Shown in pieces: positions 1 to 64,000 of a stretch of DNA of 64,000 nt; within the stretch, counting starts at the first letter, position 1, and each line of letters begins with the position of its first letter. The stretch is taken from contig BBXU01000139.1 in the NCBI GenBank assembly GCA_001598975.1, forward strand, positions 1 to 64,000, given 5' to 3'. A model generated the notes under the pieces. It was not told the DNA's origin and did not search any database. It worked only from the letters and a program-made list of their open reading frames with translations. A program made the translations under genes and the position numbers. This DNA comes from Parachlorella kessleri. Lineage: Eukaryota > Chlorophyta > Trebouxiophyceae > Chlorellales > Chlorellaceae.

Positions 1-1007
1 CCCCTACCGCACACACCCCACCACCCACAGCTTCACCGAACCTGGTGTTGCATTCGCGGTCTCCCGCCCTCCAAGTGCGGCCCAGCATGCTGTTCAAGAC
101 CAGCACCTTCCACCCACTGGGCAGGTCCCGGCAGGAGTATGGGCTGGCATTGAAAAAGTGCTCATACAGCTTGATGGTAAGCTTCTGTCTCACTGAGTGC
201 TTCTTCTTGCAGACCACCTGCAAAGCAGGAGGCGGTGGTTGGCAATGCACGCTGTTGCGGTGTATTTGTCAGAAGGCGTGCCGCTAACCATATGAAAAGC
301 ATTCGCCTCCACTGAGCTCCATTTGGTGGGTTAGGGGCCAGAAGACCTACAACAGACTGCAACCCGCCTCCTCCTACCATTAACGTACGACCTCCCTCCG
401 CCACGGAAGTAAGTATACATTGTGCCACTGACCTCGAAGTCATGGTTGCCATATGCGACCATGTAGCTAGCATTCAGACGCTCCATGATCCCCGAGGTGA
501 CATGATAGGCATTGACCGGCCCATGCTTCAACTCCTCATAGTCCAGAGTCCAGTAGGCGTCATGCACAAAGTCGCCCAGCACCAGGACCAGGTTGACTGC
601 GGGAGCTACGTTATTAATCTTGTTGACAGCACCCCAGAGGCGCTCTGGGGTCTTGAGGACTGATAGGTTGTCCAGCGGGTTAGACTCTGAGCCCAGCACA
701 TACTGAGGGCCAGTCACCTGCAGGAAACTCTCAACAGCAGACTTGCCAGGGAGCCAGATGGTAGCACCAGGGCTGCAGAGGTGTTTAGGTGTGTTGTGGA
801 GACCCGCCCGTAGCCCGGGGTCCGTTTGCCAGAGTGGTGCATAACTTAACCAGTGCTCACGTGCGTGTCGGTAATCAAGGCGAGCCTTGTGACTCGCTTC
901 TTACTATGAGCCTCAGTTTCCTTCCCACTATCGAGAGGGTTAGGGTGCGCTGCCTCCGCCACCCACAGTAGGCAGGCCGCCATCACGATACAACAGCACC
1001 GCTGCAT
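1..1007 (-). CDS. Secreted calcineurin-like metallophosphoesterase, 3' end outside window
   Basis: Three exons are visible: 1007-861, 772-433 and 227-29, the last ending at a GT donor, so the gene runs off the left edge. The first exon opens with a signal peptide (MQRCCCIVMAACLLWVAEA) followed by the metallophosphoesterase strand LALITDTH, whose Asp and His bind metal. The second carries a PGATIWLPGK segment, the second motif LVLGDFVHD and the third motif YGNHDFE. These are the metal-binding blocks of the calcineurin-like phosphatase fold. The protein should be a secreted or vacuolar hydrolase; its substrate cannot be read. The phases of exon 1 and exon 2 disagree by one step (exon 1 ends in phase 0, exon 2 needs two bases), so the first intron is imperfectly modelled. 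Family assignment is firm. Confidence 0.8.
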
Positions 1008-1309
1008 GGTGCAAACACGAGTTGAGAACCCAAGATAGGTAAATTGCATCGGCCGTTGTCATGAAGCAATCGGCTTTCCTTAAGGGCCACGGGATGGACC
1101 TCCCGGAAATGGAGAAAAGATTCCGGGGTTGCCCACAGGGCAGAGCAGACGCAGCAGGCTCGTGGCAGTCGTCGAGGAGGGCCAGGCTGACGACATTTGC
1201 GTACAAGTTGTTATAGACAACCACAGGCATAGGCAGCAAACGGCGCTGAGACTTTCTTGGGGAAGACAGCGAGCAACGCGACATCCAACTTGTGAAGCTA
1301 GGAACTTGT

Positions 1310-3167
1310 ATGAGCAACCAGGTGTGTTCTCGGCAGTGCATCAATCAAGAGTTGCAGCTGATCAACGGGCTCAGGTCGTCCCCCAAGGCCGCGGCTTGAC
1401 AGACCCATGCTCCCTTTTGCAGGCCGGCACGGAGTTGAACGCCTTTAGCAGCATGGCAGCAGAGCAGGCCAACGCGGAGCTGCGCTCAGTCCAGTTCAAG
1501 GCAGTGACAGCCTTCAGCAGGTTGCGGGATGATGTTGGCAAGCTGGGCTCAGCAGCTGACACGCTCGACCTCCGGCACCGCATTGGCCAGTCCAGTGACA
1601 AGTTTAAAGAACTTGCACAGGATTTCAAGCAGCGGGTGGCACAGCACCCAGCCAAGGACAGCACGGCCGCGCAAAAGCTGCTTCGAGACTTTCAGGTATG
1701 CTCAGTTGAGCAAGGTGTGAGACCCGCAGGGGTTCTGACGCTTTGCAGCTGAGGTCAAAGCATCCTTCCATTTTAGTGGCCTGTGAAGGTGCTTGTCGCA
1801 AGTTGCCAGAGCTTCGATGGTCTAGGTGCAAAGAGTTATAGTTGGCCAGTGGGGGGACTAGACGAAAGCCTTGCAGGTCAAAATTTCAGCTACATCCCCT
1901 GCCCTGCTGTCCAACAGGGGCTATTGAAAAACTTCGAGCGGTTGATGGAAACAGCCAGGGCCAAGGAGGCAGGCAGCATGCCGCGGCCAAGCGCAGCCCA
2001 GGCAGCAGCGGTGGCAGCGGCAGCGGCAGGCAAGGCGGAAAGTGGGCGCTCACGTGAGGCGCAAGAAGAGCAGGAGCGACAGGCACTGCTGGAGGGCCAG
2101 CGAAAGCAGGTGTGTGCGGGTGAGAGAGGTTGCGTGGCATATACGGGCGTCGTCTGACTATATAGCGTCTTGAGGGGGTTGGATTGTGAGGTGCAGGTTG
2201 TGAGTTTAGTAAGGGGGGCAGGTAAAGCGAATAGAGTGGAGATAAGATGTAGCTAGACGAGGGCTACGTTCAATGCAGTTATGCTCAGTGTCTTGCTTGA
2301 TTCTGCGCCAGTGGTCTCCCCGGGACAAGCTAAGGCTGTGGGATTGTTGGCAGTGGCAGGCAATGCAAACAGCGGAGAGGTAGGGGTGAACTGTCCAAGG
2401 AGCTGAGTGCAGCTGTGCTCTGGGGCTTGCCTGTGGGTTGCCATATTGGCCCCGGGGGTGACTGCGAAGGCAGGGTGCTGTCTTGATAATCGAGAAGCTT
2501 GGGAGGAAGCATGTGCTGCTGTGCTCAGTTGGACTCGTCCCCTCCCACCTCTGCTGGGTTCGATGCGTGATTCTCCTTTGCAGGAGATGTTGATTATGTG
2601 ATGCTTCTGCAGGCAATGTTGCGCATAGACAATGAGCTGGTCTTCAACGAGGCGATCATTGAGGAGCGGGAGCATGCTATCAACGAAATCAGTGGGCAGA
2701 TAGGGGAGGTCCACCAGATATTCCAGGTGACTCAAGGTTACTGAACCTCTCGGGCCTGGCAGGAGGGCGGGACGGAGTGCTTTGTGGGTGCCGAGCCCAG
2801 TAAATCTCCCCGCGTCACTCGTAGAGCTAGCAGGTGGCAGGCGAGCAGTCTGGATGGAAAAGAACCACCAACTGGACGTGCCACGAAAGAACTACTATCA
2901 GGGCGGCAGGCCATGTAGGCGAAGTCTAGGCAGGCAACATCAACAAGCTTTTGCGTGCAGGACCTGGCGGTGCTTGTGAATGACCAAGGCGAGCAGCTGA
3001 ACGACATCGAGGCCAACATCACAAGGGCCGCCGAGCGCACAGGCGACGCTACCGTGCAGATCCAGAAGGCGGAGCGGCTGCAGCGCAAGACGCGCAACAC
3101 CTGGTGCTTCCTCATGCTCATATGCATGGGCGTGCTGGGAGTGCTGCTGCTCATCCTGCTGGCGTGA
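1310..3167 (+). CDS. Qa-SNARE (syntaxin, SYP2/Pep12-like)
   Basis: Five exons close in phase 0: 1310-1321, 1423-1695, 1918-2109, 2613-2726 and 2961-3167, giving about 265 residues. Residues 5-95 form the N-terminal syntaxin helical (Habc) region. An Ala/Glu/Gln-rich linker follows. The SNARE heptads start in FNEAIIEERE and carry the central glutamine in HQIFQDLA. The protein ends in a single hydrophobic tail anchor (CFLMLICMGVLGVLLLILLA). The SNARE motif resembles the plant SYP2/Pep12 and animal syntaxin 7 group, which acts at prevacuolar or endosomal membranes. The four-residue first coding exon (MSNQ) is the least certain part; it was chosen because it supplies an in-frame ATG, a GT donor and the right phase. 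Intron 3 holds a copy of the dispersed repeat. Confidence 0.88.
2354..2391 (+). repeat. Dispersed repeat copy A (in Qa-SNARE intron)
   Basis: This copy contains the exact 19-base core pattern TGGCAGGNANTGCNAANAG, followed by a GGAGAGGTAGGGGTGAACT stretch. Its right flank shares further similarity with copy B unit 2 (a GAACT-TGTCCA-AGCTG block). It lies wholly inside intron 3 of the syntaxin gene. Confidence 0.6.
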
Positions 3168-3584
3168 GCTGCTAGCAGGGAAGCAGGCTCAATCACCCGC
3201 ACTTGCTTTCACAGGATACTCCATGTGACCTAGAATAGCCCACCTGTTGACATGCTTGCATGTTGTCCGCCAATATGTGCCGCCCATGCAACGCACTTCT
3301 CACATTCATTACTTCCTGGACTATGGTATCACTGCCATGTAGCAGGCACTGGCCCGCTTGTGCCAATTGTATATCAGTGAAGTACACCTTGTATACGCAG
3401 TTGGGATAAAACTGTGGATGTTCTAGCTCTCGATGCAGCTGCAAATAAGACAACCCCCATTTTCCAATGGTATTGTTCTCGAAGTAGTCCTTTCAGATCT
3501 GCAGCCATTTCACGCAGAAAGCTGACGCGTAGGCCTCACGCTGGGAGTCGCCGTGCACAACTGCATGCAAAGCGCCCGGCACAG
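3168..3584. other. Convergent intergenic spacer
   Basis: About 420 bases separate the stop of the Qa-SNARE (+) from the stop of RimM (-). It must hold both 3' UTRs. No gene, RNA or clear polyadenylation hexamer stands out. Confidence 0.5.
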
Positions 3585-5735
3585 CTACTCTTCAGACTCG
3601 GCCGCCGCTCCTGCTGCCTCCGGCTGACTGCTGCCCTGGTTGCTCCCCGATTCGTCACTGCTCCCCTCGCTGCTGGTGTCGGGGGCTGTGCCAGGCCGGC
3701 TGCGGCGCCGCTCTCGCCTGCCTCTGCTCTCCCGACGCTGCTGCTTGGGGGCTGACGAGCTAGCCAGCTCAAGCAAGCCCTCGGGAGGTGAGATTTCCAT
3801 AAGGCCGGCTGCCACGTCCACCGCTGGGACCAATGCCTTGGCAAAGGGCAGCAGCACAAAGCGGGGCGCGGGAGGGGTGCTTGGTGCTTCTGTCTTAGGC
3901 GCATCCTGCACCTGCTGCTGCTGCTGCTGCTGCTCGTGTAGCTGTATCCGCAGCACATCATGCGTGCCTACAGCATGCACATGCACCCAGTTGAGAAGTA
4001 GCTGGTCGTTCGTTAGCGCCTGCTCTGTGCAGCAAGCAGCCCTTGGCTTGCCCACATGCCCTCCCGTTTCACGTCCCCCAGCATCTTCGATATAGTTCCC
4101 AATGTTGAAGCCAAGGCACGCAGCCATGCAGCTTGTGGACAGCTGCATGGCTGCAGCTTGTGGACAAAGTTCAACCCTACCTCCTCTCTGTTGGCACTGC
4201 CTGCCACCATCAACAAAACCTATCACTGCATACAGCCCCAGCACACCAGTGCACCCGTACCTCCCCTCTGTTCGCAGTCCCTGCCACCTAAACCCAAGAC
4301 CTAGCGCCCCCGTCACCTGTGCCATCAAAGAGGTCCACCACGAGCCCCAACTCCTCTTGGCTGCCTGCCAGGAAGACTCGCAGCCCCACAAGGTCCTGCA
4401 GTGCAAGCCGGCCACAAGCTGGAGGTTGTACCCCACGGAACACATCCGCAGTGATCAAGTATGATGTGCCCCAAGGCCTACACGCAGCAGCTTCTTGCGC
4501 CTTGCTGGGCAGCCCGAGGCCAGGTACATGCAGTGTGAAACCCTGCCTTACAGCTTGCAAACAACCTTGCGCAATGCGTGCTTGCTGCCACCCTCTCACT
4601 TGTACGTAGAACTCGTCCTCATCGGCCAGCGCCTTCCGAGCTGTGGCAGGGATCAGCAGGGAGTGGCCCCTCAGTAGCTGTGCCTCCTCCGGAGACTCGA
4701 CACCCTCCAGCTTCACAATCCACACCTCGTTGCCCTGCACAGGCAGCTAGCCAGGCAGGCCTTGTGCATCTGCAGTGGGTTTGCAGCCCTCAACCCGCCA
4801 AACATTCTCCACTCTCATGCTTTGTGGTTCCATCCCAATGTGCTGCAACAACTGCATAAACAGGAGAATTAGCACAGCAGACACTGCCAACTTATAAGTA
4901 GTCTTGTCTAGTCTAACAGCGCACTGCCACCTGACCATGCTGCCGTGAATACCCCAAGTGGTGCCATTTATCAGAGTGTGGCATTACTCGAACCTTTGAT
5001 ATCATGGTCCGCCCATACTCCAGCTCAACCGCGGTAGGTGGCAGAGCCCTCCGTCTACCTAGCTTGGGTACTGGGGCTCGCAGCCACCTGCACTCAGCCG
5101 GGAAGCACTGCTGCCCTTCAGGCCAAGGTCTCTTCTGGACCTTACGGACTTTCGTGTGGGACAGAGGCTGGTGGGGGCGGCCGCCAACAACAAAAGGGAC
5201 CAGCTAACCTTGGCAGCCTCCTGGACTGGCACAGGGACCTAGGGTCGACCTACCTGGTGCCCGGCGTTCCCAGCCGCTCCTTGGGGAAGTCTGTAAGGGG
5301 CTGCACCTTTACCTCGCCTCGGACACCGTGTGGCGGGCCTACCACGCCAACCTCTACAAACTCTGTTGGAAGTGTTGGTTCTTCTGCAGGCTGCTGCTCC
5401 TCCTCTAGACTAGACTCCCGCAAAATGACACGCTGACGCTGCTGAAAACGCCTATGATGCTGGCGATGCCGGTGAATTAGGAGATGCAGTCTGCTGAAGA
5501 GAACAGAGCCAGGCAGTGCATCATGCATGCGCGCATGATAAACGGCGGGCGACTTGCAGTGAGTGAAGCAGCTCATCACGGCAAATGGGACGGAATAATA
5601 CTCCGAAAGCTCGGTTGATCTTCTGTTGCACATGACCTGCCTGCTGACCATTCCCTCCTGCGCCATGTGGCACCAACTCACCCCTCCTAGCCCTCCCTCC
5701 GATTGGCGCAGCTTACTCACACTCCTCGCTGCCAT
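3585..5735 (-). CDS. rimM: Ribosome maturation factor RimM, probably organellar
   Basis: Exons are 5735-5254, 5087-4994, 4734-4600, 4395-4317 and 3967-3585; all phases close, giving about 390 residues. The RimM N-domain begins at VEVGVVGPPHGVRGEVKVQPLTD, continues through GTRWLRAPV, and ends with WIVKLEGVESPEEAQLLRGHSLLI. The PRC-barrel follows (DLVGLRVF, LGLVVDLFDGTG, HDVLRI, VLLPFAKALVPAVD). RimM binds ribosomal protein S19 and helps mature the 30S 3' domain. The long basic N-terminal leader and the bacterial family suggest import into the chloroplast. The C-terminus carries a low-complexity, acidic, Ser/Arg-rich tail of about 70 residues not present in bacteria. The leader holds a possible GTGAGT donor just after the start, so part of it may be spliced out. 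The last intron contains two units of the dispersed repeat. Confidence 0.88.
4172..4287 (-). repeat. Dispersed repeat copy B, two tandem units
   Basis: Read on the minus strand, units at 4287-4251 and 4208-4172 both match the core pattern TGGCAGGNANTGCNAANAG. Each is followed by a GAGGTA-GGG-TG block. They are about 79 bases apart and lie in the last intron of RimM. A nearby short palindrome-like duplication (CATGCAGCTTGTGGACAGCTGCATGG) follows unit 2. Confidence 0.65.
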
Positions 5736-5762
5736 CAGACAGTTCGCCTTTAGTGCATCAGC
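5736..5762. promoter_or_regulatory. 27-bp bidirectional spacer between divergent start codons
   Basis: The first ATG of the RimM frame (5735, minus) and the GNAT ATG (5763, plus) are only 27 bases apart. The promoters must therefore overlap the opposite 5' UTR or coding leader, or RimM must start further inside. No TATA element is visible in the gap. Confidence 0.45.
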
Positions 5763-6910
5763 ATGACCATCCACAACGATGCAGTCGTCAGGTTGGCCCA
5801 GCCCAGCGACTGTGCCACCATAGCCGACTACAACTGCAGGATAGCCAAGGTGCGCATCTTGACCCTTATAGGCTTTTCAGGGTGAGCTCGCCTTCGGCTT
5901 ACAAGGCCAGGAGCAAGGACAACAGCAGGGCCACTCTGAAGCCCGCCATAAACCCTGCCTGGCTGGCTGGCAGTGGTGGGGTCCCCTAGTCCGACGGCCT
6001 GACAGTCACACAATTGGCTGGCACTACATCCCCTTCAATTTGATCTGGCGCAGGAGACTGAGGACTTGGAGCTGGACAAGGACACAGTCGTTGCCGGCGT
6101 GGGCGCTATCCTGCAGGACCCGTCCAAAGGCCGATACTATGTAGTCGAGGTGCAGTAGCGCTGTGTTGGAGGGCCTTTGGAGTTTCTGCATTCTTGCCCT
6201 ATCAACTGAAGGTTGCAACCGATGGTTTGTACCTTTGTTGCAGGTGGGTGGACATGACGCTCCTGTTGCACAGCTTATGATCACGTTGGAATGGTCTGAC
6301 TGGTAAGTCCGGGCACCGGTGGAGGACCATTATGCAGCAGCCTTGAATTGAGAAGTGGGCCATGGGAGTCCTTGGCAACAATGGCAGCCAGCTTTGCTTG
6401 ACTCAACAGAGCACCTCGGCCACATGCCACCCAACACTTGCACTGCTGTGTTGCAGGCGCAACGCTCAGGTGTGGTGGGTTCAAAGCGTGTATGTCCATC
6501 CAGAGCACCGGCGGCGGGGCTACTACCGGCTGTTGTACCAGCACGTGCGGGAAGCTGCTAAGCATGAAGGAGTCGCTGGCATACGCTTGTACGCAGATAC
6601 AGGCAACGCGAAGGCACACAGCACGGTGAGTTGCCCTTGGTGTGCTGAGGGAGCCATGAAGTTGTTGGGTCCCTATTGGCATGGGGGGAAGTTGCATATG
6701 AACTGCTGAAGGAGTTGGCATACGGATGTTGTCATACAGGACCCTGACAATTTACTAGGAGCCTGCTGGGTTCTGAGCTGTCTTGGTACAGCTGTGCTTG
6801 TCATTTTGCAGTTCCTGTGATGACCACTGTGCATCTTCATTCTGCAGTACGAGTCCCTCGGAATGACCAGTCACTATAAGGTATTTGAAGAGATGTTTGG
6901 AGGCTTTTAG
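5763..6910 (+). CDS. GNAT-family N-acetyltransferase
   Basis: Exons 5763-5849, 6054-6149, 6244-6302, 6457-6625 and 6848-6910 join in frame to 157 residues. The protein begins VVRLAQPSDCATIADYN, a typical GNAT first strand and helix. Strand beta-4 is WWVQSVYVHPEHRRRGYYRLLYQHV, where the RRRG turn contacts the acetyl-CoA pyrophosphate. Motif B is GIRLYADTGNAKAHSTYESLGM, with the conserved Asn and Tyr. It has the size of a single-domain cytosolic GNAT of the type that acetylates a small amine or a peptide amine; the substrate is unknown. No targeting peptide is seen. It shares a very tight divergent promoter with RimM. Confidence 0.9.
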
Positions 6911-7164
6911 AAACGTCAAGCTGCGGCAGAGCACAGAAGCATTGTCTAGTGCAGTTTGGGGTGCTCGCGCCGTCCGTGGAGCGGCCCCTCAGTCTCTTTT
7001 GTGAACGATGTCTCAACTCCTTTAGTTTATGTGGCCTGTGAACACTACAAAATGTGGTCCATAGACCTCACTTGCCTATTTTTTTACAGCGCGCTTTGTC
7101 CCCCTCGTGTGTGGGTGGGAAGCAGTCCGGCACACTGCCAAACATGGTAATTCGCAAGCAACCA

Positions 7165-7170
7165 AATAAA
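7165..7170 (+). terminator. Possible polyadenylation signal AATAAA
   Basis: AATAAA occurs about 255 bases after the GNAT stop. Green algae often use TGTAA instead, so this is only a candidate. Confidence 0.3.
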
Positions 7171-7541
7171 GCTGCCCTAGTCCTGATCCTATTAAAGCCG
7201 CCTTTGTAAGACCATCCGATGATGATCAGAGGCAACGGAAGTCAGGTCTGTTCCATGAACTTCTTGCCCGTGGTCTATATGGCCCCTGAACTGTCATCCA
7301 AGTCCTCATCTGTAAGTGTAAAGCGCTAATAAAATATTGGGAAGCTGTCTGTCATACCCAACCGGGAAGAGGGGCACCGAGGGGAAACCAACTGCACAAC
7401 CTTCTGTTCAGGAGTTGCGCATCGCTAGCTGGTATACCCTGCAGCGCTGCATTAAGACCCAGCCCACCCACGCCCAGGCCATTCTTTAAACCCAGCCCTG
7501 GCAGACACAAGTCATCTACCAAGATGGCCACAGTAACTACC

Positions 7542-7586
7542 CCCCAGTGACAAACCACAGGTCTGCTCCCCAGTGACAAACCACAG
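7542..7586 (+). repeat. 19-bp direct repeat in transporter 5' leader
   Basis: CCCCAGTGACAAACCACAG occurs at 7542-7560 and again, identical, at 7568-7586. The spacer is seven bases. The pair ends about 80 bases before the start codon of the SLC35F5-like gene, so it may be a duplicated regulatory site or simply a recent slippage. Confidence 0.6.
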
Positions 7587-7666
7587 CGCACTAACCTGTC
7601 CAATGTTTCTGGCGGGAAGTTTAAGCGCGGCTGGACCAGCAAAGGGTCTTGACCCTTGACGTCCAA

Positions 7667-10478
7667 ATGGAGAGCTTTGCTGAGCTGTGCAAACGGGCTC
7701 TGGCTGCACGTTGTGTCATGAAGCCAGCAGGCTATTTTCATGACCCTAAGCGCGTCCTCGGGCTTACATTTATCCTCGCAGTTGCAGCAATATGGTAAGC
7801 TCAGGGACTGGTTCTTCTCTGTCGCTTTTCGGCAGCGGTGGTTGAACTGGGGCGTACTTGTCACCGACCCAGGGTCACTGGCATGGTTTTTGCAGGGTGG
7901 TGGCATCCTTCGTTGTCCAGGACATCCAGAGTAGAGGAGTGAACGCAGCTGTGTTGACTTACATCGCCAACTCGTTGTTTGCGGTCTATTTGCCTATCTA
8001 CTGGGTGAACCTGCGGCTGCGGGAGCGCGTGGCAGCCAGGCGCCGCGCTAGCCAGGAGGAGGCAGCGCTGGTGCCGGCTGGGTCCAACCCTAGCGACGCC
8101 ATGGTCCAGCCGCTGGCGGCGCAGAGCAGCAAGGACTTGCCCGACATGACCTGGCGGCAGCTTCTGCGCTCGGCCCTGCTGGTGCGCTTTGAGTGTGCCA
8201 TGGCACAGCGCCGTATGCTTGAAGTGGAGATGCTCACCAGGGGGCTTGGCAGGAGACAGTGGGTTGCAGAGCTGTCGCAGACCGGGCACTCACGTGCCTT
8301 GCTGGGAGTGATGCTTACGCTGTGCGCTGGGGCCTGCTCACAACCTGGCCTGCCAGCGTACCGCTGCCCCCGCAAGCCTTTCTGAGGGTCGATGGCGCTG
8401 CGACCTGCTGCCGGCCCGCTGTAGCCACAACCATGCTATGACATGCTGACTCCTTGCCTGCCATCCTTGTCCCAGGTGGGCCCTCTGTGGTACTTGGCCC
8501 AGCTGACCTTCAACCTGTCGCTGGCACACACGTCAGTGACTTCTAACACAGTGCTCTCCTCTACTTCCTCTCTCTTCACCTTCCTCATCAGCGTTTGGGT
8601 GCTTCATGAGGTCTTCAATGTCAAGAAGCTGCTGTGCATCCTGCTCCTGATAGCAGGTGAGGCAGGCGGAGCAAACCTGGGAACATGCCTGCTCAGTGCT
8701 GCTGGTAAAGTGGCTAGTGTCCCCGCATGAATTGCGTGATAAGGGTTGGTGGGTTCAGCTTCGCTACCATTTTGGCAGACCAGATAGCCTGGGTTGTAAG
8801 GGGAGGCACTGAGCAGCTCTCGTGGGCGGCAGTGGACTAGGGCTGCCAGTTGTGGTTGTAGAACTTCCCACAGGCTGGGACATTTGAGATTACGGCATCG
8901 CCTGTATATAAATCTCAATGCTCACTGGTTCTGACATCTGACTTCCCCGTGTGGCACAGGCACTGCGGTGTACACTCTGGCTGACACAACATCCAGCGGG
9001 GATGGGGCCAGGGGCACCTTCTGGGGTGACATGCTGGTGCTCGTCTCTGCGGTGCTGTATGCCGCCTACACAGTCGCCATCCGTAAGGCACTCTCCGATG
9101 ACGAGCATGTAGGTCGTTGGTGTATGGGGGGGCAAGGTAGCTGCACCCTGGTACGAACGCTTGCATGGGGTCGATGCAACTTGGCATACCTTCCTGGTTC
9201 CCTGCTCATAACACAGTCTTGGGCTGTGAGCCCCGCTTGACACCCTGCTGTGGCTTTTGAAGAGGAAAAAGGTGCCATGGGACCCGTCTGGGTGGTGATG
9301 AGGGCAGGTCGTCAGGGAGCCTGCCACCTGGGCGGGCGCTGTCGGTCACCTCAAGCCCTCAGGCTCGCCACGTATGTGTGGCTGCAGGTCTCCATGGCAC
9401 TCTTCTTTGGCTTGACTGGCTCGGTGATCTTCCTGGGACTGGGCCCGCTGCTGTTGCTGCTCTGGCTTGCTGGCGTGGGGCTGGGCACGTTCACTTGGAA
9501 GACCTTTGGGCTGGTGGTGGCCAAGGGACTGCTGGACAACGTGCTGTCTGACTATCTGTGGGCGCGAGCGATCCTTCTCATAGGTATGTACGGCTTGGTC
9601 GCCAGGCTGATAGTCAGCGTATGAGTGTATGCAGCATTTTGGCCGCCTGCAGCATTTCGTCTTCGCCGAGGAGGCGGCCTTGATGTGTGCTTGCCATTAC
9701 TTCGCCAAATGTTGCCCTGTGTTAGCCCTGCACTGCCCTACTGACCATCTGGCGCAATTGGTTTTGATGAGGAAGGGAGAGGGCCATGTCAAACCAAGCC
9801 AACCACTCCTCTGCACACTTGTTGTTACATGTGCAAAGCGTGAAGCCTGGTGGCCCCGCCCTCCGGTCGCCTGGTGTCCATGCAGGCCCCACAGTCGCCA
9901 CTGCTGGTCTGTCGATGCAAATACCATTTGCAGTGCTGCTGGACGTCCTTTTCCGCAGCCCGGCGTGGCTCAGCAGGGCGTTGCCAGCGGTCCTGACTTT
10001 CACCGGGGGCGGTCTTATCCTGGCGGGGTTCCTGGGCATCAACCTCAGCAGTGAGGAGGAGGCGAAGGACCAGGTTGGTGGTATATAACGCTGGCTGACG
10101 GGGCGTACCGGGAGACATGATTGCAAGCACTAGCGTGTTGATAACTGCCCCATTAGTAATGCTTGGCATGATGTAGTAGCCCACGCTTGTAGGCAGAACC
10201 AGCCGGCCTCACTACACCTGGCGGAGTCCTTGGTCACACGCTTTACTCGGTATACGTGCTGGCAGGCCTCCCTCTCGGACCCTGTTGCCATGCGTGCTTT
10301 TGGTTGTGTGCAGGCAGCACAGGATGAGCTGCATGAAGTAGCCAGCCACTGTGAGCTAGAAGGCCTCGCTGAGCCCTACGAGCGGGGCGAGGGGGAGGGT
10401 GCTCCCCTGCAGTTGCCGCTGCCGCGAGAAGGCCCGGTGTTAGAGCGGTCCCTACCAGGCTACCATGAAAAGCCTTGA
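7667..10478 (+). CDS. SLC35F5-like nucleotide-sugar/drug-metabolite transporter
   Basis: Seven exons close in phase: 7667-7794, 7896-8181, 8476-8656, 8960-9108, 9388-9583, 9886-10073 and 10314-10478, giving 430 residues. Hydrophobic segments typical of the ten-helix DMT fold are visible. Examples are VLGLTFILAVAAIWVVASF at the start, the LTYIANSLFAVYLPIYW segment, VGPLWYLAQLTFNLSL followed by SNTVLSSTSSLFTFLISV, and the late pairs GDMLVLVSAVLYAAYTVAIRKAL and FAVLLDVLFRSPAWLS. The motif NTVLSSTSSLFT matches the SLC35F group signature. A polar loop of about 60 residues separates helices 2 and 3. The family sits in Golgi, endosomal or plasma membranes; transported substrates of the F5 branch are not settled. 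The C-terminal 55 residues are acidic and cytosolic. Confidence 0.9.
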
Positions 10479-11087
10479 TGGCTTCATTGCTTCAATACAT
10501 ATAGTACATAAGCTTTTGGGAAGGTTGGCTAGACGGGGTGAGCGGCAAGTGGCCAATCAGTTCTAGCAGCAGTGTGGGGCGTGATCTGAGAGCTTGTAGG
10601 GAGGGGTCCTGTGTGGTTGCTGACAACAACAGCAGGTAGTTTATATCTGGGAGAGTAAGTGGCGGGCGCATACACTAGGTAGCATGTTATTATTGTCAAA
10701 CGCTGTCGACAGCAGCCTGCATACTGTAGGCTAATGGTTCCCCATCAAGCACTAATCGAGTTTGCTAAGCAGCACTGCTGGTTAGTTCGTCCGATGAGAG
10801 CCGTCATACCTTGGTGTGACATATAGGCCTTACTTCAAGGAGAATAGTCACCAGTGGGCCGCAGCCAAGTTGGACTTGTTGGGCAGCTGTTGGGCCTCAT
10901 ATTTGTACGGGTCAGCAGACACGTCAGCCGACCCCCAACCCGCGCCCCGTCGTGGTTGGGCAACGCGGTGGTCAGTTGCACGACCTGACCAACGCATTAC
11001 ATTCAAGTTCAACTCACGAAGGCTCGCTGTGCGCCCCGGACAGCGTGGACCGGTCACGGTATCACATCAGTCCATACATCGGAAGAC
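10479..11087. other. Intergenic spacer
   Basis: About 600 bases between two plus-strand genes. It must hold the transporter 3' UTR and the promoter of the FAS1-Kazal gene. Nothing else is recognised. Confidence 0.4.
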
Positions 11088-13565
11088 ATGTCAACTTCCC
11101 GAGCGGCGCTAGCTGTGCTACTCTTTGTGCTGACTTGGGTCTCTTCAGGTAGGCGTGGTACTCGGGCTAGCCTGCGCTCTGGTGCACCGCAAGTCAGTGA
11201 GGGGGAGGAGCTGTCAGGACAGGGGATGCGCTAGGCCGACTACCCCTAGACTTAGAGGTAATGTACAATTCCTTTGTGGTTCTGTTGCTTGCAGCTAGGG
11301 CGCTTAGCCAGCAGCCGGCTGACTGCAGTCAGGACAACGCCCTGCTGAGCCATGTGATCGGCTTGGAGGGCACAGCACTGTTTGCAGAGCTGCTGCTAAG
11401 CCTGGAAAACGGTGAGTACCTACTCTTACTCGTGCACATGCCAAGGCTCAGAGCCTAGCGTGTCCTCGGTCCTGCTCAGGAAGGTTTCTCGTCTTTGCAC
11501 CTTCCTGGTGGTAGGTGTAAAGGCGCTCACAGTTTTCAGTTTTCTGGTGCAGATACCTATGCCGGGGCCTCCAAGTGTAAGGCAACGCCCTGTCCCTTGA
11601 TCTACAGTCCTGTTTGCGGGGTGGACGGCACCACTTACGACAACGACTGCATAGCCAAGGAGTCTTGTGGGGTTGAGGTGGACTGTGCTGGCCAGTGCCC
11701 CTGTGCAGGCAAGTTCACGGGCAGAGAGGCGAGAGAACCATCGGTTTAGTGGTCGGTGGAAAACATCGAATGCAAGGTGGTTCGCTTCTGGTGCTGTGTG
11801 CCAGACTATTCACAGCTCTGGCCCAAACCCCGCGTGCCAAAGCGGAAGCCCTGCACCAACTGCTAATGGAGATGAGCTGATGCTTGTTGTGCAATGGCCG
11901 CAGGTCGTAAGCCTCCCACGACAGATGTGATCTGCCCCATGATTTACCAGCCATTTTGCGACGTGTACGGCCAGACCTACAGCAACCTGTGCATAGCCAA
12001 TGCTACCCATGCCATCCTGGCGTGTAGTGGCGCATGCCCCTGCCCCGGTAAGCTTCCTACTGCACTCTGTGAACCTTAGCTGCTTTCCTAGAGCGCTGAA
12101 CTCGCACACTTTTGCGATTCTGCCCTCCACAAATGTGTCTGCCGATTGCGGACAACAGTTTGCTGGCTCTCTTTGACCGGTCCCAACCTCTGTGTATGCC
12201 TGCTCTCTGTGAATCTGTCGGCCGGTATACATAATACTCTCCTTGCACCCTCCCCTTTTGGTGTTGCTGCTTGGTGGTGCTGGGAAAGTTAAGGTAGCTT
12301 AGTAGCCTAGTAAGTTATTGATCTCTTCTCCCAACACATCGCTGCAAGACCACGGCAGCGGCTGGTATGAGCTGACTGCTAAGTTGGTCAGACCACCAAG
12401 AGATGACCGATTTGCACATTTGTCTAATCCACCCCCGCGCTGTGTCCTTCATGGAACTGCAGACCCTCTGGTGAAGGTGAAAGAGAGTGCTGGCACCCTC
12501 CTCATCCCCACCGATGAGGTGCTGACTGTCCTGTTGGAGCGCGCCAACCTGACCTATGACAAGGTGGTGGGCAGCAAGGTGCAGGTGCAGTCACTGCTGG
12601 CACTACTCACCTCCCTCATGCCAACTTTGAACCTGAAGGTGAGATCAGCAGTGAGTGCCGTACTGCCGTTCCAGGTGTGAAGTGGCTGCAACCTGATTGT
12701 ATGTGCTCCTGCTGCAACCGTCGAGCAAGGTGCACCGGTTGAGGGCTCTGTGTCAATGTGGTAGAGGCAATGGCTGGGTGTGGGCAGCCAGTGCATCGTG
12801 CTCTTGCACATCTTGATTGGCGAAGGCGTCAGTTGCTGCTTAGGGTGCCAGCGAATCGGCGGATCTGAATACGTCATTGTGCAGTAACTGAGCGGGCACA
12901 TCTCGCACTGTGCTTGCCTTGGGCATGAACATCCACACGCTGGTGCTTCTGGATGCTCCCCTTTGGGACACACAAGAAAGCGCCATGACAACTGTGTGTG
13001 CTGGTGACCTGTGCAGCAAGACCACAGCATTGGGCTGAGTGAGGCCGGGCACCGGCTGCAGTATGAGGAGAAGGGCATGAGCGGCGAGCCTGCTATCCTC
13101 GACATGGACGCTGACGTGGAGCTGCACATAGCCAGCGTTGTCCCATATTGCGGGGTGAGTGCTTCCTGGTCTGCTTGCCACTAACTACATCCTGTCAAGG
13201 CTACACTGTAGGACAGGAGGTGCTAGCGCGCACCAGGGGGAGGCGGGCGGTAGTTGAAGGGTGTCAGAGCCCAAGGGGCATGGCACTGAAGCACTCCTCC
13301 CCAACGCCGCTAAGGCTCAGCAGATTTGCGATTTGTCATATGATCCCAGTTGTATAGTTGAACATTCCATGCCCGATGGATTGGCTGCCACTAGTGCCCC
13401 TACGCATGCTTGGGCAATGCTGGTTGTTCCTGACTGTTGCATGACCTGCAGGCCAACATTGTTGTGGTGGATGACCTGGTAGAGGTGCCGTCAGACTACG
13501 GGGACTATGCGGCATTCCACCAGCCACCCGGCCCACCGCTGCCTTCAGACGATGTGCCCGTGTGA
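11088..13565 (+). CDS. Secreted FAS1-domain protein with two nested Kazal domains
   Basis: Exons 11088-11148, 11295-11411, 11553-11708, 11904-12047, 12463-12638, 13017-13154 and 13452-13565 join to 301 residues. A signal peptide (AALAVLLFVLTWVSS) comes first. Residues 25-60 look like the opening helices of a FAS1 domain (LLSHVIGLEGTALFAELLLSLEN). Two Kazal modules follow, each in its own exon: CPLIYSPVCGVDGTTYDNDC and CPMIYQPFCDVYGQTYSNLC. The FAS1 domain then resumes with TLLIPTDEVLTVLL (the TVFAPT-like H1 box) and ends with ANIVVVDDLVEVP (the H2 box). FAS1 proteins act in extracellular matrix adhesion; Kazal modules often inhibit serine proteases. Intron 3 has a GC donor. The tail is Pro-rich without a clear GPI signal. 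Confidence 0.85.
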
Positions 13566-14343
13566 TGATAAACAGAGAGCTAGGGTCCAGTCCCAGTTGG
13601 CCGCGCTTTTAGTGGGAGTACTCCATTGCTACAGCTAAGATGGCTGCTGGCCAGCAGGTTGCAAGTGATGTTAGGTTTTCATCTCAACGACTGTGGAGTG
13701 TTCCATAAACTCACCAGAATTTATGATTTGAGGAGAGCAGCTGGACCGGTTGTGAGTGATGGGCAGGGGTTAAGAACAAGTGTCCTTAGCATGGTTGGCA
13801 TCATTGCTACTTAGTATCAGGCAGGCTCCGAATACGCACGCACGGTGGCTAGGACAGGTTTGAGATGCCCATCTTGGTTTTTGCAGGTAGAAGTGCATGT
13901 AAGGCAGACATTTGCAGATGACACCTGGCTTCACCCTGTATTGCTACTTTTCACTCCAGCGCGCCCCAGCAGGGATACATGCTGTGCCGCAGGCGTGAGC
14001 GTTGGTGACCTTGTCCAAAGTCTGGCATGCAACGGGGCATGCTAATGTACAGTGTCAGCAAAAGATAGGCCCCACCTCGCAACCTAATGTTGCTGGGACA
14101 GGCAGCCCCAGTTGATGCTTGCGGCCCAAGAAACTCACCATGAAGTCGGTGTGTTGCTGCTGCTGGGTTTGGCGAGTGACCCCACTTGCACCGTGTAGCC
14201 TTCTCGGTCACAACCACCTGTGCAGCCTTGACATCTTCATGGCATGCTGTACTGGTTCTGCAGCCTGTCTGCAGCAACCTTGTACATGCATCCAGCCCAA
14301 TCTGTACAGTCCAACCCTATCACCTGTCTATTCGCATTACCTG
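13566..14343. other. Intergenic region with repeat copy C
   Basis: About 780 bases after the FAS1-Kazal stop. A fragment read on the minus strand near 14145-14260 looks weakly coding (THEDVKAAQVVV-like frame), but no full gene can be built. The right end holds dispersed repeat copy C. Confidence 0.35.
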
Positions 14344-14348
14344 CCACC
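14309..14348 (-). repeat. Dispersed repeat copy C
   Basis: The minus strand matches the core pattern TGGCAGGNANTGCNAANAG exactly, then continues ACAGGTGATAGGGTTGGACT. It abuts the end of the doubtful minus-strand ORF at 14344-14534. Confidence 0.6.
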
Positions 14349-14534
14349 TTTGCTAAAATCAAACTGAGCCTCTGAGCCCAGGCCCTTGGACTCCAAGGTC
14401 CCGGTCAGCACGCCCAGCAGTGCCCGCCAACACCTTAGCCATCCATGTAGACATCCCTCCGGGCGCTCCTGCACAGGCTTGTACAGCGTATAGTCAAACC
14501 CGTCATATGGACGGGTACTTCGCAGGCTGGCCAT
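14344..14534 (-). CDS. Doubtful hypothetical ORF or first exon
   Basis: From an ATG at 14534 the minus strand reads MASLRSTRPYDGFDYTLYKP and stays open for about 60 residues until it meets repeat copy C. There a possible donor (AAAG followed by GTGGCA) could splice it to unseen exons. It resembles coding sequence in composition, but I recognise no family. It could be the first exon of a minus-strand gene divergent from the SET gene, or chance. Its right end is close to where the first exon of the SET gene should lie. Confidence 0.25.
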
Positions 14535-14733
14535 GCTCTCTGGCTCACAATGAGCACAGGCAAGTGGTCGATGACTGTTCACATGTTTGTTGTGATGTGT
14601 CGTGGCTGACTAGCCTCCGTACGCCTGGCTTTTACGCGTCTGTCTTGTGCTGCGCCTTGGCTACGGCTGCCTAGTTCCGTATGCCATAAACTGGCTTGCC
14701 ATGCCTCAAGAAGCCCAACTACTTGCCGTGCAG

Positions 14734-17070
14734 GGGCCGTTACTTGGTGGCTGATGAGGACCTTGAGAAAGGGAGGGTGGTACTCGTCTCGGAGGCTTAT
14801 CTATCAATGATACTGAGCAGCCATAAGAAGAGGGTGTGCAGCTTTTGCCACCAGGACGGCCGCGGGCGGCTGTCCTTGTGCTGCGGTGGGTGGCAGCTGT
14901 GTCACCTCTGTTCTTCTAGCAGGACTGGAGTCAGGTGTGCTCCAGGGCTACAATGATGAAATTGATGCCACTGATGGCCCCCCCTGCAGGAGGATGCCAC
15001 CAGGTCTGCTGGTGCTCTCCAGAATGCCGAGCAGCACATGCGGCAGCTGAGCCGCAGGCCACCCAGTATGGGTGCAGCATTGGCCTCGGTGCTGTTGCAC
15101 ATGGGAGCGAGAACCAGCCCCAGGAGGAGAGCTTGGCAGCATCAGGCGGAGGGGCAGGCTTAGTGGAGGCCAAGCCAGGCTCCATGCCAAACACGCCTGT
15201 CGGATGTGGGGGCAGCCTGGCAGAGCGCATGTGCCTGCTTGAGTTTGAAAGCAGAGGAGAAGCTTCCAGCAGCACCAGCAGGACAGGCGACAGAGGGAAT
15301 TACGGCAGTGGCAGCAAGCACAGCAACAGCGATGACGAGTGCGAGGGTGCACAGCAGGGCTGCACAGCCCCGGGATTCCGCGTAAGGGCTAATAGCAGCC
15401 CTGGGCGCTCGACCTCTGCAGCCCAGCTTCAGGACCCTTGGCAGAGGGCGCCCCTCAGCGCCACAGCCGTGCCTCATGGCTTGGTCTGTGGTGTGTTGCG
15501 GCAGTTTGGCAGCGTCAAATGGTCAGCTGATGTTGAGAGCGTGCTGCTGGGGGTGCTGCAGCTGCTGGCATTGGAGCATCTAGAGGACAAGCAGGCAGCA
15601 CAGCAGGACAGACCTGAAGAGGACGGCAGGCAGTTTTCTCTGCAGCACCCATGGTCACTTGCTGTACCATGGCACCGCGCAGCTGGAAGCTTTAGACAGG
15701 CAGAGCAGCCTTTGCAGGGCAGTAGTGAGGCAGCGCAGCAGGAGCTGCAGCAGACTGGCCCTCCAGGTGCAGTATGTCAGCCAAGCCAGGCCGCAGCCAG
15801 TAACCCAGAACTGCCTCACCTCACACATGCAGACTTTCTCATGCTGCAGAGCCATGCAGCTGACTGGGACGCGGCAGACCGGCGGGACTGGCTGAAGTAT
15901 GCAGCCCAGCTGATAACCATGCTGAAGAAGGCTGGGTGGCCGGGGCAGCTGCCCTCCCCCGAGGTTCTCCTCGAGTATGCCGGCCGCATCACCAGCAATA
16001 ACTTTGGCATCTATGCGCCTCCTGCCGCCTCGCAGGAACAGCAGGCGCAGCAGAGCACTGAGGAGGTGCTCGGACAGGGTACAGAGGCAGGAGAGCAGCT
16101 GGGCAACCAGGCAGGCTTTGTCGCTCGTCAATCAGGTCAAGCCTCAGCCCTGGTACAGCAGCCAGCAGCAGCCCAGCGTGGTGCAACTATAATAGCAGCT
16201 GCGGGGAAGAGCAGGCCTAGGCAGCAGGTGGAGGGCAAATCGGGACCAGGGCAGCAGCTGCGACAGAACCAGGAGCAGCAGTCAGCAAGCAAGCCAGGGC
16301 TTATAGGCCGCGAGCTCTACATCACTGCCAGCTTCTTCAACCACTCCTGCGAGCCCAATTGTGTTGTCCAGCGCGGCTTCAAGACTGCCACTGTTGCCAC
16401 TCAGCGTGCCATCAAGGTAAATCCCTATGCAATGACCTGGGGATGCAAATTACTACTTGTGTGAAAGAGGTGCCCTGGAGTCTTGCCAGTGGGGCTGGCC
16501 TTGTTGTGCAAGGGCAAGCATGCCTGGCTTGTACGCTGAACCCTTTGGTGCTTGTGACCCGTGCTAGACCTGCCCAGGGCATTGCATGAGCAAATCCCAG
16601 ACTGGGTCATGTGTCCTGGCAAATTGTGTTGGCAAAGCCTGGGACCAGCCAAGCAGTTTTGCATGGGCCTGCAGGCTGGGGAGGAGCTGACAATCTCCTA
16701 CATGGACATCGACCTGCCCCGCTCCGCCCGACGGAACCACCTCCAGAAGTTCTTCCACTTCAGCTGCGAGTGCTCCCGGTGAGAGGCCCTTGACGGCATG
16801 GAAGCTGTGGCACTTCTAGCAGGGCCTTGGGGCAGGGCTTGTCGGCACACACTGTGGCTTGTCATGACCTCACTTCTTAACCAATAATACCTTGGGCAAG
16901 GTAGTTGTGAGGAGATGCTGACACTGCAAGGTGAAGGCAACCTGCAGAATTTGGAGCGCAGGTGTGAGCGGGAGGCTTCAGAGGGGTCTGCACGGTGCAG
17001 CTATGAGTCAAGCAAGGTCAAGCCCAGTGCACCTAAGCGGCGGGGACGTAAGGCCAGAGTCAGCCGGTGA
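14734..17070 (+). CDS. MYND-SET protein (SMYD-like lysine methyltransferase), 5' exon missing
   Basis: Four exons are sure: 14734-14885, 14990-16416, 16675-16778 and 16905-17070, about 615 residues. A first exon with the ATG lies upstream and was not found. RYLVADEDLEKGRVVLVSEAY is the first part of the SET domain. The MYND zinc finger is split by intron 1: CSFC, then CCGGCHQVCWCSPECRAAH. The catalytic SET core is GRELYITASFFNHSCEPNC, then AGEELTISYMDIDLPRSARR and the post-SET cysteines CECSRC. This is the SMYD layout, a lysine methyltransferase of histone or non-histone substrates. Between MYND and the NHSC motif lie about 450 residues of Gln/Ala/Ser-rich sequence, far longer than usual; only two helical islands in it look folded. 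The C-terminus is basic (KRRGRKARVSR). Confidence 0.85.
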
Positions 17071-17425
17071 AATTTGTGGAGGGCTTAGGTGGCCTGCAGC
17101 CGAGGGTCGCTTTCAGTCTGGGCATCTCTGATAGAGGTTGCACTGCCTCCGAGGTTTTGCTGGACTTGCCCAATGGCCGGCTGACTGTCTGCCTTGTCAG
17201 CACTGGCAGTCTTGCAAGCACAACAGCATTGCAGCAGGTCCCGATCTGAAGTACAACAAGTCAATGTACAGGGAGAGGCACCACAGCTGCAATGACACTG
17301 TTGGTATGTCCTCTTCTGTGAAGTGGGCTGTGGCCAAGGTGGCGTTTGTTTTTCTTTGTACCAAACGCTTCTCACTTCATCACATGCTCACATTCCCAAC
17401 TTATGGTACCCCTCCACCACCTGAC
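17071..17425. other. Convergent intergenic spacer
   Basis: About 355 bases between the SET gene stop (+) and the DUF488 gene stop (-). No further feature is recognised. Confidence 0.4.
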
Positions 17426-18653
17426 CTATTCTGGCGGGGCACCCTGCTGCTCTTGCTTTAACTGATGTGGCGCCTTGAAGAAGCTGTCTATCCTAGGCTG
17501 CTTGGCATCAACGGGGCCTCGGTGTTTGCCTCCTGACCTTTTCCCGCCAGCCCCGGACCCTTGGCCACCCTCCTCTGCTGCACTCTGGTATGCTGGGTAG
17601 GTCACTGTCTCCCCTGCAACAAGCATTTATGGCAGGGGGCACACATGAGGGTCCTGACGGTAATCGTAGGTGAGCAGGATGGCTAGGATGCTACCGAGCG
17701 AGAGAATGGGGTGCGGCTGTTTGTATTTGCATGGCACGCGGCCCCCATGACTCTGTGGGGACATCGCACAGCTGGTCGGCTCACCCTCAAACTTGGCAAA
17801 CTTGGTGACCTTGTGTGGGTACGGTGCCTTGTCTTTACTGATGATGTGGAGGACCTGCCATCCTCTGGCCGTGAGTGCGTCACTCAACAGCGCACGATGA
17901 CACTGCCAATAGACCTGCGAAGTGATGATGTAGGCAGGGTTGAGGCACCATCCAAGAGCTTTTAGCTCCTTGAGTCATTCGCTTTGTACTTGCGGAGCTT
18001 TCGCTAACTGGTCAATACAAACCTCTGCAACAGGCCTACCGTCTCTGCACACATGAGCGCCACTGGGCCCTGCTCTTGCGCCAGCTCCATCAGCTGCTGG
18101 ATGCCAGCTTCAAATCCAGCCGTCTGCATGTAGTCGGCATACCCTGGCCGGCAGAAACAAGCGCAGACAGTTGAAGGCTTTATATGTTTGGCGTGCGATG
18201 AATGCTAGCCCATCGGTCAAGGGGGCCGTGAATGAAGTAAACGGGCAAGCACCAACCGCGGAAGGCAGGATCGTCCCAGCCTGCATTGATGTCGCTGCCT
18301 TTATCCTGCACACAATCAACCCCCACGTCACTTGGCTGGTCACAACACACTCCCATGTGTAAGCTTCTTACGCCACGTCTGTGCTGTCAGGTGCCCTTTC
18401 TATGAGTAGGTGATGATGGCAGACCCACCCTCTTTCTGAGGCCCCCAACTTCCTTGCCTAGCCAGACATAGGTGATGCTGTGCTGTTTGGGCAGCTGAAC
18501 GCTAATCGCATCTTTATTCCACTGAGGGTTCGAGGAGCTCTTGGGTATTGTGCGCACGTCAACCAAGGTGCTGACATGGTTCTCCTGGAGCATTTGAACC
18601 AGCTCTGACACAGAGCGAGTGGAGTGTCCGATAGTGAATAACCTGGATGTCAT
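17426..18653 (-). CDS. DUF488 protein with C-terminal PIP-box
   Basis: Five exons close in phase: 18653-18429, 18305-18257, 18143-18040, 17914-17785 and 17613-17426, giving 231 residues. The start [20 protein letters not shown] and [17 protein letters not shown] are the family's N-terminal signature. [18 protein letters not shown] and then LMCAET with [20 protein letters not shown] form the C-terminal half, where the Cys-His-Arg is the conserved likely active site. After the domain comes a glycine-rich linker and QPRIDSFFK, a textbook PCNA-interacting (PIP) box: Gln, two residues, Ile, two residues, Phe-Phe. DUF488 is mainly prokaryotic and its biochemical role is unsettled. The PIP-box implies a nuclear job at replication or repair sites. 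The 49-base exon 2 was deduced from the family spacing and closes the phase. Confidence 0.88.
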
Positions 18654-19150
18654 GACGTGCTGATAAAACGTCTAGCACTGCAGGCTCGCTGGAGCTGCCG
18701 ATGGGAGCCTGGGAGTTCTTGCGCCCTGACTTCATGTCATACACAGCATGTTGTGGTCACCGTGGTGGTCTCACTAGACGGGCCAGATGCAGACTAGAAT
18801 GTTGGCTTGATGTTGTCCCTTGCGATGTTGGCAGCCTCAGGCATGGCCCCATGCACCAAACCATCAAGCTTCCATGTTCCCCAGCTTTCCACCTTGGGCG
18901 GCAGCTATAGGCCCCAAAGCAGCTTTTACAGAACATCAAAGCCCTATAGGTGGGACTTGTTGGACAGTGCGCAAGGACCCTTGGGTTTGCAAGCGCCCCT
19001 GCCAGGGTGGTCAGAACACGAGCAATTCTCTGGGCCGGCCTTTCAAACGGATGGCATGGACAGCAGGGGGTCAGACAGCAGTTAGCTTACAATAAGACCC
19101 TCTGGCAGTCAAGCAGGCCCGCTTCAGAAACTGTTTGCCCTCCCTTGCAG
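18654..19150. other. Divergent spacer, possible leader exon of the DUF815 gene
   Basis: On the plus strand an open frame from an ATG at 18810 runs to about 19080 (MLSLAMLAASGMAPCTKPSS...). It is rich in Ser, Thr, Ala and Pro, like a chloroplast transit peptide. It may be the first exon of the DUF815 gene, but no donor in the right phase joins it to 19151. The left part must hold the DUF488 promoter. Confidence 0.35.
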
Positions 19151-21401
19151 GACGGGAGGCACGGACGCCCCGAGACGGCTATGCTCGCTCCAAGTGAGGG
19201 CGATCGGGTTTGAGCTCCCGGGGGATCCTACCACCAGCAAAAGTGTGTAAGGAGTTTCCGCAAGCCCTCTGCACTGTCTGCACAATAATCGCCCTTGTCT
19301 TGCTGGCAGGGCAGCCCTCCCTAGTGCCCCATTTACCTTCCTATGTGGCTGACATAAACCGAATGCCTGCACGGAGGTCCAAATAGCCCCTGCTTGCGGT
19401 GGCTTTCCCGCAGGTGTGGAGAAGCAGGCAGAAGAGCTGACCCGGCTGGCGGCTTCGCTGCTGCTGTACCAGGGGGTGCTAGCCGGCAAGCCTGCCCAGG
19501 CTTTCCTGAGCCTGCTGATGCACCTGCAGAAGGGCAGCCCTCTGAAGCTTCTGGAGCACTACGGGGAGCTGTACCGGGCGCTTGCGGCTGACGGCAAGGC
19601 CAGCTGGCAGGACTATTTGCTCGACCAGGTAGGTCCAAGCTCCGTGGTGGGCCGGCATATGGTAATGCGATCAGAGGAGGGGTGCAGTGTTGGAGGATGA
19701 GGTTCGAGTTTTCTGCTCAGCAACGGCTAGCACCAGGGGCGAGCCCTGTGTTTGCAGAGAAATCAATGTGGCAATAGGGCCAGCAGCAGTTCAAGGCCCA
19801 CCTTTGTGTCGTGCACGCCACACGTTGCCTGGCTCATGCACCCACAGATCGTCCGTGGTGGGGAGAGCCCTTTCGCCAAGGCGGCCTCCAAGGGGGAGCC
19901 CACCACCCACCTGCTGCAAGCCGTAGCCCATGACCTGGACGTGCTCCAGCAGCTGGCAGTCACTGAGCGGACGCTGGCAAACTGGGTCAAGGACACAGCC
20001 TATGGCGTCAGCAAGAGCTGGTTGGCAGCGGCCAGCAGCCTTGCAGCACCCAGCGGGGCCGATGGGCCTACCCCCGTCCTTCAACTACAACCACAGCAGC
20101 AGCAAGGATCTCCCTCAGGGTCTCGGGGGAGCCCAGACACCAGTGCGGCCCAGCAGCGTGCACCGACCTGGGCGGGGCAGGCCCCTGCCTGGCTGCTGCC
20201 GCCGCTGTCGCCGGAGCAGCGGGGCGGGTTGATGGCGGACATTGCGGGGCAGTGGCGGTGGTCGGAGGCGGCAGGGCTGCTGCAGCGGTACCATACGGCG
20301 CATGGGCATGGGCTGGTGTCCATGCACCACATCCTCACCTGGACAGGGAGCAGCCTGGCGGCGCAGGACGTGCTGAAAGGTGGGCTGCAGCTGACTGGCT
20401 GGCTGCCATTTGCAGTGAGCCGGGTTGAGTCGTGTGGCAGGTTGTCCGGTTTCTCAGCGTCACACTGCCAGCGGTTCAGTTGGCTGTAGAATGATGGTCA
20501 GTTACTGGTGTGGTGGTGTGGGTGTGAATGTACATGTATGTGAAGTTCAGCAGCCTGGTAGGGTTTACAAGTGTTTCTGCCAATTACTCTTACCAACCTT
20601 GTATCTGTGCACTTGTTCGCATGCCTGCTCCTGTGATATTATATTTGTGACACCCAGCTGCCCTGCTGCTACCCCAACCCACCTGGCGCAGGGGCAGGAT
20701 CCCTGGACAGCCTCTCCGTCGGCCTGCCCCGCAACTCAGCCCTACTCAACAGGCTCGAACGAGTGGCCCAGGAGCTGGCCCGGAGCACCAACTCTGCCCG
20801 TGCCTTGACCAGTGGCCCTCCTCACCACTGGAGCCTGGGCAGCGACCCCCTCACCCGCTGGCAGCTGTGCTGTGCCCTGCTAGGCCTGCTGGAGGCGGCA
20901 GCAGCAGAGGGCAAGGGCCCGGCGTTCAGGGCGGTGGTGGTGCCAGCTGGGCAGCTGGGGTCGCTGGCTGAGCTAGCCTGGGCCCTCAGCCTACACCCGC
21001 GGGCCAGGTTCCTGGTGCTGCTGCAGGCTGGAGACAGCCTGCCGCCAGCGGCCTTGGCGGACCTTGCAGCCATGCTGTCGGGTACGGATTGGAGGTGGCA
21101 CGTGTGGTGGTGCTGCCTTGTGGCCTGGCGGTGCACGTGGTTGCTTAGACTTGACCTCATAGCACTGTCTGCTGTGTGGCAACCTGCTTTCCTTTACTGC
21201 TGCAAGCCCAGGGGGGTTGGAAGCCAGGCATAACATATTCCATGAACTCACAGTGCCTGATGACCTGCGCTTGCAGGCTACGGCGGCTTCAGCTGGCCTG
21301 CGAATGCCACGCTTATTGCTGGCTTCGCTGGCGATGCGCCTGAGCCCTTGCAGCCAGTGCTGTGCAACATATTGAAGTGGGGTCCGCCTGGCGAGGCATG
21401 A
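19151..21401 (+). CDS. DUF815-family protein with degenerate ATPase motifs
   Basis: Exons 19151-19193, 19414-19628, 19848-20379, 20692-21081 and 21277-21401 join in frame to about 434 residues; the N-terminus is unresolved. The N-terminal helical region matches the plant and bacterial DUF815 signature: LLLYQGVLAGKPAQAF, then WQDYLLDQIVRGGESPFAKAA and VAHDLDVLQQLAVTE. Next come GQWRWSEAAGLLQRYH and the weak P-loop region. Where relatives have a GxxGxGKS Walker A, this protein reads LGSDPLTRWQLCCALL, and the Walker B DD is replaced by LVLLQAGDSL. WPANATLIAGFA matches the following strand. Family members are predicted AAA-like ATPases; this one should not hydrolyse ATP. Upstream sequence hints at a chloroplast transit peptide. 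Confidence 0.75.
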
Positions 21402-22255
21402 CCACTTATGAGAGAGCTGGTAACGGCTCTCAGCTGGCCCTGCTACTAGAAGCATGGTTTCAGCCGCGCTTCTGGCACTCCCTTGCTGTGCTTGTGCCGC
21501 AACCCCTGTTGTGGTTGTGCCCATGACCCAGTTAAGAACCCACACTGCCTCGACAACGGTGGTGTTCACCAATGTTGTCGGGCACCGCCTGCGGTGCTGC
21601 TCCTCTACAGCCGGCTGCTACCGTGTGACTCCGCCTGAAGACAGCCCCATACCTGTGCGTGATGTGCGGACTTGTTCAACCGCACCGCTTGCAAGAGTGT
21701 AGCACAGCTGTACGAGGTGGCGAGCTGTGTCGGTCAGTTGTGGTCGGCTTCCTGTAACTGTCCGCCACAGTTACAAAGCGCTGCATATGAACCTGGCATC
21801 AGTAACGCGACTGATCATACTGCCGGACCACGACATGTGAGGCCATGACAGACTGCCTTGGTTACACGAGCAAAGGCGTTGAGGCAGCTGGTCACATTTT
21901 ATTGTCTTCAACGCTCGCCCACGCCTGCATGCAGTTTTAATGACCAACCCGCCTTGAAAAACTCAGCACGCGGGTCACAACCTGTAGGAGCTAGCCTCGC
22001 AACTCTGCAAGACGTTCTGCCCACGGCATCAGGTGTTTCAGGAAGGCTTGCTTTGTGTGGGGCTCTTACTGTCTGTGTTGGTTGTGAACACGCTGGTTCA
22101 GTTTAGCAGTTAAGGACAAGCAAGGGCAGTACTGCGCCTATTACGCAACACTGGGGCTCAGAAGCCCCTTGTGTAGCTACAGCAGCTCCTGGGCTGCACC
22201 CGAGGCAGCTTGAATGTACCACTGAACCGAGGCCCCTCGATCGACGCCCAATACC
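21402..22255. other. Intergenic spacer upstream of the myosin gene
   Basis: About 850 bases with no convincing ORF on either strand. It should hold the DUF815 3' UTR and the myosin promoter; no TATA box or repeat was recognised. Confidence 0.4.
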
Positions 22256-25200
22256 ATGGGGGCAGACGCCAATGGCAGTCTGGCTCTGCACACGGTCGGC
22301 TCCAGAGTCTGGTTGGCAGCAGAGGATGGGTGGCAGAAGGGCGAGGTGGTTAAGCTGGAGGGCGGCAAGCTGCATGTGAAGCTGGACGGCACCCCAGCGC
22401 AGACACGAATCTGCAACCCAGACGACTGTCCACTGCAGAACCCCAGCCTGTATGGTAATGGGGTGGAGGTGAGCAAGCCGGAGTTGTGCTTGTCGTAGCT
22501 GCTATACAACAAACTGCAGCACACCTTCTCGGCTTTGATCGTTGCCACTGCAGCTTGATCCTCTATGGCAAATAAGATAGCCACTGCTGGACGGATGCCT
22601 CTGCGTGCAGGATATGACCACGCTGAACTACTTGAACGAGCCAGGGGTCCTGTGGAACCTCAAAGTCCGCTATCAGCATGATGACATCTACACATACACC
22701 GGCTCAATCCTCATTGCTGTCAACCCCTTTGCCAGCATGCCGCACCTCTACGGCATGCACATGATGGAGCAATACTTGGGGCGGAACCTGGGAGAGCTGT
22801 CGCCCCACGTGTATGCTATTGCGGATGCTGCCTACCGGCAGATGCGGCGCGAAAAGAAAAGCCAATCCATCCTGGTGAGCAGGCACAGGGCCAGTGGTGG
22901 AAGGAGGTTCGAGGGGGGGCTCTTGTGAGGTCGTAACCGGCAGAGGGGTGGTTGTCCTTGAGCTACAACCTGCAGGAGCTTGCAAAACTCCCAGAGGAGG
23001 CTGCGTACCCAAGCTGGTGCGTATTGCTGAGGGTATGCTGGATAGGCCTATAACATGGTGGGAAACGGGGGGGGGGGGGGCAGCCCAAGATGGATGAATG
23101 TCGTTGTGTGCGACAGGGCTCATGCTGCAACCAGCCCTCCTCGCCTGGGACTGTTGGACCGGCAGGTTCGCGCAACGTTTGCACATATCTGACAATGACC
23201 GAGGCTGACAAGGGTAGCTGGAGCCACTAGATGCAACCAGACATGCAACCAGCGGATCAGCGAAGACTAAAACAAAAAGGGTCACTGAATTTGCAAGGTG
23301 ATATGACTGGTGCAGGTCAGCGGCGAGTCGGGCGCGGGTAAAACCGAGACCAGCAAGCTGCTGATGCAGTACCTGGCCTGGATTGGCGGCTACATGGATG
23401 GCGGGAAAGCGCGCAACACGCGCAGCGTGGAGCAGCAGGTGACTGTGGGGCTGGTTGTGGGAGCACCAGGCCACCATAGGCAGCGTACGCCGAGGGCAGC
23501 CTCATCAAGGAGGAGGGGAGGGTGATAATGGCGCACTGTTCAAGCAGGGGTGTTTATTATTTTCATGAAGCACATCAACGGGATGCTTGCATGGCCTAGC
23601 AAGGGAATGAAGCCTGCCAGTATGACTAAGTTATGTCGTACTGTGTATGGTCAGGTGCTGGAGTCCAATCCGCTTTTGGAGGCCTTTGGCAATGCCAAGA
23701 CTGTGCGCAACGACAACTCTTCGCGCTTTGGCAAGTTCACGGAGATCCAGTTCAATAGGGATGGGCGTATCTCAGGTGCGGGAATCGTGGTTGCCTGTTT
23801 GTGGGTCCAGTCTGAGCCTTGGTATGGAGCACAACAGAGGAAGGGCCAGTAGGCTCCACACAGGAGCAACTAAGAGAATACAATAGATTTGGTAGCTAGC
23901 AGTTGGCTGGCACATGCTAGTGTGCTGATCCATGGACCAACTTGCTCAGGGTCTTGTGTGCATTTGTGCAGCTACCCCAGTGCTGGATCATTGTGGGCCT
24001 TCGTGCCTTGATGCAGGTGCTGCTATTCGAACCTATCTGCTGGAGCGCTCGCGCGTGGTGAACATTGCAGACCCAGAGCGCAACTATCACATCTTTTACC
24101 AGGTGGGGCCTGGCCCTGACTGGAGTGGTCGCTGCTTTCCATGCTTTCTCCACGGAGGATGGAGCCTTTCGGGCTCCTGGGTCCGGCTGATGCAGACCCT
24201 TGCTCTTTTGTGCCATGGCAGCCTGCTGTTGGGACAGGCTGAGACCCAAAGAGAGCGTGTCACAGCTTGTGCACTACAGCTGATAGTAAATGCGTGCCTG
24301 CCTCTGTAAGCAGCAAACCACCTTTGCCTGCTACACCGCAGTTGTGTGACGGCGCCTCTGAGGCGGAGCGCAAGCTGTACTTCCTGCGGCCAGCCCAGGA
24401 GTTCCATTACCTCAACCAGAGCACATGCTATGCGCTGAGCGGCGTCAGCAATGCGGAGGAGTACAAGGTCAGGGTCTCAACCACTCTTGATATTTGAGAA
24501 CACATCCTGCTATCAGCCATTGCTTTCGAGCCCACTGAGTCACTGCTTTGTGCATTGTGGTATTGGCGGCATGCATTTCACTGAGAGACAAGGCCAGCCC
24601 ATCCAGCGTGGGTGGGTGGGTACTTGGACTTGCGTGGATGGGCAGCCAGCCAGTCAGTCCTCCTCTACGGGAGCTCATGGTAGTTTGCGGCTGTGGGCTG
24701 CAGCGCACGCGGCAAGCAATGACGGTTGTGGGCGTCAGTGAGGATGACCAGGACGCGGTGTTCCGCACCGTGGCGGCCGTGCTGCACCTGGGCAATGTGG
24801 CCTTCCAGGCGGGCGCAGACGCTGATGCCTCGCAGGTGCGGCTAGTTGGCGGACCCAGAAAGCTGCACCTCTGTTGAATGCGGTGGGCATCCTCGAGCCA
24901 TTCAAGCAGGGCTTGAGGGGCGACCTGCATGCAGGATCAGGGTCGGAAATTGGGTTGTGGTGTTGCACATCAACCTAGCTATGCTGCAAGGTAGCTCTGT
25001 TGAATGAAACCTCATGCCCCAGGGGGGAGGGGTTGGAAAGCCCAAGCAGCTGACTCTGGCTTGGTGCTTGCTGCGTTTTGGCAGGTTACCCCAGCAGCGG
25101 AGGAGCACTTGCGCGCGGCAGCCTCGCTGTTGGGGGTGGACTCCAAGGGTCTCAGCAAGGCGCTGACCACCCGGACGCGCCAGACTGTCGACGGTGCGCT

Positions 25201-28200
25201 GGGACAGCTGGCCTGGCTGGGCCGCACACACCGCTTTGATAACCCTTGTAGTCATGGCCGAACCCTGCAGTCTGACCCATGGTGTCTGTTGGCCCATTCT
25301 GGCGGTCCATGCGCCCTTCAGGTGTAGTTGAAAAGTTCATGCTGTGCACTGCGTGATGAGGGGTGTCTGTCAACAGGCTGGCTATTGTGGTTCCGCAGGG
25401 CCCATCGTGTCCCCCATCGACGTGAGGGCTGCGGATGACAACCGCGACTCGCTCTCCAAAACCATCTACTCGCGCCTGTTTGACTGGCTGGTCAACAAGA
25501 TCAACACCTCCATTGGCCAGGACCCCCATGCCACCAGCCTCATTGGCGTGCTGGACATCTACGGTGGGTGACCCGTGGTCGTTTCGCACCGTGTTGTGCA
25601 GCCACCCAGAACGTGGTTCAGGGCTGTGGCTGGCCTCTCAGCACGTGGGCTTGTGTGCCCGTCACCGATTCCCTGTGTCATTCGGACCGTACTATAAAAG
25701 ACACATTCCATACTCCTGTTGGTGCAGGCTAGTTCCCGACCGACTGGCAGCTTCTGAGCTTGTTAATCCCTGGCCCCTGGCTCCCTGCAGGGTTTGAGCA
25801 GTTCAGAGAGAACGACTTTGAGCAGTTCTGCATCAACCTGGCCAACGAGAAGCTGCAGCAACACTTCAACCAGCACGTCTTCAAGATGGAGCAGGTGACC
25901 AGGGGCCAGCTTGTCTTGGCCTTGCCCCGGTTTGCATGCTGGCTGAAAAGCCTGTGCTGTGCAAACGGCGAGGTTGGCTTGCTGGAGTCTCCTTGAGTGT
26001 GGCGATTTGGCACGGAGACGCTGATGAGGCTCATGCAGCAGCTCAGGGGTCAGGGATTCCTCCTTGGGCTTGCTGCCTGAAGCTGCGAGGGTCCGGTAGC
26101 CCACCACTAGAATCTGATCCGCTCGTCCCTTGCCCTACAGGCTGAGTACGAGCGAGAGGAGATTGAGTGGAGCTACATTGAGTTTGTGGACAACCAGGAT
26201 GTGCTGGACCTGATTGAGGCTCCCATGGGCATCCTTGACTTGCTGGACGAGACCTGCAGGTTCCCCAAGGCGAGTCAGTGGGGCTAGGGGGCGGGGGCGG
26301 CGGCTCTGTGGCTTGCTGGCAGGAGGCAGAGCCTGCAACTGCGAGCCGGCTGGGTGGGCGCGAAAGCGGCACATGTGGCCTGACAGGTGTTGTGTGTGGG
26401 CCTGTCACCGTCAACTGCCAGGCCTCAGGCCAGGCATGTGGCTGGGCACGGATTATCGTCAAGACCGGGGTGGGATTGAAGGAGGTGTGGGCTTCTGGGT
26501 GGTGGTGAGTGCAGGCCACATATGAGGACCTGGCCCAGAAGCTGTACAGCGCTCCCACCGTCAAAGACTCCAGCCGCTTCTCCAAGCCCAAGCTGTCGCG
26601 CACAGACTTCACCATCGAGCACTACGCTGGTGGGGTGCCCCCTCCAGGCCTGCACTTGCAAAACCCACACCCCGCTTTGGAAGTCCTTCATCCTCAGAAA
26701 GTCCTTGCTCCTTCATTAACCTGCTGCACAGCTGAATTTTCCTTGGGCCACCTGTGTTCCCGCCCTTGCCTCCAACAGCCTCTTCCCGCCTTCCTGCCTG
26801 CAGGCGGCGTGACCTACAAGACCAACAACTTCCTGGACAAGAACCGCGACTTTGTGGTGGCGGAGCACCAGGCGCTGCTGGGGGCCTCCGTGCACGACTT
26901 TGTGCGGCTGCTGTTCCCGGCCGAGCCGCAGGCGGCCGGCGGGCCGGGCGGCGGCCGCGCCATGCAAAGCAGCTACAAGTTCAGCAGCGTGGGCAGCCGC
27001 TTCAAGAAGCAGGTGCGGTGCGGTGCTGGCTGCCATGCCGGGTCCCAGACCTGGGGCTGGTGGGATGCGTTGCTCGTAATGTGTCACTGTGGTGACCGCT
27101 GCTGCTGCTCCTGCTGCGCTGGCCGTGGCTGGGCTGCTGCTATTAGTCCTCGGCACCATAATGCAGCACCAAAGTGAGGCTGGTAGGAGACAGCAGGGCT
27201 TGGGAGTTTACACTGCATCCTGTGTGCCCCACTGCAGCTGGCGGAGCTGATGGAGGCTCTGCGGCGCATGGAGCCTCACTACATCCGCTGCATCAAGCCC
27301 AACTCCTACAACCGCCCCATGGACTTCGAGAACCTCAACGTGCTGCTTCAGGTCTGCATGGGGTGCTGCCTTGTCGTGCGTAGCGGCCATCGGCGGGCCA
27401 GGCAGCGGCATGATCATGCAAGGCGGAAGGTGTATATAGCCGGCATGTCCTGTGTTAGTATCAACGGCGACGGGTGAGGTCCTTTCTAGGCCTACTGTCC
27501 CCGCATGGTGCATTTTGCAAAATTTGAAGATGCACAGGCACCCACCTCACCGCTCTGTACGTGCACCGTCCCACGTGGCTGCAGCTGCGCTGCGGCGGCG
27601 TGCTGGAGGCGGTGCGCATCAGCTGCGCGGGCTACCCCACCAAGATCCCCTACGAGGACTTTGTGGACCACTTCTGGAACCTGGCCACCGACATGCTGCA
27701 GCTGGACGACATCGGCCTGACCAAGGGCGTGCTGCAGCGGGTGCTGGGCGTGGAGGGGTACCAGCTGGGCAAGAGCAAGGTGGGTGGGGGGCTGCGGGGG
27801 GCGGGGGCAGGCATCTGGGGTTGGTGGTGTGTGGGTTGCTGTGTTGGGTGTGTGTGGGGGGGGGGGGATCTGAGCGGTTGCCAAGCAGACACAGGAAGGC
27901 AGGGTTTGGGGCGGGGGGGGGTCTTGTGTTGAAAAGCTAGCCTGTCTGCCTGGCAAGTGAGCTGGGTAGAGCTGCTCTGCACAGCCTGACTGTGGAGGTT
28001 GGAAGTGCTTGATAGGTTTGCTGTGGCCGAGGGTCGCCGCATCCATTTTTGAGGTAGCAGTCCCTTCCCCACAACCCCTTCACAGGTGTTCCTGCGGGCG
28101 GGCAAGATGGCTGAGCTGGACAAGCGGCGGACAGATGTGATGAACTACTCAGCACGAGTTGTCCAGCGGCACGTGCGCGGCTACCTGGCGCGGCTGCATT

Positions 28201-31200
28201 ACCACCGTGTGCGGCACGCGGTGCTCACTCTGCAGGTGGGGTCTGGCCTGGGGTGTGTTTGTGAGTCTGTAAAATGTAGGGCGGGTTGGCAAGGCTTTGC
28301 CGGGATTGGACAAGGCCACCAAGAACCTGTCCAGGGTTGCAGCTTGCCCGCATTGTGCCTGCTGGCTTGCGCATGCGGCGACGGGGTGGACCGAAGGCGC
28401 TGTGCTGATGTGGCTTTGCAGGCATGCACACGCGGGTGGCAGGCACGGTCATTTGCCGGGAGCATGCGGCGCGAGAGGGCAGCCACAGTCATCCAAGCCC
28501 ACTTCCGGCGCTTCCAGGTGACCAGGGCTCCATGGGCTTGCTCAATCCTGTCAAGCAATTAGAGTTGCATCCCCACCCCCGCCGCCTCAGTCCCAGCTAG
28601 GACCTTGCGTTGCACCCTGCGCCCTGGTTTTCATCCGGCTGTCTGTGGAGGATTTTTGGGACCTAAGACCAGTTGAACCAGCCTGCTGCTGTGGTCAACT
28701 TGGGCTTGGGTACGTGCCACGGTTTGCAGGCGCGGCAGAAGTACCTGGGTGTGCGGCGCGCTGTGGTGCGCGTTCAATCGGCCTTCCGGGGCCACACCGC
28801 GCGGCAGTACGTCCGGTCCATTCGGCAGCACCGGGCAGCCCTGCTCATCCAGTCGCGCTGGCGCAGCCATGTGGCGCAGCAGTCGTACCTGCGGTATCGC
28901 AGAGGGGTCGTTGCTGCGCAAGTGAGTCGCTGCTGTCTTCTGGTCTGCGGGTATTGCCGGCTATGCCCGCGCAGGCGCCGCATGTCTTTTTAGCCTCCAG
29001 GACTCTCTTTATGTCGCAGGCAGCTTGGTCGGGGAGTATAGCCTTGGACGGCAGGATGAGACTTCCCAAATACTTGCTCTTTTAAAGTTGGAATTGCTCC
29101 GTGACAGCAAGAAGCTAGACAGCACTTTGGCGGGTGCCAGCTGCGACACTTAGCAGAGCTGTGCGTAGGAAACAAGCGAACAAGCACGAAGGAGTTGCCT
29201 TTATCATGTCACAACCTGTTGCATGCAGTGCGCGTGGCGGTCCAAGGCTGCCCGGAAGGAGCTGCGGCGGCGGCGACAGGAGGCCCGCGAGGCTGGCAAG
29301 CTGCTGCAGGTAGGCCAGCCAGCCAGCCAGCTAGGAGGGCAGCTGCCACCCTGCCAGGGGGGCGTGCATGTGTGCGAGACCCATAAGTTTCTGCCGGCTG
29401 TGTGTACCGGCACCTGCGGGGACCTCTAGTCAGCCACGCTCCTGGCTTCCACGGTGCTGGCATTGCCTGCCGTTGCATAGTGAGACTCGTTAAACTCACA
29501 CTGTGCCTGGTTTCATGTGGTGTGTGGTGCAGGACAAGCAGGCTTTGGAGCAGAAGCTGCGTGACGTCCAGAACGTGCTGGAGGTGGTGCAGAGCCAGAG
29601 GAATGAGCTGCGCCAGCAGTACAGGGTAGGTTGCCAATCCCAGGCCTGTTACCCAGCCGGCCTCCTTAAGGTTGTGCCACCCGGACAGTGTGACGTGCAT
29701 ATGCAGCTCGGGTGTTGCCTTGCTGACCACAGCGGCCATAGATATCTCTCTGATTGATATGTACTCGGTTCAAGTCCATGGAACGCGCTGGCCTGTGCAT
29801 TGCGGTTGCCTTTGTGACAGTGTGCCACCCTGGCGAGCTTGGAAATGCGTTGGAGAACCCTTGCAGGTGCAACGTGATTGGTGGCGTGTCCTTGTGCAGG
29901 AAGAGAAAGCGCAGCGGGAGCAGCTCGAGGCTCGGCTGTCAGAGGTGCAGCAGTCTGTGGATGGGCGGGTTGCACAGATGCAGGCTGCGGTTGCGGTGCA
30001 GCTGGCAGCGGAGGCGGCAGCACGGCAGCAGGCTGAAGCGCAGCTCGCAGCGGCACAGCAGCAGGTAGGGAGCCACGTGTCATTCGGTCCTCCCCGGCCA
30101 CCTGTGCAACTGCCGCGTTGCTAGGGAGACATGGAGGTTCGTGCAATTGCTGCTTGGCCTTGAAGTGGTTCCCCTTGGGCAAATGTGTGCCCCTGAGGGG
30201 GTGTCTCGTCATAGTACTGCCATGCTGTGTGGGTACAATTGCATCCGTCACGCATCCAACCCATCTGCACCATGGAGGGGTGGTCATGAAGCGTTCCTGG
30301 TGGTCTACAACTTACAGGTGGCGGCCAGCAGCCAGAGCGCCGCCAGTGCCCAGGCAGCGCTGGGGGCGGAGGTGACGGACCTGCGGCAGAAGGTGAAGCT
30401 GCTGACGCAGCAGAAGGCGGAGGATGAGGTGAGAGGTCGGCAGGGGCGGCTGGCAGCTGAGTGTCAGCAAAGCTCCGAGTCTGACATCAGTCCAAGGCTG
30501 GTGCAGAGCATTGGCTGGTCTTTGGCTTAAAGGCTGTCCATGAAGCAGGGGATCTTGGGGTCTCCATGGCTGCCATGTCCAGTCTGGCGCAACAGGGTGC
30601 TGGACCTCCACCCGCTTTGGGCTCAAAGCTGGAAAGCCTGACTGGTGTCGGACCCTGCTGCCTGGCTTGCCTGCCTGCCTGCAGAATAAGTGGCAGGCGC
30701 AGGTACAGGACCTCATGAACCGCCTGAACAACGCGCTGGCGCAGCGCAACGCAGCGCGCGAGGAGGCCTTGATGGTGGAGGCCAGGTGGGCGGCACGGCA
30801 GGCGCAAGGCTGCTTGCATCTGACCTTGGAAGTGTCGGTTGGGCCGCCTTGGGCTGCGCTCGTCGCCTAGCAGCCCTGGGGTGCCAGCGCCAGGCTAGGT
30901 TGCAGCTTCGATATGAAATGCATCAATGTCATCCTGTGCACTGAATCCTGGGTGGGGAGATGCATTTTGGACCACACGGCCGATGGCTGGGACGTGGTAT
31001 CCGCAGGCTCAAGCAGCTACATGAGGAGATGGAGGCGGGGCGAGTCACCCCGGCGGCCCCCGCTGCTGGCGCCGTCACTCCGGTGGCAGCTGCGGCCGGC
31101 GCTGCTGCAGCGGCTGCGGCGGCGTCGCAGGGCCACCTGCAGGCGCCGGCGGTCACACCCTATGGCGCGCAGGAGGAAGGTGCGTTGTGCGCGTGTTCGC

Positions 31201-34200
31201 ATCTGTCATCGTGTTGCGGGAGCCAGCTCTCTTGAGGCTTGCAGTGGGGATGCGCAGGCTATCACACTTGAGGGCAGGCGGTTCTAAGGGGTGCTGAGGA
31301 GCTGGTGCAAGGATAACTGGCTTATTCCTATTTGTTTCAAGGAGGACTGCTGTGCTGGCTGCAGGCATGCTGAACCGCATGAGGCGTTACATGGCCAGCA
31401 TCCCGGGCACCTCACCACAGCGCGAGGGCGGGTCGCTGCCCCCCACACCCTTGGCAGCCACGCCCTCAGGTACGCAGCCTGGTCAGCTGGCAGCATCCAG
31501 GCGGTTGTGGAAATATTTGGTCTGCTTTGTACTCCGGATTTGATGAAGGCCGGGACTCACTTAAAATGGATTCCTTGAATGGAACCGATGGCTTGTGTTG
31601 CTCACCCTCCCTTAGCAGTTTCTACTGACATGACCCTCCGGTGGCTCTTTCTAGACCCCAAAACCCAACGGGAGTGCTTGTTTGCAGGCCGGAGCTTTGA
31701 GGGCCCCGCCCCCGACGGGCTGTCGGAGATGGACCGGCGGCAGCGCGAGCTGTACGCCAAGCAGCAGCAGCTCCTGCGCGAGCAGCGGTCGCAGGACCAG
31801 GAGCGCCTGCTGTCCACCATCACAGGTGGGTGCTGGGCATTGGTGGTGGTTTCTGGTTGGCACAGAAAGCGGAGCACTGTGTCTAGATTCAGCACCATGG
31901 CCTGCTTGATGGATCCATTTAGTCAGTCATCATGGAGCAGGCTGACGCAGTGGAACATGGCCTGCAAATCCGCACTGTCACCTTGTTCATGTGCACCCCA
32001 TGTGAGCCCGGCCCCCATGCCATGCTTGCAGAGCAACTGGGCTTCCACCACGGCCGGCCCGTGGCCGCGCTCACCATCTTCCGCTGCTGCCTGCAATGGA
32101 AGACCTTCCAGGCCGAGCGCACGCCCCTGTTCGACAGGATCATCGCCGCCATGGGGTCACAGGTCCGTTGACAGTTGAAGTGACTGGTGCTTCTGCTTTG
32201 GTTTGTCTGTCCCCCCCGTGGCCAGGGCTGCCGCTTTGCCGGCACGGCGATGGCCCCGCTGGCTATTGGAGAGGGTACGGGGGCTGGTGAGTTGCTGTGT
32301 AAGACTAGACCCACGCCAGCCCGGCTCTTCTGATATCAGCAGCAAATGCATCCGCAACCCCACGGTTCCACATGTGTGTGTTGCGTGCAGGTGGAGCTGC
32401 ACCAGGAGAACAACGGCTGCCTGGCCTACTGGCTGACCAACACCGTGACGCTGCTGTTCCTGATGCAAAAGAACATCAAGCCGGCCAGCGGCAACGGCTA
32501 CGCGCAGCGGTTGCGGCAGCAGGGGCAGCAAGTCACCAGGTGGGGGGTGCTGCTAGGGGGGCTTGGAATGGTTCCTGCGCTCTGTCAGCAGCAGGAGTCA
32601 GTTTGCGTGCCAGAACCGCGAGGGCAAGTCACAGGTGGACCACATACAGTACATTGACCACATATTATACTCAGTAAGCTTACGCGTCTGTGCTTTGTTG
32701 CTACAGAGGCTTGTTTGGCAGCTCCAAGGGCAGCTTCACGTCCTTCTTCTCCCGCACCGGTTATGGCGGCTCGCCTGGTGGCGAGGCTTCCATCCATGGC
32801 GGCGCAGCTGGGGGCTTCCGACAGGTAGGAGTTGAGGCAGTGGGAGGTGCAGGGCAGTGTCTGGCCGGTGACAGTTAGCTGGCCGACGTTGTTGGCAGCA
32901 GCTGGCTATTAAGCACGCAGTCCTGCTGTGCAGGCTCCAAGCTAAATGCATAGTTGGATGATGCATATTATGTGTTGGTTGCGTGTTGCCAAGCTGTGGT
33001 TTGCCTTGCGTTTTTGAGGGCTGAAGAGCTCTAGCTTGAGCAGGTGCAGGTAGCTGAGGACCGAGGGGGGATGTGCTGCCGCAGGTGGAAGCCAAGTACC
33101 CAGCGCTGCTGTTCAAGCAGCAGCTGGACGCGTTTGTGCAGAAGATCTTCCCCATGCTGCGCGACAATGTGAAGAAGGAGATCACGCCGCAGCTGGCCGC
33201 ATGCATTCATGCGCCGCGCCAGGCGGGCGTGCGCAGCAGCACGCGGCGGTCCACCAGCGCGTCAGAGAGCGCGGCTGCAGGCGCAGACGGGCAGCCCGGC
33301 ACGCCGCAGGGTGCGTCAGGAGGCAGCTTGCATGGCCCATGTGGTTCTGCAGGACAGGTCTTGCCGGAATGCGGGATTGTTGGTGGACACATGTAGTGCA
33401 GTGGAATGGCTGAAGCTGGCAATTTCTAGGGGTGCATGGCCCGGCGTGGAGCAAGGAACCGAGCATTGCCTAATGAGATCTATCCTTACCAAACCCGGCA
33501 CACTGAAGGTGCTGCTGAAGATTTGTCAGAATTGCATACCTGCAGTGGTAAAGTCTGTTAGGCCCACACCCACAGCTTGTATTGCTGGCTGCAGGCCGCG
33601 GCGGTGAAAGCGGCGCGCTGAGCCCGCATTGGGGCAACATCCTGCGGGTGTTTGACGTGCTCCTCGACACGCTGCGCGCCAACAACGTGCCCGCCTTCCT
33701 CGTGCGCAAGCTGTTTGAGCAGCTCTTCTCCTTCGTCAACGTGCAGGTGCGGTGGGGGCCAGGTGCAGTGTACAGTGCCTCAGTGCAGGCAGCCACGCTT
33801 TCTGAAGCTGCCCCATCGTGGGAGCACCTCAGTGGGTTTTGGTCGGCCTGACGGCACATCGCACCCCTACAGTGCTTGCAGTGCTGTGCTGCGATCATGC
33901 TCAGAATCGTAACATGTCCTGGGATGTCTAGGTGTGGCACATCCGCTGCTGGCCTCAGCCCCCCCTCCTGTGTTCCAACCGTGTGCAGCTATTTAACCAG
34001 CTGCTGCTGCGGCGCGAGTGCTGCTCGTTCAGCAATGGGGAGTATGTGAAGACTGGACTGGCCGAGGTGGAGCTGTGGATTGGGCGCTACAAGGACTGGG
34101 TGGGCGACTCCTGGGAGCAGCTGGCACACATCCGGCAGGTGCGCTGGGGCCTGCTGGGCCTCTTGAGGGCATGCTGCTTGGTAGGTTGGCGCGCCTGTAG

Positions 34201-35356
34201 CCGAGCGGCTTGGCTTGCTTCCTTGACTCGCCAGGAGTAGTATACTCTGCCAGTGTGTCGGTTAGATGCTGTTGGGGTCGCAGGTTCCACGCACCTTGGG
34301 TTATGTCACCACCAGGTGTGTATTTTGACTTGATGCCTGATATCGTTGGCTGCCGACCCGCCGTGCTCCCCTCTGCTGCTGCAGGCGGTGACCTTCCTGG
34401 TGATCCATCAGAAGCACCGCAAGAGCCTGCAGGAGATCACGAGCGACCTGTGCCCGGTGCTGTCGGTGCAGCAGCTGTACCGCATCTCAACCATGTACTG
34501 GGACGACAGGTCAGCCAGCTGCCTGCGGCTGCTAACCCAGCAGCAGGCGCATCCTTGGCTAGCTGTGTGCCCCCCTTGTCCTTATTCGGGCCTCTCATTC
34601 CCAGCAACTGGCTGGCTGGAATGAGTATCGCGAAGCACGGCAGCCCAAGCCCCATGTTTTCTGTCGGAGTGGTTGATGCTGCGGGCGCATGACATGCCAG
34701 CACTGCAACACTCATACTGTCCCCAATGGTGACCACGTGTGGGGCCCTACGCTGTCCACCCTTGCTGCAGGTATGGCACCGAGACAGTGTCCCACGAGGT
34801 GCTGTCGCGCATGAAGCAGCAGATGGTGGAGAGCTCCACCAACAGCGCCTCACACTCCTTCCTGCTGGACGACGACTCGACCATACCCTTCTCACAGGAC
34901 GACATTGCAGCCATGCTGGATGACAAGGTGGGTCTGGGTGGACAGCTGGTAATCGGTGGCTTGCTTTGAACGTGCATGAGTTTGTCATGTTCCCCTGCCG
35001 GATGGTTGCCTGGTAGGGAGCACCTGTCGGTGTATGCTTACTTGGCCGGGAGTACTGCCAGGCATGGTTTGTGCCGACAAGTCCTCCGCCTCCCTTATGC
35101 GGCTCGCAAAGTAGCCTGCCCATGGCATTGGTGAGCCTCACTTCCTGGCGGCACTGCTTCAAATTTGTATTTCGGGTGGCAGGCAATGCAATAGAGAGGA
35201 GGTACGGGTACACTGGGCTGACAGGTTAATTTGTATCAGTCATGTGTCCTGCTGCAGGAGCTGCTTGGGGAGACCCCAGTGCCTGCCCAGCTGAAGGATG
35301 TGCCCAGCTTCAGCTTCCTACACAAGAAGCTGGAGCTGGCCTTACAAGCAGCTTGA
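22256..35356 (+). CDS. Class XI myosin heavy chain (motor, IQ repeats, coiled coil, DIL tail)
   Basis: 35 exons close in phase to 1638 residues: 22256-22468, 22611-22874, 23316-23438, 23655-23775, 24017-24102, 24342-24467, 24704-24835, 25085-25193, 25399-25563, 25791-25894, 26141-26269, 26515-26629, 26804-27012, 27238-27351, 27585-27779, 28086-28235, 28422-28517, 28730-28921, 29229-29309, 29533-29625, 29900-30064, 30318-30428, 30685-30785, 31007-31179, 31365-31469, 31688-31825, 32032-32162, 32391-32539, 32707-32824, 33085-33310, 33595-33746, 33989-34138, 34385-34509, 34771-34927, 35258-35356. An SH3-like fold opens the protein. P-loop GESGAGKT lies near residue 162, switch [11 protein letters not shown] near 219, switch II DIYGFE near 443. 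About six IQ motifs span 755-905, then a coiled coil to about 1065, an Ala/Pro-rich linker, and the globular dilute (DIL) cargo domain. All nucleotide-site motifs are intact. It should move organelles or vesicles on actin. Intron 11 has a GC donor. Confidence 0.95.
27780..28085 (+). other. G-rich myosin intron with long G runs
   Basis: Intron 15 carries many runs of four or more G on the coding strand, including runs of about 11 near 27857 and nine near 27912. Such clusters can fold as G-quadruplexes in DNA or pre-mRNA. It may also be an assembly weak point. Confidence 0.5.
35175..35213 (+). repeat. Dispersed repeat copy D (in last myosin intron)
   Basis: GGTGGCAGGCAATGCAATAG followed by AGAGGAGGTACGGGTACACTGG. 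It matches the core pattern with one base missing in the second half, and closely resembles copy B unit 1. It lies in the last myosin intron, about 45 bases before the final exon. Confidence 0.6.
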
Positions 35357-36033
35357 GAGCCCCAGCTGTGTGCAGGGGAGAAGCACATGGCAGTGCTCTG
35401 CATGATGCGCGCCGGTGTATTGCTGGTTGTATGTATGTGCTAGGGCGGATGCTGCTTCCCTGCAAGCTTTTGTGTTCTGCACCGTTGTAAATGTGCCATA
35501 CCTGACGCCAATTGCTTCATTGTTGGGTAGCGATAGCGGCACAAAGGGGCTTGTGCTGGGACCAGACGCTTAGGCTGTTGCTAGTGACTATGTGCATGTG
35601 AAGCGCCACATCACGAGAGGACAGTAACCTAGCTTTGCTTAGACTCTCCTTGGACCCTTTCTAGAAGTTGTGAGCAGGGTTTACAATGCAACACAGTTCT
35701 GTCACTGTCATGTGTGCTCGAGAAAGTAATATCGTAGACAACTAGTTCCAACTGGTTTCCGAATTTCTTAGACCTACAACCAAGCCTGCCAACACAACCG
35801 TAGCAACCGGCGGAAGGAGTGCATGGCAGCAGTGGAATGCAGGAACTCAACACTAGAAAACCAGCCAATTTGCAAGCTCCCCCACACTGCCCCACCCCTC
35901 CTCCCTGCTGCCCTGCCTCAGTGCACAGGCGCTCTCAAGAGAGGACACTGTAGCCCGGCCAAGCCAACAGCACCACTTCCGGTGATACTACTCCTAGACA
36001 AGCAACAGGCTCAACTCCACCAGGCTGCAGCCG
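35357..36033. other. Convergent intergenic spacer
   Basis: About 680 bases between the myosin stop (+) and the IST1 stop (-). TGTAA, the usual chlorophyte polyadenylation signal, occurs at 35486-35490, about 130 bases after the myosin stop. No gene is seen. Confidence 0.5.
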
Positions 36034-39000
36034 TCACCGCCGATTCTTAAGCGCCTCAAACCTCCTGGTGAGCTCCTCCAGCTCCTTGTCTACCTCCTCC
36101 TGCTCCGCAGGGGCTGTGGGAGGCCTAACAGCAGCAGTCGGTGGCGGGGCAGGGGCGCTGGGCAGCCCCAGATCATCGCCTGCTGAGGCTGGCCGGGCTC
36201 CTACTACGTTGCTGCTGCTAGCGGCACCAGTGCTGGGTGGTGTGCCGGCGCTGCTTCCAGCCCCTACCGAGGGAGGTGCGGGCGGGGCGGAGGGCGGACC
36301 TGGCGCTAGGATCTCGCCCTTGCTGGGCGGGCCGGGGACTGCGTCGTAAGCCCGCTGGATTTCGCTGTCGGAGCGTTGCACGAAGCGGCCTGAGCCGGGC
36401 ACCCCTCCGCCGCTGCTGCCGCTGCCGCCAGCGGCACCATCTGTGGGGGGCGGGGGAGGCGTGCCGCCATGGGACTTTGCGTACTGCTCGGCCGCGTCGG
36501 CCGCCTGCTGTGCCATGGTGCTGTACTGCCGGGCGGCCTGAGCGGCGGCAGAGGCGTCGGTGTAGCTCCCCTGGCCAGCATCCTGTGGTTCGGTAGGGGC
36601 AGGCCCAAAAGGCAGCTCAGCTTACACTAGTTGTTCGCATGAAGCAAGAACCAGTAGTCAGAAAACCCAAGCTGCTGTGCAGGACAGCGGGGTGCCTGGC
36701 TGGGCGGCATCACAACGTTGCATCCACCAGACAGGGTGTGCCAAGCAGAGCACAGGCCTACCTTGGTGGGGGAGCCGTCCCGCTTGTACTTGACCCAGGC
36801 AGCCACGCTGTTCATGTGCCCTGGGAAGCCGTCGCCAGGCTGCACACAACGGCACGCAAGGGAGGAAGCATAGTATGCTCATCACTGGCGGACTTTTTCT
36901 ATATAGTGGCGAAGTGTGCATGTTTGGCTCGAGGGGCAAAGCCAAGGACAACCGGCGGCACTTGCTCCAGCCCCCAGCATGCAGCAGCTGGGCTATCCCA
37001 AGAACGAATGCTGCCAATGTCAAGTCGTCGAGGAAAGCAGCACCAGCATCCTGGCACTTCACCTCACCTGGTCTGCAGGGGGCAGGGGCGGCCCCCACCC
37101 CGGCCCTGTAGGCGCACCCGGGCCCGCAAAGCCAGGCCCACCGACGGGACCGTCAGCTGCAGCTGCCGTGGGGGCAGGGTAGGCGGGGGGGGGCGTCCCT
37201 GCCGGAGAAGGTGCTGCTACTGCTGTTGCCCAGGGCGGCGGGGCGCTGTAGCTGGGTGCGGAGTACGGCGCGGCTGCACCAGGGGTGGGAGGGAATTGGT
37301 AGGACATGCAGCTATGCGAGGGCGAGGCAGCACTGAAGAATATCGGGACGCCCTTCCGCTCTCGTATGGAGGGAGTCGGCAGAGCACACAGCTATATGGA
37401 GGCGAGACAGCACTGAAGAAGGTTTCGATGCGCTTCCTCCCGCTGCCAATGCAACCACGCCCACCGCCCATGAATCCACCCACCTGGCCCGTCCGCGACC
37501 CCCACCCCCACCGGGAAGGGTGCTGCCGCTGTTGACGGTGGCGCGGCGCCCGTGAGCATGTCTGCTGCGGCCGCCGCCTCGTCAAACTCCACACCGTGCT
37601 CAGCAGCAATCTCTGCCAGCAGCTGCAGGCATAAGGGAGGGAGCAACATGGGCAACTGCAACTTGGTGGGTGTGCGATGGTGCCCGGCAGCCCTCAATGT
37701 TACAGTGATCGGCCACCAGCACATGATAGCCGATCTTTAGTATATTTCGTGGTAGGTCAGGCACAAGCCTCAACAGCAACACAGGCAACTAGCATTCTTT
37801 CAAGTGCGGTAGTGAAAGATCCCAGCCAGCCAACTTACCTTGATCTTTTCCTGAGGCGGAGGTGCTTCAATCACCAGACAGGATACAAGGTTCTCATTAA
37901 CATGCCATTTCCTGCGCAATACGCCAAATAGAAATTCACTTCTACGAAGCTAAGCCGGCCCCTGGCAGCACACAAACCTGCTGATACATGCAGCTCATGG
38001 CAGCACACAAGCGCCACCCTACAAGACCATGCCAGCGTGTGCTATCCCTGCCCACTCTCACTTCAACAGTTGACTGCCACTGCTGATGCTTCCATAGCAT
38101 TGCAATGACTCCTCTCTGCAACTATTGCTCACAGCAACAGCCCTATGACACCAGCCGCTTCCACTTATCAGCCTGGCTTCCCACCTAGCAACACCTTACC
38201 CCGCAGCGCCACCCAGTTGCGTACTTGGACACATCCTACCACCACCAGACCTATCACCACCCACCCAAACCGAAACGTCCCATACCTCCTGTCCAGGACC
38301 GCCACCCCCACCTGCAAGTGAGCTCTGAGGACGCCTCGCCAGCAAACTCCTTGCCATACACGGAGGCGTACTTATGGATGAGGATGCCACGGATCACGGC
38401 CAGCTCAGGCAGGTCGGTGCTCATACGGTCACCTGCATGTATCAACAGCCAGCAGAACCTGGTAATGCACAACTACATCCTCTGCGCAAGTGCCAGCCAG
38501 CACCAACAAACGTCGCTTGAGGGTGGCGCCCAAATGAGGACAGCAGCTGCTGCCCAGCAGCAGCAGCCTAGTCCAAGAAGCCACGGTGTGTTTGAAGAAT
38601 GTTTAAAGAGAAACAAGAGCGCAGGTGCCTGAACAGCCCCTGGGAGGGGCCCTTAGTCGGGGTTGTGAGGCCCCCAGCTGCACCACCATCACCCTGGACC
38701 AGAGACCCCAGCTGCACCACCATCAACCAGGACCCCAGCAGTGTGCCCACCCACCCGCGTAGATGAGGCTGCAAATGGCCTCCATCATGTCGGGCGGCAT
38801 CTCCTTGGCCTTCTCCATCAGCGGCACCCTCACAGACACCAGCTCCAGAAACAGCTCAATGATGTCGTAAGCCTGGAGGGTCAAGTTCTCGCGGATCACA
38901 GCCTCCACCCTGCGGACTCACCCGTGCCGCCGCAGTCAGGGAGGGGCGTAAGAGTGAAGACGTTGTTATTTTGGACGCAGGGGGGGGTTTGTCAGGATCA

Positions 39001-39810
39001 GAGCACCAAATACGTGGAAGCAAGACGTTATACCAATGACAGAGGGATACGGCATTGCTATTTGTGTAACCGTCACGCACAATGGGCCGGGCCTCGTGTA
39101 TGCTGGGTATGGGCCGGTCGCAGAGCAGCCCGGCAGCATAGCGGGGTGGCAAGCGTACAACAGAAGTGTAAAACTCTCTGTGGGTAGGCTCCATGCCCCG
39201 TCAAGGAGTGTGCAAGCCGTTTCACTATAGCCCATCTAAGGTGCGCTGCCAACGCCGGACGCCCGTCGAGCAAGCGCACCTGATGCGTGCATTGCCTTGC
39301 TTGCCCTGTTTCAACAGCTCCGCCACCTCTCTCCTCAGCTGCTTGAGCTGCATCCAGGATGTGAAGGCAAGTAATCTTGCACTGCAGCGCACAGCTGCCA
39401 CACATGCGCGCCCGCTTTGGCAACTGTGTAGGGCTTGTCTCTCTGCAAGCCTGACTTACCCCAACCTGCCGCTTGTTTCTCATCAGCTTTATGCGGCTCA
39501 CGCACATCTGCAGCTCAGGCACCACACAATGCAGCACTTTTTAGGCGAGCTAGGGAGTGACATCACCTAGGCAAGCCGTTCACCTTACTGAAGAAGCCCC
39601 AGCGACCTTGGCTAACACCGTATACTGTCTTTTGTAGGTGTTTGTATGGAGGCTTACCTTGCACTGCGTTTTACTGCAGGCAGGCAAGACCAAGGGAGGG
39701 TAAGCGAAGCTCTTGCACAACATGGGTGTACACGGCAACTTGGTGGTGATCAGCACACTGATCAAGCAGCGATCAACTCACCATTTGCTGCTATTGAACC
39801 TGTTGAACAT
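36034..39810 (-). CDS. IST1: IST1 homologue (ESCRT-III associated)
   Basis: Exons: 39810-39782, 39673-39658 (a 16-base microexon), 39507-39466, 39347-39280, 38909-38755, 38432-38312, 37911-37839, 37622-37512, about 37306-37068, 36839-36762 and 36582-36034. The IST1 domain is clear: MCVSRIKLMRNKRQ, LRREVAELLKQGKQGNARIRVE, then AYDIIELFLELVSVRVPLME, PPDMMEAICSLIYA and DLPELAVIRGILIHKYGKEF-like sequence interrupted as YASVYGKEFAGEA. HVNENLVSCL and LLAEIAAEHGVEFD close it. A long Pro/Ala/Gly tail follows. The C-terminus ELEELTRRFEALKNRR is a MIM1 motif, the docking site for the Vps4/LIP5 MIT domain, much like human IST1. It controls Vps4 recruitment in multivesicular bodies and abscission. The start of the exon near 37306 is not fixed. 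Confidence 0.9.
37310..37445. repeat. 80-bp-spaced tandem duplication in IST1 intron
   Basis: A segment containing GAGGCGAGACAGCACTGAAG recurs at an 80-base offset: CAGCACTGAAGAA starts at 37328 and again at 37408. The preceding AGCTAT-GAGG-CGAG and following CGCxCTTCC stretches also match. It is an imperfect two-copy tandem repeat. Confidence 0.6.
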
Positions 39811-40247
39811 TTTGGTCACTACTCAGGGTAAAGGGGAGCAAGAACACGAGTGGAAAAACTCCAAGCCCCAGACTTTGCGTGTGAGTATCAGGAAGCGGTG
39901 TATCCCACTACCAAATCAATCGCCAGCTGCGAAGGCCTGCATAACTCCCCTTCCCACCGCGTTTGGGTGAAGCCAGCGTGGCCTTCCCGCGTTGGGCGAG
40001 GGCGCGAGACGAGTTAAATACAAGCATCGCTGAAAACGAAAATGGGTTTGTTGTACTGAGTGAACCCTAAGCCCCTTATCAGCCAATCAAACAAACTGCG
40101 GGCCAGCCAAGTACTTGGCTTCTGCAGCTGGTTTGTGAAAACTAGGACCTACTTTGATTCATCTCCACAGCTGTGCATGCAAGGTCCTGTGGCTGCAGCT
40201 TGTTGGGCCCCCTATCCTGCAGTATACGACTCTGGCTCCTTCTGCTG
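39811..40247. promoter_or_regulatory. Divergent promoter region of IST1 and UPF0235 genes
   Basis: 437 bases separate the two divergent start codons, so both promoters must lie here. No TATA box or known element is clear. Confidence 0.4.
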
Positions 40248-40692
40248 ATGGGCAAGAAGGTCACGCAGGGCGCAGCCCTCAAGGATGAGCAGCAGGAGTC
40301 CCTCCCAGCCTTCCTGAAAGCCAAAGGCAGTAACTCCTGCTCTCTATCAGTGCATGCCAAGCCTGGCGCCAAGGTAAACTGCCGGGCCCCCTGGGTCCCT
40401 GACCACTGTTGCCAGCATGGAGCCCTCTCGGTGATAGCTGCATGTTCTGCCTGGCTTGCAGACTTGTGGGCTGGTCCTAGGAGCAGAGGCAGTTGATGTC
40501 ACGATAGATGCCCCGGCGCGGGAGGGTGAGGCTAATGCCGCGATACTAGAGTACGTAGCTGGTGTTCTAGGCCTGAAGAAGAGGGATGTCACGCTGGCAG
40601 CGGGAGGCAAGTCCAGGGAGAAGGTGCTTCTTATTGAGGGCCTAGATGCTGCGACTGCCCTGGCGCGGCTACAAGCAGGTCAAAGTAGCTAA
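40248..40692 (+). CDS. UPF0235/DUF167 family protein (C15orf40-like)
   Basis: Two exons, 40248-40373 and 40462-40692, give 118 residues. After a polar start (MGKKVTQG) the domain runs SLSVHAKPGAK, then VDVTIDAPAREGEANAAILEYVAGVLGLKKRDVTLAAGGKSREKVLLI. The blocks HAKPGAK, APxxEGEAN and GGKSREK are the diagnostic motifs of UPF0235, present from bacteria (YggU) to human C15orf40. The fold is known, the function is not. The domain is full length and intact, with no targeting peptide. Confidence 0.93.
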
Positions 40693-41641
40693 CAAAGGCT
40701 GACAGAGGGTAGTGGGCGGCAGTGATAGCAGTCAAGGCTGGGAGCGACGTGCATGCTGAGGTGGCTCGCATGTGCAAGGCTTCTTGTGGCTGGTGTTATG
40801 GTGGACTTGTTCTGTAGGCTAGGTAGGCTTGCCCATCGCCCAAAAAACATCGCTACCCTAGTTGAGCCAGGTGATAGCTGGGTTGTGGGTCCCTTAGCAG
40901 AACCCAACGGCTTTGCACGGCAGCGCTACTGGATGCCTTGTTTTATGCATATGATAGGGTTAACCTTGACTGTACTTAGGCTTGAAGCCCGATGGTTGGC
41001 AGGTGGCAGCCGTACGACCAGTAAGTCATCGCCTGGTGTCAAGACTTTCAAATGGAGCTTTGCCAAAGCTGGCTCACAGTGCTGCTATAATTTGGACGAC
41101 ATGTGGTCCAACGCAATGGCAAGTTAGCAGCAGGCCCTGTGCATCGGCAGCCCACAGGCCTAGCATACTTCATGTGATCCTAGGTGGCTGTGATACACCC
41201 CAAGGGCAGGTCAGTTATCTGCTCTCGCACGTCTTTGCTATTGGCTGACATATGCAAATATGCCCAGTAGCATCTATAACTGCTTCTGCAAAGCCAGATG
41301 TTAATAGTCTGCTGTAATCCACGCACTCGTGGAATGCAACCTTGTCAGCTTTTTTTTGACCTGCCCATCCTTAGTGTGAGGCCAGTCCGTCTGGGTCTGA
41401 ATGCAGTGCTTTGGCGGGGGGGGGGGGGGGTAGGGGGGGGGGAGTCCTCACCTAACCGTGACAACACCTGAGACAAGTCTGTGAAACAGGCCCTTGAGGC
41501 CGCAACAATGCATGTGCGGATTTATAGAATTTGTTTATATCAAGACCATGCGTGGTCCTTTAACACTGCATGTCATTGATGGGTTGTAATCTATGCTGTC
41601 TCTGATTGCCAGGGGCTTAGTACGGGTCGCTGGACTTAGCT
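40693..41641. other. Intergenic spacer with G-tracts
   Basis: About 950 bases. A 124-codon open frame from 40753 is present but looks like chance (no family, no splice context). The region has two long G runs at 41416-41442. It must contain the UPF0235 3' UTR and TGS1 promoter. Confidence 0.45.
41416..41442 (+). repeat. Long G-tract pair
   Basis: A run of 15 G (about 41416-41430) is followed after TA by a run of 10 G. It is a strong intermolecular or intramolecular G-quadruplex candidate, about 200 bases upstream of the TGS1 start codon. Confidence 0.7.
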
Positions 41642-44600
41642 ATGGAGCAAATCAGGACAGCACTGGATGTGTCCCTTGACGATCAGGCAGTTCACGTCTT
41701 GGGGCCAATTATCTTGCACACAGTCGTGTTCAAAGACGTGGGATTAGTCTGGTGAGTAGTGCTTGCGGCTGTTTGGGCAACAGAGCGAGGCCTGTGCTAT
41801 CTACAGTGGCTGAGCTAGGGAGTGCCAAGCACTTTCCCTTGCACTGCAGGTCCAACAAGCGCCCAAGGGCTGTGCAGGTGTTTAGGCTCTCCTCCTGTGC
41901 TATGCCAAAGTGTTGGGGCCACTTGCATGTAGAACTGCCTGTTTGGGAGGAGTGCCCCAGTCACATACTAGCAGGGAGATTGGAGGAGCGTTCTCTGCCC
42001 CAGATGAGACCTGTACATGTTGCTTGGTGCAGGCAGAGGGTGCTGTAAGCGAGGTTGAGCAAAGCCTACAGCTACTGGGGCTACCCACAACATTCAATTC
42101 TTCCAAGGCAAGCATAACGTGGCATCATCCCTGCCACAAGGTGCCCCCTTCGCTTGCAGATAACAGCAAGCCAGAGAACAAGAGTTGCTTGCTGGTGACC
42201 AGTTCCCAGGTTCCTAGTTTGCAGGCCAACCGTCGCCGGCGGGGGAAGAAGCGAGATGACGACACCCTGGGGGGCGTTGTCAATGGCATCGACACGGAAG
42301 CAGCAGGCCAGCCCCGTAGCTCCCAAGCAGCTGCGGTAGAGGACGAGGAGAGTGAAGCGGTGACTGCTGCTGCTTTGGACGAGCAGCCTGGGGAGTCGAC
42401 AGGCCTTGAAAGCGTAGCGGCCAGCACCAGCGAATGGCAGCAGGCTTATGACGCCACGTCAGGGCACTTGTATTACTACCGGGAGGCCACGCAGGCACGC
42501 TTTTCGAGTGTGTGCTTGCTGAGCAGGGTGTCTAGGCACGGGGAGCCCATAGAAGCGGGGCAGGAATCTTGGCTTTGCATGCTGTCTTGCACAAGTGTCT
42601 TTGGGGCCCAGTTGGGCTCAGTGTGGTTGGCCTGGAGCGGGTATGCTGTTCCTGGCACGCAGTTGCTGTGCAGTCCATGGAGTCAAGCGCGCTGAGGCGC
42701 TGCATGTTGATGTCCCGTTGAGGCCTCGGCAGTCCCCGGTGACACAGTGCCAGCCGGTGGTGGTGCCACATTGTGCAGGAGACCCAGTGGGAGCCGCCAG
42801 CTGAGGGCTTCAACCCCCTCCCCCAGGAGTGGCTCGCGCAGTACTACTTCTCCCAGCAGCAGCAGCAGCAGCAGCAGGCAGGGGGGGGAGGGCGATGCTG
42901 GGCAGCAGAATTCTTTGCCGGAGGGCATAAACATGGAGGTGGAAACCGAGGCCCCAGCCCAGCAGCCGCAAGCAGGTGCCACTACTGTACTAGGGGGAGA
43001 GGCAGTCGAGGGAGAGGGCGCTGGGCAGCCTGCTACTGCCGTCGAGGAGGGTGCGGGCCAGGCAGCAGCAGCAGCAGCCCAGCCGCTAGCAGAGAGCGGC
43101 GAAGCAGCCAGGCCCGTGTTTGACGAGGCCCGCAACCCCTACAGCCAGGCGGTCAAGCTGTACTGGCAGTACCATGGGGGCCAGCCGGCATTGGGAGATA
43201 GCGCGGCATCCATGGCAGCAGATGGTCTTCATGAGGGGACGGCACCTGCCCAGGCTGTTGCGGTGGGCGGGCAGGAGCTGGACAAGGCAGGCCCTGAGGA
43301 GTGTGGAGGCTGCAGAGACCCAGGGGCTGCAGCCCCACTTGGTACTGCCTTGGCAGCCGCCCAGCAGCGTTCCGGGTCTGATGCCGAGGAGGGGAACACA
43401 GCCGAGCACAGGAGTGGCAGCGGCGCCAGCACAGTCGGCAGCGAAGCAGTGGGGCGGTGGGTAGGCCCAGGCAGCAGTCCAGGGGGCAGCAAGCAAGCCC
43501 AGCGCAGCGAAAGCAGCGGCCTGCTGCCCCACCTGCCTCAGCAGCCTACCGGCACGCATGTGCGGTTTGATGACAGCAGTAGCGAAGGTGGCAGTGGGCG
43601 CATGGACTCGGAGGGCCCGCCCTCCCCAGCGCCCAGTGAGTGGGCCGGCGGAGGCAGAGCGGAGGAGCCAGCCGAGCCTGGGGAGGAGCCTGGGACAGTA
43701 CAGGCCGCGACTGGCGGCGCCGTGGCTGCTGCCAAGTCCCTGATGGAGCTGCTGGCGGGCAGCCTGCAGAAGCTGGTGGTCACGGCACAGCCGGTGCAGC
43801 AGCGGGAGCAGCCGCCGCCGCCGCCGGCCCAGCAGCAGCAGCAGGAGGAGGAGGAACTGCCACCGCCGCCGCCACCCCAGGAGGAGCCGCCGCCTCCGCC
43901 CCCCCCGGAGCAGCAGGAGCAGGAGCAGCCCCAAGCTGCCTGTGAACCAGGACCTGGAGACCCTGCTCATGACAGCCCAGATCTCTCAGCAGCCGAAAGT
44001 GCAGGTGGCCGGGAGGAGGAGGCGGGGGAGCAGCCAGGCTGGCAGGGAAGCGAGCAGATGGAGCTTCCACCGCTCGTGACTGTGCCAGGTTTAGAGGCCT
44101 TGGAGGCTCCACCGGCAGCCGAAGATGAGGCCATGTTAGAGGACCAGCTTGCCCCAGCTGTGGTGGTGACGGCCCGTCCGCCCCGCAAGCAGTTTGCGGG
44201 GCACCACCAGCGGCGCGCCAGGTCGGGGTGGGTGCCGGCGGAGGTGCCCAAGCGGCTGGAGAAGTACTGGCTGCAGCGGTACAGCATCTTTGAGCGCTTT
44301 GACGAGGGGGTGAGGATAGATGAGGAGGGGTGGTACTCAGCCACCCCCGAGATCATCGCGGCACACCAGGCTCGGGTGAGCGGGGGCTGGGCGTCACCGG
44401 GCGGGATGGCCAGGGCAGGGTGGGTGGACGATTGAAAGGGATTTCCGCGAGTCGACGCAGACACACCCGTGTGTCAGCCCTGTTCTGGGGGTTCTTGGCA
44501 TTTGTTGGAACAATATCTGGTTCAGTCGCTTGAAGGCCACCTGCTGTCACCCGCCGGGGTATGGACAGGGGGGCTGTGTGCCTGCAGCCAGGTGTCATGA

Positions 44601-46161
44601 ACAGGCTGTAAGGACTGTGATAGGGGCGCCATGGAGTGAGCGCCTGCTGTGCCCGCTGTGCAGCGCATGGCGACCGCGGGCAGGTGTGTGGCGGTCGACC
44701 CCTTTGCGGGGGTTGGCGGCAACGTGATTCAGATGGCACTGCGCTGTGAGAGGGTCGTTGCCGTGGACAACAGCCCTGAGCGCCTGGACATCTGCAGGCA
44801 CAACGCCCAGGTACGGCGCGGCGGGCTCTGCCGCCAAGGGGCTGCGGGCATCATGGGTGCTGCATGGGGGTTGCAGCAAGGCTCGAGGAGCAAGCACAGG
44901 CTTGGTGTGGTTGCCGGTGCTGTCTGGTTCCTGCTGTGGGCCCCTGCTGGAACCTGCACAAGAGCTGGCGCTTGGTTAAGGAGATCCGGTGCCCTGAAGG
45001 CTTGTGGTTGTGATGCACAATGATAAGCGTTTGTTGGGGCAGGCCTCCCTGCTAAATAGCGCATGCAAAGTGAGTTTGTATCTCAGATGCCTAAGTCCTG
45101 CATTCCGCGCGGCGCCGCAGGTGTATGGTGTCGAGGAAAAGATCGAGTTCCTGTGCGGGGACTTCTTCAAGCTTGCGCCCAGCATCAAGGTCTGGCTTGG
45201 CGCCCCTTTGCATACCTGAGCCCGGCATGCTGGCACGCCAGTGTCAAGCGTGCCCCACACATTACCACGGTTTGGCTTGCTCTTTATATGGTCGTGTCGA
45301 TGGGCGCATGAACAAACCCCTGTGCCTCATACTCATGCACCTGGCAAGCACCCAGCACCACCCAGGTGATACCCTCCTCCCCTGCTCCTGCTGCCGCCCT
45401 CCCAGGCTGACGTGGTGTTTTACTCTCCTCCCTGGGGCGGTCCCGAGTACAACCGGCGGCCGGTGTATGACGTGCTTGACATGGGCGGCCAGGGCTACGG
45501 GCTACCAAGGCTCCTGGAGCTTGCCTTCCACACTGTGAGTGGGTTGGGGCACACGCATGAGGGGGTCGCACTGTGTGCACCGGCCTTGTACCTTGCCAAT
45601 GCAGCACATCCTCTTGGCCTTGCTTGGCTTGATCGACCGCCGTCCCGGGACACCTCCTAGGAGAGCACCCAGTAGTTTGATGGGTGGACGACCTGACGTA
45701 CATCTCTGCTTGATCGGTGCTGTGAGGCTAGCGGACATCCTGTCTCGTACGCCGCTCCTCGCCAGTGTCCCAATCAAGGTGTCTACCCCCCAACCATAGG
45801 CAGCTATGATTCCGGGCGGCCAGACGAGCACAGGGGACTGGCAGCCCGATTTGTGAGCAGCAGCGGCTGGTGCCCTGGGGCTAATGCGACATTTGGTGTA
45901 TGGCTCTGTGGCCCTCTGCAGATGGGCGCGTCTGGCGTGGTGGCCTTCCTGCCGCGGAACGCCGACCTGCACCAGGTGGCGGCGGCGCTGCCGGAGGAGC
46001 TCGGCTTCTGCGAGGTGGAGAGGGCGGTGCTGAACGGCGTGTTCAAGGGAGTCACCATCTACTATGGCAGCGTGGCAAGGAACCCTAGGGAAGCTGCAGA
46101 GTTGGTAGAGCAGGGACCGGGAAGAACCGGGGAGGCGGGTGGCGCCGCTGCCCATGCGTAA
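41642..46161 (+). CDS. TGS1: Trimethylguanosine synthase with WW domain; apparent +1 frameshift
   Basis: Exons: 41642-41751, 41850-41877, 42033-42107, 42225-42494, 42779-44375, 44664-44810, 45121-45189, 45406-45534 and 45922-46161. The N-terminus has the plant TGS1 motif [18 protein letters not shown] domain follows: [20 protein letters not shown] joined to ETQWEPP. A long Gln/Pro/Ala-rich linker leads to the methyltransferase: [31 protein letters not shown] (AdoMet loop), FLCGDFF, and the catalytic [12 protein letters not shown]1 converts m7G caps of snRNAs and snoRNAs to trimethylguanosine in the nucleus. In exon 5 the WW frame and the linker frame differ by one base; the switch lies at a G8 run (42881-42888), where seven Gs would keep one frame and also close the next splice phase. 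Introns 3 and 4 have GC donors. Confidence 0.87.
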
Positions 46162-47099
46162 ATGGCAGGCTGCTGAGTTGCCAGCATTGCACAGCTGAAG
46201 GTGGCCTCTGTCCGCAAGTGCCTCACCGTGTGGGTCGGCTGCCTAGCTGTAATTAGCATGGGTGGCAGGGAGTGCGAACAGGGAGTGAGAGTTGAGCTGG
46301 ACTGGCAGGGCTGGATGCAAAATGTAATGCCTGGCCTGTGTTGGCGTAGCTTTAACCAGGGTTGTGCAGGGTCTGTGGTGGCTGCACGGGGCTGGCTGCC
46401 AAATGGACAAAGCCTCCCCTTCCTGAGGCAGTAACTAGCCTGGCTGCTGGTAAAGTTCACGCAGGTGCTGCCCCCAGCATGCACTGCCTGTGCCCAGGCC
46501 GCATCTTTTGTGCATTGATTGTCCCATAAGATTGCAGCAACCCCCCTGTGTGTCAGGTGCTGCTTTTGGTCTCACGTTCAGCTGCTGAAGCTCACTACTA
46601 TTCTGGCACTAGCTCTGCTGCTAGGGGTACGTGGATGTCGGCTACTCCATGGCAACCCCTTCCCTGCGTCTGCTCAGTCACACTATCCCAGGTCCATGCA
46701 CGGCAGCGCTCTGTCAGTCAAAACTTGGTTAGGTGCATGCAGTCTTGCCTGGGATTACCCAATTTGTCATGTCATACTACACTTAGTAGTGCACAGTCAA
46801 GGCATTATGCCCATAGGTTGTACTGATGAATAACCAGCAGTAAGTTGTCAAAAGGCGTCCCCTTCAAGGCAAAAGAGCAGTTCATGTTGTGCACAAATAT
46901 CTCCGCGATACCTAGTGGGTGACTTTACTCTCACTAGAGGGAAAATTCCACCCTCAGCACAAACTAACAGGAAAGGGTACAAAAGGGCTCGTGAATAGGA
47001 CTGCACATAACAAGCGCTCACTGGGCCCCGCACTTGGTAAGCAGACTAGGGTACAGATGGTGCTTAGTCCCTTCACCCAGAGTGGGACGCTCCGCTGTT
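46162..47099. other. Convergent intergenic spacer with repeat copy E
   Basis: About 940 bases between the TGS1 stop (+) and the stop of the small minus-strand gene. It holds repeat copy E at its left end. No gene is supported. Confidence 0.45.
46261..46300 (+). repeat. Dispersed repeat copy E
   Basis: The core pattern TGGCAGGNANTGCNAANAG is matched exactly, then GGAGTGAGAGTTGAGCTGG. It lies about 100 bases after the TGS1 stop codon, probably in its 3' UTR. Confidence 0.6.
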
Positions 47100-48083
47100 T
47101 CAGTCGTCATGTGGCACAACATAGACGTTGCCTTTGTCCACCAGTACATCGCTAGGTCCAGCAGGCTTAAGCCGCATCACGCAGCACTGCAGCAGCAGCC
47201 CGACATCACTTCCACCACCTCAAGAGGGCTCCTCCCTCACGCGGGCTGGCGAAGTAAGTCAAGCAAACACTACGTGATTGCTTCTTGGAATGTCCTCACC
47301 ACAAAGTACAAATACAACCATCGCAAGCTGTGTACAGGGGCTGGGGGTACCTCCCTGTCAACAGATACCTATCTGCTGCAGCCCTGCTAGCCTGCTGGAC
47401 CGGCTTCTGCTGCCGTTAACTGCAGGCCTCGAGGAAGCCTTAAAGGCCATGGCACTCACCTGCAGCCCCTTCCGCTGCCGCTTATGTTCAGAACCTCCGC
47501 TATCCCCTCCTCGTTGTGACGGCGCCGGCTCTTCTAGGAACTCATGAGCCACATCACCGTCCTCATCTTTGAGCATCCGCTGATGCACCCATCCCAGCCC
47601 CTGCCAGGATCTTTAACAAGGTCGTTATAACCGTCTATAACCCAACACTTACAAACGGTTCCGCGCTCGAAGCATGTTGCCCAGTGCTATTGTGTGCGTG
47701 ATCCGGGCCTTTCGACTGTACCTTCCCGGTTTGGTCCCTGTCCACAGCTGGTGTCGCACTTGCTTCACATTTGGGTTATCAAAACCGTGGTAAAGCAGCT
47801 CCTTTGCTTTGCCAGAGCCCCTAGCAACCTACCTGAACCCCTCCGCCCTGGTGCTCCTGCAAAAGGGGCTCTTCTCGTCGCCTCTCTCTGCTCACACCTT
47901 TCTTGGGTTCAAGGCCTGGGCTGGGCCGCTGCTGCTGCTGCTTTTGCTGCTCGCTTTTCTCGTGTTCCTGCACGAATTTGAATAAATCACAGTTACAAAG
48001 CTGTACTAAATGAGTGTCTCTGCTGCCAGTGCGGCTACTGTGCGCACCTCGCCAAACAGCCAGCCCTTCAGCGTATCCCACAT
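47100..48083 (-). CDS. Unrecognised 132-residue protein, four phase-0 exons
   Basis: I do not recognise this protein. Exons 48083-48048, 47967-47833, 47600-47460 and 47186-47100 all begin and end in phase 0 with good GT donors and CAG acceptors, which supports the model. It starts MWDTLKGWLFGE, continues with a Glu/Gln/Lys/Arg-rich charged stretch, then GLGWVHQRMLKDEDGDVAHEFLEE, a second charged region, and ends RLKPAGPSDVLVDKGNVYVVPHDD. The composition is that of a soluble, largely disordered protein with a short structured C-terminus. No signal peptide, membrane segment or metal site is visible. An overlapping longer open frame from 48288 in a different frame was not chosen because its phase does not match the downstream exon. 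Confidence 0.6.
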
Positions 48084-48501
48084 GTCCCACTAGTCTCAGA
48101 AGTGCACAGTATTGTCCACCATAGATCATATGCTCTACCCATGGCTCTACCTCAGCGGCCCTGAAAGCCAGGCTGGACCCAGCACGCTCCTCAGGATCTT
48201 TCAGCGCCCAGTTCTGCATGCCTGTGGCATGCTTGCCATTGCGGTTTATTAGACTCAAGAGGCATGCGAGAGACTTTGCGTGGACCATACCTTCCTTTCG
48301 TAAGCCGCCAAGGTGGGCCTCCTCGCAACCGGATGCGACCCTAAGTGCGATGCTAAATGCTCGTCACTCAACCCTTACTTGGGCAGCTCATGCCTGGCTG
48401 GGGTCTGGGTGAGAAGATTTGGTATTCAGTACCTGATAGAGTTCAAGTAAGCTTCCATACAGTCCACAGCTCAAGTTTGTATCATCCTGCCATGATGGTC
48501 A

Positions 48502-50618
48502 ATGGACGTCAACTTGCACTTGTTGCACGTAGGAGCGAGAACATCGTTTATAATGGCTTCCAGCTACAGACCCAGCTGGTCTGAGGTCGATGTTGAGGAT
48601 GGACCACGGTTTTGCATCCCAGCAGATGGGGTATTGCGCCCAGGCTGTCCTTGGGATGCAGGTGAGTCTTACGGTGGCCTGAATCAAAGCTCAAGCACAG
48701 ACAGTGCGACAGCCCCCTTGCTTGGGTCAAGTATCAGGTCGACACATCGACTTCGACACGCCAAACGCTTGTTGCAGGCTCCAAGCGCTGTTTCAAGATG
48801 GAGTGTGACGCTTTGTTCACGCCTCCGGAACTGCGTCAGCAACAAAAGGCATGGTGCCGGGATGGCCCGCCCCAGCTCATTGTTGCAGCAGGTCCCGAGA
48901 GGTCGGGCAGCACATGGCTCTACAATGCATGTGAGGCGTCCAGAGTTGGCTGTGCATAACAGTCTGAAGTCCTTTCTAGATATTTGTCAAGGCTTCCTTG
49001 ACTGGTTCCAGCTGGTGCATGGTCGGGTTTGAGTGGCTGAGATAGCCTGACACCCACGCACTGCCTACCGCTGTGCAGTGCGTCTCATCTTTGAAAGTGC
49101 AAAGCAACCGTTAGATGCCTACTGGATCTCCCATATCAACAACGCAGCACTGGATGCACGCCATGTAGGTAAGGACTTCATCAACGCTCACCTTAGAATT
49201 GTCACTGGACCACCTACCTGCCATCCGTCCTGGGACTTCGCTGCATGTGTGTCTGTGGCCAGAAGGAGGGTATAAGGGACACCCTTGGTTGGCACCGCCC
49301 CAGTGGATCGCTGCTCCTCTGCAGGCCGGCCCAGTTCCAATCACGTGCTCATCAAGACACATGAGTGGAGCGCAGACTGGGATTTGAACCGAGCCACGCA
49401 CATCTTCATCACTCATAGGGACCTGCGACAGGTAGGCAGGGGGAGCCTTAGCCCTTTGGGTGCATCAGGCCATAGCAAGTCTGCAAGGAGAGGATTGCCA
49501 TTGTCAAATGTGTTAGGCACAGTAAATGGCTTGCTGCCAGTTCTCAAGCTGTCATGTTGCCAGCTCGCTTACACCTCCTCTTGTAGGTGGTGCAATCCTA
49601 CCGGAGGGTCGGGTGGGCTAATGATGTGAAGCGCGGCTATGTCGAGGACCACTTCAGATGGAAGGTGCCTGCTAAGACTTTCAGCAACTTGTCTCAGCCA
49701 CCCTGCCATTCGCCTTCATCTGCGGAGAGGAGGGAGGGGGAGGGCTTGCTGCCAGCATGGAACACATGCCTGTTGCTGCGAATGCAAGGTATGCTGGAGA
49801 TACCCACTGTCCTGCACAGGTGGTGTGTGGGCTCAGGTGGGCCCATGTCATGTCACAGGACTGCGCTGAGCTGTACATCGCTTTTGAGGACATACTAGGC
49901 CGGCCTGAAGACCTTGTTAATGACATGGCCACGCGCTTGGGTCTGGTCAACAAGGTGAGGCTGACTCGCGACAAGATCAAACCAAGAACTCCATATGCTT
50001 GTGCAGGTATGCTAATTGCACGCTCAGAAGCTAACTTGTGGTTGCCGTGAAACACGAATTGTGTATTCCACTTGGGATCTTGTTATGATACGCACGTGGT
50101 ATGTACTCTGTCTCCAAATCTCGTAAGGCTGTCTTCTGGGGTACAACGCTCAAGTGAACATGGCATTTGCTGAAGGGGTACCCTGTTGTGCATTTCCCGG
50201 CAGTTGTTATGCATTTTCTGGCAGTTGCAAGCTGAACTGTCTCTGTCGCAGGTTGATGCCAAGTGGGTTGTGCAAGCGGTGAACAGCCTGCGTGTACCTA
50301 CAGACTTTGTAGATCCAGTTACACAGGTGGGTTGACAGGTGGGCACGATAGGAATGTTGAATAGGTTGGACTGAGCGTTGAGGTACTTGCTGCAATTCGT
50401 CTCAGTTAAGTCGCTCTTCCTTGTAAAGGTTGAAATGAGTGTATCATTGTTTGCAGATGTGGCCATCACACATGAGTCCGCAGCTTGAAAAGGCAAGAAA
50501 GGAGGCTGCAGCTTCGTCGCGTGATGTCTGTCATGCAGCGCTTCAACCAGCCCCACAAGCGCTGGACTATCTGAAGCAGCAGTACCCTGAATACTTCTCA
50601 CTGTACGGATATACTTGA
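48502..50618 (+). CDS. Sulfotransferase-domain protein
   Basis: Eight exons close in phase: 48502-48661, 48778-48930, 49079-49168, 49325-49431, 49587-49664, 49859-49954, 50252-50326 and 50457-50618, giving 306 residues. AAGPERSGSTWLYNA is the PAPS 5'-phosphosulfate loop. HVLIKTHEW follows, and THIFITHRDLRQVVQSYRRVGWA is the 3'-phosphate binding block with its Arg and Ser. ELYIAFEDILGRPEDLVNDMATRLGL is the family's conserved helix. It should transfer sulfate from PAPS to a small molecule or glycan. No strong signal peptide or transmembrane anchor is seen at MDVNLHLLHVGARTSF, so a second ATG at 48553 (MASSYRPSW) is possible. Confidence 0.87.
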
Positions 50619-51112
50619 TGCTGGGGCAAGTGTCCATGCTTACTGTGTTGCCTGCCTTGCTGTCTTCAGAGTTCCTATCTTAGCTGGGAACTCCGCTTCT
50701 TGTGGGACAGCTCGGGTATTTACAAGTCGTCCCTGGACATCAATTGAAGACAAGCATTGTACAACTTTTGCGTAGCATGTGATACTGTTCTCGACGTGCT
50801 GTCGGTTGGTAGCAAGGCCACCTAAGCAAGGGCGCCTTTGCCAGGTCAGCCACCATGGGCGCCTAGGCGCCTTCCTGGCTGTCCGAGAGGTCTGGGCAGC
50901 GCTTAACGTCCAGACACGTACAACACACAAAAGGGAAGGAACGGAGTTGTGTTTGGCAGATTTCATGCTATCGCACCTGGCTGCCAGGCTGCACCCAAAC
51001 TACCAGAGTGAGCAGCAGGTGGCACTGATATACGGTTTGAGACCTTGATCAAGCCAGCACACGCTTGACTGCTGCAACTGATGCAGGGTTTTGTTGCGGT
51101 TCACTCCCAGCC
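50619..51112. other. Intergenic spacer
   Basis: About 490 bases between the sulfotransferase stop and the DUF72 start, same strand. No further feature recognised. Confidence 0.4.
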
Positions 51113-53742
51113 ATGGTGGGCAAGCGGAAACACGCAGCTACTCTGATGGAAGAAACGGCTGAAGAGGACGGCAAGTGGGTTTTCCAAGTGACAGGGCTGC
51201 ACAAGCTGCGAAGATCGAAAGCAAATACCTCCATACCTGGCACTTTGACCTGGCCGCTCCACTTGCAGGGGCGCCGGCAAGGATACCTGCCCGCCCAGCA
51301 AAGTCCCCCGCAAGGGGCGTAAGCTTAAGCCACCCGTTGAGGTGCCTGAGCCAGCCCAGCTGTGTTTTTGTGAGCGCCAGCCAGAGGTGTGCATAGGCAC
51401 CTCCGGCTACAGGCAAGTTGGGCGAGTGATGCTGGCCTTGGCACTCTGTTGGCCAAGCTTGCAAAATGCTGAGCCACAGATCCTGCTTGACAGCTTGATC
51501 TGAAGGGACAGCTGGAAACGAGAGGAAGGCCGTGCTGTCTGCACTGCAGTTATAAGCATTGGCGGAAGGGGCCCTATTACCCCGCGGGGCTTGCAGCAGC
51601 TCGGGAGTTCAGCATGTTTTCCACAGAGCTTAATTTCCTGGAGATCAATGCAACCTTCTACGGCAAGTGCAATCCGCCATGCACCTCTCCCTACGAAGGG
51701 GGCTGCAAGAAAACAGCAGGATGGTGGTAATTCCTTGCACCTCTTCAGGTGGACAGCCGACTAAGTCAGCAGCACCCTAACTCTTGGGGGGTGCCAGAAT
51801 AACGTCTTGGGGATACGGAGAAAGGGGCCGGGACATTCCGGCGGGAGTCATGCTGGCAATGCCAGTGTGGCGGCACGCTGTGAAAGAGCAACCGCAGCCA
51901 GGAGAACATGCGGCAGCCGGCAGTGCGTGTACCCTATAACTGGGTTTGCTTCCCCCTACGCCATTTTGTGAAATATTTTGTCGCCTGCTTGCCGACCTGC
52001 GTACGTGGCTGCCTTCCTCGGTGCAGGCTGGTTTAGTGAGGAGACATATGATTCGTGGAGGGAGCGGTGAGCCTGTTACTGCGAACTTATAACGAGCCTC
52101 TACCCAGCTGAAGATTCAGGCTAGCAGGACACGCATGCACGCTTGCCCTGCCCTCCTGCTTTGTCTGTGTCCTGGGCACCCTGCCATTGTTGCTGCAGGG
52201 CTGCCGCTGCCCGGCTAAGCTTCAGGTATGCTGTGAAAGCGTCGCAGTTCTACACCCACAGAAAGCGCCTGAATGTGGATCAGGCCTTCACGGAGCACTG
52301 GGCTCGCTTCTGGGTGAGGCTCCTTGGGATACTGCTGCCAAGTGGGATAGTGGTGGTGGTTGTCACATGCACGTCACTTGGATGAGGCTTTTTCTAGCCT
52401 GTATACTGCAACACATACAGGAGTCCTCGGCTCAGCATCGCTCCAGCTTGTATCCCTGCAACATGTACAGGCAACCACAGCACAGCGGGCTAGCGCACGT
52501 CCCCTGCTGGGCTACGCAGGAGCGGTGCCAGAGGCTGGGCCCTCACCTGGGCCCCGTCCTCTTCCAGTTCCCCCCCAACTTTAAGACCACCAGCAAGCGG
52601 GGGCAGGAGACCATTAGCAACATTGACAAGCTGCGGCAGCTGGGGCAGGTGAGTCTGAGTTGCCTCACGTTGAGCAGTTGAACATTGGTTCCACTGCTCG
52701 CTTTTCACAGACAGACAAAACAGTTGATCAATGGATCACACAGCTTGGATTTGTAGGGCGGGAAGTACACCACCTGGCGGTAGCTGGTTGGAGAACTGGC
52801 CCCTGAGGAGTTCCCCGCAGGTGCTGCCACGCTGCGGGAAATTTGTATTCGAGTTCCGGGATGCAAGCTGGTACTGCCCCGAGGTTTATGCGGTGCTGAA
52901 GGAGCATGACTGGTGTTTATCCATCGTGGAGGTGCATGGCGGGGCCTCAGCCGAGAGCGAGGGTTCCAGCGGTGCAGGTTGGCTCCTAGTAAAAGATCTT
53001 GCATGCGCCTCTTGGATGCTGCTCTAGATAGGGCACAAGGGCGATAGAATGTCGTTCTTGCTATCTTGCTCTCCTTACAAGCAATCAAAACATCAGCTTC
53101 TCCAGCTTTGCGGCCCCCACCGTGAGGCGTGCATGAGCTGAGCCGTAGCAGGAGGAGCACCCTGCCCCCAGCCAGTCCCTTTAGCTCAACAAAACCCCTG
53201 ATCATGCCCTGCAGGGAGTGGCTTCTCTGATATTGCCAAGACCTCTTGGGCTGGCACTCTGCGCATAGGCGCCAACCCGCCTGTGGAAGAGTACCCGCTT
53301 GAGACCTGCAGCTGGGGTGTCTACGTGCGCTATCATGGATCCAAGGGACAGGCAAGCCGGGCATCATACGCTTCATCAGAGAACGAGTGCAGGGAAAGGG
53401 CATTAGAGGGCAAAGAGGCATCTGGCAGCTTGGCATTTCCCATGTGATTGCATCATAAACTTGTTCGCCCACAGCACAGCACACCCTGTTGTGAATCTGC
53501 GAAATCGTCCATATCCACCTGACATTGCCTAGATTGGTGCCCCCCTGCAGTACTGTGGCACCTATGGGCCTGAGGTGATGGCACGCTGGGCCCAGCAGAC
53601 CGCTCTGTGGGTTGCCAGCGGGCGAACAGTCTACCACGCCTTCAACAACGACCAAGTCGATGAGGACCACAACACGCCCTCAGCCATCCTGGACTGCAGG
53701 CATCTGGCGGCAGCCTTGCACAAGCTAGGCACCTTCAGCTAG
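51113..53742 (+). CDS. DUF72 (YecE-like) protein with three GC-AG introns
   Basis: Nine exons close in phase to 360 residues: 51113-51174, 51269-51412, 51550-51662, 52027-52066, 52199-52313, 52520-52648, 52821-52971, 53215-53351 and 53551-53742. A basic leader (KRKHAATL, KVPRKGRKLKPP) comes first. The domain is canonical: CIGTSGYSYKHWRKGPYYPAGL, LNFLEINATFYG, RYAVKASQFYTHRKRL, LGPVLFQFPPNF, FVFEFRDASWY, and the C-terminal VYVRYHGSKGQYCGTYGPE with YHAFNNDQVDEDHNTPSA. DUF72 is a TIM-barrel family common in bacteria and archaea and of unsettled function. The barrel is complete here. Introns 2, 3 and 8 start with GC, and exon 4 is only 40 bases; both would defeat many gene finders. The basic leader could be a nuclear signal. 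Confidence 0.92.
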
Positions 53743-54662
53743 GCGAGGGGGGCTTGCAAATTCGAGCGATACGCTGGGTACCCATAGGGTAAGTGTGGTT
53801 GGGTGGCATGGTAGGCAATAGCGAATGGATACTGTGGACTGTTACTGCAGTAACAGCTGTTAGGTTTGGTTGCGCATGGAAAGCTTTGCCCAAGTCGCCT
53901 ATAGTCAGACCCCTCGGAGGAAAAGTTTTGCACTGTTTAGGTCGGACTCCAAGGGGAACATAGCAGTACACATGGGGTTGGTCATGATATCCTCCTATAT
54001 GCAGACTGCAAGCGAATATGAAAGCAGCAAGCATGCGGCCGTGCACCCTGCGCCGGCGCTTGGCAACTTTTTCGATATAAAATGACTACTTTCTGCTTAC
54101 TTTTTCTTCTGTCTTTCTCAATCTTCTCAATCTTCACATCTCAGTGAGCAAGACCCATACTCGATACCCTGGTACATCCCCAAAGGCACTCTACATATGA
54201 GGTTGGGGCAGCAAGGCTAGCTTCTCACGCAAATAGCAACTGCACAAGGACCCTTGGACAACTCTTGTACAAGGGTCGAGCCCGGGACAATTACTGAAAT
54301 AGCATCTACATGCAAAAGGGATGGCACTCCTGCAAGCGGTAAGCAAGCCCAACAAGGAATACAGAGGGTCAGAGGATACGTCAGCCTGCAGCGATGCACG
54401 GTGTCCAAGAGAACAGCAACAACTGGCCAACCTGCTGCTCCGTCAACTCTTGCCTCCAAGGCTGAGCTCTCCTGCCTAGCGTGCTTGTTTGTCGATGTTC
54501 TACAAAGCCCTACATGGTTGAGTCATAACGCCCGACCTACCGCATGTGGTGTGGGCACACAGTACTACAACACCTGCTGGTCCTCAATTTCCCGCAGGTG
54601 CTTGCCTGCCCATGCTCAGACAACGTACCACACAACTCAGCTGGCTGCTTGCAAAGTTCCAG
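53743..54662. other. Convergent intergenic spacer
   Basis: About 920 bases between the DUF72 stop (+) and the phosphodiesterase stop (-). AT-rich around 54070-54140. No gene or repeat is supported. Confidence 0.4.
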
Positions 54663-57600
54663 TCATGTACAAGCCGCACATGCTGCTGCTTGCACCGGCG
54701 CAGCAGCCGTGACAGATGCATTAGCCTCCGCGCTCACATCAGCGTCAAGCAGCTGCTGCCAGTGCTGCACCGACGCCTCAACATTGGGCATCACCTTCGC
54801 AACGAATTTGGGAGCCAGGTCCGCCAGAACACTGCAGCAATCACCCGCACAACACAGGTCACCACCTGTTTTGAGTACTGCCACATTCCAGAGCACAAGC
54901 AAGACTCGTGTGCCGCCGCATGCCAAATGACGACCATTCACGCACTCATGCCTCCTGATGCGCGCCCCAGTTGTACTGGCACTACACCCCTTGCTGGGCG
55001 GAGGACCTCACCTGAGGGAGGGCTTCACCACAAACTCAATGAAGGCCCGCTGGTTCTTGGGTACAGAGGCCTTGCTGCGGTCACACATCAGCGAGACCGG
55101 CAGCCCCAGGCTCCGCTCCCGGTCGCCTGCACGCACGCACGCATAATCATCCAACCTCAGCTCACACTACTGCAAACATGCTGCCATCCTTGACTTCGGC
55201 TCCTTTGAGGCTGCTGCCAGCTGCGAAGAACCCCACGCCATGGCCATGTCTTTGCCGCCTCTGAAACTCCCCAAGCCGCAGGGCCGGGGCCCCAAACACA
55301 GGTCTACGAGCGTCACATGCACACACGGCCGAGCGGCGGCGTTCCAGCAACCTCCCACTATCTCACAGCGCCAGCGGTTGGCACGTCCAAGGCGGGCCAG
55401 TGGGGTGCCACGCTCACCCTGCAGGAAGAACTCCTCGTGCACCTTCTGGCCCCAGCTGGAGCAGCGCTGCACAGGCCGGGCGGGGTTGGAGATGTCCGCG
55501 CTGTGTAACAACATCTGCACGCAGCACCAGCCGTGACGCTAACTATCCGCCGCCTGATGTTGACAGGCTGAGTTCCACCACCCATGGCGGCCTTCAGTAA
55601 GAACCATCTGTGCAACCCCGACCCCTCTAACGCAAGGATACACACCGGGCACAGGCCAAGGGAAGGCAGACAACGCCTTGGCTCGCGCAGCCTCCACCCC
55701 TCAAATCCCACAGACGCATATACCAGCTTGATCCCTAGCAAGCCACCAAGCACAGCACCAGAGGCAGCACCACCACCACCAGCAGCACCACCACCAGGCA
55801 CTTCCCTTACCTGCAACGCCACGACCCGCTTATCCTCAGGCCACGCCGCCAGGTTGCCCCCCCACAGCCGCACGTGGGCAGTGAACTCCTCCACCAGCCC
55901 CTTGTGCCCGGCCATGTCAGTGGCCAGCACAATCTTCACTACCAGCCGCCGGAAGTAGCGGTACTCCGAGTCGCCCCAGCTGCAGAGGGGTGCAGGCAGT
56001 GGGACAACGTGAAACACAAACGCACCAGTGCGCGCATCACCCAATTTGAGGCTGCTACATGGTTGCCACTTAACACATCAGACGGCTGGAGACATCGGCG
56101 GAATCACACACAACCAATCATCAACACCCCCATGTCAACAGGCTTGACTCTCTGCTGCGACACAGCTTCACCACTTCGGCATAGTGTAGACTGCCGCCAC
56201 CAGGCGCCGGCCCCACATACCTGACAAGGAAATTGTGCTCCTCCCGCAGCAGGAGCTTGAACGCCATGGCCAGGTGCATGTTCTCGTTGATCGATTGGTC
56301 GTTGTACTGCAGCGCCGCCTCACTGCTGGTGCGTATCAGGAAGTCATTGGTCACACCTGCAGATTGGTAGCTTCATTGCCAGTGTCAGGCATGCCCCCCG
56401 CAACCAGCACTTGGACGTTATGCACACCGCTGTTTGGGCGCATAAAGTGCACCAGGCCCCCCCCCATAAAGTACATGCCTGAGCGCTGCGTCTCCACCAC
56501 ATGCCCTTGGACCTGCACGGCCGATGCTGGCGGCATGCAGCTTACCTTCTGAGGCCCTGGCCAGTGTGTCCACCTGGGCCAGCACCAGCACGTCGGTCGC
56601 ACTCCATGCAGTCAGTCAGCCTCCCTGAAGGGCTTAGCAGCCATCCCTGCCAGCCCACCTGGATGGCCCACATCGTGTATCATTGCCGACACCAGCAGTG
56701 CCAGCAGCTCCAGGTCACTGAGCTGGCAGGCGTACCCGTCAAGGCTCAGCATGGCCGCCAGCGCCTGCGTCACGTCCGCTGCGTGCATGCTGCTGTGGTA
56801 GGGGTTGGGGTGGTACTCACCCTCTACAGCCTGCATACAGCATGGCAGCTAGCACCCGGCTATAAAACTAGCTCATATTCTGAGGGCCGTGGAGCTCTCA
56901 CTCAAACGAGAACTCTCAAACCAGACAGTCCCAGATGCACTGGAACCTTCCTTCTTCCCCAGAAAGGATACTACCCACCCTGAAAAGACAGCCCACCAGC
57001 TGCAAGACAATCTTTCAGTCCCAGTAAGACGCTACGTAACGGGGCAATATCACAGCAGAGCACCTGCAGGAAGCTGCGCAGCTTGTCATCCGCCAGCCGC
57101 AGCTTGGCTATCAAGCCACGCTTGCGCAGCAGGTTGAGCCCCACGGTCTGCAGCGGCCGCCCATCCGTCAGCCGAGCCACTTCAAAGACGTCAAAGCGCT
57201 CCCAGTCTTCCAGCTGCAGCAGCCAGCCTGGGCGAGTGGGCCGAGTCGTCTCAGGTTGGGCGTCAGTCTGAGGCGCCACCATAACCAACCAGGAGCGCAG
57301 CACGTCCCAAGCCCAGGCAGGCTGCTCAGCAGGCATGCTTCGGTCATGACACAGCACCACTTACCAAGCGTAGCTGCGTCTGCAGTTGGGGATTGCTGAG
57401 CCACTCAGCCGCGTCCAATAGACATTGCTGCAAGCACCAATAGGGGGGAGTTGGTGGATGACACTGCCTCCAACAACAACTGTAAGCCCACACTGTGACC
57501 ACAATGACTACACAAGGAGTACAAAAACGCATCGCGGTTCATCCCTATGCACAGGACCTTCCAACCAACCGTCCCCCACGCGCTACATCAGCAAGGGGTA

Positions 57601-58164
57601 CTGGCTAGATGCCCCTAGACACAAAGGATGCTGCTCGCGGCACTGTGGTCTTACCCTGCTGCAAGCCTCCATCTCTTCCTTGCATGTCTTCTTAGGCTGC
57701 AGCCAAGCACCAGCACGGCGCAAGTTACTTGCCACTGCCAGGCATCACGCTATTGTGTCCAAGCGGCTAACATGTCTATGGAACAACCACGCTCAGCGAG
57801 TGTGCCACCCACTCACCACTACATACTGCCGCCGGAAGCCGTCAGATCTGTCCCTGAAGCTGAGCAGGTAAGCGCGCTGCGAGTCGTCCAGTAAGCTCTC
57901 AAGAGGAGAAGGAAGGTCCTCACCCACTCCCTTGCTCAGCCATGAGCACAGTCGTTCCACGGCAAACTCCTCCTCCGCGTCTAGTGGCACTTTCCTCTGC
58001 ATGGACCAGGCGCCTTATTCCTTTCGATGTGACTGCAAGGAAGGGAGATTCAACACACCTGGGCCGCTAGGGCAGTGGCTCCAACAGCTGCTTACCTTGA
58101 AGCGTTTCAGCACCCGCAGAGCTATGCTGGCCAGATCAGAGCCTACAAACAACTCCATGACCCT
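54663..58164 (-). CDS. Class I cyclic-nucleotide phosphodiesterase, 5' end unresolved
   Basis: Ten exons close in phase: 58164-58096, 57996-57817, 57427-57365, 57267-57064, 56830-56659, 56356-56221, 55979-55811, 55514-55418, 55136-55022 and 54831-54663, about 457 residues. The N-terminal exon with the ATG lies upstream and was not fixed. The catalytic domain starts near [19 protein letters not shown]. The signature [14 protein letters not shown] carries the catalytic His and first metal His; [11 protein letters not shown] gives the His-Asp pair; [11 protein letters not shown] gives the last metal Asp. [34 protein letters not shown] and [16 protein letters not shown] match other family blocks. 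It should hydrolyse cAMP or cGMP. The residue after the catalytic His is Ser, where animal enzymes have Asn. No transmembrane segment was seen in the part recovered. Confidence 0.88.
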
Positions 58165-58737
58165 CTGTAAGTCAGTCGTACAAAGGCCGTCAAGACTAAA
58201 GCATAATGAGGTTGCCGAACACGCATGGCAAGCAATGAACGTTGCAGTATAATCGTAGCTGCCCGCGGGGCCCGCATAAGCCAGACGTCTGACGATTACG
58301 CAGGCTCACCTAAGCTCCTTGGGAGGGGGGGGGATGCCGAACCTGGCGCATACTGCCAGACGTCAAGAAGTAGAGAAAACTTTCTGAATTTGGCTGGCAG
58401 GAGAAGTTCACTTTACTTATAACACAGGCACAAGCGCTACCTTACCATCATGTAGTGAGCAGTTTGCACGACGATGACGCGGCTACCTTGCTGTTGTACG
58501 TGTTAGAAACTTACTCAAGAGGAATGAGTCACTTATTACTGGTATGAACGGAGCTTTGAACAGGCACGCAGGCTGGTTGGGGGTGTTGCACGTTGGGCCA
58601 AGGCGCCGGCACCCATGCTGTGCCTGCCTGCGTGTGATGCCTAAAGCTCCGCTCCTGTACACAGCCTTGAAAGGTTTTGCCTGCATGGTTAGATCGGGCA
58701 GCAACGTTTCACCTGGATGCCGTTCTCATTCTTGCAG
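58165..58737. promoter_or_regulatory. Divergent spacer of the phosphodiesterase and WD40 genes
   Basis: About 570 bases. It should contain the first phosphodiesterase exon and the first WD40-gene exon, but neither could be fixed. A G9 run lies near 58325. Confidence 0.35.
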
Positions 58738-60988
58738 CACCGTGCAAAACTCCTTGCCGTGGCAGCTCCTCAGCCGTGAGACAGGGTGCCGCTCCATTGC
58801 CCCCTTTTTTAGCACGCCACAGTGGCAGGTGAGGGCACGGAAAGGCAGCAGACCTGCTGCCCATGCAATCCCGTTGACTCCCAGGCAGACAGACCTGCTG
58901 AAGCACTGCAGGCAAAGCTTGACGTCTACCAGCCCTGCAGTGGGCATTCGTGGCCCCCTTACTACTTGCGTGCACGCGCAGAGGTTATAGAATTTGCAGT
59001 GGAGGATGGGCTCCTCTTAGCCCTGTCAGCCACCGGCGTGTGTGTTGTTTTTGCCACAGGTGTGGCTGAATACTTCGGTCGTTAACTATTGCCCCTCCCT
59101 CCAGAGTAGCTTTAAAGACTTATGTCATGCCCCTGCACGGGCTCATAAATACCCTTAGTAGATCATCTCTGTCAGAAGTCAAGGTTTCCTTGGTGCAGGC
59201 ACCTGGGAGCGTCTTGGCTTCTTGAACTCAACAGCAGACGAGCACATTCGCTCCATCATTGTCAACAAGGCCCGGCGGGAGCTTGTCGTCACATCTTTTC
59301 AGTATCTGGACTGCCTAGGTGACCACCACCCTCTGAGGTGAGTGCTGGCCTGGGCTCTGTGCTTAGCTGCCAAGCCCCATCCCGTGGCAGACGTCTCTTA
59401 TAGTGTGCGCGGGGCAGGTCTCACCTGGACCCCAGCCTGCCAGCCTAGCCAGTTCATGGAAATGTCGAAGTGTGCAGGTGCCGGGCCGTAGCGTTGCAAG
59501 ATTTGGTGGCGAGGCGCTTCCCTGCTCCCTCGGCGCCCATCTTCGGCAGTGAGGGCAGCATCAGCTGGCCCGGCTTTGTTGACGTTGATGGCGACACAGC
59601 CACAGCTCTCACCTACAATCCCGCCACCAAGTGTGTATAGCGCCTCCTGGACACATGCGGCATGCAGCTTCTCTGAGCGCTTCCGTGCAGTCCTTTTGCG
59701 TCTTTAGAACTGGCGGTAGAATTGCACACCGTCCAGTCTGTGCCAAGTATACATGCGAGGGCATGCCCAGTGGACTGCACTACACCCTCTGCAGGCTGTA
59801 CAAGGTCTGGGACCTGCGGGACTACTCACCTAGGCTCATCATCAGGGGCCGGGGCATCCAGGACATCTGCCTACACAGCCCTGACGTGGCGCTGGTGACG
59901 CTCCATGGCAGCAGCGGCGTGCTCCCTATCCAGCTGCGGTCCCTAGTGGACGGCACAGTGCTGAGGGAGTTTTGTATCCCACTAGGCGCTGCCGGCGAGC
60001 CTGAGGTGCTGCACCTCTTTGGGCAGCACCTGCTGGTGCGCTTGCCGGGGGGCTCTCTCACCATCACTGACAGTGTCAGTGGCAGCTGCGTAGAAGTCGG
60101 TGACCTGGCGCTGCAGCACCTCCAGGTGAGGCGGGATGGCCCATGTGACAGGTGCAGCCGCCTGGTGTGGAGGCCTTGCTCCCCAGGGGCGTTGCTGTAC
60201 TACTGTCGCAGGAGGCTGCCTGCTTTCGTATTGAACTGCTAATGAATGTCTGCATGTTGAGACACACTGATGTTTAGGTGTTGGGGGTGCTACCCAGCTG
60301 AAGCTTTGCTACAAGCAAACATTCTGGCAAGCCTTGCGTTCTGCGGCTTTCCAGCACTGTTCCTGAGCACATAGCTGCGCATGATGCTATGCAGGTGTTC
60401 AGCCACTGCCCGGTGAGCAACACCGTCTTGGCCTTTGGTGATGATGGCATGCGGGTGTTCAGCTTGCAAGGGCAGCAGCTTGGCCATGTCCCAGGCTGTG
60501 TGCTCCCTGACCGCAAGCTGGAAAACGCCATGCACATCTCCCGCCAAGAGAAACACATGGTGGTATACACCGGCAGCCATCAGCATCCTGCTGCCCCAGA
60601 GCGGACTGCTGCGCAAGGAGGTCCAGCAGGGCCAACAAGTCAGGGCGGAGGAGGAACAGCCAGCAGCGATGCCGCAGGTAGCAGCAGCCCGGCTTGGTTT
60701 GGAAGCTATGGGAGCAGCCGCAGGGAGGATAGCAGCAGTGATCATCGCTTCATGGTGCCCGACATCGGCAGAATAGGAGCCAGCATGGGTGTGGTAGATT
60801 TGCAGCGGTGCAAGTGGCTGGCGCGGCTGCACGCTGGGAGGGCTCGTCGGCCGGAAGCAGTCAGGCAGCAGCACCCCGATGTGGAGCTTGCGGCCCTGGC
60901 AAATGTGACAGCGGTGTACTATGATGAGATGCGCTGCTGCATCTACACAGGCTCAGCAGACGGGTTTGTGCATATATGGCGACTGTGA
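58738..60988 (+). CDS. WD40-like beta-propeller protein of plants and algae, 5' end uncertain
   Basis: Clear exons: about 58980-59059, 59199-59337, 59478-59630, 59795-60125 and 60395-60988. An earlier exon probably lies at 58738-58828 (LPWQLLSRETGCRS). The frame reads RARAEVIEFAVEDGLLLALSATGVCVVF, then WERLGFLNSTADEHIRSIIVN, SISWPGFVDVDGDTATALTYN, LYKVWDLRDYSPRLIIRG and NTVLAFGDDGMRVFSLQGQQLG. It ends VTAVYYDEMRCCIYTGSADGFVHIWRL, a typical last WD repeat blade. The spacing looks like a seven-bladed propeller with degenerate blades. From memory it resembles a conserved plant WD40 protein of unknown function; no catalytic site is seen. A Ser/Gly-rich loop interrupts a late blade (about 60590-60740). 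Confidence 0.75.
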
Positions 60989-61324
60989 CAGGCCGTGCAT
61001 TGCGCAGCCATTCGTTGTGATGGTCAACTTCCCAGCCATTTGTTCCCTAATAAATAATAGGTATAATAAATAGGTCAGGAGGGGGCGTATGCTAACTGTT
61101 ACACCAACAGGGCAGCAGCATTTTGGGTGGTATACAGGTCAATAAGTTACAACTGTGCCTGTCATAAGGAATCATCCTGTGGGTCGAACTCTGTAGCTCC
61201 ACATTTACCACACGACTTAGGCGTGGTAAACACGCGCAAGGGAGGGACATCAACTCTAACAAGCCCAACATCTTGAAAAATCACCCACAACGCACTGATT
61301 GCAGCATGACAGCCGACAGCTGCC
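60989..61324. other. Convergent intergenic spacer
   Basis: About 335 bases between the WD40 stop (+) and the TMEM19-like stop (-), including the two AATAAA hexamers. Confidence 0.4.
61049..61054 (+). terminator. Possible polyadenylation signal AATAAA
   Basis: AATAAA lies about 60 bases after the WD40-gene stop, and a second copy follows near 61066. The position suits 3' end formation. Confidence 0.4.
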
Positions 61325-62558
61325 TTACAACCTGCCCCTGCAGAGCACTCCTGCACCAGCCGCAGCAGCAGCGCTGGTCAGAAGGGACGCCACCACATTC
61401 ACACCCGTGTTGCTCAGCACATCCCTGCCACATACTCGCTTCACCCACTGCTCAGCCTCCCCGCGAGGTGCCACCGAGGTAAGCTTCTTGCTGCGCTCAT
61501 CAAACCCGCTGTACTGCAGAGTTGCACCCAGGAGCGAGTCTAGCAGCGATCCCAGCACCCCAGCACAGAGGGCGAGTGGGATGAGCGCCGCGTCTGCTAG
61601 GCACGCTGAGGGGCTGCAGGGCGCTAGGCCTAAGCTGCTGTCCAGCAGCTGAAGAAGGAAGTAGGACACGCCCATCAGCACGCCGCCACCAGCAGCAGCC
61701 GCAATGCCCAGCAGGCTCACGCCGCCATTAGTGCCTGGAGGCACTACCTGCACATGGAAAGGCGGCAGGGCAGCACTCTTCAGCCTAGGTGGTGGTCGTC
61801 CGGTGTGCCAGTTCTGTGAGGCAAGAGATGACGTCGGACAAACTCAGTGCAGTGTGCTCGGCACTTTGGCATAACTGCGGTGGTATATCATTGCGAGCCG
61901 ATAAGGCTAGCACATTAACCACATAGTGCTCAGAAGAAGCAAGAACGCGAACTAGCAATTGTCGTACTGCTCCCTGACCTTCAGCGTCGTGATTAGCCTT
62001 GGCGGTGCCTTGCTCACGATGCCAACCTCGCTGGACCAAGTGTCGGCGCAGCAGCACGCATAGAACGCCACGAACGCTGCAACAAGCTGCGAGCCGCCGC
62101 CGGGCAAGCTGCAGGTGCAGCCCGTGCCGCTGCTGCCAAACAGAGCTGGTCTCTCGCCCCTGCCTTGCACCAAAGCAGTGCCCAGCGCAAAGAGCGCCCC
62201 GCCCAAGCTGTTAGCAAGCACTTGGGAAGCTGAGCGCTGCCCGCCCTCTACATGGTCCGCTTCCAGCTTTCTCTTCAGCTCCCCTCGCCACTTGGTAAGC
62301 TTGGAGGAGGTGAGATAGAAGAAAATCATGACCCCGCCAAACCTAAGCCCGCTGCCAAAGTGGACTAGACCGACCACAAACGCGGCAGTTGCCCCTGCAC
62401 CGGAGGCAGCAGAAGCGTGAGCGGCATCCCAGCGTCCAGGTACAAGTACCCAGCTTGTGGGCATGGCCAATCGCCGCCTACTTACCTGAACTGGACAGGG
62501 ATCTCTTTCTCAAGCCGTGCAGAGCGAGAAGTGCTGAGAGGAAGATCGCCAGCAACAT
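61325..62558 (-). CDS. TMEM19/DUF92 membrane protein (PGR-like)
   Basis: Three exons, 62558-62486, 62394-61979 and 61747-61325, give 303 residues. The first exon is a membrane helix (MLLAIFLSALLALHGL). Then ATAAFVVGLVHFGSGLRFGGVMIFFYLTSSKLTKW, GGQRSASQVLANSLGGALFALG and the family's CADTWSSEVGIVSKAPPRLITTLK. The last exon opens VVPPGTNGGVSLLGI and holds LGSLLDSLLGATLQYSGFDE, then VLSNTGVNVVASLLTSA. These blocks (SSEVG, PPGTNGGV, LDSLLGATLQ) define DUF92, which includes TMEM19, plant PGR and the chloroplast phytyl-phosphate kinase VTE6. About seven helices are visible. Closest in motif spacing to TMEM19/PGR; a CTP-dependent lipid kinase role like VTE6 is possible but not shown. Confidence 0.9.
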
Positions 62559-63067
62559 GATGGCATGCCCGAGCATGTACGTGTTTCAAAGCCAATGACG
62601 ACGGTATTGACCATCAAAACCGACAGGCAGGCGTGCATCGACTCAACCAATTTCAACCTGCGTCTGACGTGGCGTTGGCGCCTTGGATGTTGCTGGCTGC
62701 TCGAAACCCGTCCCTATGCGCTACAGCAGCTCCCGTCCAAGCTAAGGTGACAGATGCCAGACAGAAATGTGAAGGCCAGTGTCTGCTTGCTCAGGGAGGT
62801 CAGATGCCAGTGCTAGTGACCGAACTACGACACATAGCCTTCTGCGAGTCTTGCACCCAAGTCTCTCGCCCAGGGGGTGTGTTGCCCTCGTGGGCCAGAG
62901 TATCACAGCGCAGTGTGCCTTTCAAGCTGCGAGCCACCATTTGCACACACCAGGGCGGTCCACAAAGGTAAGGAACCAAGTCCACAAGGACACTGCACCT
63001 ATACATGTCCATTCCTTAACTATGCAACTACAAAATCGTCCCCATACCCAGCGCGCACACCCAGCGA
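62559..63067. other. Spacer between tandem minus-strand genes
   Basis: About 510 bases holding the SPT5 3' UTR and the TMEM19-like promoter. No gene is supported. Confidence 0.4.
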
Positions 63068-64000
63068 TCAAGCGGGTGCGGCCACATACTTCCCAATCCA
63101 CGCCAGGCTGAGGATCTTGACATCTCCAGCAATCTTGATGATGCCGTCGCCGCCATCCGTGCCCACCAGCTCCCCCGTCTGCCCCGCGAGGTCCCCTACC
63201 AGCACCTTGATGGAGTCTCGCCGCTCGGGCGCCACCAGCGCACAGCTCTTGAGCGGCACGCTGCGGCTGGGCGCGTCCGGCGGGTACACGACGCTGTCGG
63301 GGTCGGCCTCGTCCGGCGACCCGACCTGTACCATGGCGCTGCCATCGCCCGGCAGCTCCCGCACGACGGCCACCTCGCCCTCGGGGAGCCGCACCTCCAC
63401 GTCCTGCCAGTGCTCATGGCTGGTGAGGGCTGACCCGGAGGGCTCCCCCGCGCCGCCCAGCCCTGGTGTTGACCCGCCCGGCGTGGGTGCGATGCCAGGG
63501 GAGTATGCCACGCCGCCTGGCGTGCCCGCGATGCCTGGCGAGTAGGCCACGCCGCCGGGCGAGGGGTGCATGTAGGCGCCCATGCCCGGGGAGGGCGCGA
63601 TGCCGGGGGTGTCGGCGTGGAAGGAGGGCGAGTAGCCGGGGGTGCCCGCCTGGGGGTAGCCAGCCGCGGTGCCTGGGGGCAGAGGGCGGGAGGTGAGGTG
63701 CCCCTGTTAGTTTGGACGCAGACTTCACTATGTGGCCTTGAGCTGCCAAGCTGCCCTGCTCCCATGCACAACTGCCCAAAGAGCTCAATGTAGATGCTGG
63801 GACGGCAAGGCCAGGTCCAAGGGGGGGTTGGCTTTCAAGCCCCCGCTAAAGCCCCCGCTGGCTGGAATGCCAGGCGTGTGGCTGCTAGAGCCGCCCTGCA
63901 AACACAGAGAATACCCACCTGCCATGCCTGGGTGCGCGGGCGTGGCGCCGGCCCATGCCGGGTCGTAGGCGGGCGTCTTGGTGACGGCGTCCCTGCCGGG
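63068..64000 (-). CDS. SPT5: Transcription elongation factor SPT5, C-terminal part, 5' end outside window
   Basis: Two exons are visible: one running in from the right edge to 63919, and 63672-63068 with the stop. The upstream exon reads TPAYDPAWAGATPAHPGMA. The last exon begins with repeats of the C-terminal region type: TPGYSP, TPGIAPSPG, then AYSPGIAGTPGG and AYSPGIAPTPGG. It closes with the final KOW domain: DSIKVLVGDLAGQTGELVGTDGGDGIIKI and the end block DVKILSLAWIGKY. SPT5 with SPT4 forms DSIF, which clamps RNA polymerase II; the CTR is phosphorylated by CDK9-type kinases. The N-terminal NGN and earlier KOW domains lie beyond base 64000. Confidence 0.9.

Follow-up and report, generated by a model that had tools for sequence, protein, structure and literature searches.

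A small green-algal gene family with Kazal modules between a leading helix and a remotely FAS1-like C-terminal half

The 64,000-nucleotide stretch of Parachlorella kessleri DNA analysed here (contig BBXU01000139.1, positions 1 to 64,000; hereafter the window) contains, on its + strand at positions 11088-13565, a genuine gene, whose seven-exon model rests on the DNA sequence and on relatives of the gene. The encoded protein is laid out as a leader, a helical exon, two single-exon Kazal domains and a C-terminal half, and brings known domains together in a new arrangement that is common to a small algal family. We lean towards the reading that this protein, which is probably secreted, carries its Kazal tandem inside a highly divergent FAS1-like domain, in the loop that follows the first helices, and that it inhibits a serine protease.

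A seven-exon gene with relatives of the same order

The seven exons, all on the + strand, join into a single open frame of 301 codons and a stop. Exon 1 (11088-11148, 61 nt) provides the start codon and a hydrophobic leader that, judged by eye, resembles a signal peptide, and it ends in phase 1. Exon 2 (11295-11411, 117 nt) encodes a helical segment, which may form the first helices of the FAS1-like domain, and is followed by Kazal domain 1 in exon 3 (11553-11708, 156 nt) and Kazal domain 2 in exon 4 (11904-12047, 144 nt). The first part of the FAS1-like C-terminal half lies in exon 5 (12463-12638), with the motif GTLLIPTDEV at 12492-12521; exon 6 (13017-13154) holds the family signature SEAGHRLQY..GEPAILD and is strand-rich in models of the homologue P0001, and exon 7 (13452-13565) supplies the last strand, IVVVDDLVEV (13458-13487), a tail and the stop codon. 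The intron phases are 1,1,1,1,0,0, and the introns run from GT to AG throughout, except for the one after exon 3, which starts with GC (GCAAGT).

A paralogue in the same genome, on contig C328, has seven exons in the same phases, including an exon 1 of 61 nt that ends in phase 1 as in the window, and encodes 302 residues. The outside homologue P0001, found by protein-database search and known here from its protein sequence, is a single 377-residue protein from a 1711-base contig; it has an exon-2-like helix at its start, then four Kazal domains, and then the same C-terminal half as the window protein. Window exon 5 recurs in P0011 (84% identity) and P0013 (77%) and window exon 6 in P0010 (88%), and the paralogue's exon 5 recurs in P0012 (96%) and P0014 (77%). 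Protein searches of the genome found two family members, the window gene and the C328 paralogue, both of them Kazal-bearing. The same searches gave no clear Kazal-free relative: beyond loci with Kazal stretches only, there was a single weak match on contig C689 (E 0.05, with five internal stops). The window gene belongs to a small conserved family, of which the named source so far is Parachlorella kessleri.

The gene model is trusted because the paralogue repeats its exons and phases, because P0001 repeats its order, because GC content differs by codon position (0.63/0.45/0.70), and because retention of any one of the six introns would introduce an in-frame stop. It could be supposed that unrelated neighbouring exons were strung into a chance or mis-assembled model, since the window copy is known from DNA alone and has one GC donor. 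Against this stand the identical phases of the paralogue, the occurrence of the same order in one database protein (known here from the protein alone), and the recurrence of exons 5 and 6 in the fragments P0010, P0011 and P0013 at 77-88% identity, which leave such an origin extremely improbable. A chance string of exons is in essence refuted by the repetition of the order in the paralogue and P0001.

A protein in the public databases, P0009, is the Parachlorella kessleri hypothetical protein N2152v2_010181 (NCBI), and matches the C328 paralogue letter for letter from exon 3 onwards, an identity that by itself places the window in this species or a very close one. The public model differs from the paralogue as read here in that it lacks exon 2 and keeps the rest; no function is given for it. 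The absence of exon 2 from this newer model may be an artefact or may reflect a real splice form. Genes in the 2016 draft of the P. kessleri genome were predicted with GeneMark-ES (PMC4724957). By eye, the paralogue intron after exon 5 (C328, L032, ~4390-4140) seems to hold a direct repeat, in which the 3' end of exon 5 is copied together with its splice donor.

Non-classical Kazal modules with differing P1 residues

The Pfam Kazal_1 model matches the window protein in two stretches (E 5.9e-12; 45.8 bits against a cut-off of 21), the paralogue with E 2e-11, and P0001 in four stretches with E 2.6e-20, so that the members carry two, two and four Kazal domains, respectively. Both window domains have a C-x7-C-x10-C core, and their extra C-terminal cysteines make them non-classical. 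By sequence, the window modules belong to the Kazal family; the fold itself is predicted in the model of the homologue P0001. Confidence in the second P0001 model lies mostly at pLDDT 70-91 across the Kazal blocks, and a fold search with a P0001 model matched the leech-derived tryptase inhibitor (1ldt_L) with probability 1.00 and E 0.022, at 0.8 A rmsd over 38 columns and 50% identity. The Kazal parts of the model also match 1an1_I and 4hgu (probability 1.00, E 0.02).

In the horseshoe-crab inhibitor CrSPI-1, P2 is Pro and P1 lies two residues beyond a cysteine (PMC3082530). By the same rule, the putative P1 residues are Leu75 (codon 11597-11599, in exon 3) and Met124 (codon 11939-11941, in exon 4) in the window protein, R, D, L and M in P0001, and D and K in the paralogue; P1 thus differs between module copies, as in multi-headed inhibitors. 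The window family shares the Cys-x7-Cys-x10-Cys core and the CP[P1] loop with the non-classical Kazal inhibitors (leech-derived tryptase inhibitor, CrSPI-1 and rhodniin), as well as the possession of several heads with differing P1. What sets the window Kazal domains apart from those inhibitors is their position, with a helical exon on one side and a FAS1-like half on the other, and their extra C-terminal cysteines (CPC). The leech-derived tryptase inhibitor and rhodniin are made of Kazal modules only, and the same composition is described for CrSPI-1 (PMC3082530).

The multi-Kazal proteins P0002 and P0003 have Kazal domains of the same subtype, with a CxGxCPC end, and share 53% and 49% of residues across 31% of the query. 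Their best alignments cover the Kazal domains only, and no FAS1-like half was seen in them. Both also contain PF00014, which we take to be Kunitz.

Class 1-1 exons and the limits of simple shuffling

The sequence-only reading of this DNA had placed each Kazal domain alone in one class 1-1 exon, with phase-1 introns before, between and after the two, and the phases of the gene bear out both statements. Exon 2, which that reading had not included, is also of class 1-1, and the lengths of exons 2, 3 and 4 (117, 156 and 144 nt) are each divisible by three. Six further Kazal stretches, spread over five contigs, were examined elsewhere in the genome; with splice sites placed by eye, four read as class 1-1 exons, one falls in a terminal exon and the last is ambiguous. 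On contigs C1478 (L035) and C1494 (L037), Kazal exons that read as class 1-1 follow leader-like exons, and the two Kazal exons on C1478 point in opposite directions.

The FAS1 genes of the genome served as substitutes for the recipient. These often carry an intron immediately ahead of the AAGL motif, no more than a few codons away from the Kazal insertion point, and this intron is of phase 0. It was read in the DNA for one gene on contig C980, and two other C980 copies are consistent with it; three similar FAS1 genes lie within ~25 kb on this contig (L038, L039), for which the Kazal family search of the genome listed no match. Among eight further FAS1 loci, those on C725, C312 and C824 are consistent with a phase-0 intron, C380 lacks an intron at this point, the reading is ambiguous for C102 and C1415, and the AAGL place is not covered by C624 and C1293. 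No phase-1 intron was seen at the insertion point in these FAS1 genes.

A class 1-1 exon placed in a phase-0 intron breaks the frame, and shuffling straight into such a FAS1 intron was therefore rejected; either the recipient's intron was in phase 1, or assembly took another route. Of the proposal that exon shuffling built the gene, the placing of the Kazal modules on single class 1-1 exons is supported, and the simplest form, an insertion into a FAS1 intron, is not. Assembly from class 1-1 exons is best known from animals.

Since exons 2, 3 and 4 are of class 1-1 and multiples of three, each can be skipped in frame. Splicing could then yield a plain FAS1-like protein, a one- or two-headed inhibitor, or a helix-less form, the last being the form found in the public annotation of the paralogue. 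That the gene encodes a splice-switchable nested inhibitor of this kind is nevertheless a speculative and distinctly unlikely proposition.

A probable remote kinship of the C-terminal half with FAS1

Even with E values up to 10 allowed, the Pfam FAS1 model (PF02469; cut-off 22 bits) matched neither the window protein nor the paralogue nor P0001, whether whole or Kazal-excised, nor the C-terminal half of the window protein, in searches where the HMMER filters drop most matches above E ~0.1. An outright FAS1 label was rejected on this ground. FAS1 profiles were also built from the best 80 of 425 loci. The first of these comprises 142 prokaryotic domains, aligned pieces of fewer than 100 residues being left out; the fuller one comprises 134 domains, those with too little profile cover or no C-terminal motif being left out. 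With the first profile, the Kazal-excised window protein, P0001 and the paralogue scored 4.0, 7.6 and 9.6 bits, values reached by 1, 0 and 0 of 500 shuffles, and with the fuller profile 5.4, 7.5 and 10.2 bits, reached by 1, 0 and 1 of 500. By comparison with this range of 5.4-10.2 bits, two FAS1 proteins of the same genome, encoded on C980, are found directly by the fuller profile, at 84.0 and 82.7 bits.

In profile-profile comparison with hhalign, the eight family sequences aligned with FAS1 at a probability of 69.7% (P 4.2e-5, score 33.8), and this score was reached in none of 100 column shuffles, for which the maximum was 19.2 and the highest probability 2.8%. The hhalign probability was 25.6% for the first, shorter profile and 70.2% for the fuller one, and the C-terminal half alone reached 70.0%. 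Single members scored 19.0, 21.1 and 22.2, with probabilities of 2.7, 5.9 and 8.1%; all three lie above the maximum of 18.6 among 128 non-FAS1 ORFs, which were kept from 314 after those shorter than 120 residues or matching FAS1 had been left out.

With moderate confidence, then, these comparisons suggest that the C-terminal half is FAS1-like, through a remote kinship. The FAS1 identity initially given to this half survives in that weakened sense: the profile-profile score exceeds every shuffle, whereas Pfam remains without a match. The green-algal FAS1 proteins with which the half shares remote profile similarity include the astaxanthin-binding AstaP (8c18, 22iy, 9wm8) and the products of the C980 genes.

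The leading helix, the proposed nested arrangement and the role of the modules

Whether the Kazal domains interrupt a single FAS1-like domain depends on the segment encoded by exon 2. This segment of the window protein is conserved in the P0001 N-terminus, with a local score of 42 that none of 2000 shuffles equals; exon 2 of the paralogue is much weaker, its score being reached by 115 of 2000 shuffles against P0001 and by 441 of 2000 against the window. The joint hhalign score of helix and C-terminal half was reached by 4 of 100 helix shuffles, and in HMMER helix shuffles reached the score in 51, 5 and 48 cases of 200 for the window protein, P0001 and the paralogue. Aligned separately by hhalign, the helix half falls on FAS1 positions 15-26, insignificantly (P 0.2), and the C-terminal half on positions 40-111. 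No direct similarity was found between exon 2 and the first helices of a C980 FAS1 protein. Structure prediction, performed on the homologue P0001, gave two models (pTM 0.27 and 0.24), in which the N-terminus is helical, at low confidence in both, and the C-terminal half is confident only at 301-330 of the first.

These comparisons lend weak support to the leading helix belonging to the same FAS1-like domain as the C-terminal half. In the earlier description of a FAS1 domain interrupted by two Kazal modules, the order of helix, Kazal domains and TLLIPTDEV strand is upheld by the paralogue and P0001, and the membership of the helix, given the 4 of 100 shuffles, is the weaker part. A leader could instead be followed by a separate helical linker, two Kazal domains and an N-terminally truncated FAS1-like domain, or one unrelated to FAS1, with nothing nested. 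The small contribution of the helix half to the FAS1 scores would agree with such an order, as would the lack of direct similarity of exon 2 to FAS1 helices, the lack of confident packing of the helices in the P0001 models, and the NCBI model of the paralogue, which retains everything else without exon 2; as a class 1-1 exon, exon 2 could also be a separate module. Yet its conservation with P0001, the succession of FAS1 positions 15-26 and then 40-111, which is the order expected of one domain, and the agreement of the predicted helices and strands with the helix and strand order of FAS1, used here for comparison, speak for a single domain, and we regard the linear order as possible rather than probable.

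A further question is whether the modules inhibit a protease at all. In follistatin and agrin, Kazal modules serve as spacers or binding modules, and the window modules could be structural spacers or binding modules of that kind that inhibit no protease. The best Foldseek rows for the P0001 model point this way, all six with E <=0.001 being follistatin chains (best E 2.5e-05), as does Asp at P1 in two of the eight modules. The follistatin alignments are, however, poor (TM 0.10-0.14, rmsd ~17 A) and probably reflect tandem repetition, whereas single modules fit true inhibitors closely, if at weaker E; L, M, R or K occupies P1 in six of the eight modules, and an acidic P1 is itself compatible with inhibition, since Glu at P1 inhibits subtilisin (PMC3082530). 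A role as spacers or binding modules is unlikely.

In the nested, inhibitory arrangement towards which we lean, the tandem of two, two or four Kazal copies would occupy the loop that comes next to the opening helices of the FAS1-like domain on their C-terminal side. Each module would offer a substrate-like loop, with P1 (Leu75 or Met124 in the window protein) two residues after a cysteine, to an extracellular serine protease, probably of the subtilisin, elastase or chymotrypsin type, which would be blocked, and the FAS1-like body would keep the modules in place outside the cell; a wall or matrix role, as proposed in the sequence-only reading, would be a conjecture. We infer the packing of the leading helices on the C-terminal half, as well as secretion, inhibition, targets and anchoring.

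Within the open-licence literature, as far as titles and the openings of abstracts partly reveal it, no protein combining Kazal with fasciclin or FAS1, or linking Kazal with Chlorella, was found, and in a survey of fasciclin proteins in Scenedesmus the word Kazal is absent from the main text (PMC7590803). If the nesting is right, the family would show that a FAS1-like domain can accommodate differing numbers of inhibitor modules in a single loop, and would offer a clear example of module assembly from class 1-1 exons in a green alga that is unicellular. Its copy numbers of two, two and four, together with the differing P1 residues, would form a natural series on the building and retargeting of multi-headed inhibitors.

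Elsewhere in the window, the reading frames at 14837-16464 contain a finger-like stretch rich in cysteine and, after it, the presumably SET-domain-like NHSCEPNC, and the frame at 26509-27177 is one that we assume to be myosin-motor-like.
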